Shown here one piece after another: positions 1-64,000 of a DNA stretch of 64,000 bases; position 1 is the stretch's first letter; each line of letters opens with the position of its first letter. Source of the stretch: Desulfovibrio desulfuricans (GTDB taxonomy: Bacteria > Desulfobacterota > Desulfovibrionia > Desulfovibrionales > Desulfovibrionaceae); the NCBI RefSeq assembly GCF_004801255.1, contig NZ_CP036295.1, positions 867,001 through 931,000 of the forward strand, given 5' to 3'. The notes under the pieces were generated by a model. That model made no database searches, was not told the DNA's origin, and saw only the letters and a program-made list of their open reading frames with translations. The translations under genes were made by a program, and so were the position numbers.

Positions 1-416
1 GGAAAAAGATCAACGGTGTGGCTGCTGTTTGTCAGGTCGTAGGCCACAGCCTGTGCGTCCGTTTGCGCATCAGCCAGAGTGGCGGCCCTTGTGCCCGCCA
101 GACCGTCAGCATGAGCGGCGGCCGGGCGGGTTGACGCGAGGCCGGTCTGGCAGTGTGACCCCTCGGGGCCGCCAATGCCGGGCACATGCAGCACCGCAAA
201 GCCCACCCCCTTGCGAGGGGCAATATACCCCTCGGCCACAAGCTGGCCGTAGGCATTGTCCACGGTATTGCGGCTGACCCGCAGCATGCTGGCAAGCAGC
301 CTGCTGCCGGGCAGAACGGTGTTTTCCGCCAGAGCGCCGCTGGTTATGTCCTGCTTCAGCTGGTTGTATATCCGCAAATACAGGGGGCCGGAACCGTCTT
401 TGCCGAGGCTGATCAT
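1..416 (-). CDS. MocR/GntR-family regulator, N-terminal part (cut by left edge)
   Basis: This is the N-terminal 138 residues of a GntR-type winged-helix regulator; the rest lies beyond the left edge. The protein opens MISLGKDGSGPLYLRIYNQL, followed by the helix-turn-helix stretch SRLLASMLRVSRNTVDNAY and EGYIAPRKGVGF, which is the GntR DNA-binding fold. After a linker of about 40 residues, YDLTNSSHTVDLF resembles the start of the PLP-dependent aminotransferase-like domain of MocR/PdxR proteins. The start is chosen because AGGAG lies a few bases upstream. It is divergent from the exporter at 526, so it probably controls that gene and itself. The effector is unknown because the aminotransferase domain is missing here. 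Confidence 0.8.
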   Translation of the reverse strand, partial: MISLGKDGSGPLYLRIYNQLKQDITSGALAENTVLPGSRLLASMLRVSRNTVDNAYGQLVAEGYIAPRKGVGFAVLHVPGIGGPEGSHCQTGLASTRPAAAHADGLAGTRAATLADAQTDAQAVAYDLTNSSHTVDLF

Positions 417-429
417 GGCTTCTCCTGAG

Positions 430-481
430 TGGCCCCATAAAATATATGTCATGTGGCACTTTTGATGGGGCCATTGGCACT
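430..481. promoter_or_regulatory. Putative MocR operator: direct and inverted repeats
   Basis: The 109-bp divergent spacer holds two identical heptamers TGGCACT at 454-460 and 475-481, exactly 21 bp apart, which is two helical turns. It also holds a perfect 9-bp inverted repeat, TGGCCCCAT (430-438) and ATGGGGCCA (465-473). Direct repeats on one face of the helix are a usual arrangement for MocR regulators. TTGGCA at 474-479 could serve as a -35 for the exporter, but no clear -10 follows. That this is the operator is inferred. Confidence 0.45.
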
Positions 482-525
482 ATATCAAAGGGGGCAACAA
501 ACACAATACGAGGAGCGGAGGCTCT

Positions 526-1518
526 ATGTCCATCCAAGGCAAGGCAGTTCAGCAGGGCGGCACAAGGCGGCGCGACAATGCGACAAAATATGTTTTGCTG
601 GCGGTGGTGGCGGTGGCCTTTTTGGCCACGGGGGGCATATTTGTGCGCCAAAGCGGGTTGTCGCCCATCAACACGGGTTTTTACCGCATGCTGTTTTCCA
701 TACCGCTGCTCTGGCCGCTGACGTACGGCAGGCTGGGGCGGCTCGGCCGCAGGGATGTGGCATTGCTGCTTTTGTCCGGGCTGTTTCTGGCGGGTGATGT
801 GGCCTTGTGGAACACGTCCTTCAGTTACACAACCGTTGCCAATGCCAATCTGCTCACCAACCTGACGCCGTTTACAGTGATACCTGTCTCGTATTTTATC
901 TTTCGCGAGCGGTTGCCCCGGCTGTTCATACCTGGGGCGGCGGTGACGCTGGCCGGGGTGGTGCTACTGCTTGGGGGCAAGGCCAGCCCGTCGGCGGGCA
1001 ATTATTTTGGCGATATGCTGGCCTTGGCCGCGGCTTTTTTTTACGCGGGATTTTTACTCATTGCCTACCGCCTGCGCGATACGATCGAAAGCAGCGTGAT
1101 CATGTTTGTGAGCGCCTTTGGCGGCCTGGCCGGGCTGTTTGCGGCCTCGTGGGCTGTAGAGGGCCTGCAGATACCGCAAGGTTGGGACGACTTGTGGCCC
1201 ATCCTTGCCCTCACGCTGTGCGTGCAGGTGGTGGGGCACAACCTGCTTACGCATTGCCAGGGCAAGCTCAGCGTCAATCTGTCTTCGGTGATCTGTCTTT
1301 CGCAACCGGCCATTGCCGCCGTGTATTCGTGGGCGGTGTTCTCGGAGCGGCTTACGTGGATGGAAATACTGGGAATAGTGGTCGTGATGGCAGGGGTGTA
1401 TATTGTCAAAAGGCAGTACGCGCCCACTGCCGGACAGCGTGGCGGGGGACTCCTTGCCCGTATGGCCGCCCATCTGCCGGGCAGGCGAAGCAGCAAACCG
1501 GCTGTGGTGGAAGACTAG
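526..1518 (+). CDS. EamA/DMT-superfamily transporter
   Basis: A 330-residue inner-membrane protein of the drug/metabolite transporter superfamily with about ten hydrophobic segments in two EamA halves. The first half begins near residue 22 (YVLLAVVAVAFLATGGIFV) and the second near residue 165. The DMT-like stretch NANLLTNLTPFTVIPVSYF closes the first half. The C-terminal tail after the last helix is basic and cytosolic. The start ATG has GGAG upstream. Its divergent MocR-type neighbour suggests it exports a small metabolite, perhaps an amino acid or amine related to the regulator's effector. The substrate cannot be read from the sequence. Confidence 0.85.
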   Translation: MSIQGKAVQQGGTRRRDNATKYVLLAVVAVAFLATGGIFVRQSGLSPINTGFYRMLFSIPLLWPLTYGRLGRLGRRDVALLLLSGLFLAGDVALWNTSFSYTTVANANLLTNLTPFTVIPVSYFIFRERLPRLFIPGAAVTLAGVVLLLGGKASPSAGNYFGDMLALAAAFFYAGFLLIAYRLRDTIESSVIMFVSAFGGLAGLFAASWAVEGLQIPQGWDDLWPILALTLCVQVVGHNLLTHCQGKLSVNLSSVICLSQPAIAAVYSWAVFSERLTWMEILGIVVVMAGVYIVKRQYAPTAGQRGGGLLARMAAHLPGRRSSKPAVVED

Positions 1519-1593
1519 CGCTGGCGATGTGCCCACAGCGACGCGGGCGCACGGCAGGCGGGACGATCAACCAGACTTGAGCCGCAACAGGTA

Positions 1594-1638
1594 GGGCCGT
1601 TTCAGCCGCAGACACGCACTGCTCCGGCTGAACGGCCC
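1594..1638. terminator. Hairpin between convergent genes
   Basis: GGGCCGTTTCAGCCG (1594-1608) pairs with CGGCTGAACGGCCC (1625-1638), with one bulged T and a 16-nt loop. It sits between the stop codons of the exporter (1518) and the convergent chemoreceptor (1649). There is no good T-tract, so termination is plausible in both directions but not assured. Confidence 0.5.
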
Positions 1639-1648
1639 CCGGCATGGC

Positions 1649-3403
1649 TTACTGCTGCATGCTGGACATGAGATCCATAAGGTTTTGGGTCTGGTCCGCC
1701 AGCTCCGCCACAGCGTGCGCGGCTTCGCGCATGGCTGCCGAGGTTTGCTGCGACATGGCGCTTATCTGGGTGATGGCGCGGTTTACTTCTTCGCTGGCGG
1801 CGGACTGCTCCTCGCTGGCGGTAGCAATGGCGTTGACCTGATCGGCCGTGGCCTCGACCGTGGAGACAATATCGGCCAGAGCCGCGCCGGACTGGCTGGC
1901 GTAGGTGTTGGCCTCTTCAACCTGCCGCGCTGCCCTGTCCACAGATTCCATGCTCTGGGCTGCGCTTGACTGGATGGCCTCAATGGCCTTGGCCACGTCG
2001 TGGGTGGAGGCCATGGTTTTCTCCGCCAGTTTGCGCACCTCGTCGGCAACCACGGCAAAACCGCGCCCAGCGTCGCCAGCCCGCGCTGCTTCGATGGCCG
2101 CGTTGAGCGCCAGCAGGTTGGTCTGGTCGGCTATGTCTGAGATAACGCCCATGATGCGGTTGATGTTTTGCGTATGCCCGTGCAGTTGGGCCATATCGGC
2201 CTTGAGCTCCATGGAGGCCTGATGCACCAGGTCAATACTGTGCAGGGAGCGCCTGACGATCTCCGAGCCATTTTCTGCCTTGGCGCGGGTCTCGGTGGAG
2301 GCCTGCGAGGCGACTGACGCGTTGCGGGCCACCTCCTGCACGGTGGCATTCATCTGCTGCATGGCAGAGGCCGCCTCGGCCAGCCGGCCCGAAGTTTCGC
2401 GCGAGCCGGAGTCGGACTGCTCGATCTGCGCGGCAAGGCGGGTAGTGGCGGCGCTTACCACCTGCGCGACCTCCTGCAGTCTGGCGGCGGCAAGCCGCAG
2501 GGCCTCGGTTTTGCTCTGGGCCTGAATTCCGGCTTCTTCCGCCTGCCGTAGGGCTTCCGTCGCCTTGGCGGATTGCTCCCGCGCAACAAGCGACTCGCGC
2601 TGGGCGCTTTCGATATGGGTTTTCAGCGCCTGCACCATGGCTACTATGGAAGCGTACACGCCGCGCTTTTCAGTATTGTCGTCAATGTCGTAGTCTCCTT
2701 GAACCACGCGTCCGGCGATACTGTCCAGCTCCCCTGGGTCCTTGCCGAGTTGCCGGTTGATTAGCCGGAGCAGGAACAGGATGACGGCCATGCTGATAAG
2801 CACCGCAGCTGCGGAAAAGCCTATGGAAAAAATGATGGATTGGTCGCTGACGCCTCTGGCGCTCGCGCTGGCAATGTTTGCCCCTTCGTTGCTCAGGCTA
2901 ATGATCTGGTCGTACAGATCGGCCAACCTGAGAAAGGGGGTGCGGCTGTCGGCAAGCAATCGTGCGGCTTCTTCGTTTTTTCCGGCCTTGATAAAGGCAA
3001 GCAGTTCTTTACGCATGCCTGCAAACTGGACAGACTGCGCGTTGATCTGGTCGTTTATGTCCTCAATTGCCCGCTTGCGGTCTGACGGAGGCATGCCCTC
3101 CAGGGCAGCGGTAAAAAGCTTTTTGCTTTCGCCTATGCGCCGCAGCAGCCCTGCCATATGCGCATTGTAGCTTTCTATCTCTTTGAGGTCGTGCAGCGTC
3201 GTGATGGCCGAAAGATCCCCCCTGGCTGAAAACAGCAGAGCGTTGGTGTTCTGGATGGATGTGGCCACAGGAATCCAGGTGCAGTCTATGGACGCAACTT
3301 CGGCATTGATACGCGTAAGGTTCCTGATGGTCAGGCCGGACGTTATCAACATGATGATAATTATGCTTCCGAATGACAGAATCAGGCGTGCTTTCAGGCT
3401 CAT
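1649..3403 (-). CDS. Methyl-accepting chemotaxis protein
   Basis: A 584-residue transmembrane chemoreceptor. A helix at about residues 7-29 precedes a four-helix-bundle type periplasmic domain (about 30-185). A second helix follows (about 190-213), then a HAMP region containing [15 protein letters not shown] and GDYDID. The cytoplasmic coiled coil carries the conserved signalling tip ([20 protein letters not shown], then [15 protein letters not shown]). It would pass ligand binding to CheA/CheW and flagellar control. The ligand is unknown, and there is no C-terminal CheR-tethering pentapeptide. It is a paralogue of the next receptor: the two signalling modules are almost identical while the sensor domains differ. 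Confidence 0.95.
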
Positions 3404-3563
3404 GGCAGTCGGTATCCCACAAGTTGTGTTGAATGCTGTGTCAAATGACTGATGCTCAGATTCCCAGAATGGTATTAAGTTTTTGATATGAGGCGTGTTG
3501 CAATGGGAACATTCAAGGCTGTTTTTATTGTAAAGTTGATATTATTTGCCGGTGCCCGTAAAC

Positions 3564-3589
3564 AAAAAACGCCGACCCAAGGGTCGGCG
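3564..3589 (-). terminator. Rho-independent terminator of the second chemoreceptor
   Basis: A perfect 9-bp stem, CGCCGACCC / GGGTCGGCG, with a two-base loop at 3570-3589. On the minus strand six T residues follow. It lies 46 bp past the stop codon of the receptor at 3636 and separates the two receptors into different transcripts. Confidence 0.85.
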
Positions 3590-3635
3590 TTTCCTGCAAC
3601 AGATGTTGCAGACTGATAGCTTGCGCCAGAAAAAG

Positions 3636-5393
3636 CTAGTGGGCGCGCATCTGCGTGATAAGGCCTGAAAGATCGTTGGCCTGTGCCGTCAGGTCTTCCA
3701 CAGCTTCTGCGGCCGCGCGCATCGCGGAGGCTGTTTGTCGGGACATATCGTGAATCTGGGCAATGACGCTTGCGACCTGATCGCTGGCGGCGGACTGTTG
3801 CTCGCTGGCTGTGGCAATGGCGTTGACCTGGTCTGCCGTGCTCTCGACCGTGGTTACAATATCCGCCAGCGCAGCGCCGGACTGGTTGGCGTAGGTGTTG
3901 GCCTCTTCAATCTGCCGCGCGGCCCTGTCCACAGATTCCATGCTTTGGGTTGCGCTTGACTGGATGGCCTCAATGGCATTGGCCACGTCGTGGGTGGAGG
4001 CCATGGTTTTTTCCGCCAGTTTGCGCACCTCGTCGGCCACCACGGCAAAGCCCCGCCCGGCTTCACCCGCGCGGGCGGCCTCAATGGCGGCGTTGAGCGC
4101 CAGCAGGTTGGTCTGGTCGGCAATGTCGGAGATAACGCCCATGATGCGGTTGATGTTTTGCGTCTGCTCGTGCAGCTGGGCCATATCGGCCTTGAGCTCC
4201 AGCGAGACGGCATGCACCTCGTCAATACTGTGCAGCGAGCGTTTGACGATTTTCGCGCCGTTTTCAGCTTTGGCGCGGGTGTCGGTGGAGGCCTGCGACG
4301 CTACTGACGCGTTGCGGGCTACATCCTGCACTGTGGCGTTCATCTGCTGCATGGCGGCCCCGGCTTCCGCCAGCTTGTCCGTGGTGTGCTGCGAGCTTTT
4401 GTCCGACTGCTCGATCTGCGCGGCCAGCCGGGTCGTTGCCGCGTTCACCACCTGCGCCACATCCTGCAGGCTGGCGGCAGCCGCGCGCATGGCCGTGGTC
4501 CGGTCCTGGGCCTCGACCCCGGCCTGTTCCGCCTTACGCAGGGCCTCCTCGGCGCGCTTTGCGCTTTGCCGGGCGTTTTCCGATTCCTGCCGGGTTTTGG
4601 CCATATTTTCTTTCAGCGTCTGGGCCATGGAAACCATGTCGGCGTAAACACCAGTTTTGGGGCCGCCGTCGTCAATGTCATAGTCGCCGCTGGCGACACG
4701 GCGGGCGATAACCGCCAGCTCGCCGGGGTCTTTGCCCAGTTGGCGTCCCACAGAGCGGGTAAGCGCCCAGGTGATGCAGATGCTGATGATAACGGCTGCC
4801 AGGGTGACGGCAATGGACATGTTGCTGGTTTTTTGGCCCGCATCCGCAGCGCTTTGCGCGGCAGCCTTGCTGCCGGTGACGTTTATGTGCACCACCTGGC
4901 CGTAAGTGTCGCCGAGCTGCTGAAAAACAGGGCGATATTTTTTGTCGTAGGCCACGTTGGCCACGCCGCGCCGGCCGTCCAGCACGCCCTTGATGATGCC
5001 CTCGCGCGCCGTGCTCTCCTGCGCGGAGAGGTCGGCAATGCGGCCCATGAGTTCTTTGCCCTCGGGGGTCTCCATGCCGGGGGTGGCGCTGCGCAGCTGC
5101 ATGTAGGCCGCGTGGTCGCGCTGGATGGAATCCATGGAATCCTGAAGATTCTTTTCGTACTTGCGGATTTCTTCCGCATAATTTTGCGACATGATTGACG
5201 CAAGGTCTGCGCGGAGGGAATTGAGCCGCACATTCATCGACTGAATGGCAATCACGGACGGCAGCCACGCCTCGTCAATCTCGCGCACCTTGCCGTTCAT
5301 TTCGCCCACATTGCGGATGGTAATGGCGGAAGACACCAGAATGACCGCAATAAGGCAGCCGAAGGAGAGCACAAGTTTTGCGCCAAGTTTCAT
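3636..5393 (-). CDS. Methyl-accepting chemotaxis protein
   Basis: A 585-residue chemoreceptor starting [20 protein letters not shown], chosen over longer reading frames because GGAGG lies about 9 nt upstream and the frame then begins with the membrane anchor. The order is an N-terminal helix, a four-helix-bundle sensor domain with a second helix near residue 200, a HAMP region ([22 protein letters not shown]), then the methyl-accepting coiled coil with the conserved hairpin tip ([20 protein letters not shown]). It differs from the 1649 receptor mainly in the periplasmic domain, so the two probably report different ligands through the same kinase complex. Confidence 0.95.
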
Positions 5394-5738
5394 GTAAGGC
5401 TTTCCTCCACGTTCAGCTGAATACTGGCCCGTGTGGCGGGTCAGCATTACATTAGCAGCATAAAAGGGGGGCCGCAGGGGGGGGACGGCCTTGAAACTGA
5501 CAATCTGGCGGAGTAGGGAAGCGCCGCATGCATGGTGTGCCCTGACCGGAGCCGCCGCAAGTCGGGCGGTGATTGGTCGGCAGACGGCTTTGGCCCGCCG
5601 GGAGACGTAGACCAAGCCGATGTTCCATTACATAAATTACGACGATTCGAAAAAAGAGTTTATAGCAGAGGCAATATTTTAGCGCAAGGCGATCCTTGCA
5701 TCTGACCATGCGATACTGGGCAGGCGTGGAATGGGAGG
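5394..5738. other. Intergenic region, 345 bp; weak FliA-like promoter at 5636-5662
   Basis: No gene is supported here. On the minus strand, reading toward the chemoreceptor, TAAA (5662-5659), a 15-bp spacer and GTCGTAAT (5643-5636) match half of the sigma-28 flagellar -10 consensus. This would fit a chemotaxis gene but is weak. TATAAA beside it could equally be part of a sigma-70 promoter. Confidence 0.2.
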
Positions 5739-6725
5739 CTAGACACTGCCGGCAAGCCAGCAGGCCGTGGAGTGCGCGCCGTCGGCAAACGTGGGCGGCA
5801 TCTCTGTTTTGCAGCGGTCGAGGGCCGCAGTGCAGCGGGGATGAAACGGGCAGCCCGCAGGCATGTTTTGCAGCGAGGGAACCGTGCCGGGGATGGTGGG
5901 CAGGCGGTTGAGCCCGCGCGAACGTGCGTTGGGTGCGGCGTGCAGCAATCCCTGCGTGTAGGGGTGACGGGCGTCGGCAAACAGGTCTTGCGCCGGGGCG
6001 CTCTCGACCAGCCGCCCCGCATACATAACGCCCACCGTGTCGGCCATCTGGGCCGCAATGCCCAGATCGTGGGTAATCAGCAATACCCCCATGCGGCGCT
6101 CGCGGCAACGGGCCGCAAGCAGGCGCAGTATCTGCCCCTGAATGGTGGCGTCCAGCGCTGTAGTGGGCTCGTCCGCCAGCAGCAGCTCCGGTCTGCACGA
6201 CAGGGCCATGGCAATCATGACGCGCTGGCGCATGCCGCCCGACAGCTGGTGCGGGTAATCGTCGTAGCGGCTTTGCGGCGCGGGAATACCCACATCGGCC
6301 AGCAGATCAATGGCCGCGTCGCGGGCCTGCGCCCGGCTCATATGTTCGTGCAGCCGCAGAGGTTCGGCCACCTGATCGCCGACTTTGAGCACCGGATTGA
6401 GCGAGGTCATGGGTTCCTGAAATATCATGCCTATCTGACGCCCGCGCACTGAGCGCATGGCCTTTTCCGGCAATTGCAGCAGGTCTTGTCCGTGCAGCCG
6501 TATATGGCCGCCAATAACGGCATTTGGCGGGTCAAGCCGCAAGATGGCCCTGGCCGTCAGGCTTTTGCCGCAGCCCGACTCGCCCACAAGGCAGACGGTT
6601 TCGCCCGCATTGAGGCAAAACTGCACATCGCGCACGGCAGGCAGCGGCCCCGCTGCCGTGGTAAATGTGACGGAAAGGGTATCCAGATGCAGCAGGGGAG
6701 CGGTGGTGGCTTGAGGCTCGTTCAT
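5739..6725 (-). CDS. Oligopeptide/dipeptide ABC transporter ATP-binding protein (DppD/OppD type)
   Basis: A 328-residue cytoplasmic ATPase that would drive a peptide or nickel importer. Walker A GESGCGKS is at residues 48-55, the Q-loop is in [11 protein letters not shown], the signature LSGGMRQR is at 161-168 and Walker B LLLADEP at 181-187. The C-terminal oligopeptide-family extension ends with CPFHPRC and further cysteines. The start MNEPQATT is preferred; a longer frame exists but has no homology-like content. No binding protein or permeases lie beside it, and the matching F-type ATPase is 27 kb away at 33681. Confidence 0.88.
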
Positions 6726-6910
6726 GGTTTGAGCGTAACAGAAGGTAGTGGCAAAAAAAAGCCTTGTTGGGTGGGCTTGCTGCGGCTGGCGCAGCGGACA
6801 GCTCAATGGCAGATGGAAGCAACGCGGTACCCTGCGCCGAGCAGGCGTAGCAGCTTCGACGGGGGGGCTAAACCATGTGCCCGCCAGGCGGTATAGATGA
6901 ATTTGAAGGA

Positions 6911-6958
6911 GCAAAAAAGCCCCCGGCGTAAAACTGTACTGTTTCATGCCGGGGGCTT
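6911..6958 (-). terminator. Terminator of the mlaDCA transcript
   Basis: AAGCCCCCGGC (6917-6927) pairs perfectly with GCCGGGGGCTT (6948-6958). Read on the minus strand, the stem is followed by a run of T. It lies 25 bp beyond the mlaA stop. Confidence 0.88.
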
Positions 6959-6982
6959 GCATTCAGATTGCCGTGCAGCGGT

Positions 6983-7828
6983 CTAGTGCATGACCTGCGC
7001 TTTGCGGAAGTTTACATAGGCCTCGCGCATGGCGATATAGGGGTCGACCGCCACAGTGTTGAGATCCTCGTAGAGGGGCAGCACGTCGCCCAGAGCGTTA
7101 AAGCGCAATCCACCTGCAACGCCGAGGCTCAGCTCCGTGGGCTGCAGGTAAAACATGGGGTCGGCAAAAAGATCGCCCACGCGTCCGACGGTATCGCGTG
7201 CGGAACTGGGGCCGATGATGGGCCATACGATGTAAAATCCGTGTCCAAGGCCCCAGCGCCCCAGAGTCTGACCAAGGTCTTCGCCTGTGGGGTCGACAGG
7301 TACAATGGTTTTATGCCCCTTGGCCACATCGGCAAAGCCCGCGCTGGACGTAGTGTTGATGACAAAGCGCCCAAATTCAACGCCCGCTTCAAAAAAGCGG
7401 AACTGCAAAATATTGTTCACAAACCGCACAGGAAACAGCAGGTTGGAAAAAAAGTTTTTCAACCCTGCGCGCAACTGGTACGGCGTGACGGTTTCCCATG
7501 CGCTATAGGCTGGCCTGGCAACGTAGAGAAAGAAAATATCGTTAAAATGGAACCAGAACCGGTTCCAGGGTTCAATGGGGTCAGAAACGCTCTGGGCTGG
7601 CTCGTTGTCGTAGTCGTCCAGGGTATTGTCCGAGCGCATTGTGCCGTAGGGGGTCACGATGATCGCCCCCGGCTGGAACTGCGGGGTGTTGCCGTACACT
7701 GTGGACGGTGCGGCGGGCTGGCTCGTGGCGGCCCCGGCAGGGGCATGCCACATGCACAGCAGCGCCGCCAGCAGGATGCCGGTAACACACAGCTGACCCG
7801 GCAAGATTGATGAAAAGTTACTGGCCAT
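6983..7828 (-). CDS. mlaA: MlaA/VacJ-family outer-membrane lipid-transport protein
   Basis: A 281-residue secreted protein with a signal sequence in its first 35 residues and the MlaA hallmark DPIEPWNRFWFHFND. In the Mla pathway this protein removes mislocalised phospholipid from the outer leaflet of the outer membrane. The usual lipobox is poor, so it may be cleaved by signal peptidase I after APAGA rather than lipidated. Its start overlaps the end of mlaC by 11 bp, with AGGAGG inside mlaC as ribosome binding site, showing translational coupling. It is the last gene of the unit. Confidence 0.93.
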   Translation of the reverse strand: MASNFSSILPGQLCVTGILLAALLCMWHAPAGAATSQPAAPSTVYGNTPQFQPGAIIVTPYGTMRSDNTLDDYDNEPAQSVSDPIEPWNRFWFHFNDIFFLYVARPAYSAWETVTPYQLRAGLKNFFSNLLFPVRFVNNILQFRFFEAGVEFGRFVINTTSSAGFADVAKGHKTIVPVDPTGEDLGQTLGRWGLGHGFYIVWPIIGPSSARDTVGRVGDLFADPMFYLQPTELSLGVAGGLRFNALGDVLPLYEDLNTVAVDPYIAMREAYVNFRKAQVMH

Positions 7829-8462
7829 TACCCTGTCGAACCTCCTGCGCCTTGGCCTTGACCCTGGCTATAAGCTGGTCAGGGTTGCCGTTGTTCAGAA
7901 TGTCCTGAAATTGGGTGCGATAGTTTTTGACCAGGCTGATATTTTCAATCAGTACGTCATAAACAAACCATGTGCCATCCTTGGGCAGCATGCGGTAGGC
8001 CACAGGAACTTTTTTGGAGTCCTTCATGGTAATGATCGTGCGTACTTCGCTGCGGTCGCCCTTGGGCGAAGTAACCTCGCCCGTGTAAACAACCTGCTCG
8101 CCGTTGTAGCCATCAATCTTGCTCAGGTAGGTATTCATGAGCAGTTCCGCAAAAGCGTCGCTGAACTGCTGCTGTTGCTTGGGGCTGAACGTTGACCAGC
8201 GCGGACCCACCGTGCGCGAAGAAAATTCTTTAAAATCAAAGATGTGCAAAACTTCATCTTCGATTTGCTGACGCAGCGGGCCGCGCGTTGCAGGGTTGAC
8301 GTAGTCCGGGTTTTTAATGGACCCGAGGATGCGGTTAATGGAGGTTTCCAGCGTCAGCTGCGCTGGCGAGGCCGCCTGCGCGGGAGCGCACTGCAATGCC
8401 GCCGTAAGCAGAACAAGCAGAAACCCCAAAACTATATGGCGTGTAATCGCTTGAATGGACAT
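7818..8462 (-). CDS. mlaC: MlaC-type periplasmic phospholipid-binding protein
   Basis: A 214-residue secreted protein of the Tol_Tol_Ttg2/MlaC family. A signal peptide (to about residue 30, cleavage near AQAA) is followed by the family pattern of a helical domain, then FKEFSSRTVGPRWSTFSPKQ and NTYLSKIDGYNGEQV, ending with a stretch that predicts VYDVLIENISLVKNYR. MlaC shuttles phospholipid between the MlaA complex and the inner-membrane MlaFED complex. It lies 2 bp after mlaD and overlaps mlaA. Confidence 0.93.
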   Translation of the reverse strand: MSIQAITRHIVLGFLLVLLTAALQCAPAQAASPAQLTLETSINRILGSIKNPDYVNPATRGPLRQQIEDEVLHIFDFKEFSSRTVGPRWSTFSPKQQQQFSDAFAELLMNTYLSKIDGYNGEQVVYTGEVTSPKGDRSEVRTIITMKDSKKVPVAYRMLPKDGTWFVYDVLIENISLVKNYRTQFQDILNNGNPDQLIARVKAKAQEVRQGNGQ

Positions 8463-8464
8463 TG

Positions 8465-8917
8465 TTATTTGACTCCTCCGAAGGCGTATTTGCCGATGAG
8501 GGTACCAAGATCAACGGCAGATTCCGTTTCAGTGATGGTGTCGCCGGCGGCAAGTACGCTTGCGGAGCCGCCCCGCGAGAGGCTGACAAACTTGTCGCCA
8601 ATGAGGCCGCTGGTGCGGATGGAGGCGATGCTGTCGTCGGAAAGTTTCAGGTCTTTGTCGAGGCGCAGGCGCACCAGGGCCTGGTTGCGCACAGGGTCTG
8701 GGTCAAGCACGATGCTGATGACGCGGCCCACGGGCACGCCTGCCATTTCAACATCCGCTCCCACCCGCAGGCCGGAGACTGAGTCGAAATTGGCGGACAG
8801 TTCAAATCCCTGCTGGCTGAAAACTTCCATCTTGCCCAGCTTGATGGTCAGATATGCGACGCACAAGAGGCCGAGCAAAACAAAAAGGCCTACAGCGGTT
8901 TCACGAACAGTGCTCAT
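8465..8917 (-). CDS. mlaD: MlaD, MCE-domain lipid-transport protein
   Basis: A 150-residue MCE-family protein: one membrane anchor (VGLFVLLGLLCVAYLTIKLG), then a single MCE domain with FDSVSGLRVGADVEMAGVPV and the later GLIGDKFVSLSRGG. MlaD forms a hexameric ring on the periplasmic side of the MlaFE transporter. The start MSTVRETAV is chosen over an upstream in-frame codon because the anchor then begins at the usual place and because the upstream codon overlaps the promoter at 8965-8993. An unusually long 206-bp gap separates it from mlaF. Confidence 0.92.
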   Translation of the reverse strand: MSTVRETAVGLFVLLGLLCVAYLTIKLGKMEVFSQQGFELSANFDSVSGLRVGADVEMAGVPVGRVISIVLDPDPVRNQALVRLRLDKDLKLSDDSIASIRTSGLIGDKFVSLSRGGSASVLAAGDTITETESAVDLGTLIGKYAFGGVK

Positions 8918-8964
8918 AAGATTTTGGCTGCTCCACAAATAAATCGGCAATAAGATCCAATGAC

Positions 8965-8993
8965 AGTATATGTGCGCCATGGCAAAGTTTCAA
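8965..8993 (-). promoter_or_regulatory. Sigma-70 promoter for mlaDCA
   Basis: On the minus strand TTGAAA (8993-8988), a 17-bp spacer and TATACT (8970-8965) give a near-consensus promoter about 50 bp before the mlaD start. It would let mlaDCA be transcribed separately from mlaF. Confidence 0.65.
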
Positions 8994-9123
8994 GTCCCGC
9001 GACGGGGCCGGTTACCTGCACGACCCCATGGGGCTGCACGGCAACTCTGCCGCAGAGACGCACACATAGCAATTATTCTGTTGTGGCCCTGATCGTCCAC
9101 TGTTTTATTGCAGGTCGGGCAAA

Positions 9124-9939
9124 TTATGATGCCAGCCAGCGGTCAAGCGCCTGCCGCACCGTCGGGTCGGGGGCGTCGTGCATGGCGGACGTGGTGTCGC
9201 CCGCTTCGCGCCGCAAAAATTGTTTGAGGTACGGGTCGTCGCTCGCTTCAAGCTGGGCCAGCGTGCCGGAAAAAATCGCCCGCCCGTCGCCAAGCACAAG
9301 CACATGGTCGGCTATGGCCCGCAGGCTGTCGAGGTCGTGGCTGACCACAACCACCGACATGTCGGCATATTGCTTGCGCATGGAGAGCAGCAGCTCGTCC
9401 ATGCGGGCCGCGGTAATGGGGTCAAGGCCCGATGTAGGCTCGTCGCACAGCAAGATGCGCGGCTCGGCCACGATGGCCCGCGCAAGCCCTGCGCGTTTGC
9501 GCATGCCGCCTGAGAGCTGGTTGGGGTAAAAATCGGCAAAATCCTCAAGCCCCACCATGCGCAGCACCCTCAGGCCCGCCTCGCGCACAAGGTCTTTGGA
9601 AATGTTGAGGTGCTCCGTAAGGGGCAAGGTGACGTTTTGCACCAGCGAGAGAGCCCCCAACAGCGCGCCGTCCTGAAACAGCACGCCCATGTGGCGGCGC
9701 ATGCGGCGAAATTCTTTTTGCGGCAGGCCAAAAAGGTCATGGTTGCCTATAAGCACCTGCCCGGCCTGCGGGCGCGAGAGGCCGATAATGTGGCGCAGCA
9801 GGGTTGATTTGCCGCAGCCGGAGCCGCCAAGAATCACGGAAACCTTGCCGCCGGGGAGCACGGCGTTAACGTCGCGCAGCACCACGTGCTCGCCGTAGCC
9901 TACGTTGAGAGCCCGAAATTCAATGTCCCATGCCTGCAT
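9124..9939 (-). CDS. mlaF: MlaF, ATP-binding subunit of phospholipid transporter
   Basis: A 271-residue ABC ATPase. Walker A GGSGCGKST lies at residues 38-46, followed by a Q-loop (LFQDGALLGALSLVQNV), signature LSGGMRKRAG, Walker B ILLCDEPTSGLDP and H-loop VVSHD. The pattern GALLGALSLVQNV is characteristic of MlaF/Ttg2A. It powers lipid movement through MlaE. The start MQAWDIEF is preferred because the upstream in-frame extension is cysteine-rich and unlike the family. The usual next gene, the permease mlaE, is absent here. Confidence 0.92.
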   Translation of the reverse strand: MQAWDIEFRALNVGYGEHVVLRDVNAVLPGGKVSVILGGSGCGKSTLLRHIIGLSRPQAGQVLIGNHDLFGLPQKEFRRMRRHMGVLFQDGALLGALSLVQNVTLPLTEHLNISKDLVREAGLRVLRMVGLEDFADFYPNQLSGGMRKRAGLARAIVAEPRILLCDEPTSGLDPITAARMDELLLSMRKQYADMSVVVVSHDLDSLRAIADHVLVLGDGRAIFSGTLAQLEASDDPYLKQFLRREAGDTTSAMHDAPDPTVRQALDRWLAS

Positions 9940-10185
9940 GAATACCGCCCGTGCCTCGGTGTTGTGTCTGTTGCAATAAGAAGCGCCGCATCTGCCGTGT
10001 GACCGCGTCTGTGGCGTAAGGCAGCTTAACGCAAGGGGACAGGAGGAACAAGTGCTGCTGAGCCGTGCGGCAGGCTGTACCCGCCGCACGGCTGTATCCG
10101 TTTTGCTGGATGGCTGCGCCGCGCAATGCCCAGCATGATTTGCGCCAACATGTAAGGCAGGGCGCGCCCCGCCTGCAATATGGGT

Positions 10186-10923
10186 TTAGTCGGTGGGCAT
10201 ATCGTCGGGGAAGTCGGCGTTGGCGTAGACGTTCTGGACGTCGTCGTTGTCGTCCAGGGCGTCCATGAGACGCAGCACCTTCATGCCCATGTCGGCGTTA
10301 ACAGCCACAAGATTTTGCGGAATCATGGCCAGCTCGGCCTCCAGCATGGCTATGCCCGCGGCTTCGAGCGCGTCGCGCACCGAAGTAAAATCGGCCATGG
10401 CGGTGTGGATGGTCCACACGTCTTCGTCGTCAATGACGTCGTCGGCGCCGGCTTCGAGGGCGGCTTCCATAATTTTGTCTTCGGGGTAGGCGTTTTTGTC
10501 CACCTCAATGACGCCCTTGCGGTCAAACATCCAGCCCACGCTGCCGTTTTCGCCCATGGCGCCGCCGTGCTTGGTGAACAGGTGGCGAACTTCGGCCACG
10601 GTGCGGTTTTTGTTGTCAGTGGCCACTTCCACCATGATGGCAATGCCGCCGGGGCCGTAGCCTTCGTAGAAGGTTTCGGTCAGGTCGCCGCCCGCGTCTT
10701 CGCCCGTACCCTTGCGGATGGCCGCCTCAATCTTGTCCTTGGGCAGGTTGACGGCCTTGGCCGCGGCAATGGCCGCGCGCAGACGCGAGTTGCCCACCGG
10801 GTCACTGCCGCCCTTGGCAGCGATGATGATTTCCTTGGCGGCCTTGGTAAAAATCTTGCCGCGCTTGGCGTCCTGGCGACCCTTACGGTGCTGGATATTG
10901 GCCCATTTACTGTGACCTGACAT
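10186..10923 (-). CDS. yebC: YebC/PmpR-family DNA-binding regulatory protein
   Basis: A 245-residue cytoplasmic protein of normal length for the family, opening [20 protein letters not shown] and containing [20 protein letters not shown] and [15 protein letters not shown], all strong YebC signatures. Members have been described as transcriptional regulators and, more recently, as factors easing ribosome stalling. It lies 32 bp after rlmE on the same strand, likely as one transcript. The acidic C-terminus ([19 protein letters not shown]) is usual. Confidence 0.96.
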
Positions 10924-10955
10924 AAAACCTCCGAAACCTTGTATAGAGTATAAGT

Positions 10956-11636
10956 TTATATGCCCGGCGGAGCATCGTCGGCTACGTCCAGAGAGGACGC
11001 GTCGTCTGCTCCGCCCGGTATGAGCGCCGGTTGGGCAACGCCCGCCTGACCGCGAAAACCAAGGCCTACAAAAAAAGTTTCCTTGCTTTCGGCCCGCGAG
11101 CTTTTGGGCTTGAATGACTTGACCGCGTCAAAAGCCTTGCGCATGGGCGCAAGCAGCTCCTGAATATCTGGCCCCATAAAAATTTTGACCACAAAGCTGC
11201 CGCCCTTTTTAAGGTGCAGGCAGGCCACGGCCAGAGCCTCGACGGTAAGGTCAAGCGAGCGGGCCTGGTCGGTAAATCGTGTGCCTGTGGTACGCGGAGC
11301 CATGTCGCTGATGACAATGTCAAAGGGCCCCATTTGCGCGAGCCGTGCTTCAAACGCCGCAGAGCGGTTGAACACGTCTTCCTGCATAAAGGTAACCTGC
11401 TGTGGAAAATCCGTATCGGTGCTCTGGATGTCGCAGGCAAGCACAAGTCCTCGCGGCCCTACCTTTTCCGCCGCGCCCAACGACCACGAGCCGGGAGCAG
11501 CGCCAAGATCAAGAACCCGCTGGCCGGGGCGCAGCAGGTGAAACTTGGAGTCAAGCTCTTTAAGCTTGTAGACCGAGCGCGCGGGGTAGTTTTCGCGCTT
11601 GGCCTTGAGGAAATAATGGTCTCTGTATTCTTTCAT
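10956..11636 (-). CDS. rlmE: 23S rRNA 2'-O-ribose methyltransferase RlmE/FtsJ
   Basis: A 226-residue SAM-dependent enzyme that methylates the 2'-hydroxyl of U2552 in 23S rRNA. The family start [20 protein letters not shown], the SAM loop [12 protein letters not shown], the catalytic Asp in [16 protein letters not shown] and the Lys in FVVKIFMG are all visible. The start MKEYRDHYF is chosen because it matches the family N-terminus; a longer frame exists. The C-terminal 30 residues after GLGFRG are a non-conserved tail. It probably leads a two-gene transcript with yebC. Confidence 0.95.
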
Positions 11637-11731
11637 GGTAAATTCCAACAGGTAACCGTATCCTTTTTTCTTGCGTTCGCCAAGTGCGCAATGTGGCCAA
11701 TATTGGCGGGACATAAATATTGCTGGAGCGG

Positions 11732-11760
11732 TTGACCTGGGGGATTTATCAGGATAGTTT
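11732..11760 (+). promoter_or_regulatory. Promoter for sodC
   Basis: TTGACC (11732-11737), 17 bp, TAGTTT (11755-11760), about 53 bp before the sodC start. The spacer is AT-rich. Confidence 0.45.
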
Positions 11761-11813
11761 ATTAATAAGTTTTAAGTTCTTTGATGTTGCACTGTCACTT
11801 TTAAGGAGTCGTT

Positions 11814-12350
11814 ATGAAACGGATTCTGTTGGCAGCTTGTCTTGCGGGGTGCGCGCTTGGCCTTGGCGCGCAGACAGTATTGGCAGAGAGTATTAAGGTC
11901 CCGGTAAATAAAATCAGTGCCGAAGGGGTGGGCGAGGCCATAGGCGCTGTTGTTTTTGACGACGACGGCAAGGGCGGCATGGATATTACGGTAGACATCG
12001 TCGGTATCGCGCCTGGCGAGCACGGCATGCATGTGCACGAAAACCCTTCGTGCGCCCCGGCGGCCAAGGACGGCAGTAATGTGGCGGGTCTTGCCGCCGG
12101 CGGTCACTACGACCCCATGCACACAGGTAAGCACGAAGGCCCCGGCAAACATGGACATAAGGGCGATTTGCCCCTTATCTCCGCCGATGCCCAGCAAAAC
12201 GTCAAGGCCAGGCTGCATGTGGCTGACCTGACCACCGCCGACATCAAGGGCCGCTCGCTCATGATCCACGCCGGGGGCGACAATTATGCCGACCAGCCCG
12301 CTCCTCTGGGCGGCGGCGGAGCGCGCATCGCCTGCGGGGTTATCCAGTAG
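11814..12350 (+). CDS. sodC: Periplasmic Cu/Zn superoxide dismutase
   Basis: A 178-residue secreted enzyme converting superoxide to oxygen and hydrogen peroxide. A signal peptide ends near TVLA-ES at residues 21-26. Copper ligands are visible in HGMHVHE (H73, H75), the bridging histidine in GGHYDP (H98) and the fourth copper histidine in MIHAGGD (H152). C80 and C174 form the family disulfide. The ligand loop MHTGKHEGPGKHGHKGDLP is histidine-rich. AAGGAG precedes the start. In a strict anaerobe this would protect periplasmic metalloenzymes during air exposure. Confidence 0.96.
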   Translation: MKRILLAACLAGCALGLGAQTVLAESIKVPVNKISAEGVGEAIGAVVFDDDGKGGMDITVDIVGIAPGEHGMHVHENPSCAPAAKDGSNVAGLAAGGHYDPMHTGKHEGPGKHGHKGDLPLISADAQQNVKARLHVADLTTADIKGRSLMIHAGGDNYADQPAPLGGGGARIACGVIQ

Positions 12351-12529
12351 CGTAGAGCGTGGCATTGCCACGCTGCGGCGTATCAGCGTGGGCTACCTGA
12401 ACATCTGAGCGCATACCCCGCAGCAGCATGGGCTTGCGATTCTACCCGTAGCAGGCCAATATGCGGTTGTCCCTAAAGGATGTCATGCGGCGGGCCTAAC
12501 CTGCATAAACATAGACCTTTTATAAAATG

Positions 12530-12560
12530 GCCCCGTCAGCTTGCCGCGGCGGGGCTTTTT
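12530..12560 (+). terminator. Terminator after sodC
   Basis: GCCCCG (12530-12535) pairs with CGGGGC (12550-12555), followed by TTTTT. A second perfect hairpin with 9-base arms, AGCGTGGCA / TGCCACGCT, lies right after the sodC stop at 12356-12374 but has no T-tract. Confidence 0.6.
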
Positions 12561-12612
12561 CGTTGTCCGCAGGCGACGGGCTTGCAAAAGTACCATAGTA
12601 GTTGGGGGATTC

Positions 12613-14235
12613 ATGCTTGAGCAACCTACGCGTCCCAAACGGATCAGCCTGCCTGATTTTTCCGGGCGAAGCCTCAGTCTGCCCGATGCCCCCGAGGCCT
12701 GGAGCTGTCAGGGCCTGGGAAATTCCATATTACTGCTGGGCCTGGGGCCGGGGCAACCGCAGAATCTACCCTTTCTTGCGGGGGCAGTGGCAGTATACTG
12801 GCTGGAATCTCCCCGCATTGCCAGCGCATTGCAGGCTGCGCGGGAACAGGCGGGCCTTGCGCCCCGCGAGGCGCTGCCTGAGGGATGGTGCGAGGTAACG
12901 GCTGCACAGGCGGTGGAACTGGCTGCAGGCTGTCGCTGCTGCTTTTACGCGCCGGGGATGCGCCTTGATCCCCATTTTTGGGGGGCTTTGCTGGGCAGGG
13001 TGGAGGCCGCGCAAGGCGGGGGGAGTGTTGCCCCGGCTGGTCGGGTGCCCGGCGCTGACCCTGCTGCCCCGGCACGCGGCCCCGTACTGCTGCCCGGCAA
13101 TAGCGGGCAACTGCTGCATCAGGAGTTGCGCAGCGCGCTTGAACAGTGTGGATTTGGCCCGGTGATGGAAGCTCTGCCGCAACCTGCAGGTTCTGCCAGC
13201 TATGCAGAGTCTGCAGGGCAGACCGGTTTTGCCGCCCGTTGGGCCGCGTTTTTGACGGAAGCCAAACCTGCGTTTTTGCTTTCGGTAAATCTGCGGGGTC
13301 TGGATGCGGAAGGGCGAATTTTTCATCTCTGCCGCGCCCTTGGCATTCCCGTGGCGCTGTGGTTTGTGGACAATCCCTGGCATGTGCTGTCGGGCTTGCG
13401 GCTGCCCTGGTGGCAAGATGCCCATATCTATGTGACAGACGCCAGCTTTGCGGATGGTCTCAAAACCCAGGGGGCGGGCCGGGTTCATTATCTGCCTCTG
13501 GCTGTGGCCCCGCATATGTGGCGCGAGCTCAATGGGCTGCCAGCACGGCTTGAGCCCCCGCTGTTTGTGGGGCGGTCGGCCTTTCCTGAAAAAGAGCGTT
13601 TTTTTGCGGCAGCCAGCGTACCGCCAGAGATGGAGGCTGAGGCAGCCAGCGTGCTTGCGCGCAGCACGGGCCCGCAGGACGCGCCGCATTTTTTCTGGTG
13701 GCTGGACAAACTTGGCGCGAGCCTGTGGCCGGGCTACGACGTGCGGCGGCCCGGTCTTGGGGCGGAGCGCTGCGCGCAGGCTAACCGGCGGCGCTGGCTG
13801 CTGGCGGCGGGAGCGGGCAAACCTCAGGGGCTGCGCGTGATCGGCGACGAAGGCTGGAAGGCCTTGCTGCCCGGTGCGGAGATACTGCCGCCGGTGGATT
13901 ATTACACGGCATTGCCCACCTGCTACGCGCATGCGCAGGCCGTGCTCAACGTGACCAGTCTGCTGTTGCCGCATAGCCTGAGCCAGCGCCCTTTTGACGT
14001 TTGGGCCAGCGGCGGTCTGCTGCTCAGTGACGCGACCAGGGGACTCGATATATTTCCGGATGATCTGACCAGCCCCATACGGCTGCGGGGGCCGGAGGAC
14101 TTTGTGGAAAGATGCGCCTGGTTCAAGGCGCATCCCCATGCCGCGCTGGAGCTGCGCCGGGCCTGGCGCGAGCATCTGCGGGCCAGTCACGGTTATGAGC
14201 ACCGCATCATGCGGATACTGGAGACGCTGGACTGA
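12613..14235 (+). CDS. CgeB-like glycosyltransferase family protein (DUF3880 type)
   Basis: A 540-residue cytoplasmic protein. The middle (FLLSVNLRGLDAEGRIFHLC, then IPVALWFVDNPWHVLSGL) matches the DUF3880 region found before CgeB/spore-maturation-like glycosyltransferase domains. The C-terminal 120 residues (INVTSLLLP-like VLNVTSLLLPHSLSQRPFDV, then ASGGLLLSD) form a glyco_trans_1_2-like domain with the nucleotide-sugar binding pattern. It may glycosylate flagellin or a surface glycan, but neither donor nor acceptor is shown. The start ATG at 12613 has GGGGGA upstream; a longer frame begins within the preceding terminator and is unlikely. Confidence 0.75.
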   Translation: MLEQPTRPKRISLPDFSGRSLSLPDAPEAWSCQGLGNSILLLGLGPGQPQNLPFLAGAVAVYWLESPRIASALQAAREQAGLAPREALPEGWCEVTAAQAVELAAGCRCCFYAPGMRLDPHFWGALLGRVEAAQGGGSVAPAGRVPGADPAAPARGPVLLPGNSGQLLHQELRSALEQCGFGPVMEALPQPAGSASYAESAGQTGFAARWAAFLTEAKPAFLLSVNLRGLDAEGRIFHLCRALGIPVALWFVDNPWHVLSGLRLPWWQDAHIYVTDASFADGLKTQGAGRVHYLPLAVAPHMWRELNGLPARLEPPLFVGRSAFPEKERFFAAASVPPEMEAEAASVLARSTGPQDAPHFFWWLDKLGASLWPGYDVRRPGLGAERCAQANRRRWLLAAGAGKPQGLRVIGDEGWKALLPGAEILPPVDYYTALPTCYAHAQAVLNVTSLLLPHSLSQRPFDVWASGGLLLSDATRGLDIFPDDLTSPIRLRGPEDFVERCAWFKAHPHAALELRRAWREHLRASHGYEHRIMRILETLD

Positions 14236-14265
14236 ACGGCGGGCAGGGGTTGTAAGCGGAACTGC

Positions 14266-14294
14266 TTGACAAACCGGGCTGTTTTGCCTATTGG
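14266..14294 (+). promoter_or_regulatory. tRNA-Ala promoter
   Basis: A perfect -35 TTGACA (14266-14271), 17 bp, then TATTGG (14289-14294), 28 bp before the tRNA. Confidence 0.55.
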
Positions 14295-14322
14295 TCATTT
14301 CCTGCGTTACGCTTTCCATTGT

Positions 14323-14398
14323 GGGGAAGTAGCTCAGCTGGGAGAGCATCGCCTTCGCAAGGCGGGGGTCGAGGGTTCAAATCCCTTCTTCTCCACCA
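14323..14398 (+). tRNA. tRNA-Ala (anticodon CGC)
   Basis: A 76-nt cloverleaf: acceptor GGGGAAG / CTTCTCC, D-arm GCTC...GAGC, anticodon stem TCGCC / GGCGG around loop TTCGCAA giving anticodon CGC, T-arm with TTCAAAT, and an encoded CCA end. It reads alanine codon GCG. Confidence 0.97.
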
Positions 14399-14405
14399 CA
14401 ATATC

Positions 14406-14442
14406 AAGGGGTTACGGGTTATTCCGTGACCCCTTAATTTTT
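14406..14442 (+). terminator. tRNA-Ala terminator
   Basis: AAGGGGTTACGG (14406-14417) pairs with CCGTGACCCCTT (14424-14435) with one wobble, followed by a T-rich tail. Confidence 0.85.
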
Positions 14443-14468
14443 GTACACATCATCTTGTACACATATTG

Positions 14469-14497
14469 GGCTCTACACCAAAGACGGGGACAAGCCC
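14469..14497. repeat. Solitary ISL3-type terminal inverted repeat
   Basis: The sequence begins GGCTCTACACCAAAG and continues through a G-run to CAAGCC. It matches, with one base difference over 28, the sequence repeated at 60432-60488 in the same position relative to the tRNA there. GGCTCT is typical of ISL3-family insertion sequence ends. No transposase remains beside this copy, so it is probably a relic end. Confidence 0.6.
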
Positions 14498-14597
14498 CCC
14501 TGGCAGGCAGTGCCGATTTTTTTGCGCCGGGCGCGGTCGTATCGCATGAGGGCAGGGTAATCTTGCCATCCTGATAGTGCGGTGGCATACTTACGGG

Positions 14598-15275
14598 ATG
14601 AACATCACCTCCGCCGCGCAGCCCCGCCTACCGCAGCCTCCCCTGGCAGAGAGCAATCGTCCTCTGGCCGATCTGCCCCCTTTGCCGTCGCTCTGCCGTA
14701 CCTGCGCTCCGCGGCCGGTACCCGGCGATGCCGCCTGCTTTGCCCTGTGGGACAAATACGCCATGCTGCCCAATATCCGGCGGCATTCGCTGCTGGTGGC
14801 GCATGTGGCTACGGTTCTTGCACAGCGCGCAGCCGACATGGGCCTTGCCGTGCACGTGCCCGAGGTGCGGGCTGGTGGGCTGCTGCACGACATCGCCAAA
14901 ACCTACTGCGTCAAACACGGCGGCAGCCATGCGCAGGTAGGCGCGGCCTGGGCGGTGGCCGAAACCGGCAACTACGCCATTGCCCAAGGAGTAATGATGC
15001 ACGTCTGGTGGCCGTGGGCCCTGCCCCAAGGGCCGGACATCTGCTCCCTGCCGTTTTTTGTCATCTATGCGGACAAGCGCGTCAGGCACGACGTCTGCGT
15101 TACGCTTGAAGAACGTTATGAAGACCTGCTTGAGCGCTATGGCCGCACTGAGGCCGCACGCGAGGGCATCGGCGTGGCCTACAGACAGGGAAAAAATATT
15201 GAAAGCGCCCTTGAGGCGCAGCTGGGATGGACCCTACATGAAAATTCTTTTGATTGCGGGCGGGTGGTCGACTGA
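14598..15275 (+). CDS. HD-domain phosphohydrolase
   Basis: A 225-residue cytoplasmic protein. After about 50 proline-rich residues with CRTCAPRP, the HD metal-binding pattern is visible: RRHSLLVAHVATVLA supplies the first histidine, GLLHDIAKTY the HD pair, and a later IYADKRV the final aspartate. The YqeK/cas3-like HD family removes phosphate from nucleotides or related substrates; the substrate here is unknown. A GTG seven codons upstream (14577) is an alternative start. The last 38 bp overlap ddl, indicating translational coupling. Confidence 0.8.
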   Translation: MNITSAAQPRLPQPPLAESNRPLADLPPLPSLCRTCAPRPVPGDAACFALWDKYAMLPNIRRHSLLVAHVATVLAQRAADMGLAVHVPEVRAGGLLHDIAKTYCVKHGGSHAQVGAAWAVAETGNYAIAQGVMMHVWWPWALPQGPDICSLPFFVIYADKRVRHDVCVTLEERYEDLLERYGRTEAAREGIGVAYRQGKNIESALEAQLGWTLHENSFDCGRVVD

Positions 15276-16152
15276 GCGCGAGGTTTCGCTCAACGGCGCG
15301 CGCGCCATGCAGCAGGCGCTTGCGGAGCGCGGCCACGCGGTAACGTTTTTTGACCTGCTTTCAGGCTTTGACAGCCTGCTTTCCACTGCGGAAGGGCACG
15401 ATTTTGCGCTTATCAACCTGCACGGCGCGCCCGGCGAGGACGGTCTGGTGCAGGCCATGCTTGAACGCGTGGGCTGCCCCTATCAGGGGTCCGGCCCTGC
15501 GGGGTCTTTTCTTGCGCTTAACAAAAGCGCCGCCAAGCAGATTTTTCGGCACGCCGGGCTGCCCACGGCAGACTGGGAGTTTTTGCCCTGCCCGCCCGCC
15601 GAGGGCTGGCAGCCTGCGCTGGCTTACCCGCTGTTTGTCAAAAGCAATACGGGCGGCTCGTCGTTGCGCATGGGCCGCGCCACCAACAGGGCAGAACTTG
15701 ACGCCGTGCTGCGGGGCATTTTTGCGGCGGGCGATGAAGTGATCATGGAGCCTGTGCTGGCCGGACGCGAGGTGACCTGCGGCATCCTGGGCGACACGGC
15801 CCTGCCGCCTATCCTGATTGAACCCGTGGCTGGCGACTTTTTTGACTACGAGAGCAAGTACGCCAAAGACGGCGCGCGTGAAATATGCCCCGCGCCCATC
15901 AGCTCCGAGTTGACCGCCCGCGTGCAGGAGCTTGCGCTGGCCGCTCACAGGGCGCTTGGCCTGCGCGGCTACAGCCGGGCAGATTTTATTCTGGGGCCGG
16001 ACGACAGCCTGACCATCCTTGAGGTCAACACGCTGCCGGGCATGACAGCCACAAGCCTTGTGCCTCGCGAGGCCCGCACGGTGGGCATGGATTTTGGCCA
16101 GCTGCTCGAGCGCCTTATAGAGCTGGGCATGGCCGGGCAGGCTCGCGGCTGA
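15238..16152 (+). CDS. ddl: D-alanine--D-alanine ligase
   Basis: A 304-residue ATP-grasp enzyme, close to the usual 305. It joins two D-alanines for peptidoglycan precursors. Visible hallmarks are the N-terminal GGWSTEREVSLNGA, the HGAPGEDG substrate loop, YPLFVKSN with the ATP-binding lysine, and the metal-binding ILEVNTLPGMT near the C-terminus. The start MKILLIAGG lies inside the end of the HD gene, with GGGATGG upstream. No vancomycin-type D-lactate specificity is evident, but the determining loop was not modelled. Confidence 0.95.
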   Translation: MKILLIAGGWSTEREVSLNGARAMQQALAERGHAVTFFDLLSGFDSLLSTAEGHDFALINLHGAPGEDGLVQAMLERVGCPYQGSGPAGSFLALNKSAAKQIFRHAGLPTADWEFLPCPPAEGWQPALAYPLFVKSNTGGSSLRMGRATNRAELDAVLRGIFAAGDEVIMEPVLAGREVTCGILGDTALPPILIEPVAGDFFDYESKYAKDGAREICPAPISSELTARVQELALAAHRALGLRGYSRADFILGPDDSLTILEVNTLPGMTATSLVPREARTVGMDFGQLLERLIELGMAGQARG

Positions 16153-16191
16153 CAGCCTGGATTGCCGATGCCGGAGGGCAAGGGAGTTTCA

Positions 16192-17013
16192 ATGTCTGAA
16201 GCGTTGTCCCATCCAGCCGGTTTGGGCGACCAGCCGCATAACCGTCATGCGCGTTTTGTGCCCATTGATTTGGGCACATGGCCAAGACGCCAGTACTTTG
16301 ACTACTATTTTAATAAAATAAAGTGCCGCTATTCCATTACGGCGCAGGTGGACATAACCGGCTTGATGCAGGCGCGCGAGGGACGCAGGTTTTTTCCCTG
16401 CCTGCTTTATCTGCTCATGGCCGCTGTCAACGGAGAGCCGACGCCCGCAGAGAGCTGCTCCGACGCCACGGCGGCGAAGGGCGAACACAGCCGGGGCAGC
16501 GTGCAGATGCCCTTGCCATTGCCGGAAGGCGGCTGGCCGGGCAAGGACGTGAGCCGTACCTTTCGTTTGTCGATGGACGCGGAGGGCAATCTTGGCTGGT
16601 GGACGTTCTGCAACCCGGTGTATACGCTGTTTCATCAGAGCGATTGCAGCTTCTCTGATGTATGGAGCGAATGGACTGCGGATTTTTGCACATTTTATTG
16701 CCGCGTGCTTGAAGACATGGCACGTTATGGCGACGCAACCGGGGTAACGGCACGCCCGGACAAGCCCGGCAACTTTTGTTCCATATCCTCGTTGCCCTGG
16801 CTTTCATTTACTTCTTTTGCACAGGATACGTACGCCGAATCCCGTATGCTTTTTCCTCTGCTGCGCGCAGGCAAACACTATGAGCAGAGCGGCAGAACGC
16901 TGCTGCCGCTGTCTGTCTGCGTACACCATGCCGTGGCTGACGGGTATCACACCTCGTGGCTGTTCTCCCGCGTGCAACAGCTCGCCAACGCGGCCAGGCT
17001 CTGGCTGCGCTGA
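16192..17013 (+). CDS. CatA-like (chloramphenicol acetyltransferase family) acyltransferase
   Basis: A 273-residue protein of the CAT fold. The catalytic region VHHAVADGYH (H245-H246) corresponds to the HHAVCDGFH box of CAT enzymes, and CSISSLPWLSFTSF (residues 196-209) matches the conserved beta region before it. NPVYTLFH is the substrate-side motif. About 40 residues at 80-121, rich in small and charged residues, interrupt the usual fold between MAAVN and FRLSMDAEG, so the protein is longer than the usual ~215. It may acetylate chloramphenicol or another hydroxylated substrate; activity cannot be assumed. AGGGAG precedes the start. It lies 39 bp after ddl and before an exporter. Confidence 0.85.
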   Translation: MSEALSHPAGLGDQPHNRHARFVPIDLGTWPRRQYFDYYFNKIKCRYSITAQVDITGLMQAREGRRFFPCLLYLLMAAVNGEPTPAESCSDATAAKGEHSRGSVQMPLPLPEGGWPGKDVSRTFRLSMDAEGNLGWWTFCNPVYTLFHQSDCSFSDVWSEWTADFCTFYCRVLEDMARYGDATGVTARPDKPGNFCSISSLPWLSFTSFAQDTYAESRMLFPLLRAGKHYEQSGRTLLPLSVCVHHAVADGYHTSWLFSRVQQLANAARLWLR

Positions 17014-17118
17014 GCGCTGACGCTGCTGATACTCCGCATGGGCCAACCAATTTGCGGAATTTTTGTCACCAGCCGCCCCTGGCTCAGTGATAAACCACCT
17101 TTTTATCCGGTTGGGTTC

Positions 17119-18036
17119 ATGACGCACAGCAAAACTCTGACAGGGCATTTGGCGGCCCTGATCTGTATTCTCGTATGGGGAACAACGTTTGTTTCGACCA
17201 AGGTCTTGTTGCGTGCGTTTTTGCCTGTAGAAATACTGCTATTTCGCTTTTTGCTAGGATACGCGGCCCTTTGGCTGGCCTGCCCGCGTTTTTTGCGCAT
17301 TGCCGACAGGCGGCAGGAGGTTCTGTTTGCCTGCGCGGGCCTGTGCGGGGTGACGCTCTATTTTTTGCTTGAAAATGTGGCGCTTACCTACACGTTTGCC
17401 TCAAACGTGGGCGTGATTGTGGCTGTCTCGCCGTTTTTTGCCGGTCTGCTGGCTTTTTGGCTGCTGCGGGCAGAGCGCCCCGGTCTGAATTTCTTTCTGG
17501 GGTTTGCGGCGGCAATGCTGGGCATCGGCCTGATCAGCTTCAGCGGCAGCACGCAGCTGCGGCTCAATCCTGCGGGCGATGTGCTGGCTGTGCTGGCGGG
17601 GCTTTCGTGGGCGGGGTATTCCATTATTACCCGCAAGTTGATGTCCTTTGGCTACAACAGCCTGCTGGTCACGCGGCGCTGCTTTTTTTACGGTTTGCTG
17701 TTCATGCTGCCAGCGCTTCCATTCATGGGTTTTCAGTGGCGGCTGGAGCGGCTGGCGGATGTGACCAACAGCGCCAACCTGCTGTTTTTGGGGCTTGGGG
17801 CGTCGGCCCTGTGCTTTGTCACCTGGACATTCGCCATCAAGCGTCTGGGGGCGGTAAAAAGCTGTGCGTACATCTATCTTGTGCCTGTGGTGACGGTGGT
17901 TACCGCGGTTCTGGTGCTGCACGAGCGCATTACGCTTATGGCCGCCGCAGGCATTGCCCTGACCATGCTGGGGCTGGGGATATCTGAAATGCGCGGTTTT
18001 TCCGCGCTCAAAAAGGCCAATACCCTGCGGGGCTAG
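17119..18036 (+). CDS. EamA/DMT-superfamily transporter
   Basis: A 305-residue inner-membrane protein with ten hydrophobic segments in two EamA repeats. The first begins LAALICILVWGTTFVSTKVL, with the family's WGTTFV; the second begins near residue 155 (DVLAVLAGLSWAGYSIITRK). A sequence of this type exports amino acids or drugs. It follows the CatA-like gene on the same strand after 105 bp. The start MTHSKTLTG is chosen because the upstream in-frame part is not hydrophobic and lacks homology-like content. Confidence 0.87.
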   Translation: MTHSKTLTGHLAALICILVWGTTFVSTKVLLRAFLPVEILLFRFLLGYAALWLACPRFLRIADRRQEVLFACAGLCGVTLYFLLENVALTYTFASNVGVIVAVSPFFAGLLAFWLLRAERPGLNFFLGFAAAMLGIGLISFSGSTQLRLNPAGDVLAVLAGLSWAGYSIITRKLMSFGYNSLLVTRRCFFYGLLFMLPALPFMGFQWRLERLADVTNSANLLFLGLGASALCFVTWTFAIKRLGAVKSCAYIYLVPVVTVVTAVLVLHERITLMAAAGIALTMLGLGISEMRGFSALKKANTLRG

Positions 18037-18077
18037 CCCCAACCGTGCAAGGGGCAGGGCAACAGAGCATACGGCAG

Positions 18078-18121
18078 GGCCGGTTCCGCAGCCGACATCC
18101 GCGTCAGCTCCAAAACCGGCC
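18078..18121. terminator. Inverted repeat between convergent genes
   Basis: GGCCGGTT (18078-18085) and AACCGGCC (18114-18121) are complementary across a 28-nt loop, between the stops of the exporter and the UbiA gene. No T-tract follows, so this is a weak candidate. Confidence 0.35.
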
Positions 18122-18156
18122 TCTCATCAGCCACTCTAGATTTTGACTGGCGTACG

Positions 18157-19134
18157 CTACAGCAACACGCCCAGTATCAGGGCCGCGCCGCTGATCAGAT
18201 AGCATTTGCGCACCAGATGCCCGTGCGCGTCCAGCGGCAGCCAGTCGCCTTGGCCAGCGGCGCGGATGCGCCCGCAGGCCGCAAGATAAAAGGGCGCACC
18301 CAGCAGGCACAGGGCCACAGGCCAGCCAGCCAGACCCGCCGCCCACAGATTGCCCAACAGTACCCACACCGCAGGCCACCAGAGACGAAAAATCAAAAAT
18401 GCGCCCGCCTTGCCAAGCGTGTTGGCCAGGGTATGCTTGCCCGCCTCAAGGTCGGTTTCGATCTCCGGCAGGCTTTGATAGTACAGCACCCCAGCCACCA
18501 TCAGGCCCACCGGCAGAGCCAGCGCCAGGCTGCGCGGGTCGAACCGCCCAAGCAGCAGGGTGGCGCTGGCGCTCACCATGATAAAGCCCATGTTCAGGCA
18601 GACAAAGACTTCGCCCAGGGCGCGGTGTCCGTAACGGATGGGCGGGGCTACGTAAAATACGGCCGAGCCCACGGCAAACACGCTCAAAGCCCACAGGGCG
18701 GGCCGCAGGGCGGCTGGCAGGCCCATGATCAGCACGCCGCCCACAGCCAGCGTGGCCGGGGTGAGCAGCAGCAGAACCACGCTCAGCTGCCGGGGGCTGA
18801 TAAGGCCTGACTGGATGACGCGCGAGCCGCCTATGTTGTCGCCGCCGTCCACGCCAAGGATGTGGTCAAAAAGGTCGTTGGCCAGATTGGCGATGGTCAG
18901 CCCCATAAAGCAGCCGACCAGCAGCAGGGCGTAGGTTGCCCATTGCCCGGCTGCAACGCCGCCCTGCAGGCGAAAGGTCAAGGCCAGCGCCAGCGTCACT
19001 GGGATGGCCGCCGTAATGAAAAAGGGCGGGCGGCAGGCCTGCCACCACGCCCGTACCTGTTGGCGTAAGGAAAGCTTTGGCGCATCGGCAGGGCGTGGAA
19101 CCCAGGCCTCGCGCAAAAGGTCGCCGCAGCGCAT
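18157..19134 (-). CDS. UbiA-family prenyltransferase (MenA-like)
   Basis: A 325-residue membrane protein with about eight to nine helices. Both aspartate-rich prenyl-diphosphate motifs are present: ANDLFDHILGVDGGDN in the first cytosolic loop and PEIETDLEAGKHTLANTLG in the second, closest to MenA-type enzymes. GSRVIQSGLIS also fits. Such enzymes attach a polyprenyl chain to an aromatic acceptor. It lies 1 bp after the epimerase gene in the CDP-sugar operon and has GGAGG upstream, so its acceptor might be linked to that pathway. Alternatively it serves menaquinone synthesis. A second, MqnP-like family member is at 61346. Confidence 0.85.
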   Translation of the reverse strand: MRCGDLLREAWVPRPADAPKLSLRQQVRAWWQACRPPFFITAAIPVTLALALTFRLQGGVAAGQWATYALLLVGCFMGLTIANLANDLFDHILGVDGGDNIGGSRVIQSGLISPRQLSVVLLLLTPATLAVGGVLIMGLPAALRPALWALSVFAVGSAVFYVAPPIRYGHRALGEVFVCLNMGFIMVSASATLLLGRFDPRSLALALPVGLMVAGVLYYQSLPEIETDLEAGKHTLANTLGKAGAFLIFRLWWPAVWVLLGNLWAAGLAGWPVALCLLGAPFYLAACGRIRAAGQGDWLPLDAHGHLVRKCYLISGAALILGVLL

Positions 19135-19135
19135 G

Positions 19136-19633
19136 TTATACGCCTCCTTCGCTCCATTGGTAGGGGATGGACGGATCATTGGGGGGCAGCTTTTGCCCTT
19201 CGGTAGGGTCGTGGGGAATATCGGCGCAGTTGCAGATAAGCGCCGGGGCGTCGCCCATGGCCGTAAAGCCGTACCACACGTTTACGGGGATGCGCAGCAG
19301 CCCGTAGTGTTCGGGCCTGCCCAGGGCCAGCTCGCACAGCACCCCGCGAGTGGCGGAGTCGGGCCTGTCGTCGTACAGCACTATCTTTAGCAGGCCGCTG
19401 GGCACGGCAAAATGCTGCGTCTGGCAAGTGTGGCGCTTCCAGGCCTTGACGTGGCCGGGCAACACCTCTGAAAAGTAAATTTCGCCAAATCCCTTGCTAA
19501 AGTCGGGCAACAGGGGCGAGCCGGGCCGCAGCATGTGCAGCACCGGCCCCCCGTCTGTGGAAATAACGCCCAGAGGCTGCAACAACGCGCCTGCAATGCC
19601 AACATCCTGCGCGGTCATTTCTGTCTTGTTCAT
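19136..19633 (-). CDS. dTDP-4-dehydrorhamnose 3,5-epimerase-like cupin
   Basis: A 165-residue cytoplasmic protein of the RmlC-like cupin family: VKAWKRHTCQTQHFAVPSG, then LKIVLYDDRPDS and LLRIPVNVWYGF follow the epimerase pattern, ending with an IPYQW tail. The active-site histidine of the classical GLHxQ motif is shifted to KRHTCQTQ, so substrate or activity may differ from RmlC. Because it follows a CDP-glucose dehydratase, it probably acts on a CDP-4-keto-6-deoxyhexose. Its ATG overlaps the stop of rfbG (TAATG). Confidence 0.75.
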   Translation of the reverse strand: MNKTEMTAQDVGIAGALLQPLGVISTDGGPVLHMLRPGSPLLPDFSKGFGEIYFSEVLPGHVKAWKRHTCQTQHFAVPSGLLKIVLYDDRPDSATRGVLCELALGRPEHYGLLRIPVNVWYGFTAMGDAPALICNCADIPHDPTEGQKLPPNDPSIPYQWSEGGV

Positions 19634-20748
19634 TACTTTACCCAAATCTGATTGCGCTGCTCTGCAGCGTTGACGTAGGCCGCTATCTGCCCAAGGGTGA
19701 AGTCGAGCATGTTCTGGGGCTGCTTGTCGCTCTGACCTTTGTAGAAACGGTGGTACCACTCGGCGGTGTAGCGGATGGTTTCCTCAAAGGTGAGGGTCGC
19801 CTTCCAGCCCAGATGCGCCAGCGCCTTGTCGCAGCAGAGTTTCAGCAGGGTGCATTCCTTCATGCCTGCCTGGCCGTTTTTGTCCATCTCGCTGGTAAAG
19901 CCCGGCCAGTGCAGGGCCAGGGCATCCACCACCTCGGCCACGGTATTGTTGACATCCGCCGCAGGGCCAAAGTTGTAGGCCTGACCGCGCAGGTTGAAGG
20001 GCTCGTTGAGGCCCAGCAGCAGGCGCGCGCCCAGCCACAGGTAGCCGGAAAGGGGTTCGAGCACCAGCTGCCAGGGGCGGGTGGACCACGGGCTGCGTAT
20101 CTGCACCGGCTGGCCGGCGGCCCAGGCCCGTGCGCAGTCGGGCACTATGCGGTCAAGCGCCCAGTCGCCGCCGCCAATGACGTTGCCCGCGCGTACCGTG
20201 GCGCAGGCGGGGCCTTGTTTGAAAAAGCTTTCAAAATACGAGTGGGCGATGATTTCGGCGCAGCCCTTGGATGCGGAATACGGGTCGTGCCCGCCGAGGT
20301 GGTCGGTTTCGCGGTAGCCCCAGACCCACTCGTCGTTGCGGTAGCATTTGTCAGAGGTGATCATGACCACGGCCTGCACGTTGGGGCAGGCGCGCACGGC
20401 CTCAAGCACGTTGAGGGTGCCCATCATGTTGGCCTCAAAGGTCATGGCGGGGTCGTCGTACGACTTGCGCACCAGGGCCTGCGCCGCAAGGTGAAAGACC
20501 ACGTCGGGCTGGAACTGGCGCATGGCCTTGATCATGCCCTCGCGGTCGCGGATATCGCCGCGCATGTCGGCTTCGAGGTGCGCGCCGAGATCCATGGCCG
20601 CATAGTGCGAGGGGGTGGTGGGCACGCAGTCTGAAAAACCGCCGACCACAGCGCCCATCTGGGTCAGCCATGCCGCAAGCCATGAGCCTTTGAATCCCGT
20701 GTGCCCGGTTACAAAGACCCGGCGTCCTTTATATGCGTTGGCAAACAT
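19633..20748 (-). CDS. rfbG: CDP-glucose 4,6-dehydratase
   Basis: A 371-residue short-chain dehydrogenase-type enzyme that oxidises, dehydrates and reduces CDP-glucose to CDP-4-keto-6-deoxyglucose. The NAD-binding VTGHTGFKGSWLAAWL is at the N-terminus, the active-site YSASKGCAE supplies the YxxxK pair, and TSDKCYRNDEWVWGYRE is highly characteristic of RfbG. Length is normal. AAGGAA precedes the start. It is the second gene of the CDP-sugar operon. Confidence 0.95.
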   Translation of the reverse strand: MFANAYKGRRVFVTGHTGFKGSWLAAWLTQMGAVVGGFSDCVPTTPSHYAAMDLGAHLEADMRGDIRDREGMIKAMRQFQPDVVFHLAAQALVRKSYDDPAMTFEANMMGTLNVLEAVRACPNVQAVVMITSDKCYRNDEWVWGYRETDHLGGHDPYSASKGCAEIIAHSYFESFFKQGPACATVRAGNVIGGGDWALDRIVPDCARAWAAGQPVQIRSPWSTRPWQLVLEPLSGYLWLGARLLLGLNEPFNLRGQAYNFGPAADVNNTVAEVVDALALHWPGFTSEMDKNGQAGMKECTLLKLCCDKALAHLGWKATLTFEETIRYTAEWYHRFYKGQSDKQPQNMLDFTLGQIAAYVNAAEQRNQIWVK

Positions 20749-20872
20749 GTCGGTTCCTTATGGTGTTTTTGGCGCGCTGGCTGACGCGGAAAGGGGGCAG
20801 CCGGTAAGGAGTGCTTCGGCCACGGGCGCGCCGCAGCCGAAGCTTTGTCGTTTTGTGCCGGCCAAGAGCCGG

Positions 20873-21637
20873 TTAGATCCAAAAGGCCTTGCCTGCGTCC
20901 CACATTTCGTTGAGCTTGATGGAGTCGCGCAGGGTGTCCATGCACTGCCACTGTCCGGGGTGCGGGTACATGGAAAGCTGCCCCTCCGCCGCCAGACGCT
21001 GCATGGGTTCTTTTTCCAGATCGCAGGCTTCGTCTTCTGTGAGGTAATCAAGAAATTCGCGCTTGAAGACGAAAAATCCGCAGTTGATAAATTCGTTCAG
21101 CACGGGTTTTTCTTCCCACGAAAGGATCTTGCCGTCCTCATCAGTGCGCACCGTGCCAAAGCGCGAGGGCATGCGTACGCCCGTAAACGTACCCATGCTG
21201 CCCGACTGCTTGTGAAATTCGATGAGCTTGTTGAGGTCGATATCGGCGACGCCGTCGCCGTAGGTAACCATAAAGCGGTCGGTGTCAATGTGTTTGGCCA
21301 CGCGCTTGAGGCGGCCGCCCTTCTGCGTTTCCTGCCCGGTGTCGCACAGGGTCACGCGCCAGTCCTCAATGGGATTGGGGTAGGTGGTAATGTTGCCGCT
21401 CTTGAGGTCGACGGTAAAATCCGTGTTGCGGATGTTGTAGTCGTGGAAGTACTGTTTGATGACTTCGCCCTTGTAGCCCAGGGGCAGGATAAAATCCTTG
21501 AAGCCAAAACGCGCATAGATTGACATGATGTGCCAGAGCACGGGCCGTCCGCCGATCTCAACCATGGGCTTGGGTTTGACCGAGGTTTCTTCGCGCAGGC
21601 GCGTGCCCTTGCCGCCGCACATGATGATGACTTTCAT
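20873..21637 (-). CDS. rfbF: Glucose-1-phosphate cytidylyltransferase
   Basis: A 254-residue nucleotidyltransferase that makes CDP-glucose from CTP and glucose-1-phosphate. The N-terminal MKVIIMCGGKGTRLREETS and KPKPMVEIGGRP hold the phosphate-binding loop and the lysine of the family; YGDGVADID supplies the metal-binding aspartate. Length is as in RfbF of Salmonella. AGGAGG lies 8 nt before the start. It leads the operon rfbF-rfbG-epimerase-UbiA. Confidence 0.95.
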   Translation of the reverse strand: MKVIIMCGGKGTRLREETSVKPKPMVEIGGRPVLWHIMSIYARFGFKDFILPLGYKGEVIKQYFHDYNIRNTDFTVDLKSGNITTYPNPIEDWRVTLCDTGQETQKGGRLKRVAKHIDTDRFMVTYGDGVADIDLNKLIEFHKQSGSMGTFTGVRMPSRFGTVRTDEDGKILSWEEKPVLNEFINCGFFVFKREFLDYLTEDEACDLEKEPMQRLAAEGQLSMYPHPGQWQCMDTLRDSIKLNEMWDAGKAFWI

Positions 21638-21713
21638 TATAAGCCTCCTGCCGCCGCGTTTCATGGCCTATTCCGTTCGCGGCGTGTGGCCCATGTGTAG
21701 CAGAAGGCCGCAA

Positions 21714-21739
21714 GGAAAAAAAGCCCCGGTCGGGGGCTT
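21714..21739 (-). terminator. Terminator-like hairpin upstream of rfbF
   Basis: AAGCCCC (21721-21727) and GGGGCTT (21733-21739) form a short GC-rich stem. On the minus strand a T-run follows. It points toward rfbF, 77 bp upstream of its start, and no minus-strand gene lies behind it. It may be an attenuator in the rfbF leader or may protect the operon from antisense reading. A perfect 16-bp palindrome GCGGGGGTACCCCCGC lies at 21824-21839. Confidence 0.45.
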
Positions 21740-21952
21740 GCAGCGGCAGGGGCAACACTTTGCATTTGCCGCCGTGCAGGATAGGATAAACAGGTAGCAT
21801 GCCTGACTGACGGCAACCGCGCTGCGGGGGTACCCCCGCTGTGGGCTGGCCGCAGTGTGGGACCTGAGTTGCGGTCGAGCTGATTATGCCATTACTGTGG
21901 GACGCGTATTGCGCATCCCGCCCGAACTTTTTTGTGTGCAAGCGAGGTATTT

Positions 21953-22627
21953 ATGAAGTTGTTCCGCCGTGTTTTTCTGTTGCCGCTGGTGCTGTTGCTG
22001 GGCGGGCTGGGTGCCGCCTGCGTTACCTCCGGCCCGCAGAAGGCCCTCAACGATGTGGCTGACGCCCTCAGTAAAAATGACGGCGCGGCTTTTTTGGCGC
22101 AACTGGACATGAAGCCTTTTGCAACCAACCAGATTAAAAACATGACTCATGAAGATCAGGCCCTTAATGCGCTGGATTCCATGGGGCGCATGCTTGGGCT
22201 GGGCGGTATGGAAGATCTGCTGGGCAGCGTGGTGGATATGCAGGCCCGGCTGCAGAAGCAGTATATGCGCGGCGTGAGCACTGGCGAGCTGGTGGCGCAG
22301 TGCTCCAAGGCTGATACCCCCGATTGCCCGTGGGTTCCCGAAAGCCTGAAAAACGCCCAAATTACCGAGCTTGGCGACGATGCCGCCGTGGCGCAGGTTA
22401 CTACGCCTGCCCGCATGACAAGCTGGCTTGCCCTGCGCAAGACGGGCGAAAAGTGGCTTGTGGTGGGCCAGGCTGTGATGGAGAGCACGGCCCGCGAGTA
22501 TGCGGTGCAGAAGGCTCCTGCGGTGCCGGCCAAGCCTGCGCCGGTGACGCCCACGCCGAGGGAAGCGCCGGAAACGACCCCCGTGCCGGGAAATCGCGCC
22601 GACAATCAGGGTGTAAGCAAGATATAG
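21953..22627 (+). CDS. Putative lipoprotein of unknown function
   Basis: A 224-residue exported protein. The N-terminus (KLFRRVFLLPLVLLLGG, then LGAAC) is a lipoprotein signal with the lipid-bearing cysteine at about residue 23. The mature part is helical at first, then a beta-rich region, and ends in a 40-residue proline-rich tail. The start of the mature part (SGPQKALNDVADALSKNDGA) recalls small-domain proteins with a NTF2-like or DUF2939-like pattern, but I cannot assign a family. GCGAGG precedes the start. It is followed directly by the first repeat array. Confidence 0.7.
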   Translation: MKLFRRVFLLPLVLLLGGLGAACVTSGPQKALNDVADALSKNDGAAFLAQLDMKPFATNQIKNMTHEDQALNALDSMGRMLGLGGMEDLLGSVVDMQARLQKQYMRGVSTGELVAQCSKADTPDCPWVPESLKNAQITELGDDAAVAQVTTPARMTSWLALRKTGEKWLVVGQAVMESTAREYAVQKAPAVPAKPAPVTPTPREAPETTPVPGNRADNQGVSKI

Positions 22628-22670
22628 GGCGTGCAGCAAGAGGTCTCTGGAAAATATTTCGTTTTGTCGG

Positions 22671-23743
22671 GGTGGGTGAGCCCGTCGGGCTGATTTACGC
22701 AAACCCGACTTTTTCGGCCTGAGCTGCGTTAAAATCCTGTTTTTGATGCTCACGTACATGAGTACGCTGCGCTCAAAGACAGGATTTTTCCTTGTCAGGC
22801 CGAAAAATGCGTATTTTGCAAATAACCCAACACCAGCCATCGCCTTCGCATTCGCTCCGGCGAGTATAAGGAAGGCGGCGCGACGACCTGCTTTTGATGG
22901 CGAGTATCTTTCTTAACTTGCCAGCTATACGCCTCATTTTGTTTGGACTGGGTGCAGGCCGGGGTAAATATCCGTGGGCAGAGGGTAGAAAAAGACTGCG
23001 GAAGGCAGGGGAGCGGCGTCAGCGGGGTGGGTGAGCCCGTCGGGCCGATTTACGCAAACCCGACTTTTTGGGCCTGAGCTGCGTTAAAATCCTGTTTTTG
23101 ATGCTCACGTACACGAGTACGCTGCGCTCAAAAACAGGATTTTTCCTTGTCAGACCGAAAAATGCGTATTTTGCAAATAGCCCAACAGCAGCCATCGCCT
23201 TCGCATTCGCTGCGGCGAGTATAAGGAAGGCGGCGCGACGACCTGCTTTTGATAGCGAATGAATTTTTCTAACTTGCCAGCTATACGCCTCATTTTGTTT
23301 GGCCTGGGTGCAGGTCGGAGCAAATATCTGTGGGCAGAGGGTAGAAAAAGACTGAGGAAGGCTGGGGAGCGGCGTCAGCGGGGTGTGTAAGCCCGTCGGG
23401 CCGATTTACGCAAACCCGACTTTTTGGGCCTGAGCTGCGTTAAAATCCTGTTTTTGATGCTCACGTACACGAGTACGCTGCGCTCAAAAACAGGATTTTT
23501 CCTTGTCAGGCCGAAAAATGCGTATTTTGCAAATAGCCCAACACCAGCCATCGCCTTCGCATTCGCTCCGGCGAGTATAAGGAAGGCGACCCGACGACCT
23601 GCTTTTGATGGCGAATGAATTTTTCTAACTTGCCAGCTATACGCCTCATTTTGTTTGGACTGGGTGCAGGCCGGGGCAAATATCCGTGGGCAGATGGTAG
23701 AAAAAGACTGAGGAAGGCAGGGGAGCGGCGTCAGCGGCGGGGT
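22671..23743. repeat. Repeat array A1: three ~356-bp units
   Basis: Three tandem, nearly identical units at 22671-23025, 23026-23381 and 23382-23738. Each begins GGTGGGTGAGCCCG or close to it. In each, bases +39 to +136 form a long imperfect palindrome: TTTTTCGGCCTGA outside, AAAATCCTGTTTTTGA inside, and CGTAC / GTACG around a four-base loop (unit 1: 22710-22807). A second stem-loop follows, CGCCTTC / GAAGGCG (unit 1: 22841-22877). Short open frames inside the units recur in all copies but lack ribosome sites. Four related units lie at 31658-33010. Confidence 0.9.
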
Positions 23744-23870
23744 GCTATGCCAGTGCCGAAATTATTTACGCAATGTTAGTTGTAGGTACGCAGATAAAAC
23801 TCCAACACAAGACCATGAGTGTCAGGTGAGGGTACAAACCGCCCCATCCTCAAGTATTTTGTTTATCGTT

Positions 23871-24121
23871 GGTATTCGGCTGAAGCGGACGTTGACCAGA
23901 GCGAAAGCAGGGTATGGCATTACGCGTCGCGGAGGGAGATCACCCGATGGAGCGTGGCGAGAGAGGGAAGCTCCCGCAGCAGAAGACGCGTGCCCTCGTC
24001 GTTTGGCGGCAATTGAAAACGCTCTTTAGGGGGTGCTTCGGGGGGGATGCAAGGGGGGCCGCGCAGGGGGCGCAGCCCCATAACCGGCCCCGCCTTGCCG
24101 CGCGCCGCGCAGGCGTCCCAA
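23871..24121. repeat. Dispersed repeat element B, copy 1
   Basis: About 250 bp, beginning GGTATTCGGCTGAAGCGG, nearly identical to 33231-33481 in the same orientation. It has no supported gene. The 127 bp before it (23744-23870) do not match the corresponding spacer in the second locus. Confidence 0.88.
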
Positions 24122-24343
24122 ACTTTGCCGGAGGGCGAAAAATTCGTGCCCGGAGGGCGGCAAAAATTAATCAGTCCGCGCCGCGCAGGCGTCCCAACTT
24201 CGCCGGAAGGCGAAAAATCCGTGCCCGAAGGGCGGCAAAAGTTAATCAGTCCGCGCCGCGCAGGCGTCCCAACTTCGCCGGAGGGCGAAACACCGTGCCC
24301 GAAGGGCGGCAAAAGTTAATCAGCCCGCGCCGCGCAGGCGTCC
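24101..24343. repeat. Tandem repeat C, ~75-bp units
   Basis: Units starting CGCGCCGCGCAGGCGTCCC begin at 24101, 24177, 24252 and 24326 (periods 76, 75, 74); the last is cut off two bases before the hflX stop. Each holds GCCGGAGGGCGAAAAA, CCCGAAGGGCGGCAAAA and TTAATCAG. The second locus has a degenerate version at 33461-33672. Confidence 0.88.
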
Positions 24344-25993
24344 CTAATTCAACACTGTCGGCGTATCCGTCGCCACCAGACTGGCCGGATGCCGCAGCAG
24401 CAACAGTTCAAGCTCGTCCAGCAGGGCCTTGCAGCCGTCGCCCGTCCTGGCGGAGATGGTCAGCGCGTGTGGAAACGCGTCCGCAAGCTCCGCGCGGGCC
24501 GGGGCTTCCAGCTGATCCCACTTGTTCAGAATCATCAGCCGGGGCATGCGGTCCAGTTCCATTTCGGCCAGAATGGTCTCCACAGCGCTTATCTGCTGCA
24601 GCAGATCCGGGTGCGACGCGTCGGCCACATGCAGCAAAAGGTCCGCCGCCTCCAGTTCTTCAAGTGTGGCGCGGAAGGCGTCCATGAGTTCCTTGGGCAG
24701 ATTGCGGATAAAGCCGACCGTATCGGCCATGATGATTTCTTTTTCCGCAGGAAAGCGCAGCCGCCGTGTGGTGGGGTCGAGTGTGGCAAAAAGTTTGTTT
24801 TCGGCCAGCACTTCGGAGCGGGTAAGCGTGTTGAGCAGAGTAGATTTGCCCGCATTGGTGTAGCCCACAAGCGCGGCCAGCGGTATGCCCTGGCGTGACC
24901 GGCGCGCGCGGGTGAACGAGCGCTGGCGGCGCAGCTGGTCGAGCTCTTTGCGAATACGGGCCATGCGCTCGCGTATTTTGCGGCGGTCGGTTTCGAGCTT
25001 TGTTTCGCCGGGGCCACGCCCGCCGATGCCGCCCATAAGACGGTCCATGGCGCGGTTTTTTCCCACCAGGCGCGGCTGGGTGTAGCGCAGCTGGGCCAGC
25101 TCGACCTGCAGCTTGCCCGCGCGGCTCACCGCATGCTGGGCAAAAATATCAAGAATCAACTGGGTGCGGTCAATGACCTTGCGCTCGGTGATGTCGGCGA
25201 GGTTGTGCAGCTGTGCGGGCGAAAGCTCGCCGTCAAACACCATCATGCCCGCGCGGCCTTGCAGGGCCAGCACTTCAAGCTCGGCCACCTTGCCCTTGCC
25301 CATGATCAGGCGCGGGTTGATCTGCGCCACGCGCTGCACCATGCGTCCGGCAATGGTCAGACCAGCGGTGCGGGCCAGCTCCGCCAGTTCGTCCAGATTG
25401 CGCTCCTGAATGATGCGCGGCTGCGTGCTTACCGAGACGAGCATGGCGCGCGGCGTGTCGTCGGCCTCGCGGGCGTCCTCGGCCTTGCGGGCCAGCTCTT
25501 CTTCCAGGGCTTCAGCCGTGGCGACAAACTGCGATTCTGTGCGGTCCCAGGGTTGCGGGGCGTCCATGTGATAGGGCTGCCCGCCGGAGGGCGACGGCAG
25601 CAAGTGGGCGGCCTGCCATTGCACTGGTTCGCCCACCGGGTTGACGGTGAGCGCAACCACTGCGTCCAGCCGCAAAAAGAGCATGTCCATCAGGTCTTCC
25701 TGACTGATGCCGCCAGGCGAGAGGTGGGTGTGCAACAGACGCAGACCGCGCAGGCGTTCCTGCCCGCTGCGGCCGCGCGGCAACTCGGGTATCATGATGC
25801 TGCCTGCTTCGCCCACAATAACCATCTGCACCCGGCCTTTGCGGTCGATAAGCAGCCCTAGCTGCCTGCCCAGTGCGCGTGAAAGCAGCGAGAGTTCCCG
25901 CGCCTGATCGACTGTATAGACTTCTGCCGCCGGAAAACGGCGGTTGAACAACCGGGTGAGTGCTGCAAGCTGGCTCGGTTTGAGCCCTTGCAC
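24344..25993 (-). CDS. hflX: GTPase HflX
   Basis: A 549-residue ribosome-associated GTPase that splits or rescues stalled 70S ribosomes. The N-terminal 150 residues (GLKPSQLAALTRLFNRRFP...) are the extra domain found in long HflX proteins; the HflX domain proper starts near SVSTQPRIIQERNLDELAELA, the linker has GGIGGRGPGETKLETDRR, and the G domain has VGYTNAGKSTLLNTL (G1), DTVGFI (G3) and NKWD (G4). The GTG at 25993 is preferred because GAAGG lies just before it. A TTG at 26071 is open but falls inside a strong hairpin. Confidence 0.92.
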   Translation of the reverse strand: MQGLKPSQLAALTRLFNRRFPAAEVYTVDQARELSLLSRALGRQLGLLIDRKGRVQMVIVGEAGSIMIPELPRGRSGQERLRGLRLLHTHLSPGGISQEDLMDMLFLRLDAVVALTVNPVGEPVQWQAAHLLPSPSGGQPYHMDAPQPWDRTESQFVATAEALEEELARKAEDAREADDTPRAMLVSVSTQPRIIQERNLDELAELARTAGLTIAGRMVQRVAQINPRLIMGKGKVAELEVLALQGRAGMMVFDGELSPAQLHNLADITERKVIDRTQLILDIFAQHAVSRAGKLQVELAQLRYTQPRLVGKNRAMDRLMGGIGGRGPGETKLETDRRKIRERMARIRKELDQLRRQRSFTRARRSRQGIPLAALVGYTNAGKSTLLNTLTRSEVLAENKLFATLDPTTRRLRFPAEKEIIMADTVGFIRNLPKELMDAFRATLEELEAADLLLHVADASHPDLLQQISAVETILAEMELDRMPRLMILNKWDQLEAPARAELADAFPHALTISARTGDGCKALLDELELLLLRHPASLVATDTPTVLN

Positions 25994-26047
25994 GTTGCCT
26001 TCTGGTTTTGGGATGGGATGCTCCTGAAGGAAAAGAAAAGTTGAGTC

Positions 26048-26089
26048 GCACCCGCAGCCATGGCTCCCCAAGGGGGCGGCTGCGGGTGC
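26048..26089 (-). terminator. Hairpin between IMP cyclohydrolase and hflX
   Basis: A perfect 12-bp stem, GCACCCGCAGCC (26048-26059) with GGCTGCGGGTGC (26078-26089), continued inward by further pairing. On the minus strand it is followed by a T-rich stretch (CAACTTTTCTTTTCC). It lies 33 bp after the upstream stop and 54 bp before the hflX GTG, so it may terminate or attenuate transcription into hflX. Confidence 0.65.
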
Positions 26090-26121
26090 GCAAATGGTAT
26101 GGTCAGCGGGGGCCGCGCAGC

Positions 26122-26709
26122 CTAGGGCCGCAGATACGAGGTGATCAGGGCGTCGTAGCGCGAGGTGGCCTCGAAGGCGCGCGATGCCATGATCTGGCGG
26201 AATTCAAGCCCCACGGTGGTGTCTTTTTCCAGCTCTTCCATGGCGGCGGTGTACCACTGCGGCGAGGGCAGCACCAAAACGCTGTGGAAGTTTTTGGCCG
26301 CGGCGCGCAGCATGCAGGGGCCGCCGATGTCAATTTCTTCCACGGCCTGCTCAAGCGACAGGTGGCGTTCCACCGCGCCGGCAAAGTCGTAAAGATTGAC
26401 GCAGACAAGGTCAAAGGGGCGGATGCCCTTTTCCGTCAGGGTCTGCATGTGTTGGGGCTCGTCCTTGTTGGCCAGAATGCCCGCGTGAATTTTGGGGTGC
26501 AGGGTTTTGACCCGGCCGCCCAGAATTTCGGGAAATCCCGTTACGGTGCTCACTGCGGTGACGGGCAGACCGGCCGCCTCAAGGGCCTTCTGTGTGCCGC
26601 CGGTAGAGATCAGCTCTACCCCCCGCGAGGTAAGAAACGTGGCAAACTCCACAAGGCCGCTCTTGTCCGTAACGCTCAAGATGGCGCGACGAATGGGCAA
26701 AATATCCAT
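26122..26709 (-). CDS. IMP cyclohydrolase (PurH N-terminal MGS-like domain only)
   Basis: A 195-residue cytoplasmic enzyme that would close FAICAR to IMP, the last step of purine synthesis. It is the methylglyoxal-synthase-like half of PurH: RRAILSVTDKSGLVEFATFL, ISTGGTQKALEAAGL, GGRVKTLHPKIHAGIL and EIDIGGPCMLRAAAKN are conserved PurH sequence. The protein ends where the ~310-residue AICAR formyltransferase domain of bifunctional PurH would start. The other activity must be encoded elsewhere. AGGAG precedes the start. Confidence 0.9.
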   Translation of the reverse strand: MDILPIRRAILSVTDKSGLVEFATFLTSRGVELISTGGTQKALEAAGLPVTAVSTVTGFPEILGGRVKTLHPKIHAGILANKDEPQHMQTLTEKGIRPFDLVCVNLYDFAGAVERHLSLEQAVEEIDIGGPCMLRAAAKNFHSVLVLPSPQWYTAAMEELEKDTTVGLEFRQIMASRAFEATSRYDALITSYLRP

Positions 26710-26870
26710 AAGCGACTCCTTGAAAAATGTCCAAAATAGGGTTTGGCGGCGTACATACGCCGTATTTCTTATAACGCAAAAAGCCCGTTCTGGCAATGCG
26801 TTGCGGGCAAAACAGTCCCGCGCCCCTTGCCCGCGTCAAAATGCAAGGCTATGCTGCGCCAGGAGGCACT

Positions 26871-27677
26871 ATGCAGCTCAAGCTTGTTTCATGGAATGTC
26901 AATGGCCTGCGCGCTGTGGCGGGCAAGCCCGAATGGCAGTGGTTTGCGCAAACCGACGCGCAGGTTGTAGCCCTGCAGGAAACCAAGGCCCACCCCGACC
27001 AGTTGAGCGAAGACGTGCGCGAGCCTGAAGGCTGGGAATCGCACTGGTCGTGGAGCACGGTAAAAAAGGGCTATTCGGGCGTGGCGGTATTCAGCAAGGT
27101 TCCGTCGCTGAACGCCAGCATAGAGCTGCCGCAGCCGGAATATCAGGGCGAGGGGCGTCTGCTGCATCTGGAGTATCCGCAGTTTCACTTTTTCAACGGA
27201 TACTTTCCCAACGGCGGCGCAGAAGAGCTGGATGATAATGGCAAGCCCACGGGCCGGTTCAAGCGCGTGCCGTACAAGATGGGATTTTTCGAGGCCTTTT
27301 TGGCCTATGCGGAAGAATGCCGCAAAAGCAAACCCATTGTGGTCTGCGGCGACTTTAACATCGCTCACCGTCCCATTGACCTTGCCCGGCCCAAGCAGAA
27401 CGAAAAATATACGGGCTTTTTGCCCGAAGAGCGGGCCTTTCTGGACCGGTTTACGGCTATGGGCTATGTGGATACCTTTCGTCATGTGCACGGCGAGGCC
27501 GAGGGCAACTACTCGTGGTGGTCGTACAAAAGCCGCGCGCGCGAAAAAAATATCGGGTGGCGCATAGACTATTTTTTTGTATCACAAGAGCTTGTGCCTG
27601 CGGTGCGCGACGCCTGGATTGAAAATAACGTCTTTGGCTCCGACCACTGCCCTGTGGGGCTGTGCCTGGAGTTTTAG
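26871..27677 (+). CDS. xth: Exodeoxyribonuclease III
   Basis: A 268-residue DNA-repair enzyme of the endonuclease/exonuclease/phosphatase superfamily, acting at abasic sites. The pattern is complete: SWNVNGLRA (metal), LQETKAHPDQL (catalytic Glu), YSGVAVFSK, GDFNIAHRPIDL (Asp/Asn), RIDYFFVS and SDHCPVG (catalytic Asp-His). Length is normal. AGGAGG lies 5 nt before the ATG. Divergent from the IMP cyclohydrolase gene. Confidence 0.96.
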   Translation: MQLKLVSWNVNGLRAVAGKPEWQWFAQTDAQVVALQETKAHPDQLSEDVREPEGWESHWSWSTVKKGYSGVAVFSKVPSLNASIELPQPEYQGEGRLLHLEYPQFHFFNGYFPNGGAEELDDNGKPTGRFKRVPYKMGFFEAFLAYAEECRKSKPIVVCGDFNIAHRPIDLARPKQNEKYTGFLPEERAFLDRFTAMGYVDTFRHVHGEAEGNYSWWSYKSRAREKNIGWRIDYFFVSQELVPAVRDAWIENNVFGSDHCPVGLCLEF

Positions 27678-27708
27678 CGGGTGCGACGGCAACCGCCCTT
27701 GCAGACAG

Positions 27709-27768
27709 AAAAAACCCGCTTTGTCCCCGCAGGCGACGCATGAACGCCTGGGGGTAAAGCGGGTTTTT
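27709..27768. terminator. Bidirectional terminator
   Basis: A long stem pairs AAAACCCGCTTT with AAAGCGGGTTTT and continues inward through CGCAGGCG / CGCCTG. A-tract and T-tract flank it, so it can serve xth (+) and the small ORF at 27800 (-). Confidence 0.9.
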
Positions 27769-27799
27769 ATACTGCGCAGACCGCAATATGGAAAAGCGA

Positions 27800-28129
27800 C
27801 TAATCGAGCAGGCCGAGCAGACGCGCGACGCGCTGTTCATTCAGGCCGGTATGTACCTGAATGAGATCCTGACTGTGCTGCACGGCCTCCTGCTCGACCT
27901 GGGCGAGCGCCTGGCGCATTTCGTCAGAGTTGAGCATGTGCGGGGTTCCGGGGACTGTCTGCTCCAGAACCGGCGCAGCCGAAGTGCCGGCCTCGTCGTC
28001 GGCGGGAGCCGCCGGTGCCGCAGGCGTGCTCTCCGCCCGGTTTACGGGCAGCATTGCGTTGACCCTTTCCTGAAATGTGGGAAAAACCGGCCCCAGATCA
28101 TTATTGCGAAAACGGAATTCCAGTTCCAT
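27800..28129 (-). CDS. Small protein of unknown function
   Basis: A 109-residue soluble protein with no recognisable family. The N-terminal 30 residues (MELEFRFRNNDLGPVFPTFQ) are mixed, residues 31-55 are rich in Ala, Pro and Thr, and the C-terminal 45 residues are likely one amphipathic helix (MRQALAQVEQEAVQHSQDLI). AGGAG lies 7 nt before the ATG, and the gene is followed by a good terminator, so it is probably real. No function is proposed. Confidence 0.7.
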   Translation of the reverse strand: MELEFRFRNNDLGPVFPTFQERVNAMLPVNRAESTPAAPAAPADDEAGTSAAPVLEQTVPGTPHMLNSDEMRQALAQVEQEAVQHSQDLIQVHTGLNEQRVARLLGLLD

Positions 28130-28288
28130 CGGGCATCTCCTCGGGCTTGACGCATCGGGGCGTCATTACACTCGCGCCAAGCGCGCTTCGGTCATGTGGA
28201 AAAATTGACCGCCTGTTGGTATTGCCCGAAAATATGCAAAAAGCAGACCGTTCGTTATGTGCCGTCTGTGGCTACACGTGCCGCAGCG

Positions 28289-29383
28289 CTATTCCATCAC
28301 CTTGACCAGCAGGCCCGGCGCAAGGCGCACCTGGCCGTCCACCACAATGTGTTCGCCCTCGGCCACTTCGCCGTCCAGCACTGTGCGGTCGGCATGTTCA
28401 AACAGGGGTCTGACCTTGCGGTAGCTGGCGCGGCTGTCTTTATCAACCACGTAAACGTAAGATTCTTCGCGGCCAGACTGCACGGCTCTGGTCGGCACGG
28501 TCAAAGCGCCCACGGCCACGCCCAGGGGCAGCTCGACCTGCACAAATTGCCCCGGCCACAGGCGGCGCAGCTCGTTGGTAAAGGTGGCGCGCAGGCGGAT
28601 GGTGCCGGTGCGGGTGTCTACCGTGTTGTCCACCAGGGTGAGGAGGCCTTTTTCGGGTTTGCCGCCCGCCGGGGTAGCGGAAACCTGCACATTGCCCTGG
28701 CCCATCTGCTCGATGATCACGGGCAGATGCGACTCTGGCACAGAAAAGCTCACATAAATGGGCGAAAGCGTATCGATGGTGACGATAACCGTGGCGTCGC
28801 CCGATTTAACCATGTTGCCCCTATCCACGCTCAGCGCGCCCACGCGCCCGCTGATGGGGGCCACTACCTTGCAGTAGCTGAGGTCAAGGGCGGCGCTCTC
28901 GACGCTGGCCTTGTCAGATTGCACCGTAGCCCGCAAGGCTGCGGCGTCGGTAACTGTTTTTTCATAGGCGTCGCGGCTTACGTAGCCGTTGCCCACAAGC
29001 TTGCCGTAGCGGTTCATGTCGTCCAGAGCCTTGGCAAGCTGCGCCTGCGACTTGGCCAGCTGGCCCTTTTTTTCGCGCAGGGCGGCTTCAAAGGGGCGGG
29101 GGTCGATGGTGATAAGGGGGTCGCCCTCGTGCACGTCCTGACCTTCAGTAAAGTGCACCTGCTGTATCTCGCCGGTAACACGCGGCTTTACGCCAACAGA
29201 ACCAGAGGCGCGCACGTTGCCCACGGCGTGCAGCAGGCGGGGCACGTCGGCGCGCGTGATGGATTCCACCCGCACTGGCGCGGGTGGAGGGGTATTTTTT
29301 TTGCTGTCGTCTTGTGAACATGCGGCCAGCAAGAGCAGCAGAACCAGCGGGACGAGGGGCAATGCGTTGTGGATTGGCTTCAT
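28289..29383 (-). CDS. RND efflux adaptor (MexA/AcrA-type periplasmic lipoprotein)
   Basis: A 364-residue membrane-fusion protein. The signal ends at the lipobox LLLLLAAC, then VRVESITRADVPRLLHAVGN begins the mature part. The lipoyl-like halves (EGQDVHEGDPLITID and CKVVAPISGRVGALSVDRG) flank an alpha-hairpin (about residues 100-165), followed by a beta-barrel domain with GQFVQVELPLG. Such adaptors link an RND pump to a TolC-type channel. GGGGAG precedes the start. No pump or outer-membrane factor lies nearby, so its partner must be elsewhere. Confidence 0.9.
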   Translation of the reverse strand: MKPIHNALPLVPLVLLLLLAACSQDDSKKNTPPPAPVRVESITRADVPRLLHAVGNVRASGSVGVKPRVTGEIQQVHFTEGQDVHEGDPLITIDPRPFEAALREKKGQLAKSQAQLAKALDDMNRYGKLVGNGYVSRDAYEKTVTDAAALRATVQSDKASVESAALDLSYCKVVAPISGRVGALSVDRGNMVKSGDATVIVTIDTLSPIYVSFSVPESHLPVIIEQMGQGNVQVSATPAGGKPEKGLLTLVDNTVDTRTGTIRLRATFTNELRRLWPGQFVQVELPLGVAVGALTVPTRAVQSGREESYVYVVDKDSRASYRKVRPLFEHADRTVLDGEVAEGEHIVVDGQVRLAPGLLVKVME

Positions 29384-29518
29384 GGGACTCCCCACAAGAT
29401 AGAAACGGCCTTGGCGCGACATTGAATGCAAGTGCGACCGTGAATCAAGCCCCACGCCGCGTCAAGCAGATTGTTAGCTATGCACTTATATCTGCGTTTA
29501 TCCCCCCTTTGGCAACGA

Positions 29519-29546
29519 TTGACATTCGGCACGGTCACGGCATAAT
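29519..29546 (+). promoter_or_regulatory. Promoter for speA
   Basis: TTGACA (29519-29524), 16 bp, CATAAT (29541-29546), about 120 bp before the speA start. A short hairpin GGCCTG / CAGGCC lies in the leader at 29607-29621. Confidence 0.55.
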
Positions 29547-29667
29547 TACGCCGCATTTTTCGGGCAATCCTCTGTTGTCGTTTTTTTGAACGGCGGCAGC
29601 TTCAGCGGCCTGTCTCAGGCCCGGATCAACCATATATATGCGCCAGCGGCGCTTACAGGAGCAGGAA

Positions 29668-31584
29668 TTGGCAAAAAACCGCGCATTACAGCAGTGGCGG
29701 GTGGAGGATTCCATCGAGCTTTACGGCATCCGTAATTGGGGCGCCGGGTATTTTGACGTGTCGGATGCGGGCGAGGTCGTGATTTGCCCGCAGGGGCCCA
29801 AGGGGCCGCAGGTTTCGATACCAGACGTTATCGCCGGGCTGAAAGAGCGCGGGTATGATATGCCCGTGCTCTTGCGCGTGGAGAATATTCTGGATTCGCG
29901 CATTGCCAATATTCACGAATCGTTCCGCAAGGCCATCAAAAGCCTCAACTACACCGGTTCGTACCGGGGTGTTTTTCCCATCAAGGTCAACCAGCAGCAG
30001 CAGGTTGTGGAAAAAATAGCCCAGTTCGGCTCCACATACCACCACGGGCTTGAGGTCGGCTCCAAGGCCGAGCTCATCGCGGCAGTGTCGCTCATGCGCG
30101 ACCGCGAGGCCTGCATCGTCTGCAACGGCTACAAGGACGAAGAATTTATCGATCTTGGCCTGCAGGCCCTGCGCCTTGGCTTTAACGTGCTGTTTGTTCT
30201 TGAAATGCCCAGCGAGCTGGAAGTGGTGCTCGCGCGCAGCAAGGCCCTGGGCGTACGCCCCAACATTGGCGTGCGCGCCAAGCTGGCCGTGAAGGCCAGC
30301 GGCCACTGGACCGATTCTGGCGGCGAGCGCTCCACCTTTGGCCTGTCGCCCGCCCAGATTGTGGACGTGGTGGACACGCTCAAGGCCAACGACATGCTCG
30401 ACTGCTTCAAGCTGCTGCACTACCACCTTGGTTCGCAGGTTTCCAACATTCGCGACATCCGTACAGGCGTCATGGAAGGCGCGCGCCTTTACGTGGGTCT
30501 GGTGCAGGAAGGCGCGCCCATGGGGTATCTTGACCTTGGCGGCGGTCTGGCGGTGGACTACGACGGCTCGCACACCAACTATGTTTCGTCGCGCAACTAT
30601 ACGCTCGACGAATACAGCGCCGACATTGTCGAAGCCATCATGAGCATCCTTGACGAGCAGAATGTGGCGCATCCGCACATCATCACCGAATCGGGCCGCG
30701 CCACTGTGGCCTATTATTCCGTGCTGCTCTTCAACGTGCTTGACGTCAGCATGGTGGAAGAAGTGCAACTGCCCGACAACCTGCCCGAGGGCACGCCCGA
30801 GCCTGTGCTGAACCTGCGCGAAACTCTTGCCAACATTACCCTGCGCAATCTGCAGGAATGTTATAACGACGCCATCTACTACCGCGACGAAATGCGTCAG
30901 CTCTTTTCCACCGGGCGCGTAAATCTGCGCCAGCGTACCCTGGCCGAGCGGTTTTTCTGGGCCATCATCATGCGCATTGCACAGGAAAAGACGCGCCTCA
31001 AGACGATACCCCGCGACCTCGCCGATATTGATGTGAGCCTTGCGGATATTTATTACGGCAATTTCAGCGTGTTCCAGTCGTTGCCCGACTCGTGGGCCAT
31101 TGACCAGCTGTTCCCGGTTATGCCCGTGCACCGGCTTAAGGAATTTCCTTCGCGGCAGGGCATCATCTCTGACATCACCTGCGACTCTGATGGCCGCATC
31201 GACCATTTTATCGATCCTCAGGGCATGAAGCCCACGCTTGATCTGCACCCCGTGCGCGACGGCGAAGAGTATTATCTTGGCGTGTTTCTTGTCGGCGCGT
31301 ATCAGGAAACGCTGGGCGATCTGCACAACCTTATGGGCGACACCAACGTGGTGTCCATCAGGGTGCGCGACGACGGCAATTACGAGTATGTGCGCGAAAT
31401 CAGGGGCGACTCTGTGGCGGATATACTGAGTTATGTGGAATACGAGCCGCGTCGCATCCTCGAAGATCTGCGCAGCACAGCGGAGCAGGCCGTGAGGCAG
31501 GGGCGTATTTCGCCCAGCGACCGGTTTGCCATTATGCAGGTATTTGAAGACGGCCTGCGCGGGTACACCTATTTTGAACGGTAG
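29668..31584 (+). CDS. speA: Biosynthetic arginine decarboxylase
   Basis: A 638-residue PLP enzyme making agmatine from arginine, the first step of putrescine synthesis. The barrel domain shows FPIKVNQQQQVVEK, whose lysine (K106) binds PLP, LEVGSKAELIAAVSL, and HYHLGSQVSNIRDI; the second domain carries DSWAIDQLFPVMPVHRL and ITCDSDGRIDHFID. The start TTG at 29668 (MAKNRALQQW) is preferred because ACAGGAG lies just before it; an ATG ten codons upstream (29638) is possible. It is followed by the second repeat locus. Confidence 0.94.
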   Translation: MAKNRALQQWRVEDSIELYGIRNWGAGYFDVSDAGEVVICPQGPKGPQVSIPDVIAGLKERGYDMPVLLRVENILDSRIANIHESFRKAIKSLNYTGSYRGVFPIKVNQQQQVVEKIAQFGSTYHHGLEVGSKAELIAAVSLMRDREACIVCNGYKDEEFIDLGLQALRLGFNVLFVLEMPSELEVVLARSKALGVRPNIGVRAKLAVKASGHWTDSGGERSTFGLSPAQIVDVVDTLKANDMLDCFKLLHYHLGSQVSNIRDIRTGVMEGARLYVGLVQEGAPMGYLDLGGGLAVDYDGSHTNYVSSRNYTLDEYSADIVEAIMSILDEQNVAHPHIITESGRATVAYYSVLLFNVLDVSMVEEVQLPDNLPEGTPEPVLNLRETLANITLRNLQECYNDAIYYRDEMRQLFSTGRVNLRQRTLAERFFWAIIMRIAQEKTRLKTIPRDLADIDVSLADIYYGNFSVFQSLPDSWAIDQLFPVMPVHRLKEFPSRQGIISDITCDSDGRIDHFIDPQGMKPTLDLHPVRDGEEYYLGVFLVGAYQETLGDLHNLMGDTNVVSIRVRDDGNYEYVREIRGDSVADILSYVEYEPRRILEDLRSTAEQAVRQGRISPSDRFAIMQVFEDGLRGYTYFER

Positions 31585-31600
31585 GGCTGCGCGGCGTAGC

Positions 31601-33010
31601 TAGTTTGGTAGAATATGGCAGGCACGGCTGAGAAAAGGCCGGGGAGCGTCATCGGCGGGTGGGTGAGCCCGTCGGGCTGATTTACGCAAACCCGACTTTT
31701 TGGGCCTGACTGCGTTAGAATCCTGTTTTTGATGCTCACGTACATGAGTACGCTGCGCTCAAAAACAGGATTTTTCCTTGTCAGGCCGAAAAATGCGTAT
31801 TTTGCAAATAGCCCAACACCAGCCATCGCCTTCGCGTTGCTCCGGCGAGTATAAGGAAGGCGGCGCGACGACCTGCTTTTGATGGCGAACGAATTTTTCT
31901 AACTTGCCAGTTCCCCGCTGCTCATGGTTGAGCTGGGTGCAGGCCGGGGCAAATATCTGTGGGCAGATGGTAGAAAAAGACTGAGAAAGGGCAGGGAGAG
32001 CGTCATCAGCGGGTGTGTGAGCCCGTCGGGCCGATTTACGCAAACCCGACTTTTTTGGCCTGAACTGCGTTAAAATCCTGTTTTTGATGCTCACGTACAT
32101 GAGTACGCTGCGCTCAAGAACAGGATTTTTCCTTGTCAGGCCGAAAAATGCGTATTTTGCAAATAGCCCAACACCAGCCATCGCCTTCGCATTCGCTCCG
32201 GCGAGTATAAGGAAGGCGGCGCGACGGCCTGCTTTTGGTGGCGAACGAATTTTTCTAACGTGCCAGTTACCCGTTGCTTATGGTTGGACTGGGTGCAGGC
32301 CGGGGCAAATATCCGTGGGCAGATGGTAGAAAAAGACTGAGAAAGGGCAGGGAGAGCGTCATCAGCGGGTGTGTGAGCCCGTCGGGCTGATTTACGCAAA
32401 CCCGACTTTTTCGGCCTGAGCTGCGTTAAAATCCTGTTTTTGATGCTCACGTACATGAGTACGCTGCGCTCAAAGACAGGATTTTTCCTTGTCAGGCCGG
32501 AAAAATGCGTATTTTGCAAATAGCCCAACACCAGCCATCGCCTTCGCATTCGCTGCGGCGAGTATAAGGAAGGCGACCCGACGGCCTGCTTTTGGTGGCG
32601 AACGAATTTTTCTAACGTGCCAGTTACCCGTTGCTTATGGTTGGACTGGGTGCAGGCCGGGGCAAATATCCGTGGGCAGATGGTAGAAAAAGACTGAGGA
32701 AGGCCGGAGAGCGTCAGCGGCGGGGTGGGTGAGCCCGTCGGGCCGATTTACGCAAACCCGACTTTTTTGGCCTGAGCTGCGTTAAAATCCTGTTTTTGAT
32801 GCTCACGTACATGAGTACGCTGCGCTCAAAGACAGGATTTTTCCTTGTCAGGCCGAAAAATGCGTATTTTGCAAATAGCCCAACAGCAGCCATCGCCTTC
32901 GCATTCGCTGCGGCGAGTATAAGGAAGGCGACCCGACGGCCTGCTTTTGGTGGCGAGCATCTTTTTTAACTTGCCAGTTACCTGCTGCTTATGGTTGAGC
33001 TGGGTGCAGC
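31601..33010. repeat. Repeat array A2: four ~356-bp units plus a partial one
   Basis: Units start at 31658, 32012, 32368 and 32724; the last breaks off near 33010. A partial tail unit (31601-31657) precedes the first. They match array A1 (22671) in the same orientation, with the same palindrome at +39 to +136. Units 32012, 32368 and 32724 carry A-to-G changes in the 3' arm of the inner stem that keep G-U pairing in a plus-strand RNA. It begins 17 bp past the speA stop. Confidence 0.9.
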
Positions 33011-33230
33011 GAGAGTGGGAAAAGTCAAATTACTGCAGAAAAGGGTAGAGAGTCTTGCAGCGTGGGTGTCTCCGTCGGTTTGATTTGGGTTGGGCTGCGG
33101 GTAGCCGCGAGAGAGGTGCATGCCGCGTAGCTTTTTGCTCGTCGCTTGAAGATATATGTGTGACGCTAGAACGTAAAATGGAAGGGGCGGAGGGGGCGAA
33201 GCATTATTCTCAACCCGCCACTGCACCAAT
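33011..33230. other. Spacer with a degenerate unit-like start
   Basis: No gene. GGGTAGAGAGTCTTGCAG, then a GTGGGTGTCTCCGTCGG stretch, resembles the junction between two A units but is degraded. The rest has no match to the first locus's spacer. Confidence 0.4.
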
Positions 33231-33481
33231 GGTATTCGGCTGAAGCGGACTTTGATCAGAGCGGAAGCAGGGTATGGCATTACGCGTCGCGGAGGGAGAT
33301 CACCCGATGGAGCGTAGCGAGTAAGGGAAGCTCCCGCAGCAGAAGACGCGTGCCCTCGTCGTTTGGCGGCAATTGAAAACGCTCTTTAGGGGGTGCTTCG
33401 GGGGGGATGCAAGGGGGGCCGCGCAGGGGGCGTAGCCCCATAACCGGCCCCGCCTTGCCGCGCGCCGCGCAGGCGTCCCAA
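33231..33481. repeat. Dispersed repeat element B, copy 2
   Basis: Nearly identical to 23871-24121, offset by 9360 bp and in the same orientation. It contains GCAGCAGAAGACGCGTGCCC and a G-rich stretch. No supported gene. Confidence 0.88.
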
Positions 33482-33672
33482 CTTCGCCGGAGGGCGAAAA
33501 ATGCCGTGCCCGAAGGGCGGCAAAAATTAATCAGCCCGCGCCGCGCAGGCGTCACTTCACCATTCAGACGAAATCGCGCGCCGCGCAGGCGTCCCAATCG
33601 CCTGTTAGGCGAAAAATGCCGTGCCCGCAGGACAGCAAATTCTAGTTAACCCCGCGCCGCGCAGGCGCAAAT
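33461..33672. repeat. Tandem repeat C, degenerate
   Basis: CGCGCCGCGCAGGCG recurs at 33461, 33537, about 33577 and 33652, with one shortened unit lacking the middle. It ends 8 bp before the stop of the OppF-like gene. Confidence 0.8.
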
Positions 33673-33680
33673 CCCAGTCC

Positions 33681-34658
33681 CTACGCCAACCAACACCTCA
33701 CCCGCCAGCCGGAGCCAAGCTCCTTCCACTGCGGGGCTTCATGGCGACAAATATCCTGAGCCTTGGGGCAGCGCGGATGAAAACGGCAACCCGCGGGCGG
33801 CGCGAGGGGGCTTGGCAGCTCGCCTTCCAGAGCGGGAATGAGCTCGCCGCGCCGTTTGCCTGTGGGCATGGCTGCCATGAGGGCCTGCGTGTAGGGGTGG
33901 CCCGCGCCGTCAAAGATGGCTTCGGTGGGGCCTTCTTCCACGATTTGTCCCAGATACATGACCAGAATATGGCGGCACAAAAAGCCCACCACCGCGAGAT
34001 CATGCGAGATAAAGAGATAGGCGGGGCCAAAGTGCTCCTGCACGTCGCGCAGCAGGTTGAGGGTCTGCGCCTGCACAGAGGCATCAAGGGCGGAGACCGG
34101 CTCGTCGCATACAACAACGTCGGGCCGGGTGATGAGGGCCCGGGCCACGGCTATGCGCTGGCGCTGGCCGCCCGAAAATTCGTGAGGGTACCGGTTGCCC
34201 ATGCCCGCAAGGCCCACGGTCGCCAGCATGTCCTCGGCCTTGGCAGTGCGCTCTGCACGGGGGATGTTGCGGGCTGCCAGAGGTTCCGCCACCGAGCTGC
34301 CCACAGAGAGGCGGGGATTGAGGGAGGAAAAAGGATCCTGAAAGACCATCTGTATGCGCCCGGCTGCCCAGCTGTCGGCCCCGGCCGGAGGCAGGGGGCG
34401 GCCGTCAAGCAGCACCTGCCCCTGCGAGGGGGTCAGCAGGCCGCAGGCCATCCGTCCAAGTGTGGATTTGCCGCAGCCAGATTCGCCCACAAGGCCGAGG
34501 CTTGCGCCCTTGGCGAGGCTCAGGCTTACGTGGTCAACGGCGACAAGCGAACTCCTGTCGCCAAACAGACCGCGCTTGATGTCAAACACGCGCGAAACGT
34601 CCTCCAGCCGCAGCAGGACGGGGGCAGAAGATTGTTCCGGCGCAGGTTGGTTCAGCAT
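33681..34658 (-). CDS. Oligopeptide/dipeptide ABC transporter ATP-binding protein (DppF/OppF type)
   Basis: A 325-residue ABC ATPase. Walker [10 protein letters not shown] is at residues 58-66, VFQDPFSSLNPR holds the Q-loop, then FSGGQRQR, VVCDEPVSALD and ISHDLAVV. The C-terminal extension with CRFHPRCPKAQDIC is typical of the oligopeptide family. It would pair with a DppD-type ATPase, but the only one in the window is 27 kb away (5739). Its start overlaps the end of cobT by 7 bp, so the two are translationally coupled. Confidence 0.9.
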   Translation of the reverse strand: MLNQPAPEQSSAPVLLRLEDVSRVFDIKRGLFGDRSSLVAVDHVSLSLAKGASLGLVGESGCGKSTLGRMACGLLTPSQGQVLLDGRPLPPAGADSWAAGRIQMVFQDPFSSLNPRLSVGSSVAEPLAARNIPRAERTAKAEDMLATVGLAGMGNRYPHEFSGGQRQRIAVARALITRPDVVVCDEPVSALDASVQAQTLNLLRDVQEHFGPAYLFISHDLAVVGFLCRHILVMYLGQIVEEGPTEAIFDGAGHPYTQALMAAMPTGKRRGELIPALEGELPSPLAPPAGCRFHPRCPKAQDICRHEAPQWKELGSGWRVRCWLA

Positions 34659-35758
34659 GTTTTTTCCGCCACGCCCGCAGAGCTGAAGGTGGCCATGCCG
34701 TTGTACACGGCGGCGGCGCAGCGCAGCAGATGGTAGGCCACAGCGCCTCCCGTGCCTTCGCCCAGGCGCATGTTCAGGTGCAGCAGGGGGGTGTTGCGGG
34801 TGTCTCCGCCGGTCAGCCTGCGCAGGGCGCGCACGTGACCCGGCTCTGCCGAGGCATGCGAAAGCACGGCGTAGTCCGCCAGCTGGGGGCAGATATGCAG
34901 GGCCGCCACGTAGGCCGCGCTGCAGATAAAGCCGTCAACCAGCACGGGCAGGCGGCGCGAGGCGGCGCCAAGCATGAGCCCGGCCATTTCAACTATTTCA
35001 AACCCGCCCAGGGCAGCCAGCGTGCTTATGGGGTCGCCGTCGCGCAGCATGGGCTCGTTAACTTCCAGCGCCTTGCGCACAATGCCGGTTTTGTGGTGCA
35101 CCATGTCGGCATTGGCGCCTGCTCCGGGGCCGGTAATCTGCTCGGGGTGAAGGTGCAGCAGGGCGCAGTACAGGGCCGTGCCCGAAGTGCTGTTGGCAAT
35201 GCCCATTTCACCCACGCCAAGGCAGCGGTAGCCCTCGTCGGCAAGCTGTTGCGCCAGCTCAACGCCCATGCGCAGGCCCTTGAGGCAGGTTTCGCGGCTC
35301 ATGGCCGGGCCCTGGCTCATGTCGGCCGTGCCGTCGCCAAGGCGGCGCTCGATCAGGATGGCGTGCGGTTCATAGGGACCGCCGTCGCAGCCTGCGTCTA
35401 CCACGCGCAAATCCATTCCCGAAGTGCAGCACAAAACATTGACCGCCGCGCCGTTGTTAAAAAAGTTTTGCACCATCTGCCGGGTCACGGCCTTGGGAAA
35501 GGGCGAAACCCCCTGATCTGCCACGCCGTGGTCGCCCGCAACCGTCAGCATGATGGCCGGGCTGACGCTGATGGGCGTTTGCCCGCCGCTCATGGCATAG
35601 AGCTTTTGGGCGAGGTCTTCAAGGCGGCCAAGACTGCCCTGGGGCTTGGTGAGATCGTCCAGATGGGTCTGGGCGGCGTCCAGATCTTTTTCAAGCAGGG
35701 GGGCGATGCTCAGACCGGGCAAGATCAGTTCCAGCAGGTTGGATTGGGTGGTATTCAT
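34652..35758 (-). CDS. cobT: Nicotinate-nucleotide--dimethylbenzimidazole phosphoribosyltransferase
   Basis: A 368-residue cytoplasmic enzyme that activates the lower-ligand base of cobalamin. Visible family stretches are LDDLTKPQGSLGRLEDLAQK, VTVAGDHGVADQGVSPFP-like residues 73-90, NFFNNGAAVNVL, GEMGIANSTSGTAL, and the catalytic-glutamate region LNMRLGEGTGGA near the C-terminus. Length is normal. AAGGAT precedes the start. No cobalamin riboswitch is evident upstream. The following gene is an oligopeptide-type ATPase. Confidence 0.95.
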   Translation of the reverse strand: MNTTQSNLLELILPGLSIAPLLEKDLDAAQTHLDDLTKPQGSLGRLEDLAQKLYAMSGGQTPISVSPAIMLTVAGDHGVADQGVSPFPKAVTRQMVQNFFNNGAAVNVLCCTSGMDLRVVDAGCDGGPYEPHAILIERRLGDGTADMSQGPAMSRETCLKGLRMGVELAQQLADEGYRCLGVGEMGIANSTSGTALYCALLHLHPEQITGPGAGANADMVHHKTGIVRKALEVNEPMLRDGDPISTLAALGGFEIVEMAGLMLGAASRRLPVLVDGFICSAAYVAALHICPQLADYAVLSHASAEPGHVRALRRLTGGDTRNTPLLHLNMRLGEGTGGAVAYHLLRCAAAVYNGMATFSSAGVAEKTC

Positions 35759-35858
35759 GCCGTTTGTTTATCCTTAACGGCCCCTGTGCGCAAGGCGGAG
35801 CGTCCCTTGTGCCTGCTAATGCGCCGTGGGGTACTTTACGATTTTTAGAGCGTGCTTA

Positions 35859-35877
35859 TGTTAGCGGCTAGCTAACA
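35859..35877. promoter_or_regulatory. Inverted repeat, possible operator
   Basis: TGTTAGC / GCTAACA with a 5-nt spacer, 15 bp upstream of the HtrA start codon. It might bind a regulator of the protease or of cobT. Nothing further supports this. Confidence 0.35.
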
Positions 35878-35891
35878 AGCAAGGATGATGT

Positions 35892-37322
35892 ATGAAGACC
35901 ATACCCAACCATATACGCAATGGATATGCCCGGCCCCGCCCCCTGCGGGCCGCTGCGGCAGAGTTGGAGGGCGGGTTTGCCATCCGCCTGCTGTTTTTGG
36001 CGCTGGCAGCGGCCCTGCTGCTGTGTCTGCCCGGCAGGGCCGGGGCCGTTGCGCCCGACAGCCCTCGCATGACTCCCGTGGTGCGGGCTGTGCAGTCGGT
36101 TGCCCCGGCTGTTGTAAATATAACAAGCACCCATATTATTGAAGGGCAGAGAATTTCACCCCTGGAGCAGTTTTTTGGTCCGGGGTTTCCCGGCTTCCCC
36201 GGTTTTGAAGTGCCGGGATCGCGCAGCGTCAAGCAAAAGCGCGTCAGCCTGGGTTCGGGGGTTATTGTCGATGGCGACAAAGGCCTTGTGCTCACCAACG
36301 CGCACGTGATCGCCGGCGGCGACGAAGTAATGGTGCATTTGCTGGACGGCAGGGAATTTTCTGCGTCCGTCAAGGGTGCAGACCCCGATTTTGACATAGC
36401 CGTGCTGCAGATCAGGGGCGCATCCAAACTGCCTGCGGTAAAACTGGGCGATTCGAGCGACATTATGCCCGGCGAAACCGTCATCGCCATAGGCAATCCT
36501 TTTGGTTTTAACCATACGGTGACCACGGGCGTGGTGTCCGCGCTCGGGCGCACCATCCGCAACAAGGGCGGCGCGTTTACCGATCTTGTGCAGACAGACG
36601 CCGCCATCAACCCCGGCAACAGCGGCGGCCCGCTGCTAAATATCGAGGGCGTGCTCATCGGCATCAATACGGCGGTGGACGCCCGGGCCGAGGGCATCGG
36701 TTTTGCCATCCCCATCAACAAGGCCCGCCGGGTCATGCACGACCTCATGAGCGCGGGGCGGGTGGCCCCCCTGTGGCTTGGGCTTGACCTGCAGGACGTG
36801 GACGGGCGCACAGCCATGGCCCTGGGCCTCAGGGACGCGGGCGGCGTGCTGGTTACGGCGGTGTTTCCCGGTTCGCCCGCTGCCAGGGCGGGTATTGCGG
36901 CGGGCGATATACTTGAGAGCATCAATGCCTCGCCCGTGCGCGACCGGCGTGATTATCTCGACATATTGCGCAACCAGACGGCGGGTACGGCCCTGCGGCT
37001 GCAGCTGCTGCGCGAGGGCGGCCCGGTGCGTATCGAGGCGACGCCAGAACCCTTTGGCGATGCGGAGGCCCGCGCTTTGCTTGAGCGCAGGTGGGCATTC
37101 AGCGCCGCGCAGACCGCGCAGGGCGTGGTGGTGCGTCAGGCGCGCGCCGAAGGCCCCGCAGCGTTTCTGCGCCAGGGCGACCGCATAACGGCGGTGGGCT
37201 CTGCGGAAATACGCACCATGGACGATTTTTTACAGGCTTTCAGGCGCGAGCGCATGTCCGGGCAGGTTTTGCTGCAGGTTGTGCGCAACGGCAAGGGGTA
37301 TTACGCGCGGCTGGTTCCATAA
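35892..37322 (+). CDS. HtrA/DegP-like periplasmic serine protease
   Basis: A 476-residue exported protease and chaperone. A signal-anchor lies at residues 30-52. The catalytic triad is His138 (TNAHVI), Asp168 (DFDIAVLQI) and Ser244 (GNSGGPLL). Two PDZ domains follow, the first from about residue 290 (APLWLGLDLQDV) and the second shorter one from about 390. The flexible loop after HIIEGQRISP holds GFPGFPGF. It degrades or refolds damaged envelope proteins. The 30 residues before the hydrophobic segment are unusually long for a signal peptide. Confidence 0.94.
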   Translation: MKTIPNHIRNGYARPRPLRAAAAELEGGFAIRLLFLALAAALLLCLPGRAGAVAPDSPRMTPVVRAVQSVAPAVVNITSTHIIEGQRISPLEQFFGPGFPGFPGFEVPGSRSVKQKRVSLGSGVIVDGDKGLVLTNAHVIAGGDEVMVHLLDGREFSASVKGADPDFDIAVLQIRGASKLPAVKLGDSSDIMPGETVIAIGNPFGFNHTVTTGVVSALGRTIRNKGGAFTDLVQTDAAINPGNSGGPLLNIEGVLIGINTAVDARAEGIGFAIPINKARRVMHDLMSAGRVAPLWLGLDLQDVDGRTAMALGLRDAGGVLVTAVFPGSPAARAGIAAGDILESINASPVRDRRDYLDILRNQTAGTALRLQLLREGGPVRIEATPEPFGDAEARALLERRWAFSAAQTAQGVVVRQARAEGPAAFLRQGDRITAVGSAEIRTMDDFLQAFRRERMSGQVLLQVVRNGKGYYARLVP

Positions 37323-37446
37323 AACGGATTGTTGCGGGTAACATGTTGGCGAGGCAATATTTTTTTAAACAGACATTCCGTATGCCAGGGAAAGTCGGTG
37401 CGAAATCCTGTAAAAATTGTCTGGTTGCCTATTTCCGAACCGACAC

Positions 37447-37475
37447 TTGACAGGGTGGGAGCCTAAAGCTATCCA
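37447..37475 (+). promoter_or_regulatory. Promoter for ferredoxin
   Basis: TTGACA (37447-37452), 17 bp, TATCCA (37470-37475), 64 bp before the start. A small hairpin AAGCGG / CCGCTT follows in the leader. Confidence 0.6.
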
Positions 37476-37538
37476 TTGCACAAGCGGAATTTAGCCGCTT
37501 GAAAAATCAAGCAAGTCAAAGCTAATTGGGAGGACACC

Positions 37539-37727
37539 ATGGGTTATAATGTTAATGTCGACACCGACAAGTGCGTGGGCTGTGGCGAATGCGTGGACGT
37601 GTGCCCTGTTGAAGTTTACGAAATCAAGGACGGCAAGTCCGAACCCGTGAACGCCGAAGAATGCCTGGGCTGCGAATCCTGCGTGGAAGTTTGCGAAGTC
37701 AGCGCCATCACCGTTGAAGAAAACTAG
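37539..37727 (+). CDS. 2[4Fe-4S] ferredoxin
   Basis: A 62-residue electron carrier of the Desulfovibrio type. Two clusters are bound by C12-C15-C18 with C22 (CVGCGECVDVCP) and C42-C45-C48 with C52 (CLGCESCVEVCE). The second motif has Glu where Pro is usual. It is acidic, as expected for a low-potential donor or acceptor for pyruvate:ferredoxin oxidoreductase or hydrogenases. GGGAGG precedes the ATG. It has its own promoter and terminator, so it is monocistronic. Confidence 0.96.
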   Translation: MGYNVNVDTDKCVGCGECVDVCPVEVYEIKDGKSEPVNAEECLGCESCVEVCEVSAITVEEN

Positions 37728-37784
37728 GGATTGCATGGATGCCCGAGCGGCATTCCGTAGCTGACCCGTTCAAAGTTTTCATTG

Positions 37785-37818
37785 TGCCGCCCGGCGCGCA
37801 CGCGCCAGGCGGCATTTT
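37785..37818 (+). terminator. Ferredoxin terminator
   Basis: TGCCGCC... pairs with GGCGGCA across a GC-rich stem (37785-37814), then TTTT. The remaining 210 bp up to 38029 contain a short inverted repeat (AGAGCA / TGCTCT) but no supported gene. Confidence 0.8.
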
Positions 37819-38029
37819 CATAAGGTACAGGGCGCTTTGCCGCTAGAGCATTCCGGCGTTGAGACTGTGCGTTCTCAAAGTTGCAAGACGTCCGCTACGG
37901 CGCGTGGCAGCGCGTGCAAATGGCGCTTGCGTCTTTGTGGCAAACGTCTGCTCATGCAGCCGGCAGAGCAGTTTCAAGGTGAAGTTGCTCTGTTCTCCCC
38001 CATGTCTTCCGCACTACCGCAGGATAACC

Positions 38030-38701
38030 ATGATCCCTGATCTGAGTTCTATTTTTACCCGCTATGAAGCATTGCGGGCCGAAGTTGACGACCTTTTCGG
38101 CAGGGTGCGCGGGGCTTTTCCCCAGTGCGTAGTCTGCAAGGAAGGCTGCAGCGATTGCTGTCATGCGCTTTTTGATCTTTCGCTTGTCGAAGCCATATAT
38201 ATCAACAGGGCTTTTGAGTCCTCCTTTGGGTACGGGCCGCAGCGTTCCGGCATTCTCGAGCGGGCCTCCGAGCTTGACCGCCGCGCCACGCGCATCAAGC
38301 GCGAGCTGTACCGGGCGGAAAAAGACGGCGAAAGCCCCGAGGCCATCATGGAGCGCGCCGCGCAGGTCAAGCTGCGCTGCCCTCTGCTGGACGACAACGA
38401 CCAATGCCTGCTGTACCACGCCCGGCCCATCACCTGCCGCGTGTACGGCGTGCCCACGGCCATTGCCGGGCAGGGGCATGTGTGCGGCTTTTCGGCTTTT
38501 GAAAAAGGCAAGCCATACCCCACCATCCATATGGACAAGATCCAGAACAGGCTTGAAGACCTGAGCAGGGATGTGGCCACCACCGTGCAGAGCCGTTTTA
38601 AAGAATTGCACGAGGTGTACGTGCCTTTGTCCATGGCTTTGCTGACCCGCTACGATGAGGCCTATCTGGGTATTGGCCCGGCCAAGAAAGAAGAGGCCTG
38701 A
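38030..38701 (+). CDS. YkgJ-family cysteine-cluster protein
   Basis: A 223-residue cytoplasmic protein of the YkgJ/CxxCxxCC family. C-terminal to a helical start, VVCKEGCSDCCHALFDLS gives the leading cysteines, and CPLLDDNDQCLLYHARPITCRVYG gives the second set. The family is thought to bind zinc or an Fe-S cluster, and its role is not established. The start MIPDLSSIF is preferred, with AGGAT just upstream; the frame stays open further but has no homology-like content. It leads a three-gene unit with the next two genes. Confidence 0.85.
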   Translation: MIPDLSSIFTRYEALRAEVDDLFGRVRGAFPQCVVCKEGCSDCCHALFDLSLVEAIYINRAFESSFGYGPQRSGILERASELDRRATRIKRELYRAEKDGESPEAIMERAAQVKLRCPLLDDNDQCLLYHARPITCRVYGVPTAIAGQGHVCGFSAFEKGKPYPTIHMDKIQNRLEDLSRDVATTVQSRFKELHEVYVPLSMALLTRYDEAYLGIGPAKKEEA

Positions 38702-38723
38702 TCGGGCGCGAAAGGAGTTTGAA

Positions 38724-39116
38724 ATGTACGGCAGCATTCCCGCCACCGTCTTTCGCGATGGAACGCCGCAACAGCTTACTGATGAGCAGGAAGTGCTCAA
38801 GCGCGAAATTTATGACCGCATGAATCCGCGCCGACGCAAATTTGTGGACCGCATCGGCTACGACAACTGGGATCCATTCCAGAAGCCTAACGAACCACTT
38901 GATATGCGCACTGACGTGTCCCAGCGCACAACGCAGCAACTGGTTAACGCATTTTTGAAAGACGCGGCCCAAAAAGGGCCGTATGGCAATGCCTACAGCA
39001 AGGGTGCTACCGAATGCGCCCTTGGCGTGGTCAATAGGGACGAAAAGTACATGGGCATTTTTGACTTTTGCCGATGGTACTATGATCTTTTGAAAAAAGA
39101 GGGGCACATAGCATGA
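38724..39116 (+). CDS. Conserved-looking protein of unknown function
   Basis: A 130-residue soluble protein that I cannot assign. It is basic in the middle (REIYDRMNPRRRKFVDRIGYDNWDPF) and aromatic at the end (GIFDFCRWYYDLLKKEGH). AAAGGAG lies 7 nt before the ATG, and it overlaps the TPR gene by ATGA, so it is very probably expressed. Lying between a cysteine-cluster protein and a TPR protein, it may form a complex with them. Confidence 0.8.
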   Translation: MYGSIPATVFRDGTPQQLTDEQEVLKREIYDRMNPRRRKFVDRIGYDNWDPFQKPNEPLDMRTDVSQRTTQQLVNAFLKDAAQKGPYGNAYSKGATECALGVVNRDEKYMGIFDFCRWYYDLLKKEGHIA

Positions 39117-39742
39117 AAGCTCGCTACGATGACCTGGATGAATACATCGCCGACCTCAAGGCAGAGATAGCCCAGAACGAGCAGTGCGCAACGCACTACT
39201 ACAATCTTGGGCTCGCCCTGCTGACCAAGCGCGACTTTGTGGCCGCCGAAGAGGCGCTGCTCAACGCGGTGCGCAATTCGCCCCACCTGGCGGAAGCCTA
39301 CGTGCAGCTGGGCGGCATATGTCTTGAACGCGGCGACCTTGACGGCTGCCTGCGCTACAACGAAGAAGCCGCCAACTGCCGCGCCAAGTTCCCCGTGCCG
39401 TGGAGCAACATCGCCTTTGTGCACCTGCAGCGCGGCGAGCCCGACAAGGCCATCACCGCCCTGAACAAGGCCCTCAAGTGGGACCCCAATTTTGTGCAGG
39501 CTAAAAACGCCCTGTCCACCGCCCACTACATGAAGGGCGACTTTGCGGCCTGCGAAGCAACTTGCAAGGACGTGATCAAGCAGCAGCCCGGCTTTGCCCC
39601 GGCCTGGAACAACCTTGCCCTGGCCCAGTTTGAAATGGGCCAGTACGCCGATGCTGCGGAATCCGCCAAAAAGGCGCAGGCCCTGGGCTTTGAAGTGCCC
39701 GAAGGCTTTGTGGAAGAGCTCAAGACCAAGGGCGCGGCATAG
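39113..39742 (+). CDS. TPR-repeat protein
   Basis: A 209-residue helical protein with about four tetratricopeptide repeats, e.g. THYYNLGLALLTKRDFVAAE, AEAYVQLGGICLERGDLDG, VPWSNIAFVHLQRGEPDKAI and PAWNNLALAQFEMGQYADAA. Such proteins serve as assembly or scaffold factors. It overlaps the previous gene by four bases. It ends at a strong terminator. Confidence 0.92.
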   Translation: MKARYDDLDEYIADLKAEIAQNEQCATHYYNLGLALLTKRDFVAAEEALLNAVRNSPHLAEAYVQLGGICLERGDLDGCLRYNEEAANCRAKFPVPWSNIAFVHLQRGEPDKAITALNKALKWDPNFVQAKNALSTAHYMKGDFAACEATCKDVIKQQPGFAPAWNNLALAQFEMGQYADAAESAKKAQALGFEVPEGFVEELKTKGAA

Positions 39743-39767
39743 CAGCCCCACAGGTGTCAATGTCCGT

Positions 39768-39804
39768 CAGGGCCGCTGGAGTTTTCCGGCGGCCCTGTTT
39801 TTTT
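39768..39804 (+). terminator. Terminator of the YkgJ / TPR unit
   Basis: CAGGGCCGC (39768-39776) pairs with GCGGCCCTG (39789-39797), then seven T. Confidence 0.92.
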
Positions 39805-39824
39805 GTGCGGCGAGCTGCGGGGCG

Positions 39825-39858
39825 TAAAAAAGGCCCTGCGAAAATTGCCGCCGGGCCT
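39825..39858 (-). terminator. Terminator of the cupin / yigZ unit
   Basis: AGGCCC (39831-39836) and GGGCCT (39853-39858) pair; a T-run follows on the minus strand, 30 bp past yigZ. Confidence 0.7.
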
Positions 39859-39888
39859 GGGTGCGCTTTTGCCAAAAACTGTGTACTG

Positions 39889-40527
39889 TCAGTCAGCCTC
39901 TTCATCCGTAAGCACACGGCACTGGGCCGCGCCGTTGCTTACGCCAGCGAGCGCTGCAGTAAAGGCCTCGATATGCTCCGCAGGCAGGCGCAGCCGCAGG
40001 CGGGCGTCTGCCTGATAGTCTTCGCTTTCAAGCCTGGCTTCAAAGGTGGGCAACATGCGGCGCAGGGCATCCAGGTGCGCATAGCCCACGGTAAGGCTCA
40101 GGCTGCTTTCCGGCACGCGCTGTCGCACGGCCAGGCTGGCCAGGTTTTCGCGCACGCAGTCCTGATACGCCCGCACCAAGCCGCCAGTGCCCAGTTTTAC
40201 GCCGCCAAACCAGCGGCTCACGACCACGCACAGTTCGCCAATGCCGCTGTGCAGCACAATCTGCAACATGGGCCTGCCAGCGGTGCCGTGGGGCTCGCCG
40301 TCGTCAGACGAGCCTATCTGCGCCGTATCCCCCGGCGCGCCAGAGGCGTATGCCCAGCAGTTGTGCGTTGCATCGGCGTGCCGACGCCGTATCTGCTCAA
40401 TAAAGGCGCGTGCGCTTGCGGGGTCTGGCGTGTGAGCGCACTGGGTAAAAAAACGGCTGCGCCGGATGACAAGCTCTGTGCAGTGCGGATGCTGCGGGGC
40501 AACATCGGGCACGGCATATCGGGTCAT
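39889..40527 (-). CDS. yigZ: YigZ/IMPACT-family protein
   Basis: A 212-residue cytoplasmic protein. The UPF0029 signature is clear: HNCWAYASG, SSDDGEPHGTAGRPM and VVSRWFGGVKLGTGGLVRAY. The C-terminal half is a ferredoxin-like domain (DUF1949). The family resembles a domain of eukaryotic IMPACT, a translation regulator, but the bacterial role is unclear. The start ATGA overlaps the stop of the cupin gene, so the two are coupled. Confidence 0.93.
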   Translation of the reverse strand: MTRYAVPDVAPQHPHCTELVIRRSRFFTQCAHTPDPASARAFIEQIRRRHADATHNCWAYASGAPGDTAQIGSSDDGEPHGTAGRPMLQIVLHSGIGELCVVVSRWFGGVKLGTGGLVRAYQDCVRENLASLAVRQRVPESSLSLTVGYAHLDALRRMLPTFEARLESEDYQADARLRLRLPAEHIEAFTAALAGVSNGAAQCRVLTDEEAD

Positions 40528-41072
40528 TCGTCGTCACCGCACCTTCTGCATGCCTCGCGCTGTGCATCGTTCAACGGGGGACAAAATTCGCGGATGCAGT
40601 CCTTGGCCATGGGATAGCGCAGGGTCAGCTCTTCGGGCTGGCCAAGGCGCAGGTCTTCCATGTCAAAACCCGGCGATACGGTGCAGCCCACCAGGGTAAA
40701 CTGCGTGCCGGGCGCAGGGGTTGCGCCGAACCAGCACCCGCCGGGAACGGTAAACTGCACGTGCTGACCGGCAAGGATATCCTGCCCCAGCATTACCTCG
40801 CGCGGATACCCGTGCGTATCTATGCAGGCAAGGCGCAGGGGGCCGCCCATGTAAAAGTGCCACAGTTCGTCCTGGCGTATGCGGTGCAGACGCGAATAAT
40901 GCCCCTGTTCGAGCAAAAAAAGTATGGCGGTGGAAACAGGGCGAGGCCCCATAAACCCGCAAGGCATTTCATCCACCGAAAGAATTTGCGGGGCTTCATA
41001 GGTGCGACGAAAGAACCCCCCTTCGGGGTGGGGACGCATGCCGAAATGGGATATGATTTCTTGGGCGTTCAT
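40524..41072 (-). CDS. DUF985 cupin-domain protein
   Basis: A 182-residue protein of the cupin_5/DUF985 family: FGMRPHPEGGFFRRTYEAP, STAILFLLEQGHYSRLHRIR, DELWHFYMGGPLRL and VPGGCWFGATPAPG are the family blocks. The histidine and glutamate of the cupin pocket are present. The substrate is not established. It precedes yigZ with a four-base overlap. Confidence 0.9.
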   Translation of the reverse strand: MNAQEIISHFGMRPHPEGGFFRRTYEAPQILSVDEMPCGFMGPRPVSTAILFLLEQGHYSRLHRIRQDELWHFYMGGPLRLACIDTHGYPREVMLGQDILAGQHVQFTVPGGCWFGATPAPGTQFTLVGCTVSPGFDMEDLRLGQPEELTLRYPMAKDCIREFCPPLNDAQREACRRCGDDE

Positions 41073-41158
41073 AGGTACCTTTTAGCTTGTCATACGTTTC
41101 TGCGCAACGGGAACAAAGGGGGAAGGGCGGGTCATAAATCTTATTTTTTAAAAAAAGC

Positions 41159-41187
41159 TTTACAAGGGCAGTTGAATCCTTTAATTA
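41159..41187 (+). promoter_or_regulatory. Promoter for rubrerythrin
   Basis: TTTACA (41159-41164), 17 bp, TAATTA (41182-41187). The region is strikingly AT-rich compared with its surroundings. Several near-dyads could be PerR-type sites, but none fits well. Confidence 0.5.
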
Positions 41188-41233
41188 GGAATTGTTACCA
41201 ATAAGAATAACTTCTTTACCAAGGAGACCCAAA

Positions 41234-41728
41234 ATGAGCACCACCCAGGAAAATCTCATGGCCGCTTTTGCGGGCGAATCTCAGGCCAACCGTAAATATC
41301 TTGCATTTGCCGCCTCTGCCGATAAAGAAGGCATGCATCAGGTTGCCAAGCTGTTTCGCGCTGCTGCTGCGGCCGAGACCGTTCACGCCCATGCCCACCT
41401 GAAAAACGCCGGCAAAATCGGCAACACAGTGGCCAACCTCAAGTCGGCCATTGAGGGCGAAACCTACGAATTCACCACCATGTACCCCGATATGATCAAG
41501 CAGGCCCAGGCCGAAGGTCAGGCTGCCGTCGCCAAGTACTTTGACTTTGCCAACCAGGTGGAAGAAATCCACGCCAGCCTGTACAAAAAGGCTCTGGAAA
41601 ATCCCGCCGGTCTGCCCGCCACCGATTATTATGTGTGCAAGGTCTGCGGCTATACGCACGAGGGCCCTTGCGATGCATGTCCCGTATGCGGCGGCGGCGC
41701 GGCTGCCTTTTTTAAGGTTGAAGGCTAG
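41234..41728 (+). CDS. rbr: Rubrerythrin
   Basis: A 164-residue peroxide-reducing protein. The N-terminal ferritin-like four-helix domain (ENLMAAFAGESQANRKYLAF, then AAAAAETVHAHAHLK and the later FANQVEEIHASLYKKAL) binds the di-iron centre. The C-terminal rubredoxin-like domain binds one iron through CKVCGYTHEGPCDACPVC. It removes hydrogen peroxide at NADH's expense, part of the oxygen defence with sodC in this window. The start has AAGGAG 9 nt upstream; a longer frame begins within the promoter region. Confidence 0.96.
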   Translation: MSTTQENLMAAFAGESQANRKYLAFAASADKEGMHQVAKLFRAAAAAETVHAHAHLKNAGKIGNTVANLKSAIEGETYEFTTMYPDMIKQAQAEGQAAVAKYFDFANQVEEIHASLYKKALENPAGLPATDYYVCKVCGYTHEGPCDACPVCGGGAAAFFKVEG

Positions 41729-42180
41729 CAGGTCGGGGCGTCCAGCCTAAGGAGGCAGGCCCTGACCGGGCATGCGTCTGCCGGGACAATACGGCGGCAA
41801 CCAGAGCAATCGCCATCGGTCGTATTGCTATGAGGGGTTGAGATTCTGCACAAGCTGGGAGCCGCCGCGCTCATGCCGAGCGCTCCATGTGCGCCGGGCA
41901 AGCTGAAGATCTTTCGGCGGTTTGCCCGGCGCATATATTTTCTGCGATCCGCTGCGGCTCGGGCGGGAGAGGCGCAGCCCCATGACGCCGAAAAGCCGTG
42001 CCGCAATGGCCCGCCAGCGCGCAAGATGCGCCTTTTGGCGTTGCAATTTAGCGTGAAAAGGGTCAATATCCGGCTGGTGCGCGGCCCCCGCTCTGGCTGG
42101 CGCTGCTGCACCCCCTGCGCTGTGGCTTTTGGGCTTGCGGCGCTATATTTGTTCATTACGTCCGCGTGGAGATCGTTGTT
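41729..42180. other. Intergenic region, 452 bp, with an 11-bp-stem hairpin
   Basis: No gene is supported. A perfect inverted repeat, GCGCCGGGCAA (41891-41901) and TTGCCCGGCGC (41922-41932), is followed by ATATATTTT and could end the rubrerythrin transcript. The remaining 250 bp before ctpA must hold its promoter. The frames there are open by chance and have no homology-like content. Confidence 0.5.
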
Positions 42181-43509
42181 ATGCGTCTTCTTGTCCGTCT
42201 TTGTGTTCTCGTGCTTCTGCTTGCCGTGGGCGGCATGGTTGCCGCGCCGGGTGCGCCCCAGTGCGCCGAAAAAAAAGAAACGTCCAAGGAAGCCCCCAAT
42301 AAGTTTGATGCGCTCAAGCGCTTCAGCCAGGTGCTTGATCTGGTTGAGCGTTATTACGTGCGCGATGTGACGCAGGGCGACCTTATCAACGGCGCGGTAA
42401 AGGGCATGCTTCAGGGCCTTGACCCGCACTCCACCTTTATGAACGCCGATGAATACAAGGAAATGCAGGAGACGACCTCTGGCGAATTCTTTGGCATCGG
42501 CATCGAAATTTCGATGGAAAACGGTCAGGTTACCGTGGTGACCCCCATTGAAGACACCCCCGCCTACAGGGCCGGGCTCAAGCCGGGCGACATCATCCTG
42601 TCCATCAACGGTCAGCCCGCGCAGGAGCTCTCGCTGCAGGAAGTTGTCTCGCGTATTCGCGGCCCCAAGGGCTCCGACGTGGAGTTGGCCATTCTGCACA
42701 GCGACGCCAAGACCCCCCAGACCGTGCGCATCGTGCGCGACGCCATCCCGCTTATCAGCGTCAAGTCCAAAAAGCTTGATGACGGCTTTTACTGGATACG
42801 CCTCACGCGGTTTTCTGAACGCACCACCGAAGAGCTGAGGGACGCCCTCAAGGCTGCGGATAAAGAAACCAAAAATTCCGGCGGCATCAAGGGCATTGTA
42901 CTTGATCTGCGCAACAACCCCGGCGGGCTGCTTGACCAGGCTGTGAGCGTTTCCGACACGTTTTTGGACAAGGGCGTTATCGTCTCCATCAAAGGACGGC
43001 GCGACAACACCGACCGCGTATACGAGGCCAAAAAGCAGAGCGACGACGTCCACGCCCCCATGGTGGTGCTGATCAACGCCGGCTCCGCCTCCGCCTCTGA
43101 AATCGTGGCGGGCGCTCTGCGCGACCAGAAGCGCGCCCTCACTGTGGGCGAGCGCTCGTTTGGCAAGGGCTCGGTGCAGAACATCATTCCGCTTTCCGAC
43201 GGCTCGGGCCTCAAGCTTACGGTTGCCCTGTACTACACGCCCAGCGGCAGCTCCATTCAGGCCGAGGGGATCGTGCCCGATGTGGAAGTGCCTTTTGAGG
43301 CTCCGCGCACAGACGACAAGGACAACGCCCGTCTGATGGTGCGCGAGCAGGATCTGAACCGCCACCTTGAAAACGGCAAGGACAAAAAGTCTTCCAAGGC
43401 CAAAAGCGGCAAGGAAGAAACCGCCGAGCAGCTCGCGCGCGACAACCAGTTGCGCATGGCCCTGCAGATGGTCAAAAGCCTGCCCAAGATGCGGGAAATC
43501 AGAAACTAA
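42181..43509 (+). CDS. S41-family C-terminal processing protease
   Basis: A 442-residue periplasmic protease. A signal peptide (to about residue 25) is followed by a helical part, a PDZ domain near residues 80-165 (GIGIEISMENGQVTVVTPI...) and the S41 core. The catalytic serine is in NAGSASASEIV and the lysine in RSFGKGSVQ. A charged C-terminal tail (KDKKSSKAKSGKEET) is present. It cuts proteins at their C-termini, as CtpA/Prc. The start ATG has GGAG 9 nt upstream. Confidence 0.94.
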   Translation: MRLLVRLCVLVLLLAVGGMVAAPGAPQCAEKKETSKEAPNKFDALKRFSQVLDLVERYYVRDVTQGDLINGAVKGMLQGLDPHSTFMNADEYKEMQETTSGEFFGIGIEISMENGQVTVVTPIEDTPAYRAGLKPGDIILSINGQPAQELSLQEVVSRIRGPKGSDVELAILHSDAKTPQTVRIVRDAIPLISVKSKKLDDGFYWIRLTRFSERTTEELRDALKAADKETKNSGGIKGIVLDLRNNPGGLLDQAVSVSDTFLDKGVIVSIKGRRDNTDRVYEAKKQSDDVHAPMVVLINAGSASASEIVAGALRDQKRALTVGERSFGKGSVQNIIPLSDGSGLKLTVALYYTPSGSSIQAEGIVPDVEVPFEAPRTDDKDNARLMVREQDLNRHLENGKDKKSSKAKSGKEETAEQLARDNQLRMALQMVKSLPKMREIRN

Positions 43510-43548
43510 CCCCGCACCGCTTCAGGGCGGACGGGCAAAAAACACAGG

Positions 43549-45000
43549 GTGTTGCCGTTGCGCGACACAAAGTTATCAGACAGCCCTTCGGCCAGACCCT
43601 TGCGGCCCGCCGAAGGGCTGTCTGCGTCTGGGCAGCTGGCTATTGGCGGCGTGCTGTGGCTCGTGCTCAGCTTCGCATTGTCCTGCTGGGTGTACTGGCG
43701 GTCGCTGGGGGCAGACCCGCAGCCGCAGCCTTTGTCCGGCGTCGCGCAGCCCGTGTCCGTGCACGCGCCGGGGCTTGCGGCTTCGCATGCTGCCGGGCCG
43801 TTTTTTGACAGGGCCCTGGCGCTGCAAACCGTTGACGCCCTGGTGGCGCACCTTTTGCCTCTCGCATTGCCCGAGGCCCAATGGCAGCTGGCAGCGCCGC
43901 CGTACGGCAGCGGCGACAGGACGGGGCAAAACCCGTATGTCCAGGCTGCGGCGAGCCCGGCAGCAGAGACTTCTGCTCTCCCTCCGGCGACAGATACCCT
44001 TGCGGCAACAGGGCCTGCTGCTGCGCCCGGCGACGACAGCCTTCGGCAGTATGTCGTCAGCGGCCCCTGCGCGCCCTTGCGTCTGGGGCTGGCCCTGCTT
44101 GAAGGGCTGCGCGCCCGGCAGGATGCCCTGCAAAGCGCCGGTGCGCGGGCTTCAGTGCGCTGGTCGCCACAGGCAACCCTTGAAGTTTTATTGAATAACA
44201 GTGTATGTTGCGTGTTCGCCTTTCCGGGGCGTGAGGGGCAGCTGGCCGACCTTGCCCAGCCCTTGCCTGCGGCGGCCCTGGCCGTGATTATCGACGACAT
44301 GGGGCAGAAAACTGCGGCTGCGGATGAAGCCGCAGCGCTGCTGTTTCCCGTGACGTTCGCCATCTGGCCCAAGGCGCCGCACGCTGCGGAAACAGCTGAT
44401 ATCGCGGCCTCGCGACGGCTTGACTGTCTTTTGCATCAACCCATGGAAGCCCTGCCAAGGGCTGACCACCGGCGGCCCGATCCCGGCCCCGGAGCGCTGC
44501 TCACAAGCATGAGCGCGCAGCAGATCAGGGCGGTTGTTGAGGACAACCTGCGGGCGGTGCCCACGGTTATAGGGCTGAACAACCACATGGGATCGGCATT
44601 TACGGGCGATATTTCACTGTGCGAGGTTCTGGCGGGCATGCTGGGCGAGCGCGGCCTTGCCGTGATCGACAGCGTTACGCGGCCTGATCCGCAGCTGGCC
44701 GTTGCCGCCAGAAGGGCGGGGCTGGTGGCCCTTGCACGCGATGTTTTTCTGGATACGCGCCGCGACGCCGCAGCCATTAGCCTCGCACTTGACGCGGCGG
44801 CAGCCCGCGCCCGCGCACACGGCATGGCCGTGGCCATCGGTCACCCTCATCCCGAAACCCTGCGAGCCCTGCGTGACTGGCAGGACAAGGATGGCGTGGC
44901 GGTTGTGCCCCTGCGGCGCATTATCTGGAAGCTGGCCCAGGACAGCGCCGCTATTGCGGGCAGTCCTTATCCCCCCCACATCAACATGGAAAAGGAGTAA
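43549..45000 (+). CDS. Divergent polysaccharide deacetylase family protein (YibQ type)
   Basis: A 483-residue membrane-anchored protein. A helix at about residues 30-48 anchors it, followed by a low-complexity linker rich in Ala and Pro. The C-terminal 230 residues form the family domain: ALAVIIDDMGQ (first Asp motif), TFAIWPKAPH, DCLLHQPMEA, GLNNHMGSAFT and AIGHPHPETL. These replace the usual NodB motifs. It follows ctpA after 39 bp. The first codon is GTG, with a poor ribosome site; TTG just after it is an alternative. Substrate is unknown. Confidence 0.85.
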   Translation: MLPLRDTKLSDSPSARPLRPAEGLSASGQLAIGGVLWLVLSFALSCWVYWRSLGADPQPQPLSGVAQPVSVHAPGLAASHAAGPFFDRALALQTVDALVAHLLPLALPEAQWQLAAPPYGSGDRTGQNPYVQAAASPAAETSALPPATDTLAATGPAAAPGDDSLRQYVVSGPCAPLRLGLALLEGLRARQDALQSAGARASVRWSPQATLEVLLNNSVCCVFAFPGREGQLADLAQPLPAAALAVIIDDMGQKTAAADEAAALLFPVTFAIWPKAPHAAETADIAASRRLDCLLHQPMEALPRADHRRPDPGPGALLTSMSAQQIRAVVEDNLRAVPTVIGLNNHMGSAFTGDISLCEVLAGMLGERGLAVIDSVTRPDPQLAVAARRAGLVALARDVFLDTRRDAAAISLALDAAAARARAHGMAVAIGHPHPETLRALRDWQDKDGVAVVPLRRIIWKLAQDSAAIAGSPYPPHINMEKE

Positions 45001-45002
45001 GC

Positions 45003-45419
45003 ATGCAATCCACTTTCGCCATTATCAAGCCTGACGCAGTTTCGCGCAATCTGACCGGGGAAATTCTGGCTGCCATGGAAGCTTCCGGCCTCAAAATCGT
45101 GGCTCTCAAGCGCTTGCGCCTTTCCAAGACCCAGGCGGCCGGCTTTTATGCCGTGCACAAGGAACGCCCGTTTTTTGACAGCCTGACCGACTATATGTCT
45201 TCCGGCCCGGTGGTTTGCGTCGTGCTGCGCGGCGATGACGCCGTTCCCCGCTGGCGTGCCCTCATGGGCGCCACCAACCCGGCCCAGGCCGAGCCCGGAA
45301 CCCTGCGTCACAAGTATGGCCAAAGCCTGGAAGCCAATGCTGTTCACGGCTCGGACGCCGCTGAAACCGCGGCTTTTGAAATAGGCTACTTCTTCAGCGG
45401 CCTGGAAATCACGGAGTAG
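45003..45419 (+). CDS. ndk: Nucleoside-diphosphate kinase
   Basis: A 138-residue kinase that balances nucleoside triphosphates. It begins MQSTFAIIKPDAVSRNLTGE, the family N-terminus, and carries the phosphohistidine motif NAVHGSDA near residue 117. Length is normal. It begins 2 bp after the deacetylase gene and has AAGGAG upstream. Confidence 0.97.
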   Translation: MQSTFAIIKPDAVSRNLTGEILAAMEASGLKIVALKRLRLSKTQAAGFYAVHKERPFFDSLTDYMSSGPVVCVVLRGDDAVPRWRALMGATNPAQAEPGTLRHKYGQSLEANAVHGSDAAETAAFEIGYFFSGLEITE

Positions 45420-45423
45420 TATT

Positions 45424-46221
45424 ATGGCGCTCACTATCGGCTGTGTCGGATGCGGCAACATGGGCGGGGCCATTATGGCCGGTCTTGCCCGCAAGGGTGG
45501 ATACAATCTGTGCGGTTACAACAGAACAGCCGCGCGCATGCGCCCGCTTGAAGAGCTGGGCGTGCGCCCGCTCGAAAGCCCCCTGGCCGTGGCGCAGGCC
45601 GCCGACGTGCTGGTGCTGGGCGTTAAGCCTTATCAGGCTGCGGACGTGTTGGGGCAGATGCGCCCGGGGCTGACGGCGGATAAAACCCTGGTGTCAGTCG
45701 CTGCAGGCGTGAGCCGGCAAAAGCTGACCCAGGCAGTGGAAAGCCGCTGCCCTGTGGTGCGCTGCATGCCCAACACCCCCGCCCTGGTGGGCAAGGGTGT
45801 TTTTGCCCTCTGTTTTGAAGATCCCGCCCTGCCCGATGCCCGCAAGGGCGACGTACTGGCGCTTTTTAACGCGCTGGGCGTGTGCGTGGAACTGCCGGAA
45901 AGCAAGTTTACGGCTTTTTCCGCCCTTATTGGCGCGGGCCCGGCCTATGTGTTTGCCATGATGCAGGGGCTGGTGCAGGCGGGGGTTACCCTGGGCTTTC
46001 AGCACCGCGAATCGCGCGAGATGGTCACGGCCCTGTTTGCCGGATGCGCCAAAATGGTCGAGCAAAGCAGCGCGCCGCTCATGCAGCTGCGCGATGACGT
46101 GTGCTCGCCCGGCGGGCTGACCATTGCGGGCGTGAACGTGCTCGACCGCGAGGGGCTAGTGGGCCTGCTGGTTGATTCCGTGCTGGCCGCCAATACCCGC
46201 GGCAAGGAAATGGAAAGCTGA
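45424..46221 (+). CDS. proC: Pyrroline-5-carboxylate reductase
   Basis: A 265-residue enzyme making proline from pyrroline-5-carboxylate with NAD(P)H. The nucleotide-binding IGCVGCGNMGGAIMAGL is at the start, VRCMPNTPALVGKGV is the family signature, and the C-terminal catalytic helix holds DDVCSPGGLTIAGVNVLDR. It follows ndk by 4 bp and ends the unit at a strong terminator. Confidence 0.96.
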   Translation: MALTIGCVGCGNMGGAIMAGLARKGGYNLCGYNRTAARMRPLEELGVRPLESPLAVAQAADVLVLGVKPYQAADVLGQMRPGLTADKTLVSVAAGVSRQKLTQAVESRCPVVRCMPNTPALVGKGVFALCFEDPALPDARKGDVLALFNALGVCVELPESKFTAFSALIGAGPAYVFAMMQGLVQAGVTLGFQHRESREMVTALFAGCAKMVEQSSAPLMQLRDDVCSPGGLTIAGVNVLDREGLVGLLVDSVLAANTRGKEMES

Positions 46222-46263
46222 CCACATTTGCTCAAAACCGCCCCGGTTCGCCGGGCGCGGCAT

Positions 46264-46299
46264 AAAAAAACCGGCTGTTGCGCAACAGCCGGTTTTTTT
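46264..46299. terminator. Bidirectional terminator
   Basis: A perfect palindrome CCGGCTGTTGCGCAACAGCC continues into A and T runs on both sides. It can serve proC (+) and the AMIN gene (-). Confidence 0.95.
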
Positions 46300-46379
46300 A
46301 TGGTCTGTAATGGGGACCCTGCCCAGCAGGCCGTGTGTTCAGCTAAACGCCGTACCTGGCCGTTTGGTGCCGAACAGCG

Positions 46380-47123
46380 CTAGTGGTCCAGCCGGATATC
46401 CAGGGTGTGTCCATCCTTGGAAAGCGTAAACTTGGGCTGAATCTTGCCGGAAAGGTCAATGACAATGCGGGTCTTGTCGTCGCTTTTGCCGATGCGCACA
46501 TTGCTTACCGCAGGGTTTTTGGGCACGCCCGGCGCCTTGACCTGCCATTTGCCGTCAAGGTCGATGACCAGCCGTTCAGGGCCGCTGAGCTGCATGTTTT
46601 TGTAGATAATGGGGGCTGCGCCGGTCAGGCGCACCGTTGCACCCTTGTCGCGGGCAAGCACCACAAACTTGGTGATGGTTTTGTGCTGGGGCGCGGCCTT
46701 GGCGGCCTTTTCCTTGCCTGAATCCGCAGCGGGGGCGGTTTTTTCCGTAACCGGAGAGGCGGGTTTGGGCTGCACCACGGGCTTGGCCACAGCGGGCTGC
46801 GGATCGGTGGCGGCAAGGTTGCCCGTCGGGGCGCTTTTTTCGTCCGGCTTCAGGCTGGGGATGGGCGCACGGGCGGGGGCTTCGCTGCTGGCGTTGGGGT
46901 CGGCAATGCCGTTCTGCGCCTGCGGGGGCAGGTGCAACTGCGACTGGGAGTCAACGGCGGGTGCCCCCCCGACAACCGGCGGGGCCGCATCCGGCGGGGT
47001 CACAGGCGCAATGATGCCTGCGGGAGTAGCGGGTTCAGGCTTGCGCAGGCGCTCGTTGAGCATGATAAGCGCCATGCCCAGAACGCAGACAGCCACAAGA
47101 AGACTGAGAATAACTTTGTTCAT
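46380..47123 (-). CDS. AMIN-domain periplasmic protein
   Basis: A 247-residue protein with one N-terminal helix (VILSLLVAVCVLGMALIML), a long Ala/Pro/Lys-rich linker (about 30-145) and a C-terminal AMIN domain (FVVLARDKGATVRLTGAAPI, VIDLDGKWQVKAP, KTRIVIDLSGKIQPKFTL). AMIN domains target proteins to the cell wall or division septum. It lacks an amidase domain, so the role is probably structural or adaptor. It follows the TPR gene at 47165 on the same strand after 41 bp. Confidence 0.87.
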   Translation of the reverse strand: MNKVILSLLVAVCVLGMALIMLNERLRKPEPATPAGIIAPVTPPDAAPPVVGGAPAVDSQSQLHLPPQAQNGIADPNASSEAPARAPIPSLKPDEKSAPTGNLAATDPQPAVAKPVVQPKPASPVTEKTAPAADSGKEKAAKAAPQHKTITKFVVLARDKGATVRLTGAAPIIYKNMQLSGPERLVIDLDGKWQVKAPGVPKNPAVSNVRIGKSDDKTRIVIDLSGKIQPKFTLSKDGHTLDIRLDH

Positions 47124-47164
47124 GCCGAAAGGCTCCTGCCAATTACTTGGGTTGAAACTGCCGC

Positions 47165-48106
47165 TTAACGCTTTTGCGCGGCCTTGGCCGCGTAACGCGC
47201 CTGTTTGAGCTCGCGGATGTGTTCCAACAACTTGAAGTAGAGAGGTTCTTCGCTGGACATGCTCATGGCCGTCGCTATATGGGCTGCGGCTTCGTCGTAC
47301 ATGCCAAGTGAACAGAGTATGCGTGCCAGATTAAAGTGGGCGTGGTCGTCCTCGGGTGCCAGCTCCACGGCCTTGCGTGAAAACAGCAGGGCAAGATCGG
47401 GCTGGGAATTTTGCCGCAGGCGCACGCCGAAATCGCGAAACATGTGCTTGTGCGAAGACGTGATGCCTTCCTTGGTCTGCGCTATCTGCTCAAGGGCGAG
47501 CAGGGCGGCTTTGCGCTCTCGCGGGCGTTTGAGGCGCAGCAGCGTTTGCCTGAATGTTTCCCGCAGCTTTGTCTCCACCACCTTGGCCTTGCGCGAGGCC
47601 TCAAGGTCGTAAGCGCGTTTGGGCGCGGGCGTCGGGCCTTCTTCATAATGAACGGCCGTTATGCCGGTAGCGGTGCGGGAGGGTGCGCCCACCCCTTGGG
47701 GGGCCACTTCGACAGACTCGGGTAGTTTGTGCTTGGGGCTGGTCATTTCAAGCGGGGCAAAACCGGGGCCGGCTTTTGCCGCCGTGGGGGCTGGCTGGGG
47801 CGGCTTTGCCGCGCCGCCTTCGGGCGGGGGCGTGACCATGCCCTGCTCAAAATGGCTGAGGTCAGGCGTAATTACAGGCATAGCCAGTATGTTAGGCTCT
47901 GCCTTGAATTCGCGGAGAAAAGATTTGGCGCTTATGCGTTCCACTTCTGAAACGGGCTGGAACGCGGCGTTGAGCTCTTGCACCGCATATGCCCCGTCAG
48001 GAAGCTCCCAGACAAAGTAGTGCGTTTTGCTGCGGCTCCCTGTCCAGTTGGCAGAGAAGGAGAAGACGCCAGTAAATTTTGAGCGACGCATGCGTAAAAT
48101 GTACAT
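47165..48106 (-). CDS. TPR-like protein of unknown function
   Basis: A 313-residue soluble protein. The first 60 residues (FTGVFSFSANWTGSRSKTHY...) are beta-rich, with YFVWELPDGAYAVQELNAAFQ; a Pro-rich linker follows; the C-terminal 120 residues are helical and include a TPR-like stretch (HAHFNLARILCSLGMYDEAAAH). I cannot name a family. The start is uncertain: ATG at 48106 or 48091, neither with a clear ribosome site. A longer frame continues opposite hypA but is implausible. It precedes the AMIN gene. Confidence 0.75.
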   Translation of the reverse strand: MYILRMRRSKFTGVFSFSANWTGSRSKTHYFVWELPDGAYAVQELNAAFQPVSEVERISAKSFLREFKAEPNILAMPVITPDLSHFEQGMVTPPPEGGAAKPPQPAPTAAKAGPGFAPLEMTSPKHKLPESVEVAPQGVGAPSRTATGITAVHYEEGPTPAPKRAYDLEASRKAKVVETKLRETFRQTLLRLKRPRERKAALLALEQIAQTKEGITSSHKHMFRDFGVRLRQNSQPDLALLFSRKAVELAPEDDHAHFNLARILCSLGMYDEAAAHIATAMSMSSEEPLYFKLLEHIRELKQARYAAKAAQKR

Positions 48107-48175
48107 TATTTGCGTCGAATAGCAAGATTCGCTTCTGGCCTTTACGGGGCCGGTCCTTTGAGCTAGCATGACCCC

Positions 48176-48529
48176 ATGCACGAAATGTCCATAGCACAAA
48201 GCCTGTTGCAGATGGCCGAGGATGAAATTGCCCGCCAGGGTTGCACCCGATTGGAAGTTGTCAGCGTTACGTACGGCTCCCTTTCTGGCGTTGTGCCCGA
48301 GTCGCTGCAATTTTGTTTTGAGACCATGGTGTACGGAACCCCGCACGAGGGGGCGCGCCTGGAGCTCACCGAGCTGCCATTGCGGCTGCGCTGTACGGCA
48401 TGCGGCAAAGTTTTTGGCGGGGAGGGGCAGGATGCACTCTGGCTTCCCTGTCCCGGTTGCGGCGAGCAGTTTGGGCATGTGGTCGAGCAGGGCAAAGAGC
48501 TGTACCTCAGCCGTCTGGAAGCCAGCTAG
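48176..48529 (+). CDS. hypA: Hydrogenase nickel-incorporation protein HypA
   Basis: A 117-residue nickel chaperone for [NiFe]-hydrogenase maturation. MHEMS gives the amino-terminal nickel-binding His-Glu pair, and the C-terminal zinc domain shows CTACGK and CPGCG. Length matches the family. It is followed by hypB after 119 bp. Nearest regulatory signal is weak. Confidence 0.96.
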   Translation: MHEMSIAQSLLQMAEDEIARQGCTRLEVVSVTYGSLSGVVPESLQFCFETMVYGTPHEGARLELTELPLRLRCTACGKVFGGEGQDALWLPCPGCGEQFGHVVEQGKELYLSRLEAS

Positions 48530-48648
48530 CCCTTGCACGCCTGAGTTTTGTGGGCCGCAGGTTTGCCCCTTTCAATACCGACTTGACCCCTGTCTTTTTG
48601 TTTCTGGCTCATGACCGCGCCGCGCTTGCGGCAAGCAAGGAGAACTGA

Positions 48649-49317
48649 ATGCAAATTCCTGTGGTTCGTAACGTTTTGGAAGCAAACGAAAAAATGGCCG
48701 GGCACGTGCGGCGGCTGCTCTCCGAAAAAGGCATACTGGCGCTGAACCTCATCAGCTCGCCCGGCGCGGGCAAGACCACACTGCTTGAGCGCACCCTGAG
48801 CGATCTGGCTGGCGAATTTCGCATGGCGGTGGTGGAGGGCGACCTGCAGACCGACAACGACGCCCGCCGCGTTGCCGCCACCGGCGCGCAGGCCGTGCAG
48901 ATCAATACCGACGGCGGCTGCCACCTTGACAGCAACATGATCCTAACTTCGCTGGAAAGTCTCGACCTTGCTGGCGTGGACATCCTTTTTATCGAAAACG
49001 TGGGCAACCTGGTGTGCCCGGTGGAATTTGACTGCGGCGAGGACGCCAAGGTGGCGCTCTTGAGCGTGACCGAGGGCGACGACAAGCCGGAAAAATACCC
49101 CCTGCTTTTCAATCTTGCCAAGGCGCTGGTGCTCAACAAGACAGATCTGCTGCCCTATGTGGATTTTGACCTTGCGCGCGCCCGCAATTTTGCCACCAAG
49201 CTCAACAAGGAGCTTGATATATTTGAAGTCTCCTGCAGCAAGAGAGACGGCCTTGAGGGCTGGTACAACTGGCTGCGCAGCATGCGCGCGGCCAAAAAGG
49301 AAGGGCGGCTCGCATAA
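48649..49317 (+). CDS. hypB: Hydrogenase nickel-incorporation GTPase HypB
   Basis: A 222-residue GTPase that drives nickel insertion with HypA. The P-loop SSPGAGKTT is at residues 36-44, ENVGNLVCPVEFDCGEDAKV holds the metal-site cysteines, and LNKTDLLPYV is the G4 region. The N-terminal histidine-rich nickel-storage region of some HypB proteins is missing. AAGGAG precedes the start. Confidence 0.96.
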   Translation: MQIPVVRNVLEANEKMAGHVRRLLSEKGILALNLISSPGAGKTTLLERTLSDLAGEFRMAVVEGDLQTDNDARRVAATGAQAVQINTDGGCHLDSNMILTSLESLDLAGVDILFIENVGNLVCPVEFDCGEDAKVALLSVTEGDDKPEKYPLLFNLAKALVLNKTDLLPYVDFDLARARNFATKLNKELDIFEVSCSKRDGLEGWYNWLRSMRAAKKEGRLA

Positions 49318-49341
49318 TCTGCCCCCGCTGCCGTCAATTGC

Positions 49342-49380
49342 AAAAGGCATCCCCAGCCATGAGCCGGGGATGCCTTTTTT
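49342..49380 (+). terminator. Terminator after hypB
   Basis: AAAAGGCATCCCC (49342-49354) pairs with GGGGATGCCTTTT (49366-49378), then further T. Confidence 0.93.
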
Positions 49381-49446
49381 ATCTCTGTATTGCCAGCGCG
49401 TGGCGGGCCCGCAGCCGTATTTGACAAGCTTTTTTGCCGGTGAGAG

Positions 49447-50442
49447 CTAGCGGGCCTCCTCGCTCTCGCGGTAGGCGGCTACGTCCACCACGAGATTTTT
49501 TGAAGCGGGCCGCAGGGTAATGGTAAACAGCTGCACATCGCCGTTGGGCGCGTCTGCGTCGGCAAGCTTGGGCAGAATGTCTGCCGGGGCCAGCATGATT
49601 GTCGCCTCGCCCTTGCCCGCAGCCAAAAAGTACTCAAGCACCTGCCGCAGCATTTCCTTTTGCTTGGCAAGATCCATGGAAGGCATCTGGGTAAAGTTGA
49701 TGTCCAGACCGGGCAGCTCGGCCTGCCAGGGGCTGTACTTCTGCTCATAAAGCGAGTTCATGAGCTTTTCAAGCGTTTCGGGGTCAAGCTTGCGGCGCAG
49801 CTCCATGTGGTCGAGCACCAGCGCCGCCTTGCTCGCAGTCTTGCCCTCGGGCTGGGCCGGTTCAAGCCGCGCTGCCCAGACCATGCCAGCAAAGCCAAGG
49901 CTGGCAAGCACCGCATCGTTGTCGTCGCGTTGCGGGGTTGCGCTCAGCAGGGAGCACACATCCTTCATGGGCATGCCGGGGCGAAAGCGGTCAAGCGCAC
50001 ATACCGGGCCTGCATCCGGTCCGGGCAGAAGGCTTTGGATCTCGCCCGTAACACGTTGCGCTTCGCCCTTGGGCACAGAGATTTCAACCACAGGCTTGTC
50101 GCCGGGGCGCAGGGTCAGGCTCTGGGCCTTGGCCAGAGGCACATCCTTGAACAGCCAGAGGGCAAGGCCCGTGTCCACGCGCAAGTTTGCTGCGCCGCCG
50201 GGGTTTTCAATGTCGTCCCGACCGCCGGGGGGCATGTCGAGCCGAACAAAGTTCGTACTGCGGCCCGTCTGAAAACCTATGCTCAGCACGTCTTCAGCGG
50301 TGCCGTTAACAATGGATAAAATCTGCGGTTCAGGGCCGGGCTTGGCAATATGCGCGGCATGCGCCGCGTCGCAGGCAAAAAACCCGGCCAGAACAAGACA
50401 TACGGCCGCATATATGCGAAAGAACCACAAGGCCTTGGTCAT
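49447..50442 (-). CDS. Secreted protein of unknown function
   Basis: A 331-residue exported protein: signal peptide (YAAVCLVLAGFFACDAAHA, cleavage near residue 30), then a beta-rich domain with IENPGGAANLRVDTGLALW and a helical C-terminal third (LEKLMNSLYEQKYSPWQAEL). Two cysteines of the mature protein (about residues 146 and 162, in PVCALDRF and DVCSLLS) could form a disulfide. I do not recognise the family. Confidence 0.78.
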   Translation of the reverse strand: MTKALWFFRIYAAVCLVLAGFFACDAAHAAHIAKPGPEPQILSIVNGTAEDVLSIGFQTGRSTNFVRLDMPPGGRDDIENPGGAANLRVDTGLALWLFKDVPLAKAQSLTLRPGDKPVVEISVPKGEAQRVTGEIQSLLPGPDAGPVCALDRFRPGMPMKDVCSLLSATPQRDDNDAVLASLGFAGMVWAARLEPAQPEGKTASKAALVLDHMELRRKLDPETLEKLMNSLYEQKYSPWQAELPGLDINFTQMPSMDLAKQKEMLRQVLEYFLAAGKGEATIMLAPADILPKLADADAPNGDVQLFTITLRPASKNLVVDVAAYRESEEAR

Positions 50443-50650
50443 GGCGTCACTCCATTTTTGTTGCTTGAAGCCATACTAACAGAGCGCGGGGCTGGCCCGC
50501 AAGCGGCGCGGCGCCGTGCGGTGGTAATGGGCAGAGAGGGCGCGGCCTTTACTTTACGCATGTCGCCAGCATTGGTATGGTTGCTGGCGCACCGGCTTTT
50601 TATCTGCCCCTGCACGTCTTGAACAGCAAACCAAAGCCTCAGGAGATTCC

Positions 50651-51409
50651 ATGCCTCCCCTTACCCGTCAGAATTCATCGGATCAGGCGCCTGAAAAAAA
50701 ATGCCTGTGCCTGCGCCCCTCATCCTTGCTGGCGGCGTGTTTTCTGGTGGTGGCTGCGGTGGTGCTGGCCTATCTGGGCGGAGTGATGAGCGGCAGGGCA
50801 TACTGGCGGGCGCATCCTCAGCCGGTGGTTGCCAGGCCCGCCGCACCTGCGGGCGGTGCCGTTGCTTCGGCCACTGGCCCTGACGACGACGGCCCCTCGG
50901 CTGGCGAAGCAGCGGCTGGCGCTGGCGATGACGCCGCCGAGCCCAAGCAAAAAGTTTTGGCGGCGGAAGAACTGCGTTTTTCCCGGGTGCTCCGCAATGA
51001 CGCCGCCACCGGCGACGCCCCTCTCAAACCATTGCCGTCCATGACCCCGGTGCAGCCCAAGCCTGCGGGCGTGGTGCAGGCCGGGGTACCCCAGACGGCG
51101 CAGGGCGGGCAGACCGCACCTGTCGCCGCGCAGCCCGGCGGCGTGGTCAAGGCCCCGCAGGTTGCGGGAATGTACGACTACGTCTTTCAGGTGGGGGCCT
51201 TCAAGGAGGCTGACTCCGTGGATTCCCTGCGGCAGCGGCTGGAAGGCCGGGGCATGCGCACCAAGATGGAGCGGTCGGGCAAGCTCTATGTGGTGCTGGT
51301 TCTGCTGCGCGGCGACGAAGCCCGTGCGGCGGAGGTGGTGCGCGCCACCGAGGGCCTTGGGCTGGGCAAGCCCATACAGCGCAGCCGCAAGCCGGTGCTG
51401 CAGCAATAA
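50651..51409 (+). CDS. SPOR-domain membrane protein
   Basis: A 252-residue protein with a short cytosolic start, one helix (about residues 27-47), a long Ala/Pro/Gly-rich periplasmic linker, and a C-terminal SPOR domain (YDYVFQVGAFKEADSVDSLR, then GMRTKMERSGKLYVVLVLL). SPOR domains bind denuded glycan strands at the septum; FtsN is the model. AGGAG precedes the start. Confidence 0.9.
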   Translation: MPPLTRQNSSDQAPEKKCLCLRPSSLLAACFLVVAAVVLAYLGGVMSGRAYWRAHPQPVVARPAAPAGGAVASATGPDDDGPSAGEAAAGAGDDAAEPKQKVLAAEELRFSRVLRNDAATGDAPLKPLPSMTPVQPKPAGVVQAGVPQTAQGGQTAPVAAQPGGVVKAPQVAGMYDYVFQVGAFKEADSVDSLRQRLEGRGMRTKMERSGKLYVVLVLLRGDEARAAEVVRATEGLGLGKPIQRSRKPVLQQ

Positions 51410-51429
51410 CAGACCGCAAGGCCGGCAAC

Positions 51430-51969
51430 TTATTGCGTCGCAGGCATAAATCGCGGCTCAAGGCTGCCGCGCGCCGCATGGCGCACGGGCCGCATGGCCG
51501 GGTTTGAACCTCCCCGCAGCGCGGCCAGCAGGGCTTCCGCCCTGTCTACCTCGCCGCTGCACAGCACCGCCATATACAGGCCCGCCTCAGGGTCGGCCCC
51601 CACAACCCCGGCGCTGTCGCCGCCAAGGGCATCCTTGCCCCTGAAAACATACTGGCTGTCGGCCCGCCGCAGGGGGTCGCGCACGCCTGCCGCCGCGCGC
51701 AACAGGCCCGCCACATCGGCCGCGTCCGGCGGCCCCGCTGTTTTACCTACCAGCACCCGCACGTGCACGGCGTCGTCCGGCCCTGTCAGCGAGAGTATCC
51801 AGGTTCCGGCCATGTCGGCGGGAGCCTCTGCCTGCCAACCCTGGGGCAGGTCGAGCGAAAACCAGCCGTAGTCTTGCGCCAGCGCGTACCGGGGCGCTGC
51901 GGCCAGCACGAGCAGGGCCGCAAGGGAGCATGCCGCCGCAGCCTGACGGCAGGTAAGGAAAGAAAACAT
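51430..51969 (-). CDS. Small secreted protein of unknown function
   Basis: A 179-residue exported protein with a signal peptide ending near ALA-QD. The mature start YGWFSLDLPQGW resembles the start of the 59782 protein (YYGLDLPQDW), so the two may be distant relatives. The rest is Ala-rich with no recognised domain. It follows the DUF1254 gene by 28 bp on the same strand. Confidence 0.75.
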   Translation of the reverse strand: MFSFLTCRQAAAACSLAALLVLAAAPRYALAQDYGWFSLDLPQGWQAEAPADMAGTWILSLTGPDDAVHVRVLVGKTAGPPDAADVAGLLRAAAGVRDPLRRADSQYVFRGKDALGGDSAGVVGADPEAGLYMAVLCSGEVDRAEALLAALRGGSNPAMRPVRHAARGSLEPRFMPATQ

Positions 51970-51997
51970 GGTAGTCCTTTAGCCCTGTACGGTGCGT

Positions 51998-53449
51998 CTA
52001 GTCGTTCAGTTCCACTCGCGGCGGCTGCCACGTGCCCTTGCCAAGCGGCAGTACCGAGAGCCCTTCGGTTTGAGGCCAGTACAGGCGCATGACAAGAAAG
52101 ATGGGACCGTCCGGCGCGGGCAGCCAGTTGCTTTCAAACTCCTTGCCGGGCGAATCGCGTTGGATCAGTATGGTGAGCGACCCGTCTGCATTTTTGCGCA
52201 TATTCGGCAGCATGGGCGAATTGATCAGGTAGCGGTCAATGGGATTCTTGATGAGCAGCTGGGTTTTGCCATCGTACATGGTCACAGACCAGAAAGCCTT
52301 GGCCGGAGGGTACTGCCCGGCAGGGATGGTCAGGCGGTACTTGTGCTTGCTGCCGTCCAGAGCCGTGCCGTCGGCCAGGGTTTTGGTCATGGGGTACACG
52401 GCTTCGCCCGCGTCGTTGCCGTAAATGCCCGCGCTGGCTCCGCCCGCCCGCATTATCCAGTTGCCGTTGAAAAATTCGCGGTTGCCAAAGGGCGAGCTCA
52501 TCTTCCAGCCGTTTACGCGTATGCCCGGCCTGTTGACCGCCGCATCCACCATGGCCTCGCCCTTTTTTATGCCCCGCAGCAGTGCCGCCTGGCTGTCCTT
52601 GGGCAGAGCGTCAAAGGCAAAGTGTTTGCCCGCCACCACGCCGATGCTGGCAAGCTGCGCACGGATGGCGGTTTCCTCCGGTCCGGCGGGGGCAAACTGC
52701 AGGGCAAAGGCGAGATAGTCGAAAAATTCGGGCTTCTGAAAGTCCTGCCCGATGTTGGGAAAGGCCGGCATGGGCAGCGCCTTGGGCGGCTTTTGCCCCA
52801 AAAAGGCCGAGAGCGGCTGCACGGCGTAGCCTGCCTGAAATTTTTTGACGTTATCAATATCCGCAGGGTTGAAAAGCTGGGTGCGGAACAAGGCCAGCGC
52901 AAACTGCGCATCAGAGCGGAATACGCGCATGCCTGCAGGCGTTGCGCCCTTCCATCCCGGCCCGGCGACCAGGTAGCTGCCCCCGCCGTTGCCCGTGGTA
53001 CGGCTGCCGATGTAGCCAAAGTTAAAGGTATTGGCATCCACCAGTTGCACGCTGAAATATCGCCCGTCCGTCGTCGCCGGTACGCTGATGACCACCGGCT
53101 CTGCCCGCAGGTCAAGGCAGGCAAAAGAGTAGGGCGTGTCGCTGTTGGGCGTGATTACCACCGTATCCTTGTAGGTAAAAACCTGCGCGACATTGTGGAT
53201 GGCGTTGAACGGCGCTTTGTACTGCGGCGAATGCGTGTCCACGGAATACTCGTAGGTGACGGCGTAGTGCATCACTATGGGCAGGCCGTACACGTAGCCC
53301 TGCGCGGCAATGTTTTCTACGGTTGCGGCATCGGGAAACGGTTTCGCCTGTGGGGCGTCAGCCGCCATGGCTGGCGACTGGAGCGCCAGAGCCAGAAAAA
53401 ACGCCGCCCAGAATCGCGCCGCAAACGCAGCAGAAAAAAATTTGTTCAT
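51998..53449 (-). CDS. DUF1254/DUF1214 periplasmic protein
   Basis: A 483-residue exported protein with a signal peptide cleaved near residue 29. The DUF1254 part carries AAQGYVYGLPIVMHYAVTYE, VITPNSDTPYSFACLDLRAE and YFSVQLVDANTFNFGYIG; the C-terminal DUF1214 part holds PAKAFWSVTMYDGKTQLLI and ILIQRDSPGKEFESNWLPAP. The family is widespread but its biochemical role is unknown. It is divergent from the ABC exporter at 53665. Confidence 0.93.
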   Translation of the reverse strand: MNKFFSAAFAARFWAAFFLALALQSPAMAADAPQAKPFPDAATVENIAAQGYVYGLPIVMHYAVTYEYSVDTHSPQYKAPFNAIHNVAQVFTYKDTVVITPNSDTPYSFACLDLRAEPVVISVPATTDGRYFSVQLVDANTFNFGYIGSRTTGNGGGSYLVAGPGWKGATPAGMRVFRSDAQFALALFRTQLFNPADIDNVKKFQAGYAVQPLSAFLGQKPPKALPMPAFPNIGQDFQKPEFFDYLAFALQFAPAGPEETAIRAQLASIGVVAGKHFAFDALPKDSQAALLRGIKKGEAMVDAAVNRPGIRVNGWKMSSPFGNREFFNGNWIMRAGGASAGIYGNDAGEAVYPMTKTLADGTALDGSKHKYRLTIPAGQYPPAKAFWSVTMYDGKTQLLIKNPIDRYLINSPMLPNMRKNADGSLTILIQRDSPGKEFESNWLPAPDGPIFLVMRLYWPQTEGLSVLPLGKGTWQPPRVELND

Positions 53450-53664
53450 ACAGCCTCACCAACTGTTAAAAGCTCGCGGGCAAAGAGTTGCCTCAGGCTT
53501 TTGGCTTGCCCCACTTGCGCGGTAAAAGCAACCTCCGCACTGTTTGTGCGCCCCGGCATGGACAAGGTGCTCGCCACTGGCTATCCTTTGTGGGCCGGGT
53601 TTGCCCCTGGCCGGAAATTGTGTGAAACGGCAACCGCTTGCGGCGATTGCCTGTAGGGAGGAAT

Positions 53665-54657
53665 ATGACTGTCCCCCGTAAGATGGTAGGCGTTGGCGCG
53701 GTGTTGGCCGTGCTGCTGGCGGTTGTGTTGCTGTGGCAGTGGTGGCTTCGCCATGACGGCGACAGTCTGGTGCTGTACGGCAATGTGGATATCCGGCAGG
53801 TGGACCTGGGCTTTCGCGTCAACGGGCGCATTGCAAAGGTGCTGGTGGACGAGGGCGACGCTGTTGCCCCCGGTCAGCCCCTTGCCCTGCTGGATAACGA
53901 CCTGCTGACGCAGCAGCGCGATCAGGCCGCGGCGGAACTCGAAAAACAGCAGGCCTCGCTGCTGCGGCTAGAACGCGGCTACAGGGTGGAAGAAATCGCC
54001 CAGGCCCGGGCGGCCGTGAGCGGGTCAGCCGCGCTGGCCGAAAACGCGCAGATCAATTTTAACCGCGTGTCCGCCATGCGGGTCTCCAACGCCATTTCGC
54101 AAAAAGATCTGGACAACGCCCGCGCCCAGTACCGCGAGGCCCGCGCCAAGCTGCGGTCCAATCAGGATCAGCTCGACATGTTGCTTGCCGGTTACCGCGA
54201 GGAAGAAGTGCTGGCGCAAAAAGCGGCTGTGGCCGCTGCCGCCGCCGCGCTCAACCATGCTGAGATACAGCTGCAGGACGCAACCCTTGTGGCCCCGCAA
54301 AAAGGCATAGTGCTTACCCGCGCCCGCGAGGCCGGGGCCATCGTGCAGGCCGGGCAGGCCGTGTACACGCTTACGCTTACCGATCCCCTGTGGCTGCGGG
54401 CCTATGTGGACGAACCCAATCTGGGGCGCGTCAAACCCGGCATGCCGGTCAATGTTCTGGTGGACGCAGCGCCGGGCAAAAAATTTCCCGGCACGGTGGG
54501 CTTTATCTCGCCTACGGCGGAATTTACCCCCAAGACGGTTGAAACGCGCGAAGTGCGCACGGCTCTGGTCTACCGTCTGCGCGTGCAGGCCGAGGACCCG
54601 GAAAACGTCATGCGGCAGGGCATGCCGGTAACCATCATCCTGCAGGATGCTCCCTAG
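53665..54657 (+). CDS. HlyD-family membrane-fusion protein (YbhG type)
   Basis: A 330-residue periplasmic adaptor with an N-terminal anchor (VGVGAVLAVLLAVVLLWQWW). The split lipoyl domain (DEGDAVAPGQPLALLDNDLL and TLVAPQKGIVLTRAREAGA) brackets a long alpha-hairpin (residues about 95-200), then a beta-barrel part with VDEPNLGRVKPGMPV. It would link the following ABC transporter to an outer-membrane channel. GGGAGG precedes the ATG. First gene of a four-gene unit. Confidence 0.92.
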   Translation: MTVPRKMVGVGAVLAVLLAVVLLWQWWLRHDGDSLVLYGNVDIRQVDLGFRVNGRIAKVLVDEGDAVAPGQPLALLDNDLLTQQRDQAAAELEKQQASLLRLERGYRVEEIAQARAAVSGSAALAENAQINFNRVSAMRVSNAISQKDLDNARAQYREARAKLRSNQDQLDMLLAGYREEEVLAQKAAVAAAAAALNHAEIQLQDATLVAPQKGIVLTRAREAGAIVQAGQAVYTLTLTDPLWLRAYVDEPNLGRVKPGMPVNVLVDAAPGKKFPGTVGFISPTAEFTPKTVETREVRTALVYRLRVQAEDPENVMRQGMPVTIILQDAP

Positions 54658-54659
54658 CC

Positions 54660-56531
54660 ATGACCGCTGTCGCCGCCGACGGGCAGGCCGTCCGCCTTGA
54701 AGGGCTGGTCATGCGCTTTGGCAAGGGGCGCGAAGCTGTGACGGCTCTGGACGGTGTAAGCGCACGCATCCCCGCCGGGCGCATTACAGGCCTGGTGGGG
54801 CCTGACGCTGCGGGCAAAACCACGCTTATGCGCATCATGGCCGGGCTCATGCCGCCCAGCGAGGGGCGGGCCGAGCTTTTTGGGCAAAGCCCGGAGGAGC
54901 TCATGCGCAGCCAGCCCAACAGCATCGGCTACATGCCGCAGCGCTTTGGCCTGTACGAGGATATTTCCGTCATGGCCAACATGCGCCTGCACGCCAGCCT
55001 GCGCGGGCTTGAAGGGGCGGAGCGCGACCGTGTTTTTGAAAAGCTGCTGGGGTTCACCAGCCTTGCTCCTTTTACCGACCGGCTTGCGGGCAGGCTTTCG
55101 GGCGGCATGAAGCAGAAACTGGGCATTGCCTGCGCCCTGCTGGGGTCGCCGCGTCTGCTGCTGCTTGACGAACCGGGCGTGGGCGTTGACCCGCAATCGC
55201 GCCGCGAGCTGTGGCGCATGGTGCAGGACCTGAGTCAGGATGGCATGACCGTGGTGTGGTCCACAGCCTATCTGGACGAGGCCGAGCGCTGCCCCGGCGT
55301 GATCATGCTGGATAATGGCCGCGTGCTGTTTGCCGGGCCGCCGCAGGAGCTTACCGCCAGAGCCGAGGGACGGGTTTTTTTGCTGCGCGCCGACGCGAGC
55401 CGCCGTAAAAAGGAGCTGGCCCTCTGGACCATGCGCCACGGCATTGAAGACGCGCTTATCCAGGGCAGCCGCATCCGCCTGGTGCTGGCTGCGGACGCCC
55501 CTGAGGATATGCGCCGCGAGGTGCTGGACAAGGGCGGCGAGCCGGTCGCCCCCCGGCTGGAAGACGCCTACATGAGCGCCGTGGGCGGCATAAACCAGAG
55601 CCCTTCGCCCTACGGCAAACTGCATGTGGCGCACAACGGCGGCATTGACCCGATTGTCGCCGACGCAGGTAGCGGCCCTGCGCCTGTTGTTGAGGCCCCT
55701 GTTGTCGCCTCGTCCCCTGCCGCCGCGTCCGGGACGGCCCCGGCAGCGGATATGGCCGCCATGCCCGCTGCGGATTCTGCTGTGTGTTCCATTGCGGCTC
55801 GCAACCTTACCAAGCGGTTTGGCGCTTTTGTGGCTGCGCGGGACATTTCCTTTGATGTGCACCCCGGCGAAATTTTTGGTCTGCTTGGGCCCAACGGCGC
55901 GGGCAAGTCCACGACCTTTCGCATGCTCTGCGGGCTGTCGCGGCCCACGTCGGGCAGTTGCGCCGTGGACGGGGTGGACCTGCTGCGGGCGGGCAGCGAG
56001 GCCCGGTCGCGTTTGGGGTACATGGCACAGAAGTTTTCGCTGTACCCTGATATACCTGTGCGTGAAAACATCACCATTTTTGCCGAGCTGTACGGCCTGT
56101 CCAGCGAGAGGCGCAAGCTGCTGCTGCCCGAGCTGGCCGAGGCGCTGGAGCTGCAACCGTACCTGCGCAGCCGCACTGGGTCGCTGCCCCTGGGGCAAAA
56201 ACAGCGGCTGGCTCTTTTGTGCGCCACGCTGCACGAGCCGCCCGTGCTGTTTCTTGACGAGCCTACATCGGGGGTTGACGCGCGCACCCGCAGGGACTTC
56301 TGGAAGCATATTTCGGCCATGACCACGGCGGGGGCTGCGGTGCTGGTGACGACGCACTTTATGGAAGAGGCGGAATACTGCGACCGCATCGCCCTGATTT
56401 ATCGGGGAGCCATGATCAGCATGGGGACGCCCGACGAGCTCAAGGCCTCGTGCACCGGGGTGGAAGACCCCACGCTGGAAGAAGCCTTTATCGCCAGCAT
56501 TGAAAAATACGACAGGGAGCACCCGCAGTAG
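54660..56531 (+). CDS. ABC exporter ATPase with two fused ABC domains (YbhF type)
   Basis: A 623-residue protein with two ATPase domains. The first has GPDAAGKTT (47-55), LSGGMKQKLG and LLLLDEPGVGVDP; the second has GPNGAGKST, a degenerate signature (LPLGQKQRLAL) and VLFLDEPTSGVD. An Ala/Pro-rich linker of about 60 residues joins them. The same degenerate signature is typical of YbhF. It powers the two permeases that follow, probably in drug or cation export. It begins 2 bp after the adaptor. Confidence 0.93.
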   Translation: MTAVAADGQAVRLEGLVMRFGKGREAVTALDGVSARIPAGRITGLVGPDAAGKTTLMRIMAGLMPPSEGRAELFGQSPEELMRSQPNSIGYMPQRFGLYEDISVMANMRLHASLRGLEGAERDRVFEKLLGFTSLAPFTDRLAGRLSGGMKQKLGIACALLGSPRLLLLDEPGVGVDPQSRRELWRMVQDLSQDGMTVVWSTAYLDEAERCPGVIMLDNGRVLFAGPPQELTARAEGRVFLLRADASRRKKELALWTMRHGIEDALIQGSRIRLVLAADAPEDMRREVLDKGGEPVAPRLEDAYMSAVGGINQSPSPYGKLHVAHNGGIDPIVADAGSGPAPVVEAPVVASSPAAASGTAPAADMAAMPAADSAVCSIAARNLTKRFGAFVAARDISFDVHPGEIFGLLGPNGAGKSTTFRMLCGLSRPTSGSCAVDGVDLLRAGSEARSRLGYMAQKFSLYPDIPVRENITIFAELYGLSSERRKLLLPELAEALELQPYLRSRTGSLPLGQKQRLALLCATLHEPPVLFLDEPTSGVDARTRRDFWKHISAMTTAGAAVLVTTHFMEEAEYCDRIALIYRGAMISMGTPDELKASCTGVEDPTLEEAFIASIEKYDREHPQ

Positions 56532-56581
56532 CCGCGCTGGCTGATGGCCCGCGCCCCCCTATTGCTCGCAACAGGCGGCCA

Positions 56582-57715
56582 ATGACTATGCAACGCAATA
56601 TCTGGTTACGACAGCTGTTTGCCCTGGTGGGCAAAGAATTTCAGCAGATTGTGCGCGATCCTTCGTCCTATCTGGTGGCCGGGATTTTGCCGTTTATCTT
56701 TCTGCTGCTCTTTGGCTACGGCATCACGCTGGATGCGGGCGTGCTGCGCCTGGGCGTGCTGGACCAGAGCGGCGGGCAACATGCCCTGAGCCTTGCGGCC
56801 GACTTTGCCCACTCGCCCTGGTTTGCCACGCGCCCTGTGGGCAATATGGCGGAGGCCGGGCGTCTTATGCGCGACTCTGCCGTGCAGGGCGTACTTGTAA
56901 TCCAGCAGGATTTTGACAGGCAGCTGGAGCGCGGCAGCGCTGGAGCCGTGCAACTGCTGGTTGACGGGTCGGAGCCGAACACGGCCCAGTATATCCAGAA
57001 TTACAGTCAGGGGCTGATCATCTCATGGCAGCGCACGGCCCTGCCTGGCGGTACGGCTGCGGCTCTGCCCATCAATATCCAGCCCCGGTTCTGGTACAAT
57101 CCTGCGGCCAAAAGCGTGCAGTTTCTTGTGCCGGGGGCCATCACGGTCATCATGACCCTCATCGGCACGCTGCTTACCTCGCTGGTGTTTGCGCGCGAGT
57201 GGGAGCGCGGCACCATGGAGGCCATGTTCGCCACGCCTGTCAGCCGCATGCAGCTGCTGCTGGGCAAGCTGATTCCGTACTTCTGCATGGGCATGTTCAG
57301 CATGGCCCTGTGCGCTTTGGCGGCGGTAACCCTGTTTGCCGTGCCGTTTCGCGGCTCTTTGTGGGTGCTTGTGCTGCTGGCGGCTGTATTTATGCTGAGC
57401 GCACTGGGGCAGGGGCTGCTTATTTCCGTGACTTTGCGCGGACAGCTGGTGGCTGCGGAGGCCGGGTTGTTTTCCGGCTTTTTGCCTGCCTTGCTGCTGT
57501 CGGGCTTTGTGTTTGACATCAACAGCATGCCCCCCGTGCTTCAGGCCCTGACGCGGCTTTTGCCCGCAAGATATTTTAACACCTGTCTGCGCACCATATT
57601 TCTGACCGGCGACGTGTGGGCGGTCTTTGCCCCCAGTCTGCTCTTTATGGGGCTGCTTGCCGGGCTGCTGCTGGGGCTTGTGTACCGTAACCTTGTCAAA
57701 AGGCTGGATGCGTGA
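56582..57715 (+). CDS. ABC-2 type permease (YbhS type)
   Basis: A 377-residue inner-membrane protein. One helix (residues 31-50) is followed by a large periplasmic domain (about 50-175) and five C-terminal helices, the ABC-2 pattern. LTSLVFAREWERGTMEAMFA is a conserved cytosolic stretch of the family. It would form the channel with the next gene's product. Start at MTMQRN; MQRN is a second possibility. Confidence 0.92.
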   Translation: MTMQRNIWLRQLFALVGKEFQQIVRDPSSYLVAGILPFIFLLLFGYGITLDAGVLRLGVLDQSGGQHALSLAADFAHSPWFATRPVGNMAEAGRLMRDSAVQGVLVIQQDFDRQLERGSAGAVQLLVDGSEPNTAQYIQNYSQGLIISWQRTALPGGTAAALPINIQPRFWYNPAAKSVQFLVPGAITVIMTLIGTLLTSLVFAREWERGTMEAMFATPVSRMQLLLGKLIPYFCMGMFSMALCALAAVTLFAVPFRGSLWVLVLLAAVFMLSALGQGLLISVTLRGQLVAAEAGLFSGFLPALLLSGFVFDINSMPPVLQALTRLLPARYFNTCLRTIFLTGDVWAVFAPSLLFMGLLAGLLLGLVYRNLVKRLDA

Positions 57716-58857
57716 TGGCAAGGATAGCCCTTCCCCGTCTCAACCTGCGGCGCATGGCCACCATTGTGCGCAAGGAACTGCTGGTCTTGCTGTGCAACAA
57801 GGTCTCGCGCATGCTCATCATTGTGCCGCCGCTCATGCAGATTGTCATTTTTGGCTGGGCGGCCACCATGGAGGTGCGCAATGTGGACGTGGCCGTGCTC
57901 AACCGGGACAGCGGCAACTGGAGCCGCGAGATCGTGCGCAGGCTGCAGGGGTCGCACACCTTCAGCAGCGTGACCTTTCTGGATGGCGAGGCGGATATTC
58001 GCCCGACCATCGAGCGGCAGCAGGCATTGTTTGTCATGGTCTTTGACGAGGAATTTTCCCGCCGGGTGGATGCAGGTCTGCCCGCGCAGATGCAGGTGAT
58101 TCTTGACGGCAGGCGCTCCAACGCGGCCCAGATCGCCTCGTATTATCTCGAAACCATCGTGCGCGGCATTGGTGAATCCACGCCCGCAGGGGCCGCCGCC
58201 CAAAGCGCAGCCGCACCCCGGCTTGATGTTCGCGTGCGCTGCTGGTTTAACCCCAATCTTGAATTTCAGTGGTTCTTTTTACCCAACCTCATCGGCATGC
58301 TGAGCTTTATGCTGGGGCTGGTGGTGACGGGGCTTTCCGTAGCGCGCGAGCGCGAGGTGGGCACGTTTGACCAGCTGCTGGTTTCGCCCGCCACGCCTAC
58401 CGAGATAGCGCTTGCCAAGCTGGTTCCGGGGTGTCTGGTTGGCCTGGTGCACGGAACCATCTTTCTGTTTATCTCTGTTTTTGGCTTTGGCGTGCCGTTT
58501 ACGGGCTCGCTGGTGCTGCTGTATGTGGCCATGCTGGTTTTTGCCATGGCCTCGGGCGGGGTGGGGCTTATGGTGTCGTCGCTGTCGGCAACGCAGCAGC
58601 AGGCCTTTTTGGGGGCCTTTACGGTGGGGGTGCCGTGCATCCTCATCTCCGGCGCAGTCACGCCGGTCATCAACATGCCGCCGTTTTTGCAGTACGCCAG
58701 CCAGCTCAACCCCATGCGCCATTTTACCACCATTGTGCAGGGCGTGTTTCTCAAGGACATCACCGTGGCGGCGGCTGCCGTCAACCTGGGCAAGATTGCC
58801 TGCATCAGCGCGGTGGCCGTGAGCGTTGCCGTGTGGATGTTCAAGCGCAAGGCCTGA
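57715..58857 (+). CDS. ABC-2 type permease (YbhR type)
   Basis: A 380-residue inner-membrane protein with the same plan: one helix, a periplasmic domain, then five helices with LSVAREREVGTFDQLLVSPA. The ATG shares its A with the last base of the preceding stop (TGATG); a GTG one codon upstream is possible. It is the last gene of the YbhGFSR-like unit. Confidence 0.92.
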   Translation: MARIALPRLNLRRMATIVRKELLVLLCNKVSRMLIIVPPLMQIVIFGWAATMEVRNVDVAVLNRDSGNWSREIVRRLQGSHTFSSVTFLDGEADIRPTIERQQALFVMVFDEEFSRRVDAGLPAQMQVILDGRRSNAAQIASYYLETIVRGIGESTPAGAAAQSAAAPRLDVRVRCWFNPNLEFQWFFLPNLIGMLSFMLGLVVTGLSVAREREVGTFDQLLVSPATPTEIALAKLVPGCLVGLVHGTIFLFISVFGFGVPFTGSLVLLYVAMLVFAMASGGVGLMVSSLSATQQQAFLGAFTVGVPCILISGAVTPVINMPPFLQYASQLNPMRHFTTIVQGVFLKDITVAAAAVNLGKIACISAVAVSVAVWMFKRKA

Positions 58858-58906
58858 GGGGAGGCCCCGGCGGTCAAAGCCTGCCGGGCGGCTGCCGGGG
58901 CGGGCG

Positions 58907-59653
58907 TCAGCTTTCGGGGTTTGCCGGGGGGGCTGCTGCTGGCTGCTGCTTGCGCGCGGGCGTCGGGGCCGGTTTTTTTATGGAAGAAACCACGGCACGG
59001 GGTGCACGGTGCGCTCTGCCCACAATAAGTGCAATAACTACGATAGAATAGAGATATCCCGTAAAGCCCACCAGCACTGTGGCGTTTTTGGCTATCCAGG
59101 TTTTGGGCGTGATGTCGCCGTAACCGATGGTGAGGATGGTCACGTAGCTGAAGTAAAACAGGTCGTTAACGGCCTGATCGCCCGTTCCCAGACCGTTGAA
59201 TGAACCGGGATGGTAAAATTCGATGCCCAGAAACAAAAAATAGCCGCAATATCCGATAAGCAGCAGGCCGCATACCGCCGCGTAGACGATCTTGATGGTG
59301 ATCATCTGCGCGTGCGCGATCTGCCGGAATACCTCAAACATGATGCTGCCAAAAAAGCACAGATAGAGCAGCAGCATTTCTTCCTTGAGGCTTTTGATAA
59401 AAAACAGATCCATGGCTCTGCCCACAAGCAGCAGCGCGCCAAACAGCAGGGCCAGCCGCAGGATGCGCGGCCTGAACTCAAAAAGAACCATGGCCGCCAG
59501 CAGCTGGATGGGCAGATAGATGGCCTGCGCGTAGCCCCGGTAAATATTGTCGGGAAACAGAATGTTCAGAACAAACACGCACCACAGCGAGAGCATGAGC
59601 AGTTCAAAACGGTGTTCGTAAAGGCGGGTGCGGAGTGCGCGAATTTTTAGCAT
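58907..59653 (-). CDS. Ion-channel protein with potassium selectivity filter
   Basis: A 248-residue membrane protein with about five helices before a pore region and one after. The filter TIGYGD is at residues 175-180, preceded by the pore helix DLFYFSYVTIL, as in voltage-gated-like bacterial potassium channels. No voltage-sensor arginine row is apparent, and there is no cytosolic RCK domain; the C-terminal 40 residues are basic and Pro/Ala-rich. It probably conducts potassium. Divergent from 59782. Confidence 0.88.
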   Translation of the reverse strand: MLKIRALRTRLYEHRFELLMLSLWCVFVLNILFPDNIYRGYAQAIYLPIQLLAAMVLFEFRPRILRLALLFGALLLVGRAMDLFFIKSLKEEMLLLYLCFFGSIMFEVFRQIAHAQMITIKIVYAAVCGLLLIGYCGYFLFLGIEFYHPGSFNGLGTGDQAVNDLFYFSYVTILTIGYGDITPKTWIAKNATVLVGFTGYLYSIVVIALIVGRAHRAPRAVVSSIKKPAPTPARKQQPAAAPPANPES

Positions 59654-59781
59654 ATAATCCTCATCCCTTGCATACTACAGGCAGGCGGGCGGCTCGGCAA
59701 GCGCCAGCGCCGGACAGCGCTGTGGACAGACTGGCTGAAGCGCCGTACCCTGCGCCGATACGCGATTTTACGGAGAATGCC

Positions 59782-60270
59782 ATGCTTCAAAGCTTTAGCC
59801 GTGCTTTTGCGCGGGCGCTGCCCCTGCTGTTGCTGGCGGTATGCGTCGCCGCGCAGGCCCACGCCGTGCCCCTGACCACAAAATACTACGGCCTTGACCT
59901 GCCGCAGGACTGGGTGGTGGTGAGCGGCCCGGTCAAGGTTCAGGAGGCTATACAGGTTGTCATGGGGCAAAAGGACCACAAAAGCTCGGCGCTTATCATC
60001 GTGGGACCCGCCAATGCCGGTGAAGCGGAGCAGGCCGCCAGGGGCAACGCCAAACGTCTGGGCGGTACAGCACCAGTGCTGCGCAACGGTCAGTGGGAAT
60101 TTACCTTTGAGCAAAAGGGGGTAAAGGGCTACGGCATTGTGCGCGAGGATGCGCAGTCCAAACTTTTGCTCATGCTTGTGGTCAGCGGCGATCTGCGCAT
60201 GGCCAGCTTTGTGTATAACATGCGCGGGCCGTATCGGGCCTTGATGCCCCAGCCCCCGCAGTTGCCCTGA
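59782..60270 (+). CDS. Small secreted protein of unknown function
   Basis: A 162-residue exported protein with a signal peptide ending near AHA-VP (residue 28). The mature part begins LTTKYYGLDLPQDW, like the protein at 51430, and then KSSALIIVGPANAGEAEQAA. CGGAG lies upstream of the ATG. No known domain. Its stop is directly followed by an insertion-sequence remnant. Confidence 0.78.
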   Translation: MLQSFSRAFARALPLLLLAVCVAAQAHAVPLTTKYYGLDLPQDWVVVSGPVKVQEAIQVVMGQKDHKSSALIIVGPANAGEAEQAARGNAKRLGGTAPVLRNGQWEFTFEQKGVKGYGIVREDAQSKLLLMLVVSGDLRMASFVYNMRGPYRALMPQPPQLP

Positions 60271-60381
60271 TTTTGGCGTAGAGCCCGCTTTCATCGGGAA
60301 ATGAAGTTGATTCAACGGCGTGCGTATGGCTTTCGCAACTTCGAAAATTACCGATTGCGAGTGCGCGTTTTGTGCTGCTGA
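60271..60381 (+). pseudogene. Remnant of an ISL3-family transposase, C-terminal end
   Basis: An open frame of 36 codons containing RRAYGFRNFENYRLRV and ending in TGA at 60381. This is the well-known C-terminal signature of ISL3-type transposases. Nothing before the C-terminal tail survives: the frame is bounded upstream by the stop codon of the neighbouring gene. Fifty bases further on lie the terminal repeats at 60432-60488, as expected for the right end of such an element. Confidence 0.72.
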
Positions 60382-60431
60382 AATGGCTGGGGAATCGTTC
60401 AGAAACCTGTCGGGAAAACTGCCCGTTGAAG

Positions 60432-60488
60432 GGGCTTGCCCCCGTCTTTGGTGTAGACCCGGCTTGCCCCCGTCTTTGGTGTAGAGCC
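60432..60488. mobile_element. Right end of an ISL3-type element, terminal repeat duplicated in tandem
   Basis: Two copies, 60432-60460 and 60461-60488, of a sequence that reads GGCTCTACACCAAAG then a G-run and CAAGCC on the minus strand (the first copy begins GGGTCT). The outer end faces tRNA-Thr. The same sequence occurs at 14469 past tRNA-Ala. The element's left part is gone. Confidence 0.65.
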
Positions 60489-60510
60489 TTGAATGTCGGC
60501 TTTTTTGTAC

Positions 60511-60546
60511 AAAAAAAGGACTTGCGGAGTATTCCGTAAGTCCTTT
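60511..60546 (-). terminator. tRNA-Thr terminator
   Basis: On the minus strand AAAGGACTTACGGA pairs with TCCGCAAGTCCTTT, followed by a T-run. Confidence 0.92.
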
Positions 60547-60555
60547 AATTCTTTG

Positions 60556-60631
60556 TGGAGCCCTTGATCAGGATTGAACTGATGACCTCATCCTTACCAA
60601 GGATGCACTCTACCGACTGAGCTACAAGGGC
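60556..60631 (-). tRNA. tRNA-Thr (anticodon GGT)
   Basis: A 76-nt cloverleaf: acceptor GCCCTTG / CAAGGGC, D-arm GCTC...GAGT, anticodon stem CATCC / GGATG around TTGGTAA giving GGT, T-arm with TTCAATC, and an encoded CCA. It reads threonine ACC and ACU codons. Confidence 0.97.
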
Positions 60632-60738
60632 GTAGCAACGAAGAAAGCTTCTATCCTAACCGTTGTGGATCGTCAAGCATTCCTTCACAATTTTTTTCTT
60701 TTTTTAAAAACACGCAGGTCTTGGAATGCCCGGCCCCT

Positions 60739-61335
60739 TTAGTCGGTCAGCATTTTGTGGATAGCGCGGAACAGTGCCCTGCGGGCGTGCGGGGCGCTGT
60801 TGCCGGCGGCTTCCTTGCGCGCGGCAAGGGCCATGGTGCGCAGTTCGCCCGCCTCAAGCGGCTTTTCGCCTGCCGCTACGGGCGCGTCTTCCGCAGGCTG
60901 GGCGGCCTTTGGCCTGGTTGCCAGCAGGGTTTCCACCAGGTCTGTCAGCTCCTCCTCGTCGGCGGAGAGCAGTCGGTCGCGCCACTGCTCGGCCTTGTGC
61001 AGGGCGGCGGTGGCGGCTGCGGAAACCTCGCGGCGCGCATCCAGCATCGCCCGAATGGGCGCGGGGTCGATCTCGCGCATGACGCGGCCGATAAACTGCA
61101 TCTGACGGCGGCGGCCCTCGTGATCGCCAATGCGCGAGTAGAGCGTCAGCGCCTCCTTGAGATCGGCTGGCAGGTCAAGGCTTTTGACCTCCTGGGGTCC
61201 AAGGCGCGTCAGCTCCTCGCCCATGTTTTGCAGGGCAATGCTCTGACGTTTTTTTTCAGAGCGGCTGGGCGTCAGGGAGTCGAACCCATCCGCCTCGTCG
61301 CTGGATTTCCATTGATACTGATTTTTGCGCGGCAT
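60739..61335 (-). CDS. darP: DarP/YjgA-family ribosome-associated protein
   Basis: A 198-residue soluble protein of the DUF615 family (YjgA), which promotes late 50S subunit assembly. EKKRQSIALQNMGEELTRLG, the family N-terminal block, and GRRRQMQFIGRVMREID are visible, and the C-terminal HARRALFRAIHKML matches as well. A 30-residue insert (RPKAAQPAEDAPVAAGEKPL) separates the last two blocks. It is the last gene of the mog-like / mqnP / darP unit, 10 bp after mqnP. Confidence 0.88.
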   Translation of the reverse strand: MPRKNQYQWKSSDEADGFDSLTPSRSEKKRQSIALQNMGEELTRLGPQEVKSLDLPADLKEALTLYSRIGDHEGRRRQMQFIGRVMREIDPAPIRAMLDARREVSAAATAALHKAEQWRDRLLSADEEELTDLVETLLATRPKAAQPAEDAPVAAGEKPLEAGELRTMALAARKEAAGNSAPHARRALFRAIHKMLTD

Positions 61336-61345
61336 GCCGTCTCCG

Positions 61346-62239
61346 TCAGATGTAAATGCCCAGCAGCACGCCGATCAGCACGACCGGCGAAATGATGCCG
61401 TTGAGTGTAAAAAACGCCGTGTTCACGTGGCGCAGGTCCTGGGGTTTCATGAGCCTGTGTTCAACGAGCAGCATGACGCTGATGCCCAGCCACACAACGT
61501 ACCACGGCCACGAAAGCCCGGCGGCAAAGCCCGCCAGCAGCAGAAATATGGACGTCATGGCGTGCGAAAAAGCGGCCACAGTCAGCGCCGTATCCGGCCC
61601 CAGCGAGGCTGGCACGGAATGCAGCTCAAAGGCCACGTCAAAGTCCATGTCCTGAAAGGCATAATAGATGTCAAAGGCAGCCACCCAAAAGGTCACGCCC
61701 CAAAACAGCAGCACCGGCGCAAGCCCCAGGCTCGTTGGGTTGACCGAAAGCCAGCCCGCTAGCGGTGCAAGCCCCAGAGTCGCCCCAAGCCAGAAGTGGC
61801 AAAGGGCCGTAAAGCGCTTGAGCACGCTGTAGATGGCTGCAAACAGCAGCGCAGGCACGGAGAGCCACAGGCATACGGTGTTGAGCGCTGCGCATGCGGC
61901 AATAAAAATAACGGCCATCAGCGCGCAAAAGGCCCAGGTTTGTCCCTTGCTGATGACGCCTGTAACCAGGGGGCGCTGCTGCGTGCGCGGGTTGTCGCTG
62001 TCAAAGGGCAGGTCGGCCAGCCGGTTGAAGGCCATGGCAAACGAGCGTGCCGCGATCATGCCGATGGTCAGAAAAACAAGGCTGCGGGCAGAGGGAAGCC
62101 CCCGCGCGGCCAAAAAAGCGCCAGCCCAGGCGTAGGGCAGGGCAAAAACAGAGTGCTCGATCTTGATCATCCGGCAGATGTCGCCAAACTGGCCAAAAGG
62201 CGTGGAAAGCCTCATGCCGGAGAGCGAAAAAAAACGCAT
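61346..62239 (-). CDS. mqnP: UbiA-family prenyltransferase, MqnP/UbiA type
   Basis: A 297-residue membrane protein with about eight to nine helices. The first aspartate-rich motif is NRLADLPFDSDNPRTQQRPL and the second DIYYAFQDMDFDVAFELHSV, as in 4-hydroxybenzoate-type prenyltransferases. KIEHSVFALPYAWAGAFLAA is a conserved start. In organisms using the futalosine route this enzyme prenylates the 1,4-dihydroxy-6-naphthoate precursor of menaquinone. AAGGAG precedes the ATG. It lies 9 bp after the mog-like gene. Confidence 0.88.
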   Translation of the reverse strand: MRFFSLSGMRLSTPFGQFGDICRMIKIEHSVFALPYAWAGAFLAARGLPSARSLVFLTIGMIAARSFAMAFNRLADLPFDSDNPRTQQRPLVTGVISKGQTWAFCALMAVIFIAACAALNTVCLWLSVPALLFAAIYSVLKRFTALCHFWLGATLGLAPLAGWLSVNPTSLGLAPVLLFWGVTFWVAAFDIYYAFQDMDFDVAFELHSVPASLGPDTALTVAAFSHAMTSIFLLLAGFAAGLSWPWYVVWLGISVMLLVEHRLMKPQDLRHVNTAFFTLNGIISPVVLIGVLLGIYI

Positions 62240-62248
62240 GTGTTCTCC

Positions 62249-63082
62249 TTAACCGCCGCAGTCGGCGGGGTCGCCCTGCAGTTTGGCAAGGGCGTGGGGC
62301 AGGGCGGGCAGCACGGCGGCAAGGTTTTCCACAACGGCCTTGCGGCTGCCCGGCAGGTTGATGATGATGCTTTGCCCCAGCGTGCCTGCGGCCGCGCGCG
62401 ATATGACCGCGTGCGGCGTTTTGGCAAGGCTGGCGACCAGCATGGCCTGTGTAAAGCCCGGCAGGGGCGTATCAAGCAGGGCGGCGGTGATTTGCGGCGT
62501 TATGTCCCGCGGCGAAAGCCCCGTGCCGCCGGTGGTGCAGATGATGTCAAAACCCATGCTCAGGGCCAGGTCGGTGAGCAGGGCGCGCAGCTGGGCCGGT
62601 TCGTCCGGCAGCAAAAAACCCTGGCTGTGGCACAGCGGCATGGCGGAGCCAATCATCTCGGCAATGGTCGGGCCGCTCAGGTCAAGCCTCTGGCCGCGTG
62701 CGCCCTTGTCGGAAAGCGTCACCCAGGCAAGGCTGTGCCCGGTCTTGCGCGCAGTAACTTCAAGCGGCCCCTCTGGCAGGTCGGTGAGCGCGGTCAAAAA
62801 CAGGCACTGGGCAGCATGGGCCGCCTGCCAGGGTTCTTCTCCATTGCCGCCGAGGGCCGACATTCCCGGAGGCAGGGGCATCCAGGCGCGCCCGGTAACC
62901 TTGAGCAGGGCCGTGCCGCAGGCTCCGCAAAAACATGTGCCCACCCTCAGGTGCGGCACAGCCCACGGTTCGGGCGTCATGAGGCCGTGACTGCGGCAAA
63001 AATCTGTATCCGTGGCGGCGACTGGCAGCAGGGGCAGACATTGGCCCCGCTTGCAGGCGTGGACGTGCAGCAGGATATTCAT
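62249..63082 (-). CDS. MogA/MoaB-like protein with a cysteine-rich N-terminal domain
   Basis: A 277-residue protein. Residues about 119-270 are a MoCF-biosynthesis (MogA/MoaB) domain: SDKGARGQRLDLSGP, ICTTGGTGLSPRDITP (181-196) and INLPGSRKAVVENLAA. Such domains adenylate molybdopterin or insert molybdenum. Residues 1-118 are unlike any domain I recognise and hold six cysteines (C10, C15, C29, C50, C52, C55), which may bind a metal or Fe-S cluster. GGAG precedes the start. First gene of the mog-like / mqnP / darP unit. Confidence 0.85.
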   Translation of the reverse strand: MNILLHVHACKRGQCLPLLPVAATDTDFCRSHGLMTPEPWAVPHLRVGTCFCGACGTALLKVTGRAWMPLPPGMSALGGNGEEPWQAAHAAQCLFLTALTDLPEGPLEVTARKTGHSLAWVTLSDKGARGQRLDLSGPTIAEMIGSAMPLCHSQGFLLPDEPAQLRALLTDLALSMGFDIICTTGGTGLSPRDITPQITAALLDTPLPGFTQAMLVASLAKTPHAVISRAAAGTLGQSIIINLPGSRKAVVENLAAVLPALPHALAKLQGDPADCGG

Positions 63083-63306
63083 ACGTTGCTCCGAAGGGCT
63101 GACCGATGGGATGCTATCGGATTGGAGTGGGCAATAGATTATTGTAGCCGCAAGCGCAATGGGTTACAAGTCCGATACGCGCCCGGCTTGCGCGACCTGC
63201 GCGTTGTGAAGTTTTTTCTTTGCCTGCGCGCAGCCCTTGCTGCCCCGCGCGGGCGGCCCCCCCACGCTGCCGTGCAGCGTCATTTTCGTGTATCAAGGAG
63301 TATCCC

Positions 63307-63810
63307 ATGAGTACCCGCAGCCAGGATCAGACCCAGGACCTGAAGGTTCTCGGCACAGGCCGGCTTCAGTCCCCGGAAGGCGGCCCCAGCGTAGCCTTGC
63401 TGGAGGCCTTTCCCAACTGCTTTCCCCAGCGTCCCTATGTGATCAGCATCAGCTTTCCCGAATTTACGTCGTTGTGCCCGGTGACCGGCCAGCCCGACTG
63501 CGGCACCATCACCGTGGAATATATCCCCGACGAACTGTGCGTGGAATCCAAGAGCTTCAAGCTCTACATGTTCGCCTTCCGCAATCACCAGTCCTTTATG
63601 GAAACCATCACCAACAATGTGCTGGAAGACCTGCGCACCCTGCTTAATCCGTGCTGGTGCAGGGTCAAGGGGCTGTTTGCGCCGCGCGGCGGCACGCGCA
63701 TCCACGTGTTTGCCGAAACGTTCAAGGACGGCATGCCCGAAGAGCAGAACCGCCTTGTGCGCGAAGCCGTGGCCGCGTGGAAGTCAGAGCCTGATCCGCA
63801 CCGTCCGTAG
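63307..63810 (+). CDS. queF: NADPH-dependent 7-cyano-7-deazaguanine reductase
   Basis: A 167-residue enzyme reducing preQ0 to preQ1 for queuosine in tRNA. EFTSLCPVTGQPDCGTI supplies the catalytic cysteine and the aspartate, VESKSFKLYMFAFRNHQSF is the QueF motif, and PRGGTRIHVFAETF is near the end. The short, single-domain length fits the YkvM-type subfamily. AAGGAG precedes the start. No preQ1 riboswitch is evident upstream. Confidence 0.95.
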   Translation: MSTRSQDQTQDLKVLGTGRLQSPEGGPSVALLEAFPNCFPQRPYVISISFPEFTSLCPVTGQPDCGTITVEYIPDELCVESKSFKLYMFAFRNHQSFMETITNNVLEDLRTLLNPCWCRVKGLFAPRGGTRIHVFAETFKDGMPEEQNRLVREAVAAWKSEPDPHRP

Positions 63811-63877
63811 GCGCGTCTGGCGTCGCCCCCGGCGGTGATGGATGCCCTGAACTTTTGCAGGACTGCAACGAGGAACA

Positions 63878-64000
63878 ATGATCGCTTCTGACAGCGGCGG
63901 CACACAAGGGCAGCGTAGCGAGGCCCCGGATGACGCTTCCGGCGCAGCCGGAAACGGCTCTCGGCCTGCGGGCGGCTTTGCCCGCACGGCGGCCCTGCTG
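63878..64000 (+). CDS. Start of a gene cut by the right edge
   Basis: Forty-one codons open to the edge, starting ATG with GAGGAA upstream. The product so far is hydrophilic and Gly/Ser/Ala-rich (IASDSGGTQGQRSEAPDDAS), turning hydrophobic at the end (GGFARTAALL). Function cannot be judged. Confidence 0.5.
   Translation, partial: MIASDSGGTQGQRSEAPDDASGAAGNGSRPAGGFARTAALL

Follow-up and report, generated by a model that had tools for sequence, protein, structure and literature searches.

The stretch of DNA considered here (hereafter the window) is 64,000 nucleotides long and corresponds to positions 867001-931000 of the single-contig, 3.25-Mb genome of Desulfovibrio desulfuricans. In it, a tRNA-Ala (CGC) gene at 14323-14398 on the forward strand, which is recovered by both ARAGORN and Rfam, is followed by a GC hairpin with a T run that reads as its terminator (14406-14442, forward) and then by a lone right-hand tip of an ISL3 element that faces the tRNA gene (14469-14498, forward). 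The 15-mer GGCTCTACACCAAAG matches this tip without mismatch at 14469-14483, the 30 bp as a whole are 93% identical to our right-end query, and beyond this bare tip the sequence is decayed. On the reverse strand, a tRNA-Thr (GGT) gene at 60556-60631, likewise recovered by ARAGORN and Rfam, is followed by a terminator hairpin with a T run, again by sequence reading (60513-60549, reverse), and then by the 28-bp outer tip stub of an older copy (60461-60488, reverse), which is recognized by its sequence and by an exact match to the same 15-mer at 60474-60488. Adjoining it is the right end of a further copy (60341-60460, reverse), which is 92% identical to the 120-bp right-end query and has its tip at 60460, where the 15-mer is found with one mismatch (GGGTCT...; 60446-60460, reverse). 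The C-terminal remnant of the transposase (60289-60363, forward; containing RRAYGFRNFENYRLRV) scores 25.2 bits against PF01610 (DDE_Tnp_ISL3; cut-off 23). Directly before this remnant, a degenerate tip-like stretch with 2 mismatches of 15 (60271-60285, reverse) has the direction of both other tips by tRNA-Thr and is possibly an older stub.

All three window tips have one common inward direction relative to their own tRNA, and the distance from tip to tRNA 3' end is 71 bp for tRNA-Ala and 68 bp for the outer tip at tRNA-Thr, both tips lying past the terminator hairpins. By itself the 15-mer is weak as evidence, because with up to three mismatches it has 5 matches in the window as against 1.6 expected from shuffles. 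An initial annotation, made from the sequence alone, had reported repeats past both tRNA terminators in the same orientation to the tRNA, a transposase C-terminus beside the second of them and an origin in decayed ISL3-family elements. The first of these observations holds up by both the 15-mer and the right-end query, the second by the Pfam match of the remnant, and the third by the transposase domain match together with the bare tip and the remnant: the repeats are the right-hand tips of a decayed ISL3-family insertion sequence. The arrangement at tRNA-Thr suggests that the inner copy inserted into the right end of the older one, which would have left the 28-bp outer stub at 60461-60488.

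ISL3-family elements are characterized by inverted tips starting with GGCTCT or GGGTCT and by an 8-bp target duplication. The transposase of the present element belongs to this family by both PF01610 (224.9 bits against a cut-off of 23) and NCBIfam NF033550 (278 against 180). The Zn_ribbon_ISL3 domain falls just below the cut-off of 25.5 in P0001 (22.7 bits) and exceeds it in a relative from the Verrucomicrobiota genome G304 (39.5), and both of these proteins show a weak match to an N-terminal HTH domain. The clade to which they belong has the C-terminal signature GITEGFHRKMKLIQRRAYGFRNFENYRLRV, which the initial annotation had seen in part. The nearest solved fold is that of the ISCth4 transposase (E 3e-07, TM about 0.4), and the sequence profile of the transposase found no relative in the PDB; neither result has a bearing on targeting.

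Full copies elsewhere in the genome, for which the initial annotation had proposed a search, do exist; they carry an ISL3 transposase and likewise lie beside tRNAs. The D. desulfuricans genome has PF01610 matches at nine places, with both whole and broken copies of the element, whose inverted tips read GGCTCTACCTCAAAG on the left and GGSTCTACACCAAAG on the right. A full copy at 2309939-2311313 spans 1375 bp, has a single transposase ORF coding for 417 amino acids and ends in the left tip GGCTCTACCTCAAAGACGGGG and the right tip GGSTCTACACCAAAGACGGGG. Genome-wide, a 21-base tip with up to three mismatches has 27 matches (reversed control: 0), which group by distance into 15 clusters. Twelve of these lie past the 3' end of an intact tRNA gene, at a distance of no more than about 340 bp, the tRNAs being Phe, Asn, Gly, Ala, Thr, Arg+Thr (a cluster flanked by two convergent tRNAs), Met, Pro, Glu, Leu, Leu and Lys; a thirteenth (1910179) adjoins a tRNA-Glu 3' half, and the remaining two (605274 and 2042162) have no tRNA. 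Under a strict 320-bp rule 11 of the 15 clusters qualify; 100,000 random sets gave 0.06 on average and never more than 3. Around the 27 tips, no tRNA gene within 500 bp has its 5' end towards the tip, and none of the nine matches to the control family rve in this genome lies within 500 bp of a tRNA. Stubs of 16 bp occur at two further loci (1166625 and 1991099). The intact copy (L047, 3912-5342; genome positions 2309911-2311341) has an exact 28-bp direct repeat on both sides, of the same length as the tip stub at 60461-60488.

Across the genus the element is sparse. The tip motif (up to two mismatches) occurs in 8 of 79 genomes, so that the tip is not a universally conserved tRNA-linked motif, a reading that the initial annotation had named as fatal to its proposal. 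A transposase match at E<=1e-60 is found in 3 of the 79, and five genomes with the tip motif (G001, G004, G014, G015 and G023) have no such match and retain ends or decayed remains only, which in several of them are still tRNA-linked. Of a subset of 26 tips from seven further members of the genus, 14 are followed on the outer side, at 57-126 bp, by a tRNA 3' end. The other 12 have none on the outer side: for two a tRNA lies on the inner side (L276 has, in addition, a tRNA 5' end 320 bp outside), and ten have neither, two of the ten with under 160 bp of flank.

A search of genome contigs with the transposase yielded 79 loci with relatives of the element from several bacterial phyla, 20 of them from one genome (G079); 7 have too little flank and 72 could be judged. 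Of the latter, 55 adjoin the 3' end of a tRNA or tmRNA gene, or a half of one, tandem arrays included. In 43 the transposase end is faced, at up to 500 bp, by the 3' end of an intact tRNA or tmRNA gene; at eight the neighbor is a 3' half of such a gene (L104, L105, L123, L125, L126, L130, L156 and L163), the half in L156 having its first 21 bases in common with the tmRNA 3' end of L113; in three the locus is the outer of two tandem copies by a tRNA or tmRNA (L132, L137 and L138); and one (L146) has a tRNA at its left side only. A tRNA 5' end facing the element within 500 bp was found at none of the 55, and by orientation 43 loci face right as against 3 that face left. The targets are of 18 kinds, namely 17 tRNA isotypes and tmRNA. 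Seventeen loci have no tRNA, half or tandem in reach (L089, L091, L093, L095, L106, L118, L124, L135, L141, L148, L150, L155, L157, L158, L159, L161 and L165), a class that includes L161, with a tRNA 572 bp away on the left, and L095, L118 and L158, which have no second copy between.

Puniceicoccaceae Marseille-Q1082 (G079) illustrates the density that the association can reach: with 46 tRNA matches and 30 ISL3 places (20 of which are among the 79 relatives), it has ISL3 matches up to 600 bp from the 3' end at 17 of the 46 tRNA genes, and at the 5' end of none. In one Puniceicoccaceae genome, L148 and L150 share a flank of about 43 bp (5178-5220; AACTTAATGCAAATCTGCC...), and no tRNA was found at either. 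In two Legionella genomes, the right end of the element abuts an integrase-like reading frame (L091 and L106, both without a tRNA). Four records of Legionella adelaidensis NCTC12735 that are labelled plasmids (L215-L218) contain tRNA and housekeeping-type genes and look like chromosome pieces filed as circular plasmids; in two of the four, moreover, tRNAs lie immediately beyond the transposase.

The relatives bear the marks of transposition. Direct duplications of 8 bp (at least 7 of 8 bases) bound 23 of 68 copies, compared with 0.4 on average and at most 3 in any of 200 shuffles; the duplications have an A+T content of 73% and do not consist of tRNA sequence, and the element itself measures 1202-1348 bp. 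The 8-bp duplication that the initial annotation had suggested looking for is thus clear in relatives, but in the D. desulfuricans genome it was not found, the sole copy with both flanks readable being bounded by the 28-bp direct repeat. These duplications, with most copies lying at intact tRNAs, indicate that the elements arrived singly by transposition. This bears directly on the possibility that the element merely rides in genomic islands which themselves integrate into tRNA genes. Island ends are usually marked by a tRNA 3' half, and 12 loci have such a tRNA or tmRNA half by the element: the eight relatives named above, three in G304 (L252, L258 and L260) and one in the D. desulfuricans genome (L043). 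In addition, L260 has, on our reading of the frame, an integrase-like start beyond the half, and two copies abut integrase-like genes. Yet most copies are at intact tRNAs, 23 of 68 are bounded by duplications of their own, and other ISL3 elements, which would be expected to ride along too, are absent there. We therefore regard transport by islands as highly improbable.

The distance from the outermost right tip to the tRNA 3' end ranges from 6 to 222 bp, with a median of 59.5 (48 of 50 measured loci), and this breadth argues against one rigid recognition complex. At 13 of the 48 loci two or three tip motifs stand in a row, as with the 28-bp stub at 60461-60488; some of them may be chance occurrences given the simplicity of the motif. 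At two loci of G079 (L136 and L151) the later copy entered the resident one at an identical site, 37 bp in. Placement past terminators, as the initial annotation had described it, is right for the window, but is not the rule elsewhere, as in 12 of the 48 cases no more than 15 bp separate the tip from the tRNA 3' end.

The preference can be assigned to a particular lineage of ISL3 transposases. In a tree of 85 rows, all 38 tRNA-labelled rows fall within one clade of 49 rows (SH-aLRT 99), which also contains 6 rows labelled 'none' and 5 undetermined rows, and no tRNA-labelled row lies outside it; a first tree of 65 rows gave the same split with a support of 100. Both trees carry older labels, under which 'tRNA' is shown for L161 and for every merged cluster that contains a labelled member, and row L189, whose group includes L195 and of whose four copies one lies at a tRNA, was set to 'none'. 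Rows under 270-290 aa were omitted and near-copies merged at 92% identity; this affects L181-L184, L186, L187, L191, L192, L197/L198, L212 and L213 in the set from the phylum of the window genome, and 9 non-clade loci of the Verrucomicrobiota set were omitted from the 85-row tree for length. Among other ISL3 loci of the phylum of the window genome (46, of which 41 were judged), one (L195) has a tRNA 3' end within 500 bp; another, L183, has a tRNA in its left flank with the 5' end facing. From the Verrucomicrobiota, 49 ISL3 loci were analyzed: the 11 in the clade are all at tRNAs or halves, and of the 38 outside it, 35 of which were judged, one (L237) has a tRNA. Combined, the other ISL3 lineages have a tRNA 3' end beside them at 2 of 76 judged loci, a set that includes some loci too short for the tree because short rows were left out there. 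This ISL3 clade, then, has a lineage-, side- and orientation-specific association with tRNA and tmRNA 3' ends.

Such a pattern could in principle also arise if insertion were random and only those copies past tRNA genes survived, because they are harmless there, which is close to the initial proposal that the elements inserted where they do no harm. The tRNA 3' flanks are indeed short intergenic stretches with terminators, the window copies have decayed past just such terminators, and the tail-to-tail orientation could have been selected against read-through into the transposase gene. However, harmlessness is insufficient as an explanation: in G304 all nine copies of the clade element are at tRNAs (6 intact, which lie 49-104 bp past the stop codon, and 3 3' halves), whereas none of the five copies of a different ISL3 element is near a tRNA. 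Since both elements experience the same host selection in one genome, the preference belongs to the transposase lineage. The low figures for other ISL3 lineages (2 of 76) and for rve in the D. desulfuricans genome (0 of 9) point the same way, and recent copies, with perfect 8-bp duplications, are placed like the rest. Survival of randomly inserted copies is accordingly a very unlikely account.

With a probability of roughly 0.86, we hold that the window repeats are the ends of decayed ISL3 insertion sequences from a clade that targets the 3' flanks of tRNA genes. The element would be 1.2-1.4 kb long, with one transposase gene, no separate targeting gene and the usual ISL3 8-bp duplication, and its insertion would be steered to the region some 5-200 bp past a tRNA or tmRNA gene, with the right end towards the tRNA 3' end. 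The recognized part is probably the 3' half that every tRNA has in common with tmRNA, that is, the T-arm and the acceptor strand; we infer this because many isotypes including tmRNA are hit, because the scanned clade loci without an intact tRNA showed no rRNA, RNase P RNA or SRP RNA gene in its place, and because of the tRNA halves, which are weak evidence that a half suffices since islands may enter a tRNA after insertion. Recognition might be by the transposase itself or via a host protein bound at the tRNA 3' half. A resident copy would itself receive new ones in its outer right end, giving rise to the lone and tandem tip stubs, and the broad distance window would fit a loosely tethered complex like that of TRE3 more than a rigid ruler of the Tn7 type. 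A more specific version is that a single-gene insertion sequence recognizes the tRNA 3' half directly through its transposase, at any tRNA or tmRNA and with no accessory selector, as the DNA-transposon counterpart, in several phyla, of the box-B-guided TRE3; this we advance tentatively, at slightly under even odds.

The guiding cue might alternatively be transcription or its termination, with RNA polymerase pausing or the terminator hairpin past strongly expressed stable-RNA genes drawing the element rather than any tRNA sequence. Two Puniceicoccaceae loci (L131 and L153), where the tip directly follows the T run of a terminator, and the window tips, which lie past the terminators of both tRNAs, are what this would predict. 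Nevertheless, Rfam found no rRNA, RNase P RNA or SRP RNA gene in 20 scanned clade loci without an intact nearby tRNA; the tmRNA gene is hit, which has only its tRNA-like ends in common; many tips are 6-15 bp from the tRNA, with no room for a terminator between; and other ISL3 elements are not drawn to these sites. We consider guidance by transcription unlikely, while allowing it a real share of the probability, and continue to favor steering by the tRNA 3' half.

Two further ideas were tried and dropped. First, the tip might mimic the T-arm: the Puniceicoccaceae right tip GGGTCAACACC fits the T-arm consensus with one mismatch, a likeness that accounts for four of the six T-arm hits with one mismatch among 18 no-tRNA loci. 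The D. desulfuricans and other clade tips fit less, the end of the non-tRNA ISL3 element of G304 (GGTTCATGACC) fits equally, and the idea was dropped because it does not separate the two kinds in G304. Second, the right end might serve as a replacement terminator, but its 60-nt folds are mostly unremarkable (z about -2.1 to +2.0; 60 mononucleotide shuffles each).

If steering towards tRNA 3' flanks is correct, a transposase encoded by one gene, whose conserved target is nearly universal, would make the question of how an insertion sequence finds tRNA genes open to simple experiments; it would account for solitary GGCTCT tips downstream of tRNA genes in further genomes, and it could offer a compact enzyme for DNA insertion at safe, conserved sites. 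The targeting of tRNA genes is best known from yeast and slime mould retrotransposons and is a classic solution for gene-dense genomes. A search of the open-access literature, with subscription papers and preprints mostly outside its scope, returned no report of tRNA-targeted ISL3 elements, and a large survey of insertion-sequence neighborhoods discusses ISL3, with the word 'tRNA' absent from its main text (PMC9208149).

Finally, the clade finds parallels in several known systems. With the rest of the ISL3 family it has in common the DDE_Tnp_ISL3 transposase, the GGCTCT/GGGTCT tips and the 8-bp target duplications, and it differs in inserting downstream of tRNA and tmRNA genes, where the other lineages are rarely found. 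Among eukaryotes, retrotransposons of Dictyostelium target tRNA genes (PMC5006619; PMC5911963), and TRE3 inserts 40-150 bp downstream of them, downstream of an internal or external box B (PMC5911963). The two share a broad insertion window downstream of tRNA genes of many isotypes; however, TRE3 is a eukaryotic non-LTR retrotransposon and lies in the orientation of the tRNA, whereas the present element is a bacterial DDE DNA transposon without pol III factors, whose transposase gene stands tail to tail with the tRNA. In the literature cited, tRNA targeting in bacteria is the work of Tn7-like elements with several genes or of islands that carry an integrase. The Tn7-like and CRISPR-associated transposons whose attachment sites are tRNA genes are likewise bacterial DDE transposons, and use TnsD/TniQ or guide RNAs (PMC11406308). 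They are multi-gene systems, unlike the single gene seen here with its many tRNA isotypes. Islands mobilized by tyrosine integrases also take tRNA 3' ends as landing places, whereas the element described here has neither an integrase nor an attachment-site core and, with its 8-bp duplication in the flank, leaves the tRNA whole.

Follow-up and report, generated by a model that had tools for sequence, protein, structure and literature searches.

Among the oldest known bacterial repeats are the ERIC sequences of enterobacteria, which are used in strain typing and for which an RNase is the proposed recognition factor. The BOX elements of Streptococcus pneumoniae are composites of modules with repeatable parts, a likeness in general plan to the arrays described here. 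The enterobacterial repetitive intergenic consensus (ERIC, also designated IRU or RU-1) is 127 bp long (PMC2759123; PMC2229807), and for Yersinia it has been reported that co-transcribed ERIC copies alter how stable the upstream mRNA is, with an effect that depends on their orientation (De Gregorio 2005, as cited in PMC2229807).

The window analysed here is a stretch of 64,000 nucleotides from a genome of the genus Desulfovibrio that consists of one contig of 3,251,440 bp (3.25 Mb). It contains two composite repeat loci (Table 1), and the order A-spacer-B-C, the shared orientation and the spacers given in the preliminary description hold at both, as does the convergence of the two flanking gene pairs, the lipoprotein-like gene with hflX and speA with the oppF-like gene. 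The B modules of the two loci (compared over 23870-24120 and 33230-33480) are 97% identical. The suggestion that the repeats end within 2-8 bp of a stop codon applies to the C1 end at hflX alone (about 2 bp); the other ends are 13-44 bp away, with C2 ending 13 bp from the stop of the oppF-like gene and the A1 and A2 arrays starting about 40 bp (up to 44) past the stops of the upstream genes. Long open frames that cross A and C are a by-product of the repeats and were not counted as genes.

Table 1. Modules, ERIC-like hairpins and flanking genes of the two loci, in window positions; R1 and R2 are the covariance models described in the text
Feature	Position	Strand	Evidence
Lipoprotein-like gene (no Pfam match), upstream of locus 1	21953..22627	+	
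A1, 3.0 tandem copies of the 356-bp module A	22668..23744	+	TRF
ERIC-like hairpin, A1 copy 1	22708..22810	+	R1 100 bits, R2 87 bits
ERIC-like hairpin, A1 copy 2	23063..23165	+	covariance models R1/R2
ERIC-like hairpin, A1 copy 3	23419..23521	+	covariance models R1/R2
Spacer A1-B1, ~125 bp	23745..23869	+	sequence
B1, ~230-bp module; hairpin ending ..CCTTGCC and four conserved G-runs	23870..24100	+	
C1, 3.3 tandem ~75-bp units of short hairpins, adjoining the hflX stop	24101..24344	+	TRF
hflX, convergent, downstream of locus 1	24344..25951	-	
speA (arginine decarboxylase), upstream of locus 2	29638..31584	+	
A2, 3.9 tandem copies of module A	31628..33009	+	TRF
ERIC-like hairpin, A2 copy 1	31695..31796	+	R1 107.8 bits
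ERIC-like hairpin, A2 copy 2	32049..32151	+	covariance models R1/R2
ERIC-like hairpin, A2 copy 3	32405..32507	+	covariance models R1/R2
ERIC-like hairpin, A2 copy 4	32761..32863	+	covariance models R1/R2
Spacer A2-B2, ~220 bp	33010..33229	+	sequence
B2 module	33230..33460	+	
C2, about two C units, short insert in one	33461..33667	+	
OppF-like ABC ATPase gene, convergent, downstream of locus 2	33681..34658	-	

Across the genome, A-B-C arrays are found at eight loci, 496k, 799k, 890k (locus 1), 899k (locus 2), 1191k, 2371k, 2475k and 2737k, where the whole-genome matches to A and B have E-values of about 1e-50 or lower, which rules out chance. Remnants or solo hairpins are present at 824k, 1838k, 2038k and 2039k. 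All three rRNA operons carry an array 3' of the 5S gene and terminator (a 5S search returned exactly three 5S genes), and these arrays sit about 280 bp behind the strong intrinsic terminator. The five remaining arrays are located at the 3' ends of protein-coding genes; array lengths are 1.5-3 kb. Convergent gaps harbour four of these five non-rRNA arrays, compared with 18% of all gaps >100 bp being convergent (p = 0.004). The idea that the element targets convergent gaps is thus upheld as a strong preference and not as a rule, since three arrays, the one at 799k and two of those behind rRNA operons, are found in tandem gaps.

Module A forms one large hairpin (-58 kcal/mol, z = -8.7) with a core of about 102 nt, fixed unpaired boxes GCGTT and CCTTG, a fixed tip and covarying stems. 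An exact search of GTDB genomes with the tip returned sequences from Desulfovibrio, Nitratidesulfovibrio, several Pseudomonas, a Rhizobium and uncultured proteobacteria; in the alignment of these matches the invariant boxes GCGT(T) and CCTT(G) lie outside the searched string, and compensatory change is seen at 21 of the 32 pairs. When 107 distinct hairpins were fitted to the model, 95.3% of cells were paired and 791 were compensatory, compared with 250 in shuffles, and the compensatory signal of this alignment is far above that of slid controls. For 20 divergent hairpins the corresponding values are 88.8% paired and 176 compensatory cells, with 56 in shuffles. The covariance model R1 gave 58-59 matches in each of three Pseudomonas genomes, 22-46 in Nitratidesulfovibrio-like genomes, some of which are reverse-strand echoes of one palindrome, and at least one match in 56 of 200 Pseudomonadota genomes. 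There are 102 G-U cells against 38 A-C cells, an excess that gives a hint of the sense strand from cells that are non-independent events and are clustered at a few pairs in Pseudomonas. An Rfam E-value scan of the window loci gave no match at the gathering score, and further Rfam scans returned only rRNA and one unrelated C4 RNA; P26 (RF00630), with 21.6 bits on the opposite strand, was dropped because it falls below the gathering score. Also present in the genome is a subfamily of diverged hairpins that share these boxes but have a different tip, at 456k, 3024k, 2097k and 2168k (L323-L326), positioned 6-19 bp past a leuD-like gene, polA and one more gene, with tandem dimers at 2097k and 2168k.

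Comparison of module A with the published ERIC/RU-1 sequence (PMC2759123) revealed the same boxes and a similar tip. Shared between the two are the 5' box GCTGCGTT, the tip CAC(T/G)TAC..GTA(A/C)GCT, the 3' box CGCCTTGC and the outer stem, and both are intergenic and multi-copy. The E. coli ERIC copy that we examined, located between the convergent genes psuT and yeiL (L327, 3021-3108), is the best match to R1 in 6 kb (14.6 bits, E = 0.013). A second covariance model, R2, consists of intermediate Pseudomonadota hairpins gathered by R1 and includes no ERIC and no Desulfovibrio sequence; in the same E. coli sequence ERIC is its only significant match, with 23.1 bits (E = 2e-5), the next best having E = 2.4, and in the window it finds all seven A hairpins at 84-91 bits. 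Judged by these matches, module A is ERIC-type, the E. coli scores being modest and the members of R2 having come through R1. B and C are Desulfovibrio-family additions on its 3' side.

The placement of the hairpin was also examined in other bacteria. Of 48 hairpins in two Pseudomonas genomes, 40 lie behind a same-strand gene (expected 48%, p = 4e-7), and tandem gaps show a same-direction bias of 16 to 5 (p = 0.027). These hairpins (L234-L273) fall into two distance classes, most being 10-22 bp past the stop and the rest 46-83 bp, the latter usually with a canonical intrinsic terminator immediately before them. Three other genomes, G281, G293 and G249, contain near-identical copies of about 146 bp with unique flanks (L302-L320), which points to recent spread; 8 of 19 copies lie ≤5 bp from a stop codon, in either orientation, and orientation is without bias toward the upstream gene. 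In these bacteria the hairpin is a mobile element that settles at gene ends. The proposal that the whole composite is the relic of a transposable unit is supported for module A, on account of its likeness to ERIC and the near-identical dispersed copies in other bacteria. An autonomous partner of the ~146-bp copies was not found in G281, G293 or G249. A plasmid search with the G281 and Pseudomonas hairpins returned no match and a search of viral contigs with the tip returned two contigs only, so that there is no sign of a plasmid or phage carrier. Many of the copies in these three genomes abut or supply the stop codon, and one tandem pair is present in L310.

Related genomes reveal the history of the composite. 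The modules A, B and C occur in the same order and orientation at 35 loci in five genomes (G000, G100, G201, G160 and G086), and other composite arrays, for example those of the rRNA operons, deviate only by repeated A and C modules; A and B are also present in G013. At nearly all A-B-C loci a same-strand gene faces the 5' end of the element, and with this constancy of order the initial view, that a single evolved element sits at 3' ends, is borne out. Four species carry the element at orthologous sites next to the lipoprotein/hflX and speA/oppF pairs, an NtrC-type regulator and a LuxR-type regulator, and a gatA-like site is common to three species. In the three other species with the element at the same site, the flanking proteins are 98.7-98.9% (SpeA) and 96.6-97.4% (HflX) identical. 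Sites in related genomes mostly have one copy of A, compared with two to four here, and in trees of B and A much of the material from this genome groups by genome and not by site, with loci 1 and 2, the arrays at 799k and 2475k, and the three rRNA arrays forming groups. Together, these observations show that the orthologous sites are inherited and therefore old, that A and C have recently multiplied locally in tandem, and that the copies have been homogenised within the genome. The element is missing from most species of the genus. The arrays at 799k (L047) and 2475k (L051) lie at near-equal distances from the origin on opposite arms and have almost identical B and A modules, as recombination between inverted repeats would give.

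Promoter and intrinsic-terminator scans of both loci detected no more sites than in shuffles, and a stricter terminator scan detected none in the two arrays; the suggested action as a standard intrinsic terminator with a GC-rich stem and a U-tract is not supported. In the hflX gap, a clear stem-loop terminator is present in four of seven relatives that are without the element (three by scan and one, L155, by eye) and in none of the element-bearing genomes; this contrast is weak because, among 42 ordinary convergent gaps, the scan scores no more than 13. The reading that we prefer, to which we assign a probability of about 0.6, is that an ERIC-like mobile hairpin has been turned into a fixed, structured 3'-end element. 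Module A would have originated as a once-spreading, non-autonomous mobile ERIC-type short palindromic repeat, and the lineage-specific modules B and C would have become joined 3' of its hairpin. Transcripts that pass the stop codon would fold into large strand-specific hairpins, and the structured 3' end might then protect or process the upstream RNA, and the element might stop transcription from entering the convergent neighbour; by analogy with ERIC in Yersinia we infer a role of this kind, in 3'-end stability or as a block to read-through. A conserved factor, which might be an RNase, would probably recognise the unpaired boxes and the tip. Against this reading, given that the rRNA arrays and the second Pseudomonas class lie behind intrinsic terminators, many copies should be little transcribed. 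A more far-reaching version, which we advance tentatively and regard as doubtful, would place ERIC as a single branch within a superfamily of bacterial 3'-end hairpins, strand-specific and extending to the Desulfobacterota. In Desulfovibrio it would have become part of a composite boundary element, oriented with replication, that closes rRNA operons and convergent transcription units, and a conserved host factor would read this element through the tip and the GCGTT/CCTTG boxes.

The main rival to the preferred reading is a purely selfish or neutral ERIC-like repeat with no host function, which survives only where it is harmless, past stops and terminators, and in which copying and recombination maintain order and structure. 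The near-identical dispersed copies in G281, G293 and G249 with their closeness to stops in both orientations speak for it, as do the grouping of copies by genome and the absence of the element from most species of the genus; selection for mobility could, moreover, be an alternative source of the compensatory changes in module A. We nevertheless consider neutrality somewhat unlikely, in view of the retention of the same sites in up to four species, the strict order and orientation of the modules, the same-direction bias in Pseudomonas tandem gaps and the persistence of the hairpin structure despite sequence drift.

Two further explanations place the function elsewhere than in the 3' end of a transcript. 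The element might act at the DNA level and read with replication, for example as a site for gyrase or a nucleoid protein, where the supercoiling that lies between convergent or strongly transcribed units is relieved. The contig starts with genes that we take to be dnaA (at position 151), dnaN, gyrB and gyrA, and the GC skew, sampled along the genome, switches sign near 1.6 Mb. On this basis all eight full arrays are oriented with replication (p = 0.007 at a leading-strand gene share of 0.535), which, together with the occupancy of every rRNA operon and the length of the arrays, speaks for a chromosomal element. However, the three rRNA arrays take the orientation of their operons, so that only five arrays are informative (p = 0.044 at the same leading share), the solo hairpins are divided 4 to 4 with and against replication (the contrast between arrays and solo hairpins being non-significant, p = 0.08) and 30 of 48 Pseudomonas hairpins are oriented with replication, no clear bias. 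The polarity of the arrays is a hint, suggestive only, and we judge this explanation improbable. Even less probable in our estimation is an independent function of module B, as a structured RNA or a G-quadruplex element, with A and C as its passengers. B is highly alike between species, its 3' hairpin shows paired changes from GCAAGG/CCTTGC to GCAGAG/CTCTGC, and it occurs without A in G017 (59 matches, L139-L151) and G021 (L132-L138), in what looks like an independent expansion. Four G-runs are kept in nearly all copies and could form a G-quadruplex on the sense strand, yet single B copies are no more stably folded than their shuffles (z about -0.5 to -0.7), and no promoter-like site or Rfam match accompanies them in the scans described above. 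In the window the G-runs read GGGGG, GGGGGGG, GGGGGG and GGGGG, at 24030-24085 and 33390-33445, and the B modules of G017 and G021 are often arranged as inverted pairs, with GCAGAG/CTCTGC as a second variant.

Like REP/BIME and the RAYT-associated REPINs, the element is a palindromic repeat outside genes that is found at 3' ends and between convergent genes (PMC3733652). A REP unit, however, measures 20-40 bp and carries a GTAG or CGTC tag, whereas the core of the module A hairpin has 102 nt. RAYT, the Y1 transposase, is ruled out as the mover here by the absence of PF01797 matches in G000, G017, G100 and G160. The repeat R178 of Pseudomonas fluorescens, listed in Table 3 of PMC2718517 as 101 bp long with internal inverted repeats and 9-28 copies per genome, may be the Pseudomonas form of the module A hairpin, a comparison by description only. 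Under the terms searched, the literature yielded no publication that describes this hairpin beyond enterobacteria and vibrios, and string searches with the tip, the boxes and the G281 ends returned only unrelated primers and the like. Against ERIC itself, the inner stem of module A is longer and its tip is usually CACGTAC. The single long imperfect palindrome of ERIC (~127 bp) has its counterpart in the ~146-bp copies of G281, G293 and G249, whereas the Desulfovibrio palindrome (~102-130 nt) forms part of a tandemly repeated unit of 356 bp, to which B and C are joined; likewise, the TA termini of ERIC are found as TAGGG..CCCTA on most G281 and G293 copies, and the Desulfovibrio tandem arrays are without recognisable ends. 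With its fixed positions at orthologous 3' ends and behind every rRNA operon, the composite of Desulfovibrio offers a natural case of a repeat possibly taken into service. The occurrence of the same hairpin in Pseudomonas, Nitratidesulfovibrio, Desulfovibrio and many other Pseudomonadota provides a deep comparative data set with which to test what is conserved across lineages and therefore what may be recognised. A repeat regarded as enterobacterial, ERIC, thus belongs to a family that reaches far beyond enterobacteria and vibrios and occurs far more widely in bacteria.

Follow-up and report, generated by a model that had tools for sequence, protein, structure and literature searches.

The ERIC (IRU) elements of enterobacteria are imperfect palindromes of ~100-130 bp that occur in many intergenic copies, with a conserved centre and with pairing kept between copies. 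Covariation in an alignment commonly counts as the strongest sign that an RNA is functional. When inverted repeats undergo template switching, the arms can be homogenised or the spacer inverted, the two published outcomes (PMC8604942), and the process can also yield compensatory changes in several pairs of a hairpin, as well as loop inversions (PMC8794818).

Here we describe a repeat found in a stretch of 64,000 nucleotides of the Desulfovibrio desulfuricans genome (hereafter the window). With moderate confidence, we interpret its unit as a dispersed, non-coding, quasi-palindromic DNA repeat, similar to MITEs and ERIC elements and located at gene 3' ends, whose arms are kept complementary mainly by template switching.

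Anatomy and distribution of the repeat

The window contains seven units of this repeat (A units), arranged on the plus strand in two tandem arrays with a period of 356. The first array (22668-23744) consists of three units and lies 44 nt 3' of the stop codon of the gene at 21953-22627. The second (31628-33009) consists of about four units, starting at 31658, 32012, 32368, and 32724, and lies downstream of an arginine decarboxylase gene (29638-31584). A covariance model identified the palindrome core on the plus strand of every unit, namely at 22692-22827 (unit 22671, 154.8 bits), 23047-23182 (unit 23026), 23403-23538 (unit 23382), 31679-31813 (unit 31658), 32033-32168 (unit 32012), 32389-32525 (unit 32368), and 32745-32880 (unit 32724). 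The imperfect palindrome that an earlier note on this DNA had placed at 22710-22807 and in each A unit thus recurs in all seven, and in 15 further units of the same genome. Downstream of each A array is another tandem repeat, B, with short GC hairpins and a period of ~75 (CGCGCCGCGCAGGCGTCCCAA...; 24101-24344 and 33459-33667), and a B-like array also follows A units at two other loci (L071 7756-8152 and L076 5240-5599).

The paired segments of 13 and 16 bp and the short inner stem described in that note are all in place in unit 22671. The 13-bp outer stem, P2, pairs 22710-22722 with 22795-22807, and the 16-bp long stem, P3, pairs 22731-22746 with 22773-22788. Between the two stems is a conserved asymmetric internal loop, with a GCGT motif on its 5' side (22725-22730; usually GCGTCA in the family) and a TTCCTTG motif on its 3' side (22788-22794). 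The centre, GCTCACGTACATGAGTACGCTGCGC (22748-22772), is near-invariant in the window's clade and contains the inner stem CGTAC/GTACG (22753-22757 and 22762-22766).

For comparison across genomes, we give the name clade D to the genome of the window (G000) together with its close relatives G116, G360, G336, G013, G011, and G204, and refer to G007, G347, G348, G349, G382, and G004 as clade P; a further clade, g246, is another genus of the same bacterial family. About 230 bp of the repeat is conserved in the window's clade, and its length in other clades is ~200-300 bp. The parts that remain constant across clades are the asymmetric internal loop with GCGTCA on the 5' side and TTCCTTG on the 3' side (with variants in g246), the centre with GTAC..GTAC, and the T/A runs at the foot, and the stem sequences between these parts vary freely. 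In P3 the sequence is swapped wholesale between subtypes with pairing kept: clade D contains ATCCTGTTTTT, GTCGCGTTTTT, GCATTTTTTT, GCCGGGATTTT, and others, and in every case the partner arm is complementary. G000 and G013 carry different subtypes at the same place in the arginine decarboxylase locus, and we therefore infer that copies are replaced or converted as blocks. In G343 (L200 3471-3583) and G177 (L201 3466-3575), the 3' end of the orthologous arginine decarboxylase gene is occupied by distant relatives of the repeat; both keep the GCGTCA/TTCCTTG loop and differ in the centre (GTACCATAAGAGTACTATCC in G343), and the hairpin in G177 is partly duplicated. In our favoured explanation, the conserved loop and centre are sequences under selection, which probably serve recognition by a putative mobilising or binding protein.

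The window's own genome contains 22 complete or almost complete units spread over nine loci, mostly in tandem and with spacers that vary from array to array, and similar copies are present in its relatives. Within the genus, the first covariance model detected the family in 28 of 79 genomes; once widened with divergent members, the model detected it in 66 of the 247 genomes searched from the bacterial family, which belong to 15 of its 44 genera. Exact matches to the centre, searched in 297 genomes of the phylum, were restricted to the window's genus. Copy number is highly variable, and the majority of genomes in the genus have few copies or none. Many copies in draft genomes are located at contig ends (L085, L087, L036, L052, and L053); the family probably breaks draft assemblies and is under-counted there.

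A search of the window against Rfam at gathering scores returned two tRNAs and no family matching the repeat, for which the best sub-threshold hit reached 21.6 bits vs. the 36 required; the sub-threshold hits (P26 and mir-1954) were taken as chance matches. No match to the repeat was found in the phage and plasmid collections, or in 20,395 E. coli records at the sensitivity used, and an exact pattern scan of the genome contigs with GTGGGTGAGCCCGTCGGGC gave unrelated chance hits only. Weak ORF calls over some elements were taken as artefacts. A literature search on described Desulfovibrio repeats returned nothing on point, which is a weak negative as most subscription journals lie outside its coverage. 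We could not find the repeat described, and it appears to be an abundant, previously undescribed family of a known kind, i.e., dispersed palindromic DNA repeats.

Covariation and template switching

On the plus strand, the palindrome of unit 22671 folds with an MFE of -101.1, whereas its shuffled versions average -70.6 (z -6.36) and none of 200 shuffles reached the same value. The minus strand folds equally well (MFE -99.5, z -6.49), and folding by itself is therefore uninformative on the strand. The earlier note had pointed to an A-to-G change in the 3' arm of four of the seven units, turning an A-U pair into G-U on the plus strand, as a hint of selection for a plus-strand RNA. The count of four is correct, but two sites are involved rather than one: units 22671, 32368, and 32724 share the variant CAAAGACAGG, and unit 32012 instead has CAAGAACAGG. 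Unit 31658 has an A-to-G change in the 5' arm (TTAGAATCC), which likewise gives G.U on the plus strand. As the units are related, the changes in the window amount to approximately three independent events.

A larger alignment does contain the excess of pairing-preserving changes that such selection would predict. Two-sided changes are present in 12 of 43 pairs (22 sequences), and direct changes from one Watson-Crick pair to another number 164 in four clades, vs. 100 transition singles. The pairing-preserving change is thus strong, but the strand argument fails. Selection on a plus-strand RNA predicts more G.U than A.C intermediates; the one-step changes in the four clades comprise 56 to G.U and 44 to A.C (p = 0.27), with no significant excess even in clade D (31:26; 3:1 in clade P, 13:10 in g246, and 9:7 in the others). 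Events were counted per clade by Fitch parsimony, on trees derived from the recombining elements. As a control, RNase P RNA of the genus was treated by the same procedure and gave G.U:A.C ratios of 35:14 in events and 215:20 in cells, and 28 doubles vs. 49 singles. Read within the limits of parsimony on such trees, of an RNase P structure that is incomplete, and of conversion among copies, the difference in G.U share between the repeat and RNase P events is suggestive only (p = 0.076), and the excess of double changes in the repeat is clear (p = 8e-5).

The second hairpin, CGCCTTC/GAAGGCG (22841-22877 in unit 22671), has only one-sided or broken changes across the family, and 31 units yielded no compensatory pair and no covariation support. 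It had been described as varying only in its loop, between CTCCGG and CTGCGG; this loop variation is present, but unit 31658 has, in addition, a change from CATTCGC to CGTTGC. The palindrome arms match far better than chance, but the match appears to be mainly the product of DNA copying errors that repair palindromes and therefore does not prove that an RNA is functional.

Direct footprints of a DNA-level process are found in three copies. Among 162 distinct copies, all but 3 have perfectly paired arms of no more than 19 bp. Two of the exceptions, L187 1836-1971 and L137 4299-4435, have perfect 36-bp arms, a mirrored loop, and a centre inverted against the outer ends, and the other, L164 1798-1933, has perfect 28-bp arms and a mirrored loop. 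In all three, the loop side opposite GCGTCA is now TGACGC, its exact reverse complement, for which a route through point mutations would need approximately eight correct changes per copy. Replication template switching thus acts on the repeat family, as seen in these three copies, and the exact homogenisation of the loop, accompanied in two of them by inversion of the centre, indicates that DNA copying keeps the arms complementary without selection on an RNA. We infer that the same process accounts for most of the covariation in the family.

Mobility, position at gene ends, and competing explanations

The element is multicopy, interspersed, partly amplified in tandem, and insertion-polymorphic at orthologous sites. 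In clade P, it occupies the leuC-leuA gap of G347 and G349, and the orthologous gaps in G004, G007, and G382 are without the ~290 bp; other copies share 92-98% identity with this element over ~190-200 bp and have unrelated flanks. At this filled/empty site, the single one examined, we found only chance-like matches of 5-7 nt and no clear direct repeat that would represent a target-site duplication. Some loci are common to several species, and much of the set is therefore inherited vertically. The search for a mobilising gene, limited to Y1 transposases, found none: Y1_Tnp genes are absent from the window's own genome and from G116, G204, G347, G007, G382, and other high-copy carriers, and we rejected a Y1 transposase as the mobiliser for this reason.

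Only 5 of ~123 resolved gaps that contain the element are divergent, with gap orientation based on genes called by a codon-usage script rather than on annotation. In clade D, convergent gaps make up 33 of 43, and the start of the element is mostly 42-95 nt past a stop codon. In co-directional gaps of clade P, 22 copies are antisense to both genes and 7 are sense (loci L141-L152, L253-L272, and L283-L292), a lean that could arise if sense copies within operons are selected against. By a relaxed definition, including a relaxed loop length, 54 of 73 sense copies in clade D are terminator-like, vs. 1 of 73 antisense copies, and the corresponding count for sense copies in clade P is 2 of 47; a strict terminator scan gave no hit within the first array's A units. 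Among sense-side genes in convergent gaps, 5 of 59 have another terminator before the element, a count to be read with the differing lengths of the regions compared. Some relatives that lack the element in the arginine decarboxylase locus have terminator hairpins of the ordinary kind there (L206, L208, L210, and L218; plus-strand entries only). It is plausible that sense copies in clade D act, secondarily, as terminators of the preceding gene.

These observations bear on several explanations. The clade D spacing from stop codons, the strong sense bias of terminator-like copies, the scarcity of other terminators before the element, and the ordinary terminators of some element-less relatives would all be expected if the unit were a structured plus-strand RNA in the 3' UTR of the upstream gene, functioning as an intrinsic terminator, a 3'-end stabiliser, or a processed small RNA, with the arms paired by selection on the RNA. 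We regard this as a possible but rather unlikely account, in that both strands fold equally well, G.U changes are not in significant excess over A.C, and the terminator-like form is near-absent in clade P, where most co-directional copies are antisense; the DNA-level account is better supported. The strand-symmetric pairing, the invariant centre, and the preference for convergent gaps would also fit a DNA hairpin or cruciform that serves as a site for a chromosome protein (e.g., gyrase or a nucleoid protein, where convergent transcription meets) and is selected for its shape, with mobility unimportant. The great variation in copy number, down to few or none in most genomes of the genus, and the recent dispersal in clade P make such a site very unlikely. 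Highly improbable, in our judgement, is a REP/REPIN-like nature, with a Y1 (RAYT/IS200-type) transposase moving the units as single-stranded hairpins: like REP sequences (PMC8266576, PMC3116915), the units are palindromes dispersed in intergenic regions at the 3' ends of genes and have a conserved stem mismatch, but they are several times longer than REPs, and the own genome and several high-copy carriers are without the Y1_Tnp gene.

We favour a dispersed DNA repeat whose arms are maintained mainly by template switching. The element settles at the 3' ends of genes and is nearly absent from divergent (promoter) gaps, and in three copies replication template switching has rewritten an arm to match its partner. 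The same process, acting between slightly mismatched arms and perhaps aided by a selective advantage of single strands that fold well as the element propagates, would have produced most of the compensatory changes. The putative mobilising or binding protein would recognise the conserved loop and centre, and the sense copies of clade D would double as terminators. Against this explanation, neither a mobilising gene (among Y1 transposases) nor a clear target-site duplication was found, much of the set is vertically inherited, the event counts depend on parsimony with trees of recombining elements, the direct template-switch footprints number only three, and conserved loops combined with freely varying stems fit selection on structure as well. 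We also consider, as an unlikely variant, that the element spreads by folding into a hairpin of single-stranded DNA, with either arm templated by its partner and complementarity renewed in each round by a putative enzyme; if true, such a hairpin-copying element would represent a class of small mobile DNA apart from REPs and MITEs.

Comparison with known systems

The repeat family would probably pass a covariation test, yet it bears the direct footprints of a DNA process that mimics the signal, and it is thus a concrete caution in the search for new RNAs. As its copies are numerous within genomes and can be compared between close relatives, it also provides a natural record of template switching in bacteria.

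Among the described systems, the repeat shares with ERIC elements the size of the imperfect palindrome, the intergenic multicopy state, the conserved centre, and the pairing kept between copies; it differs in its occurrence in another phylum, its tandem arrays, and its asymmetric GCGTCA/TTCCTTG loop, and at the sensitivity used it matched no sequence in the E. coli genomes searched. Like MITEs, it is dispersed, short, and non-autonomous, and its sites are filled in some genomes and empty in others, although no clear target-site duplication was identified here, nor, in a search covering Y1 transposases, a parent transposon. With REP/REPIN sequences and their RAYT transposases it has in common the extragenic palindromes at gene 3' ends, the conserved stem mismatch, and probable mobility, but it is much longer and many of its carriers have no Y1 transposase. 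Intrinsic (bidirectional) terminators are likewise hairpins at gene ends, and the sense copies in clade D have a comparable T-rich foot; the repeat, however, is far larger, repetitive, and mobile, contains conserved loops, and has a foot broken by CC, and its terminator-like form is nearly confined to one of the two clades compared. Finally, the homogenised arms, the inverted loop or spacer, and the compensatory changes in several pairs are those of template-switch mutagenesis in quasipalindromes (PMC8794818, PMC8604942), which was described there in single hairpins or rRNA and is recorded here in the many copies of a repeat family.
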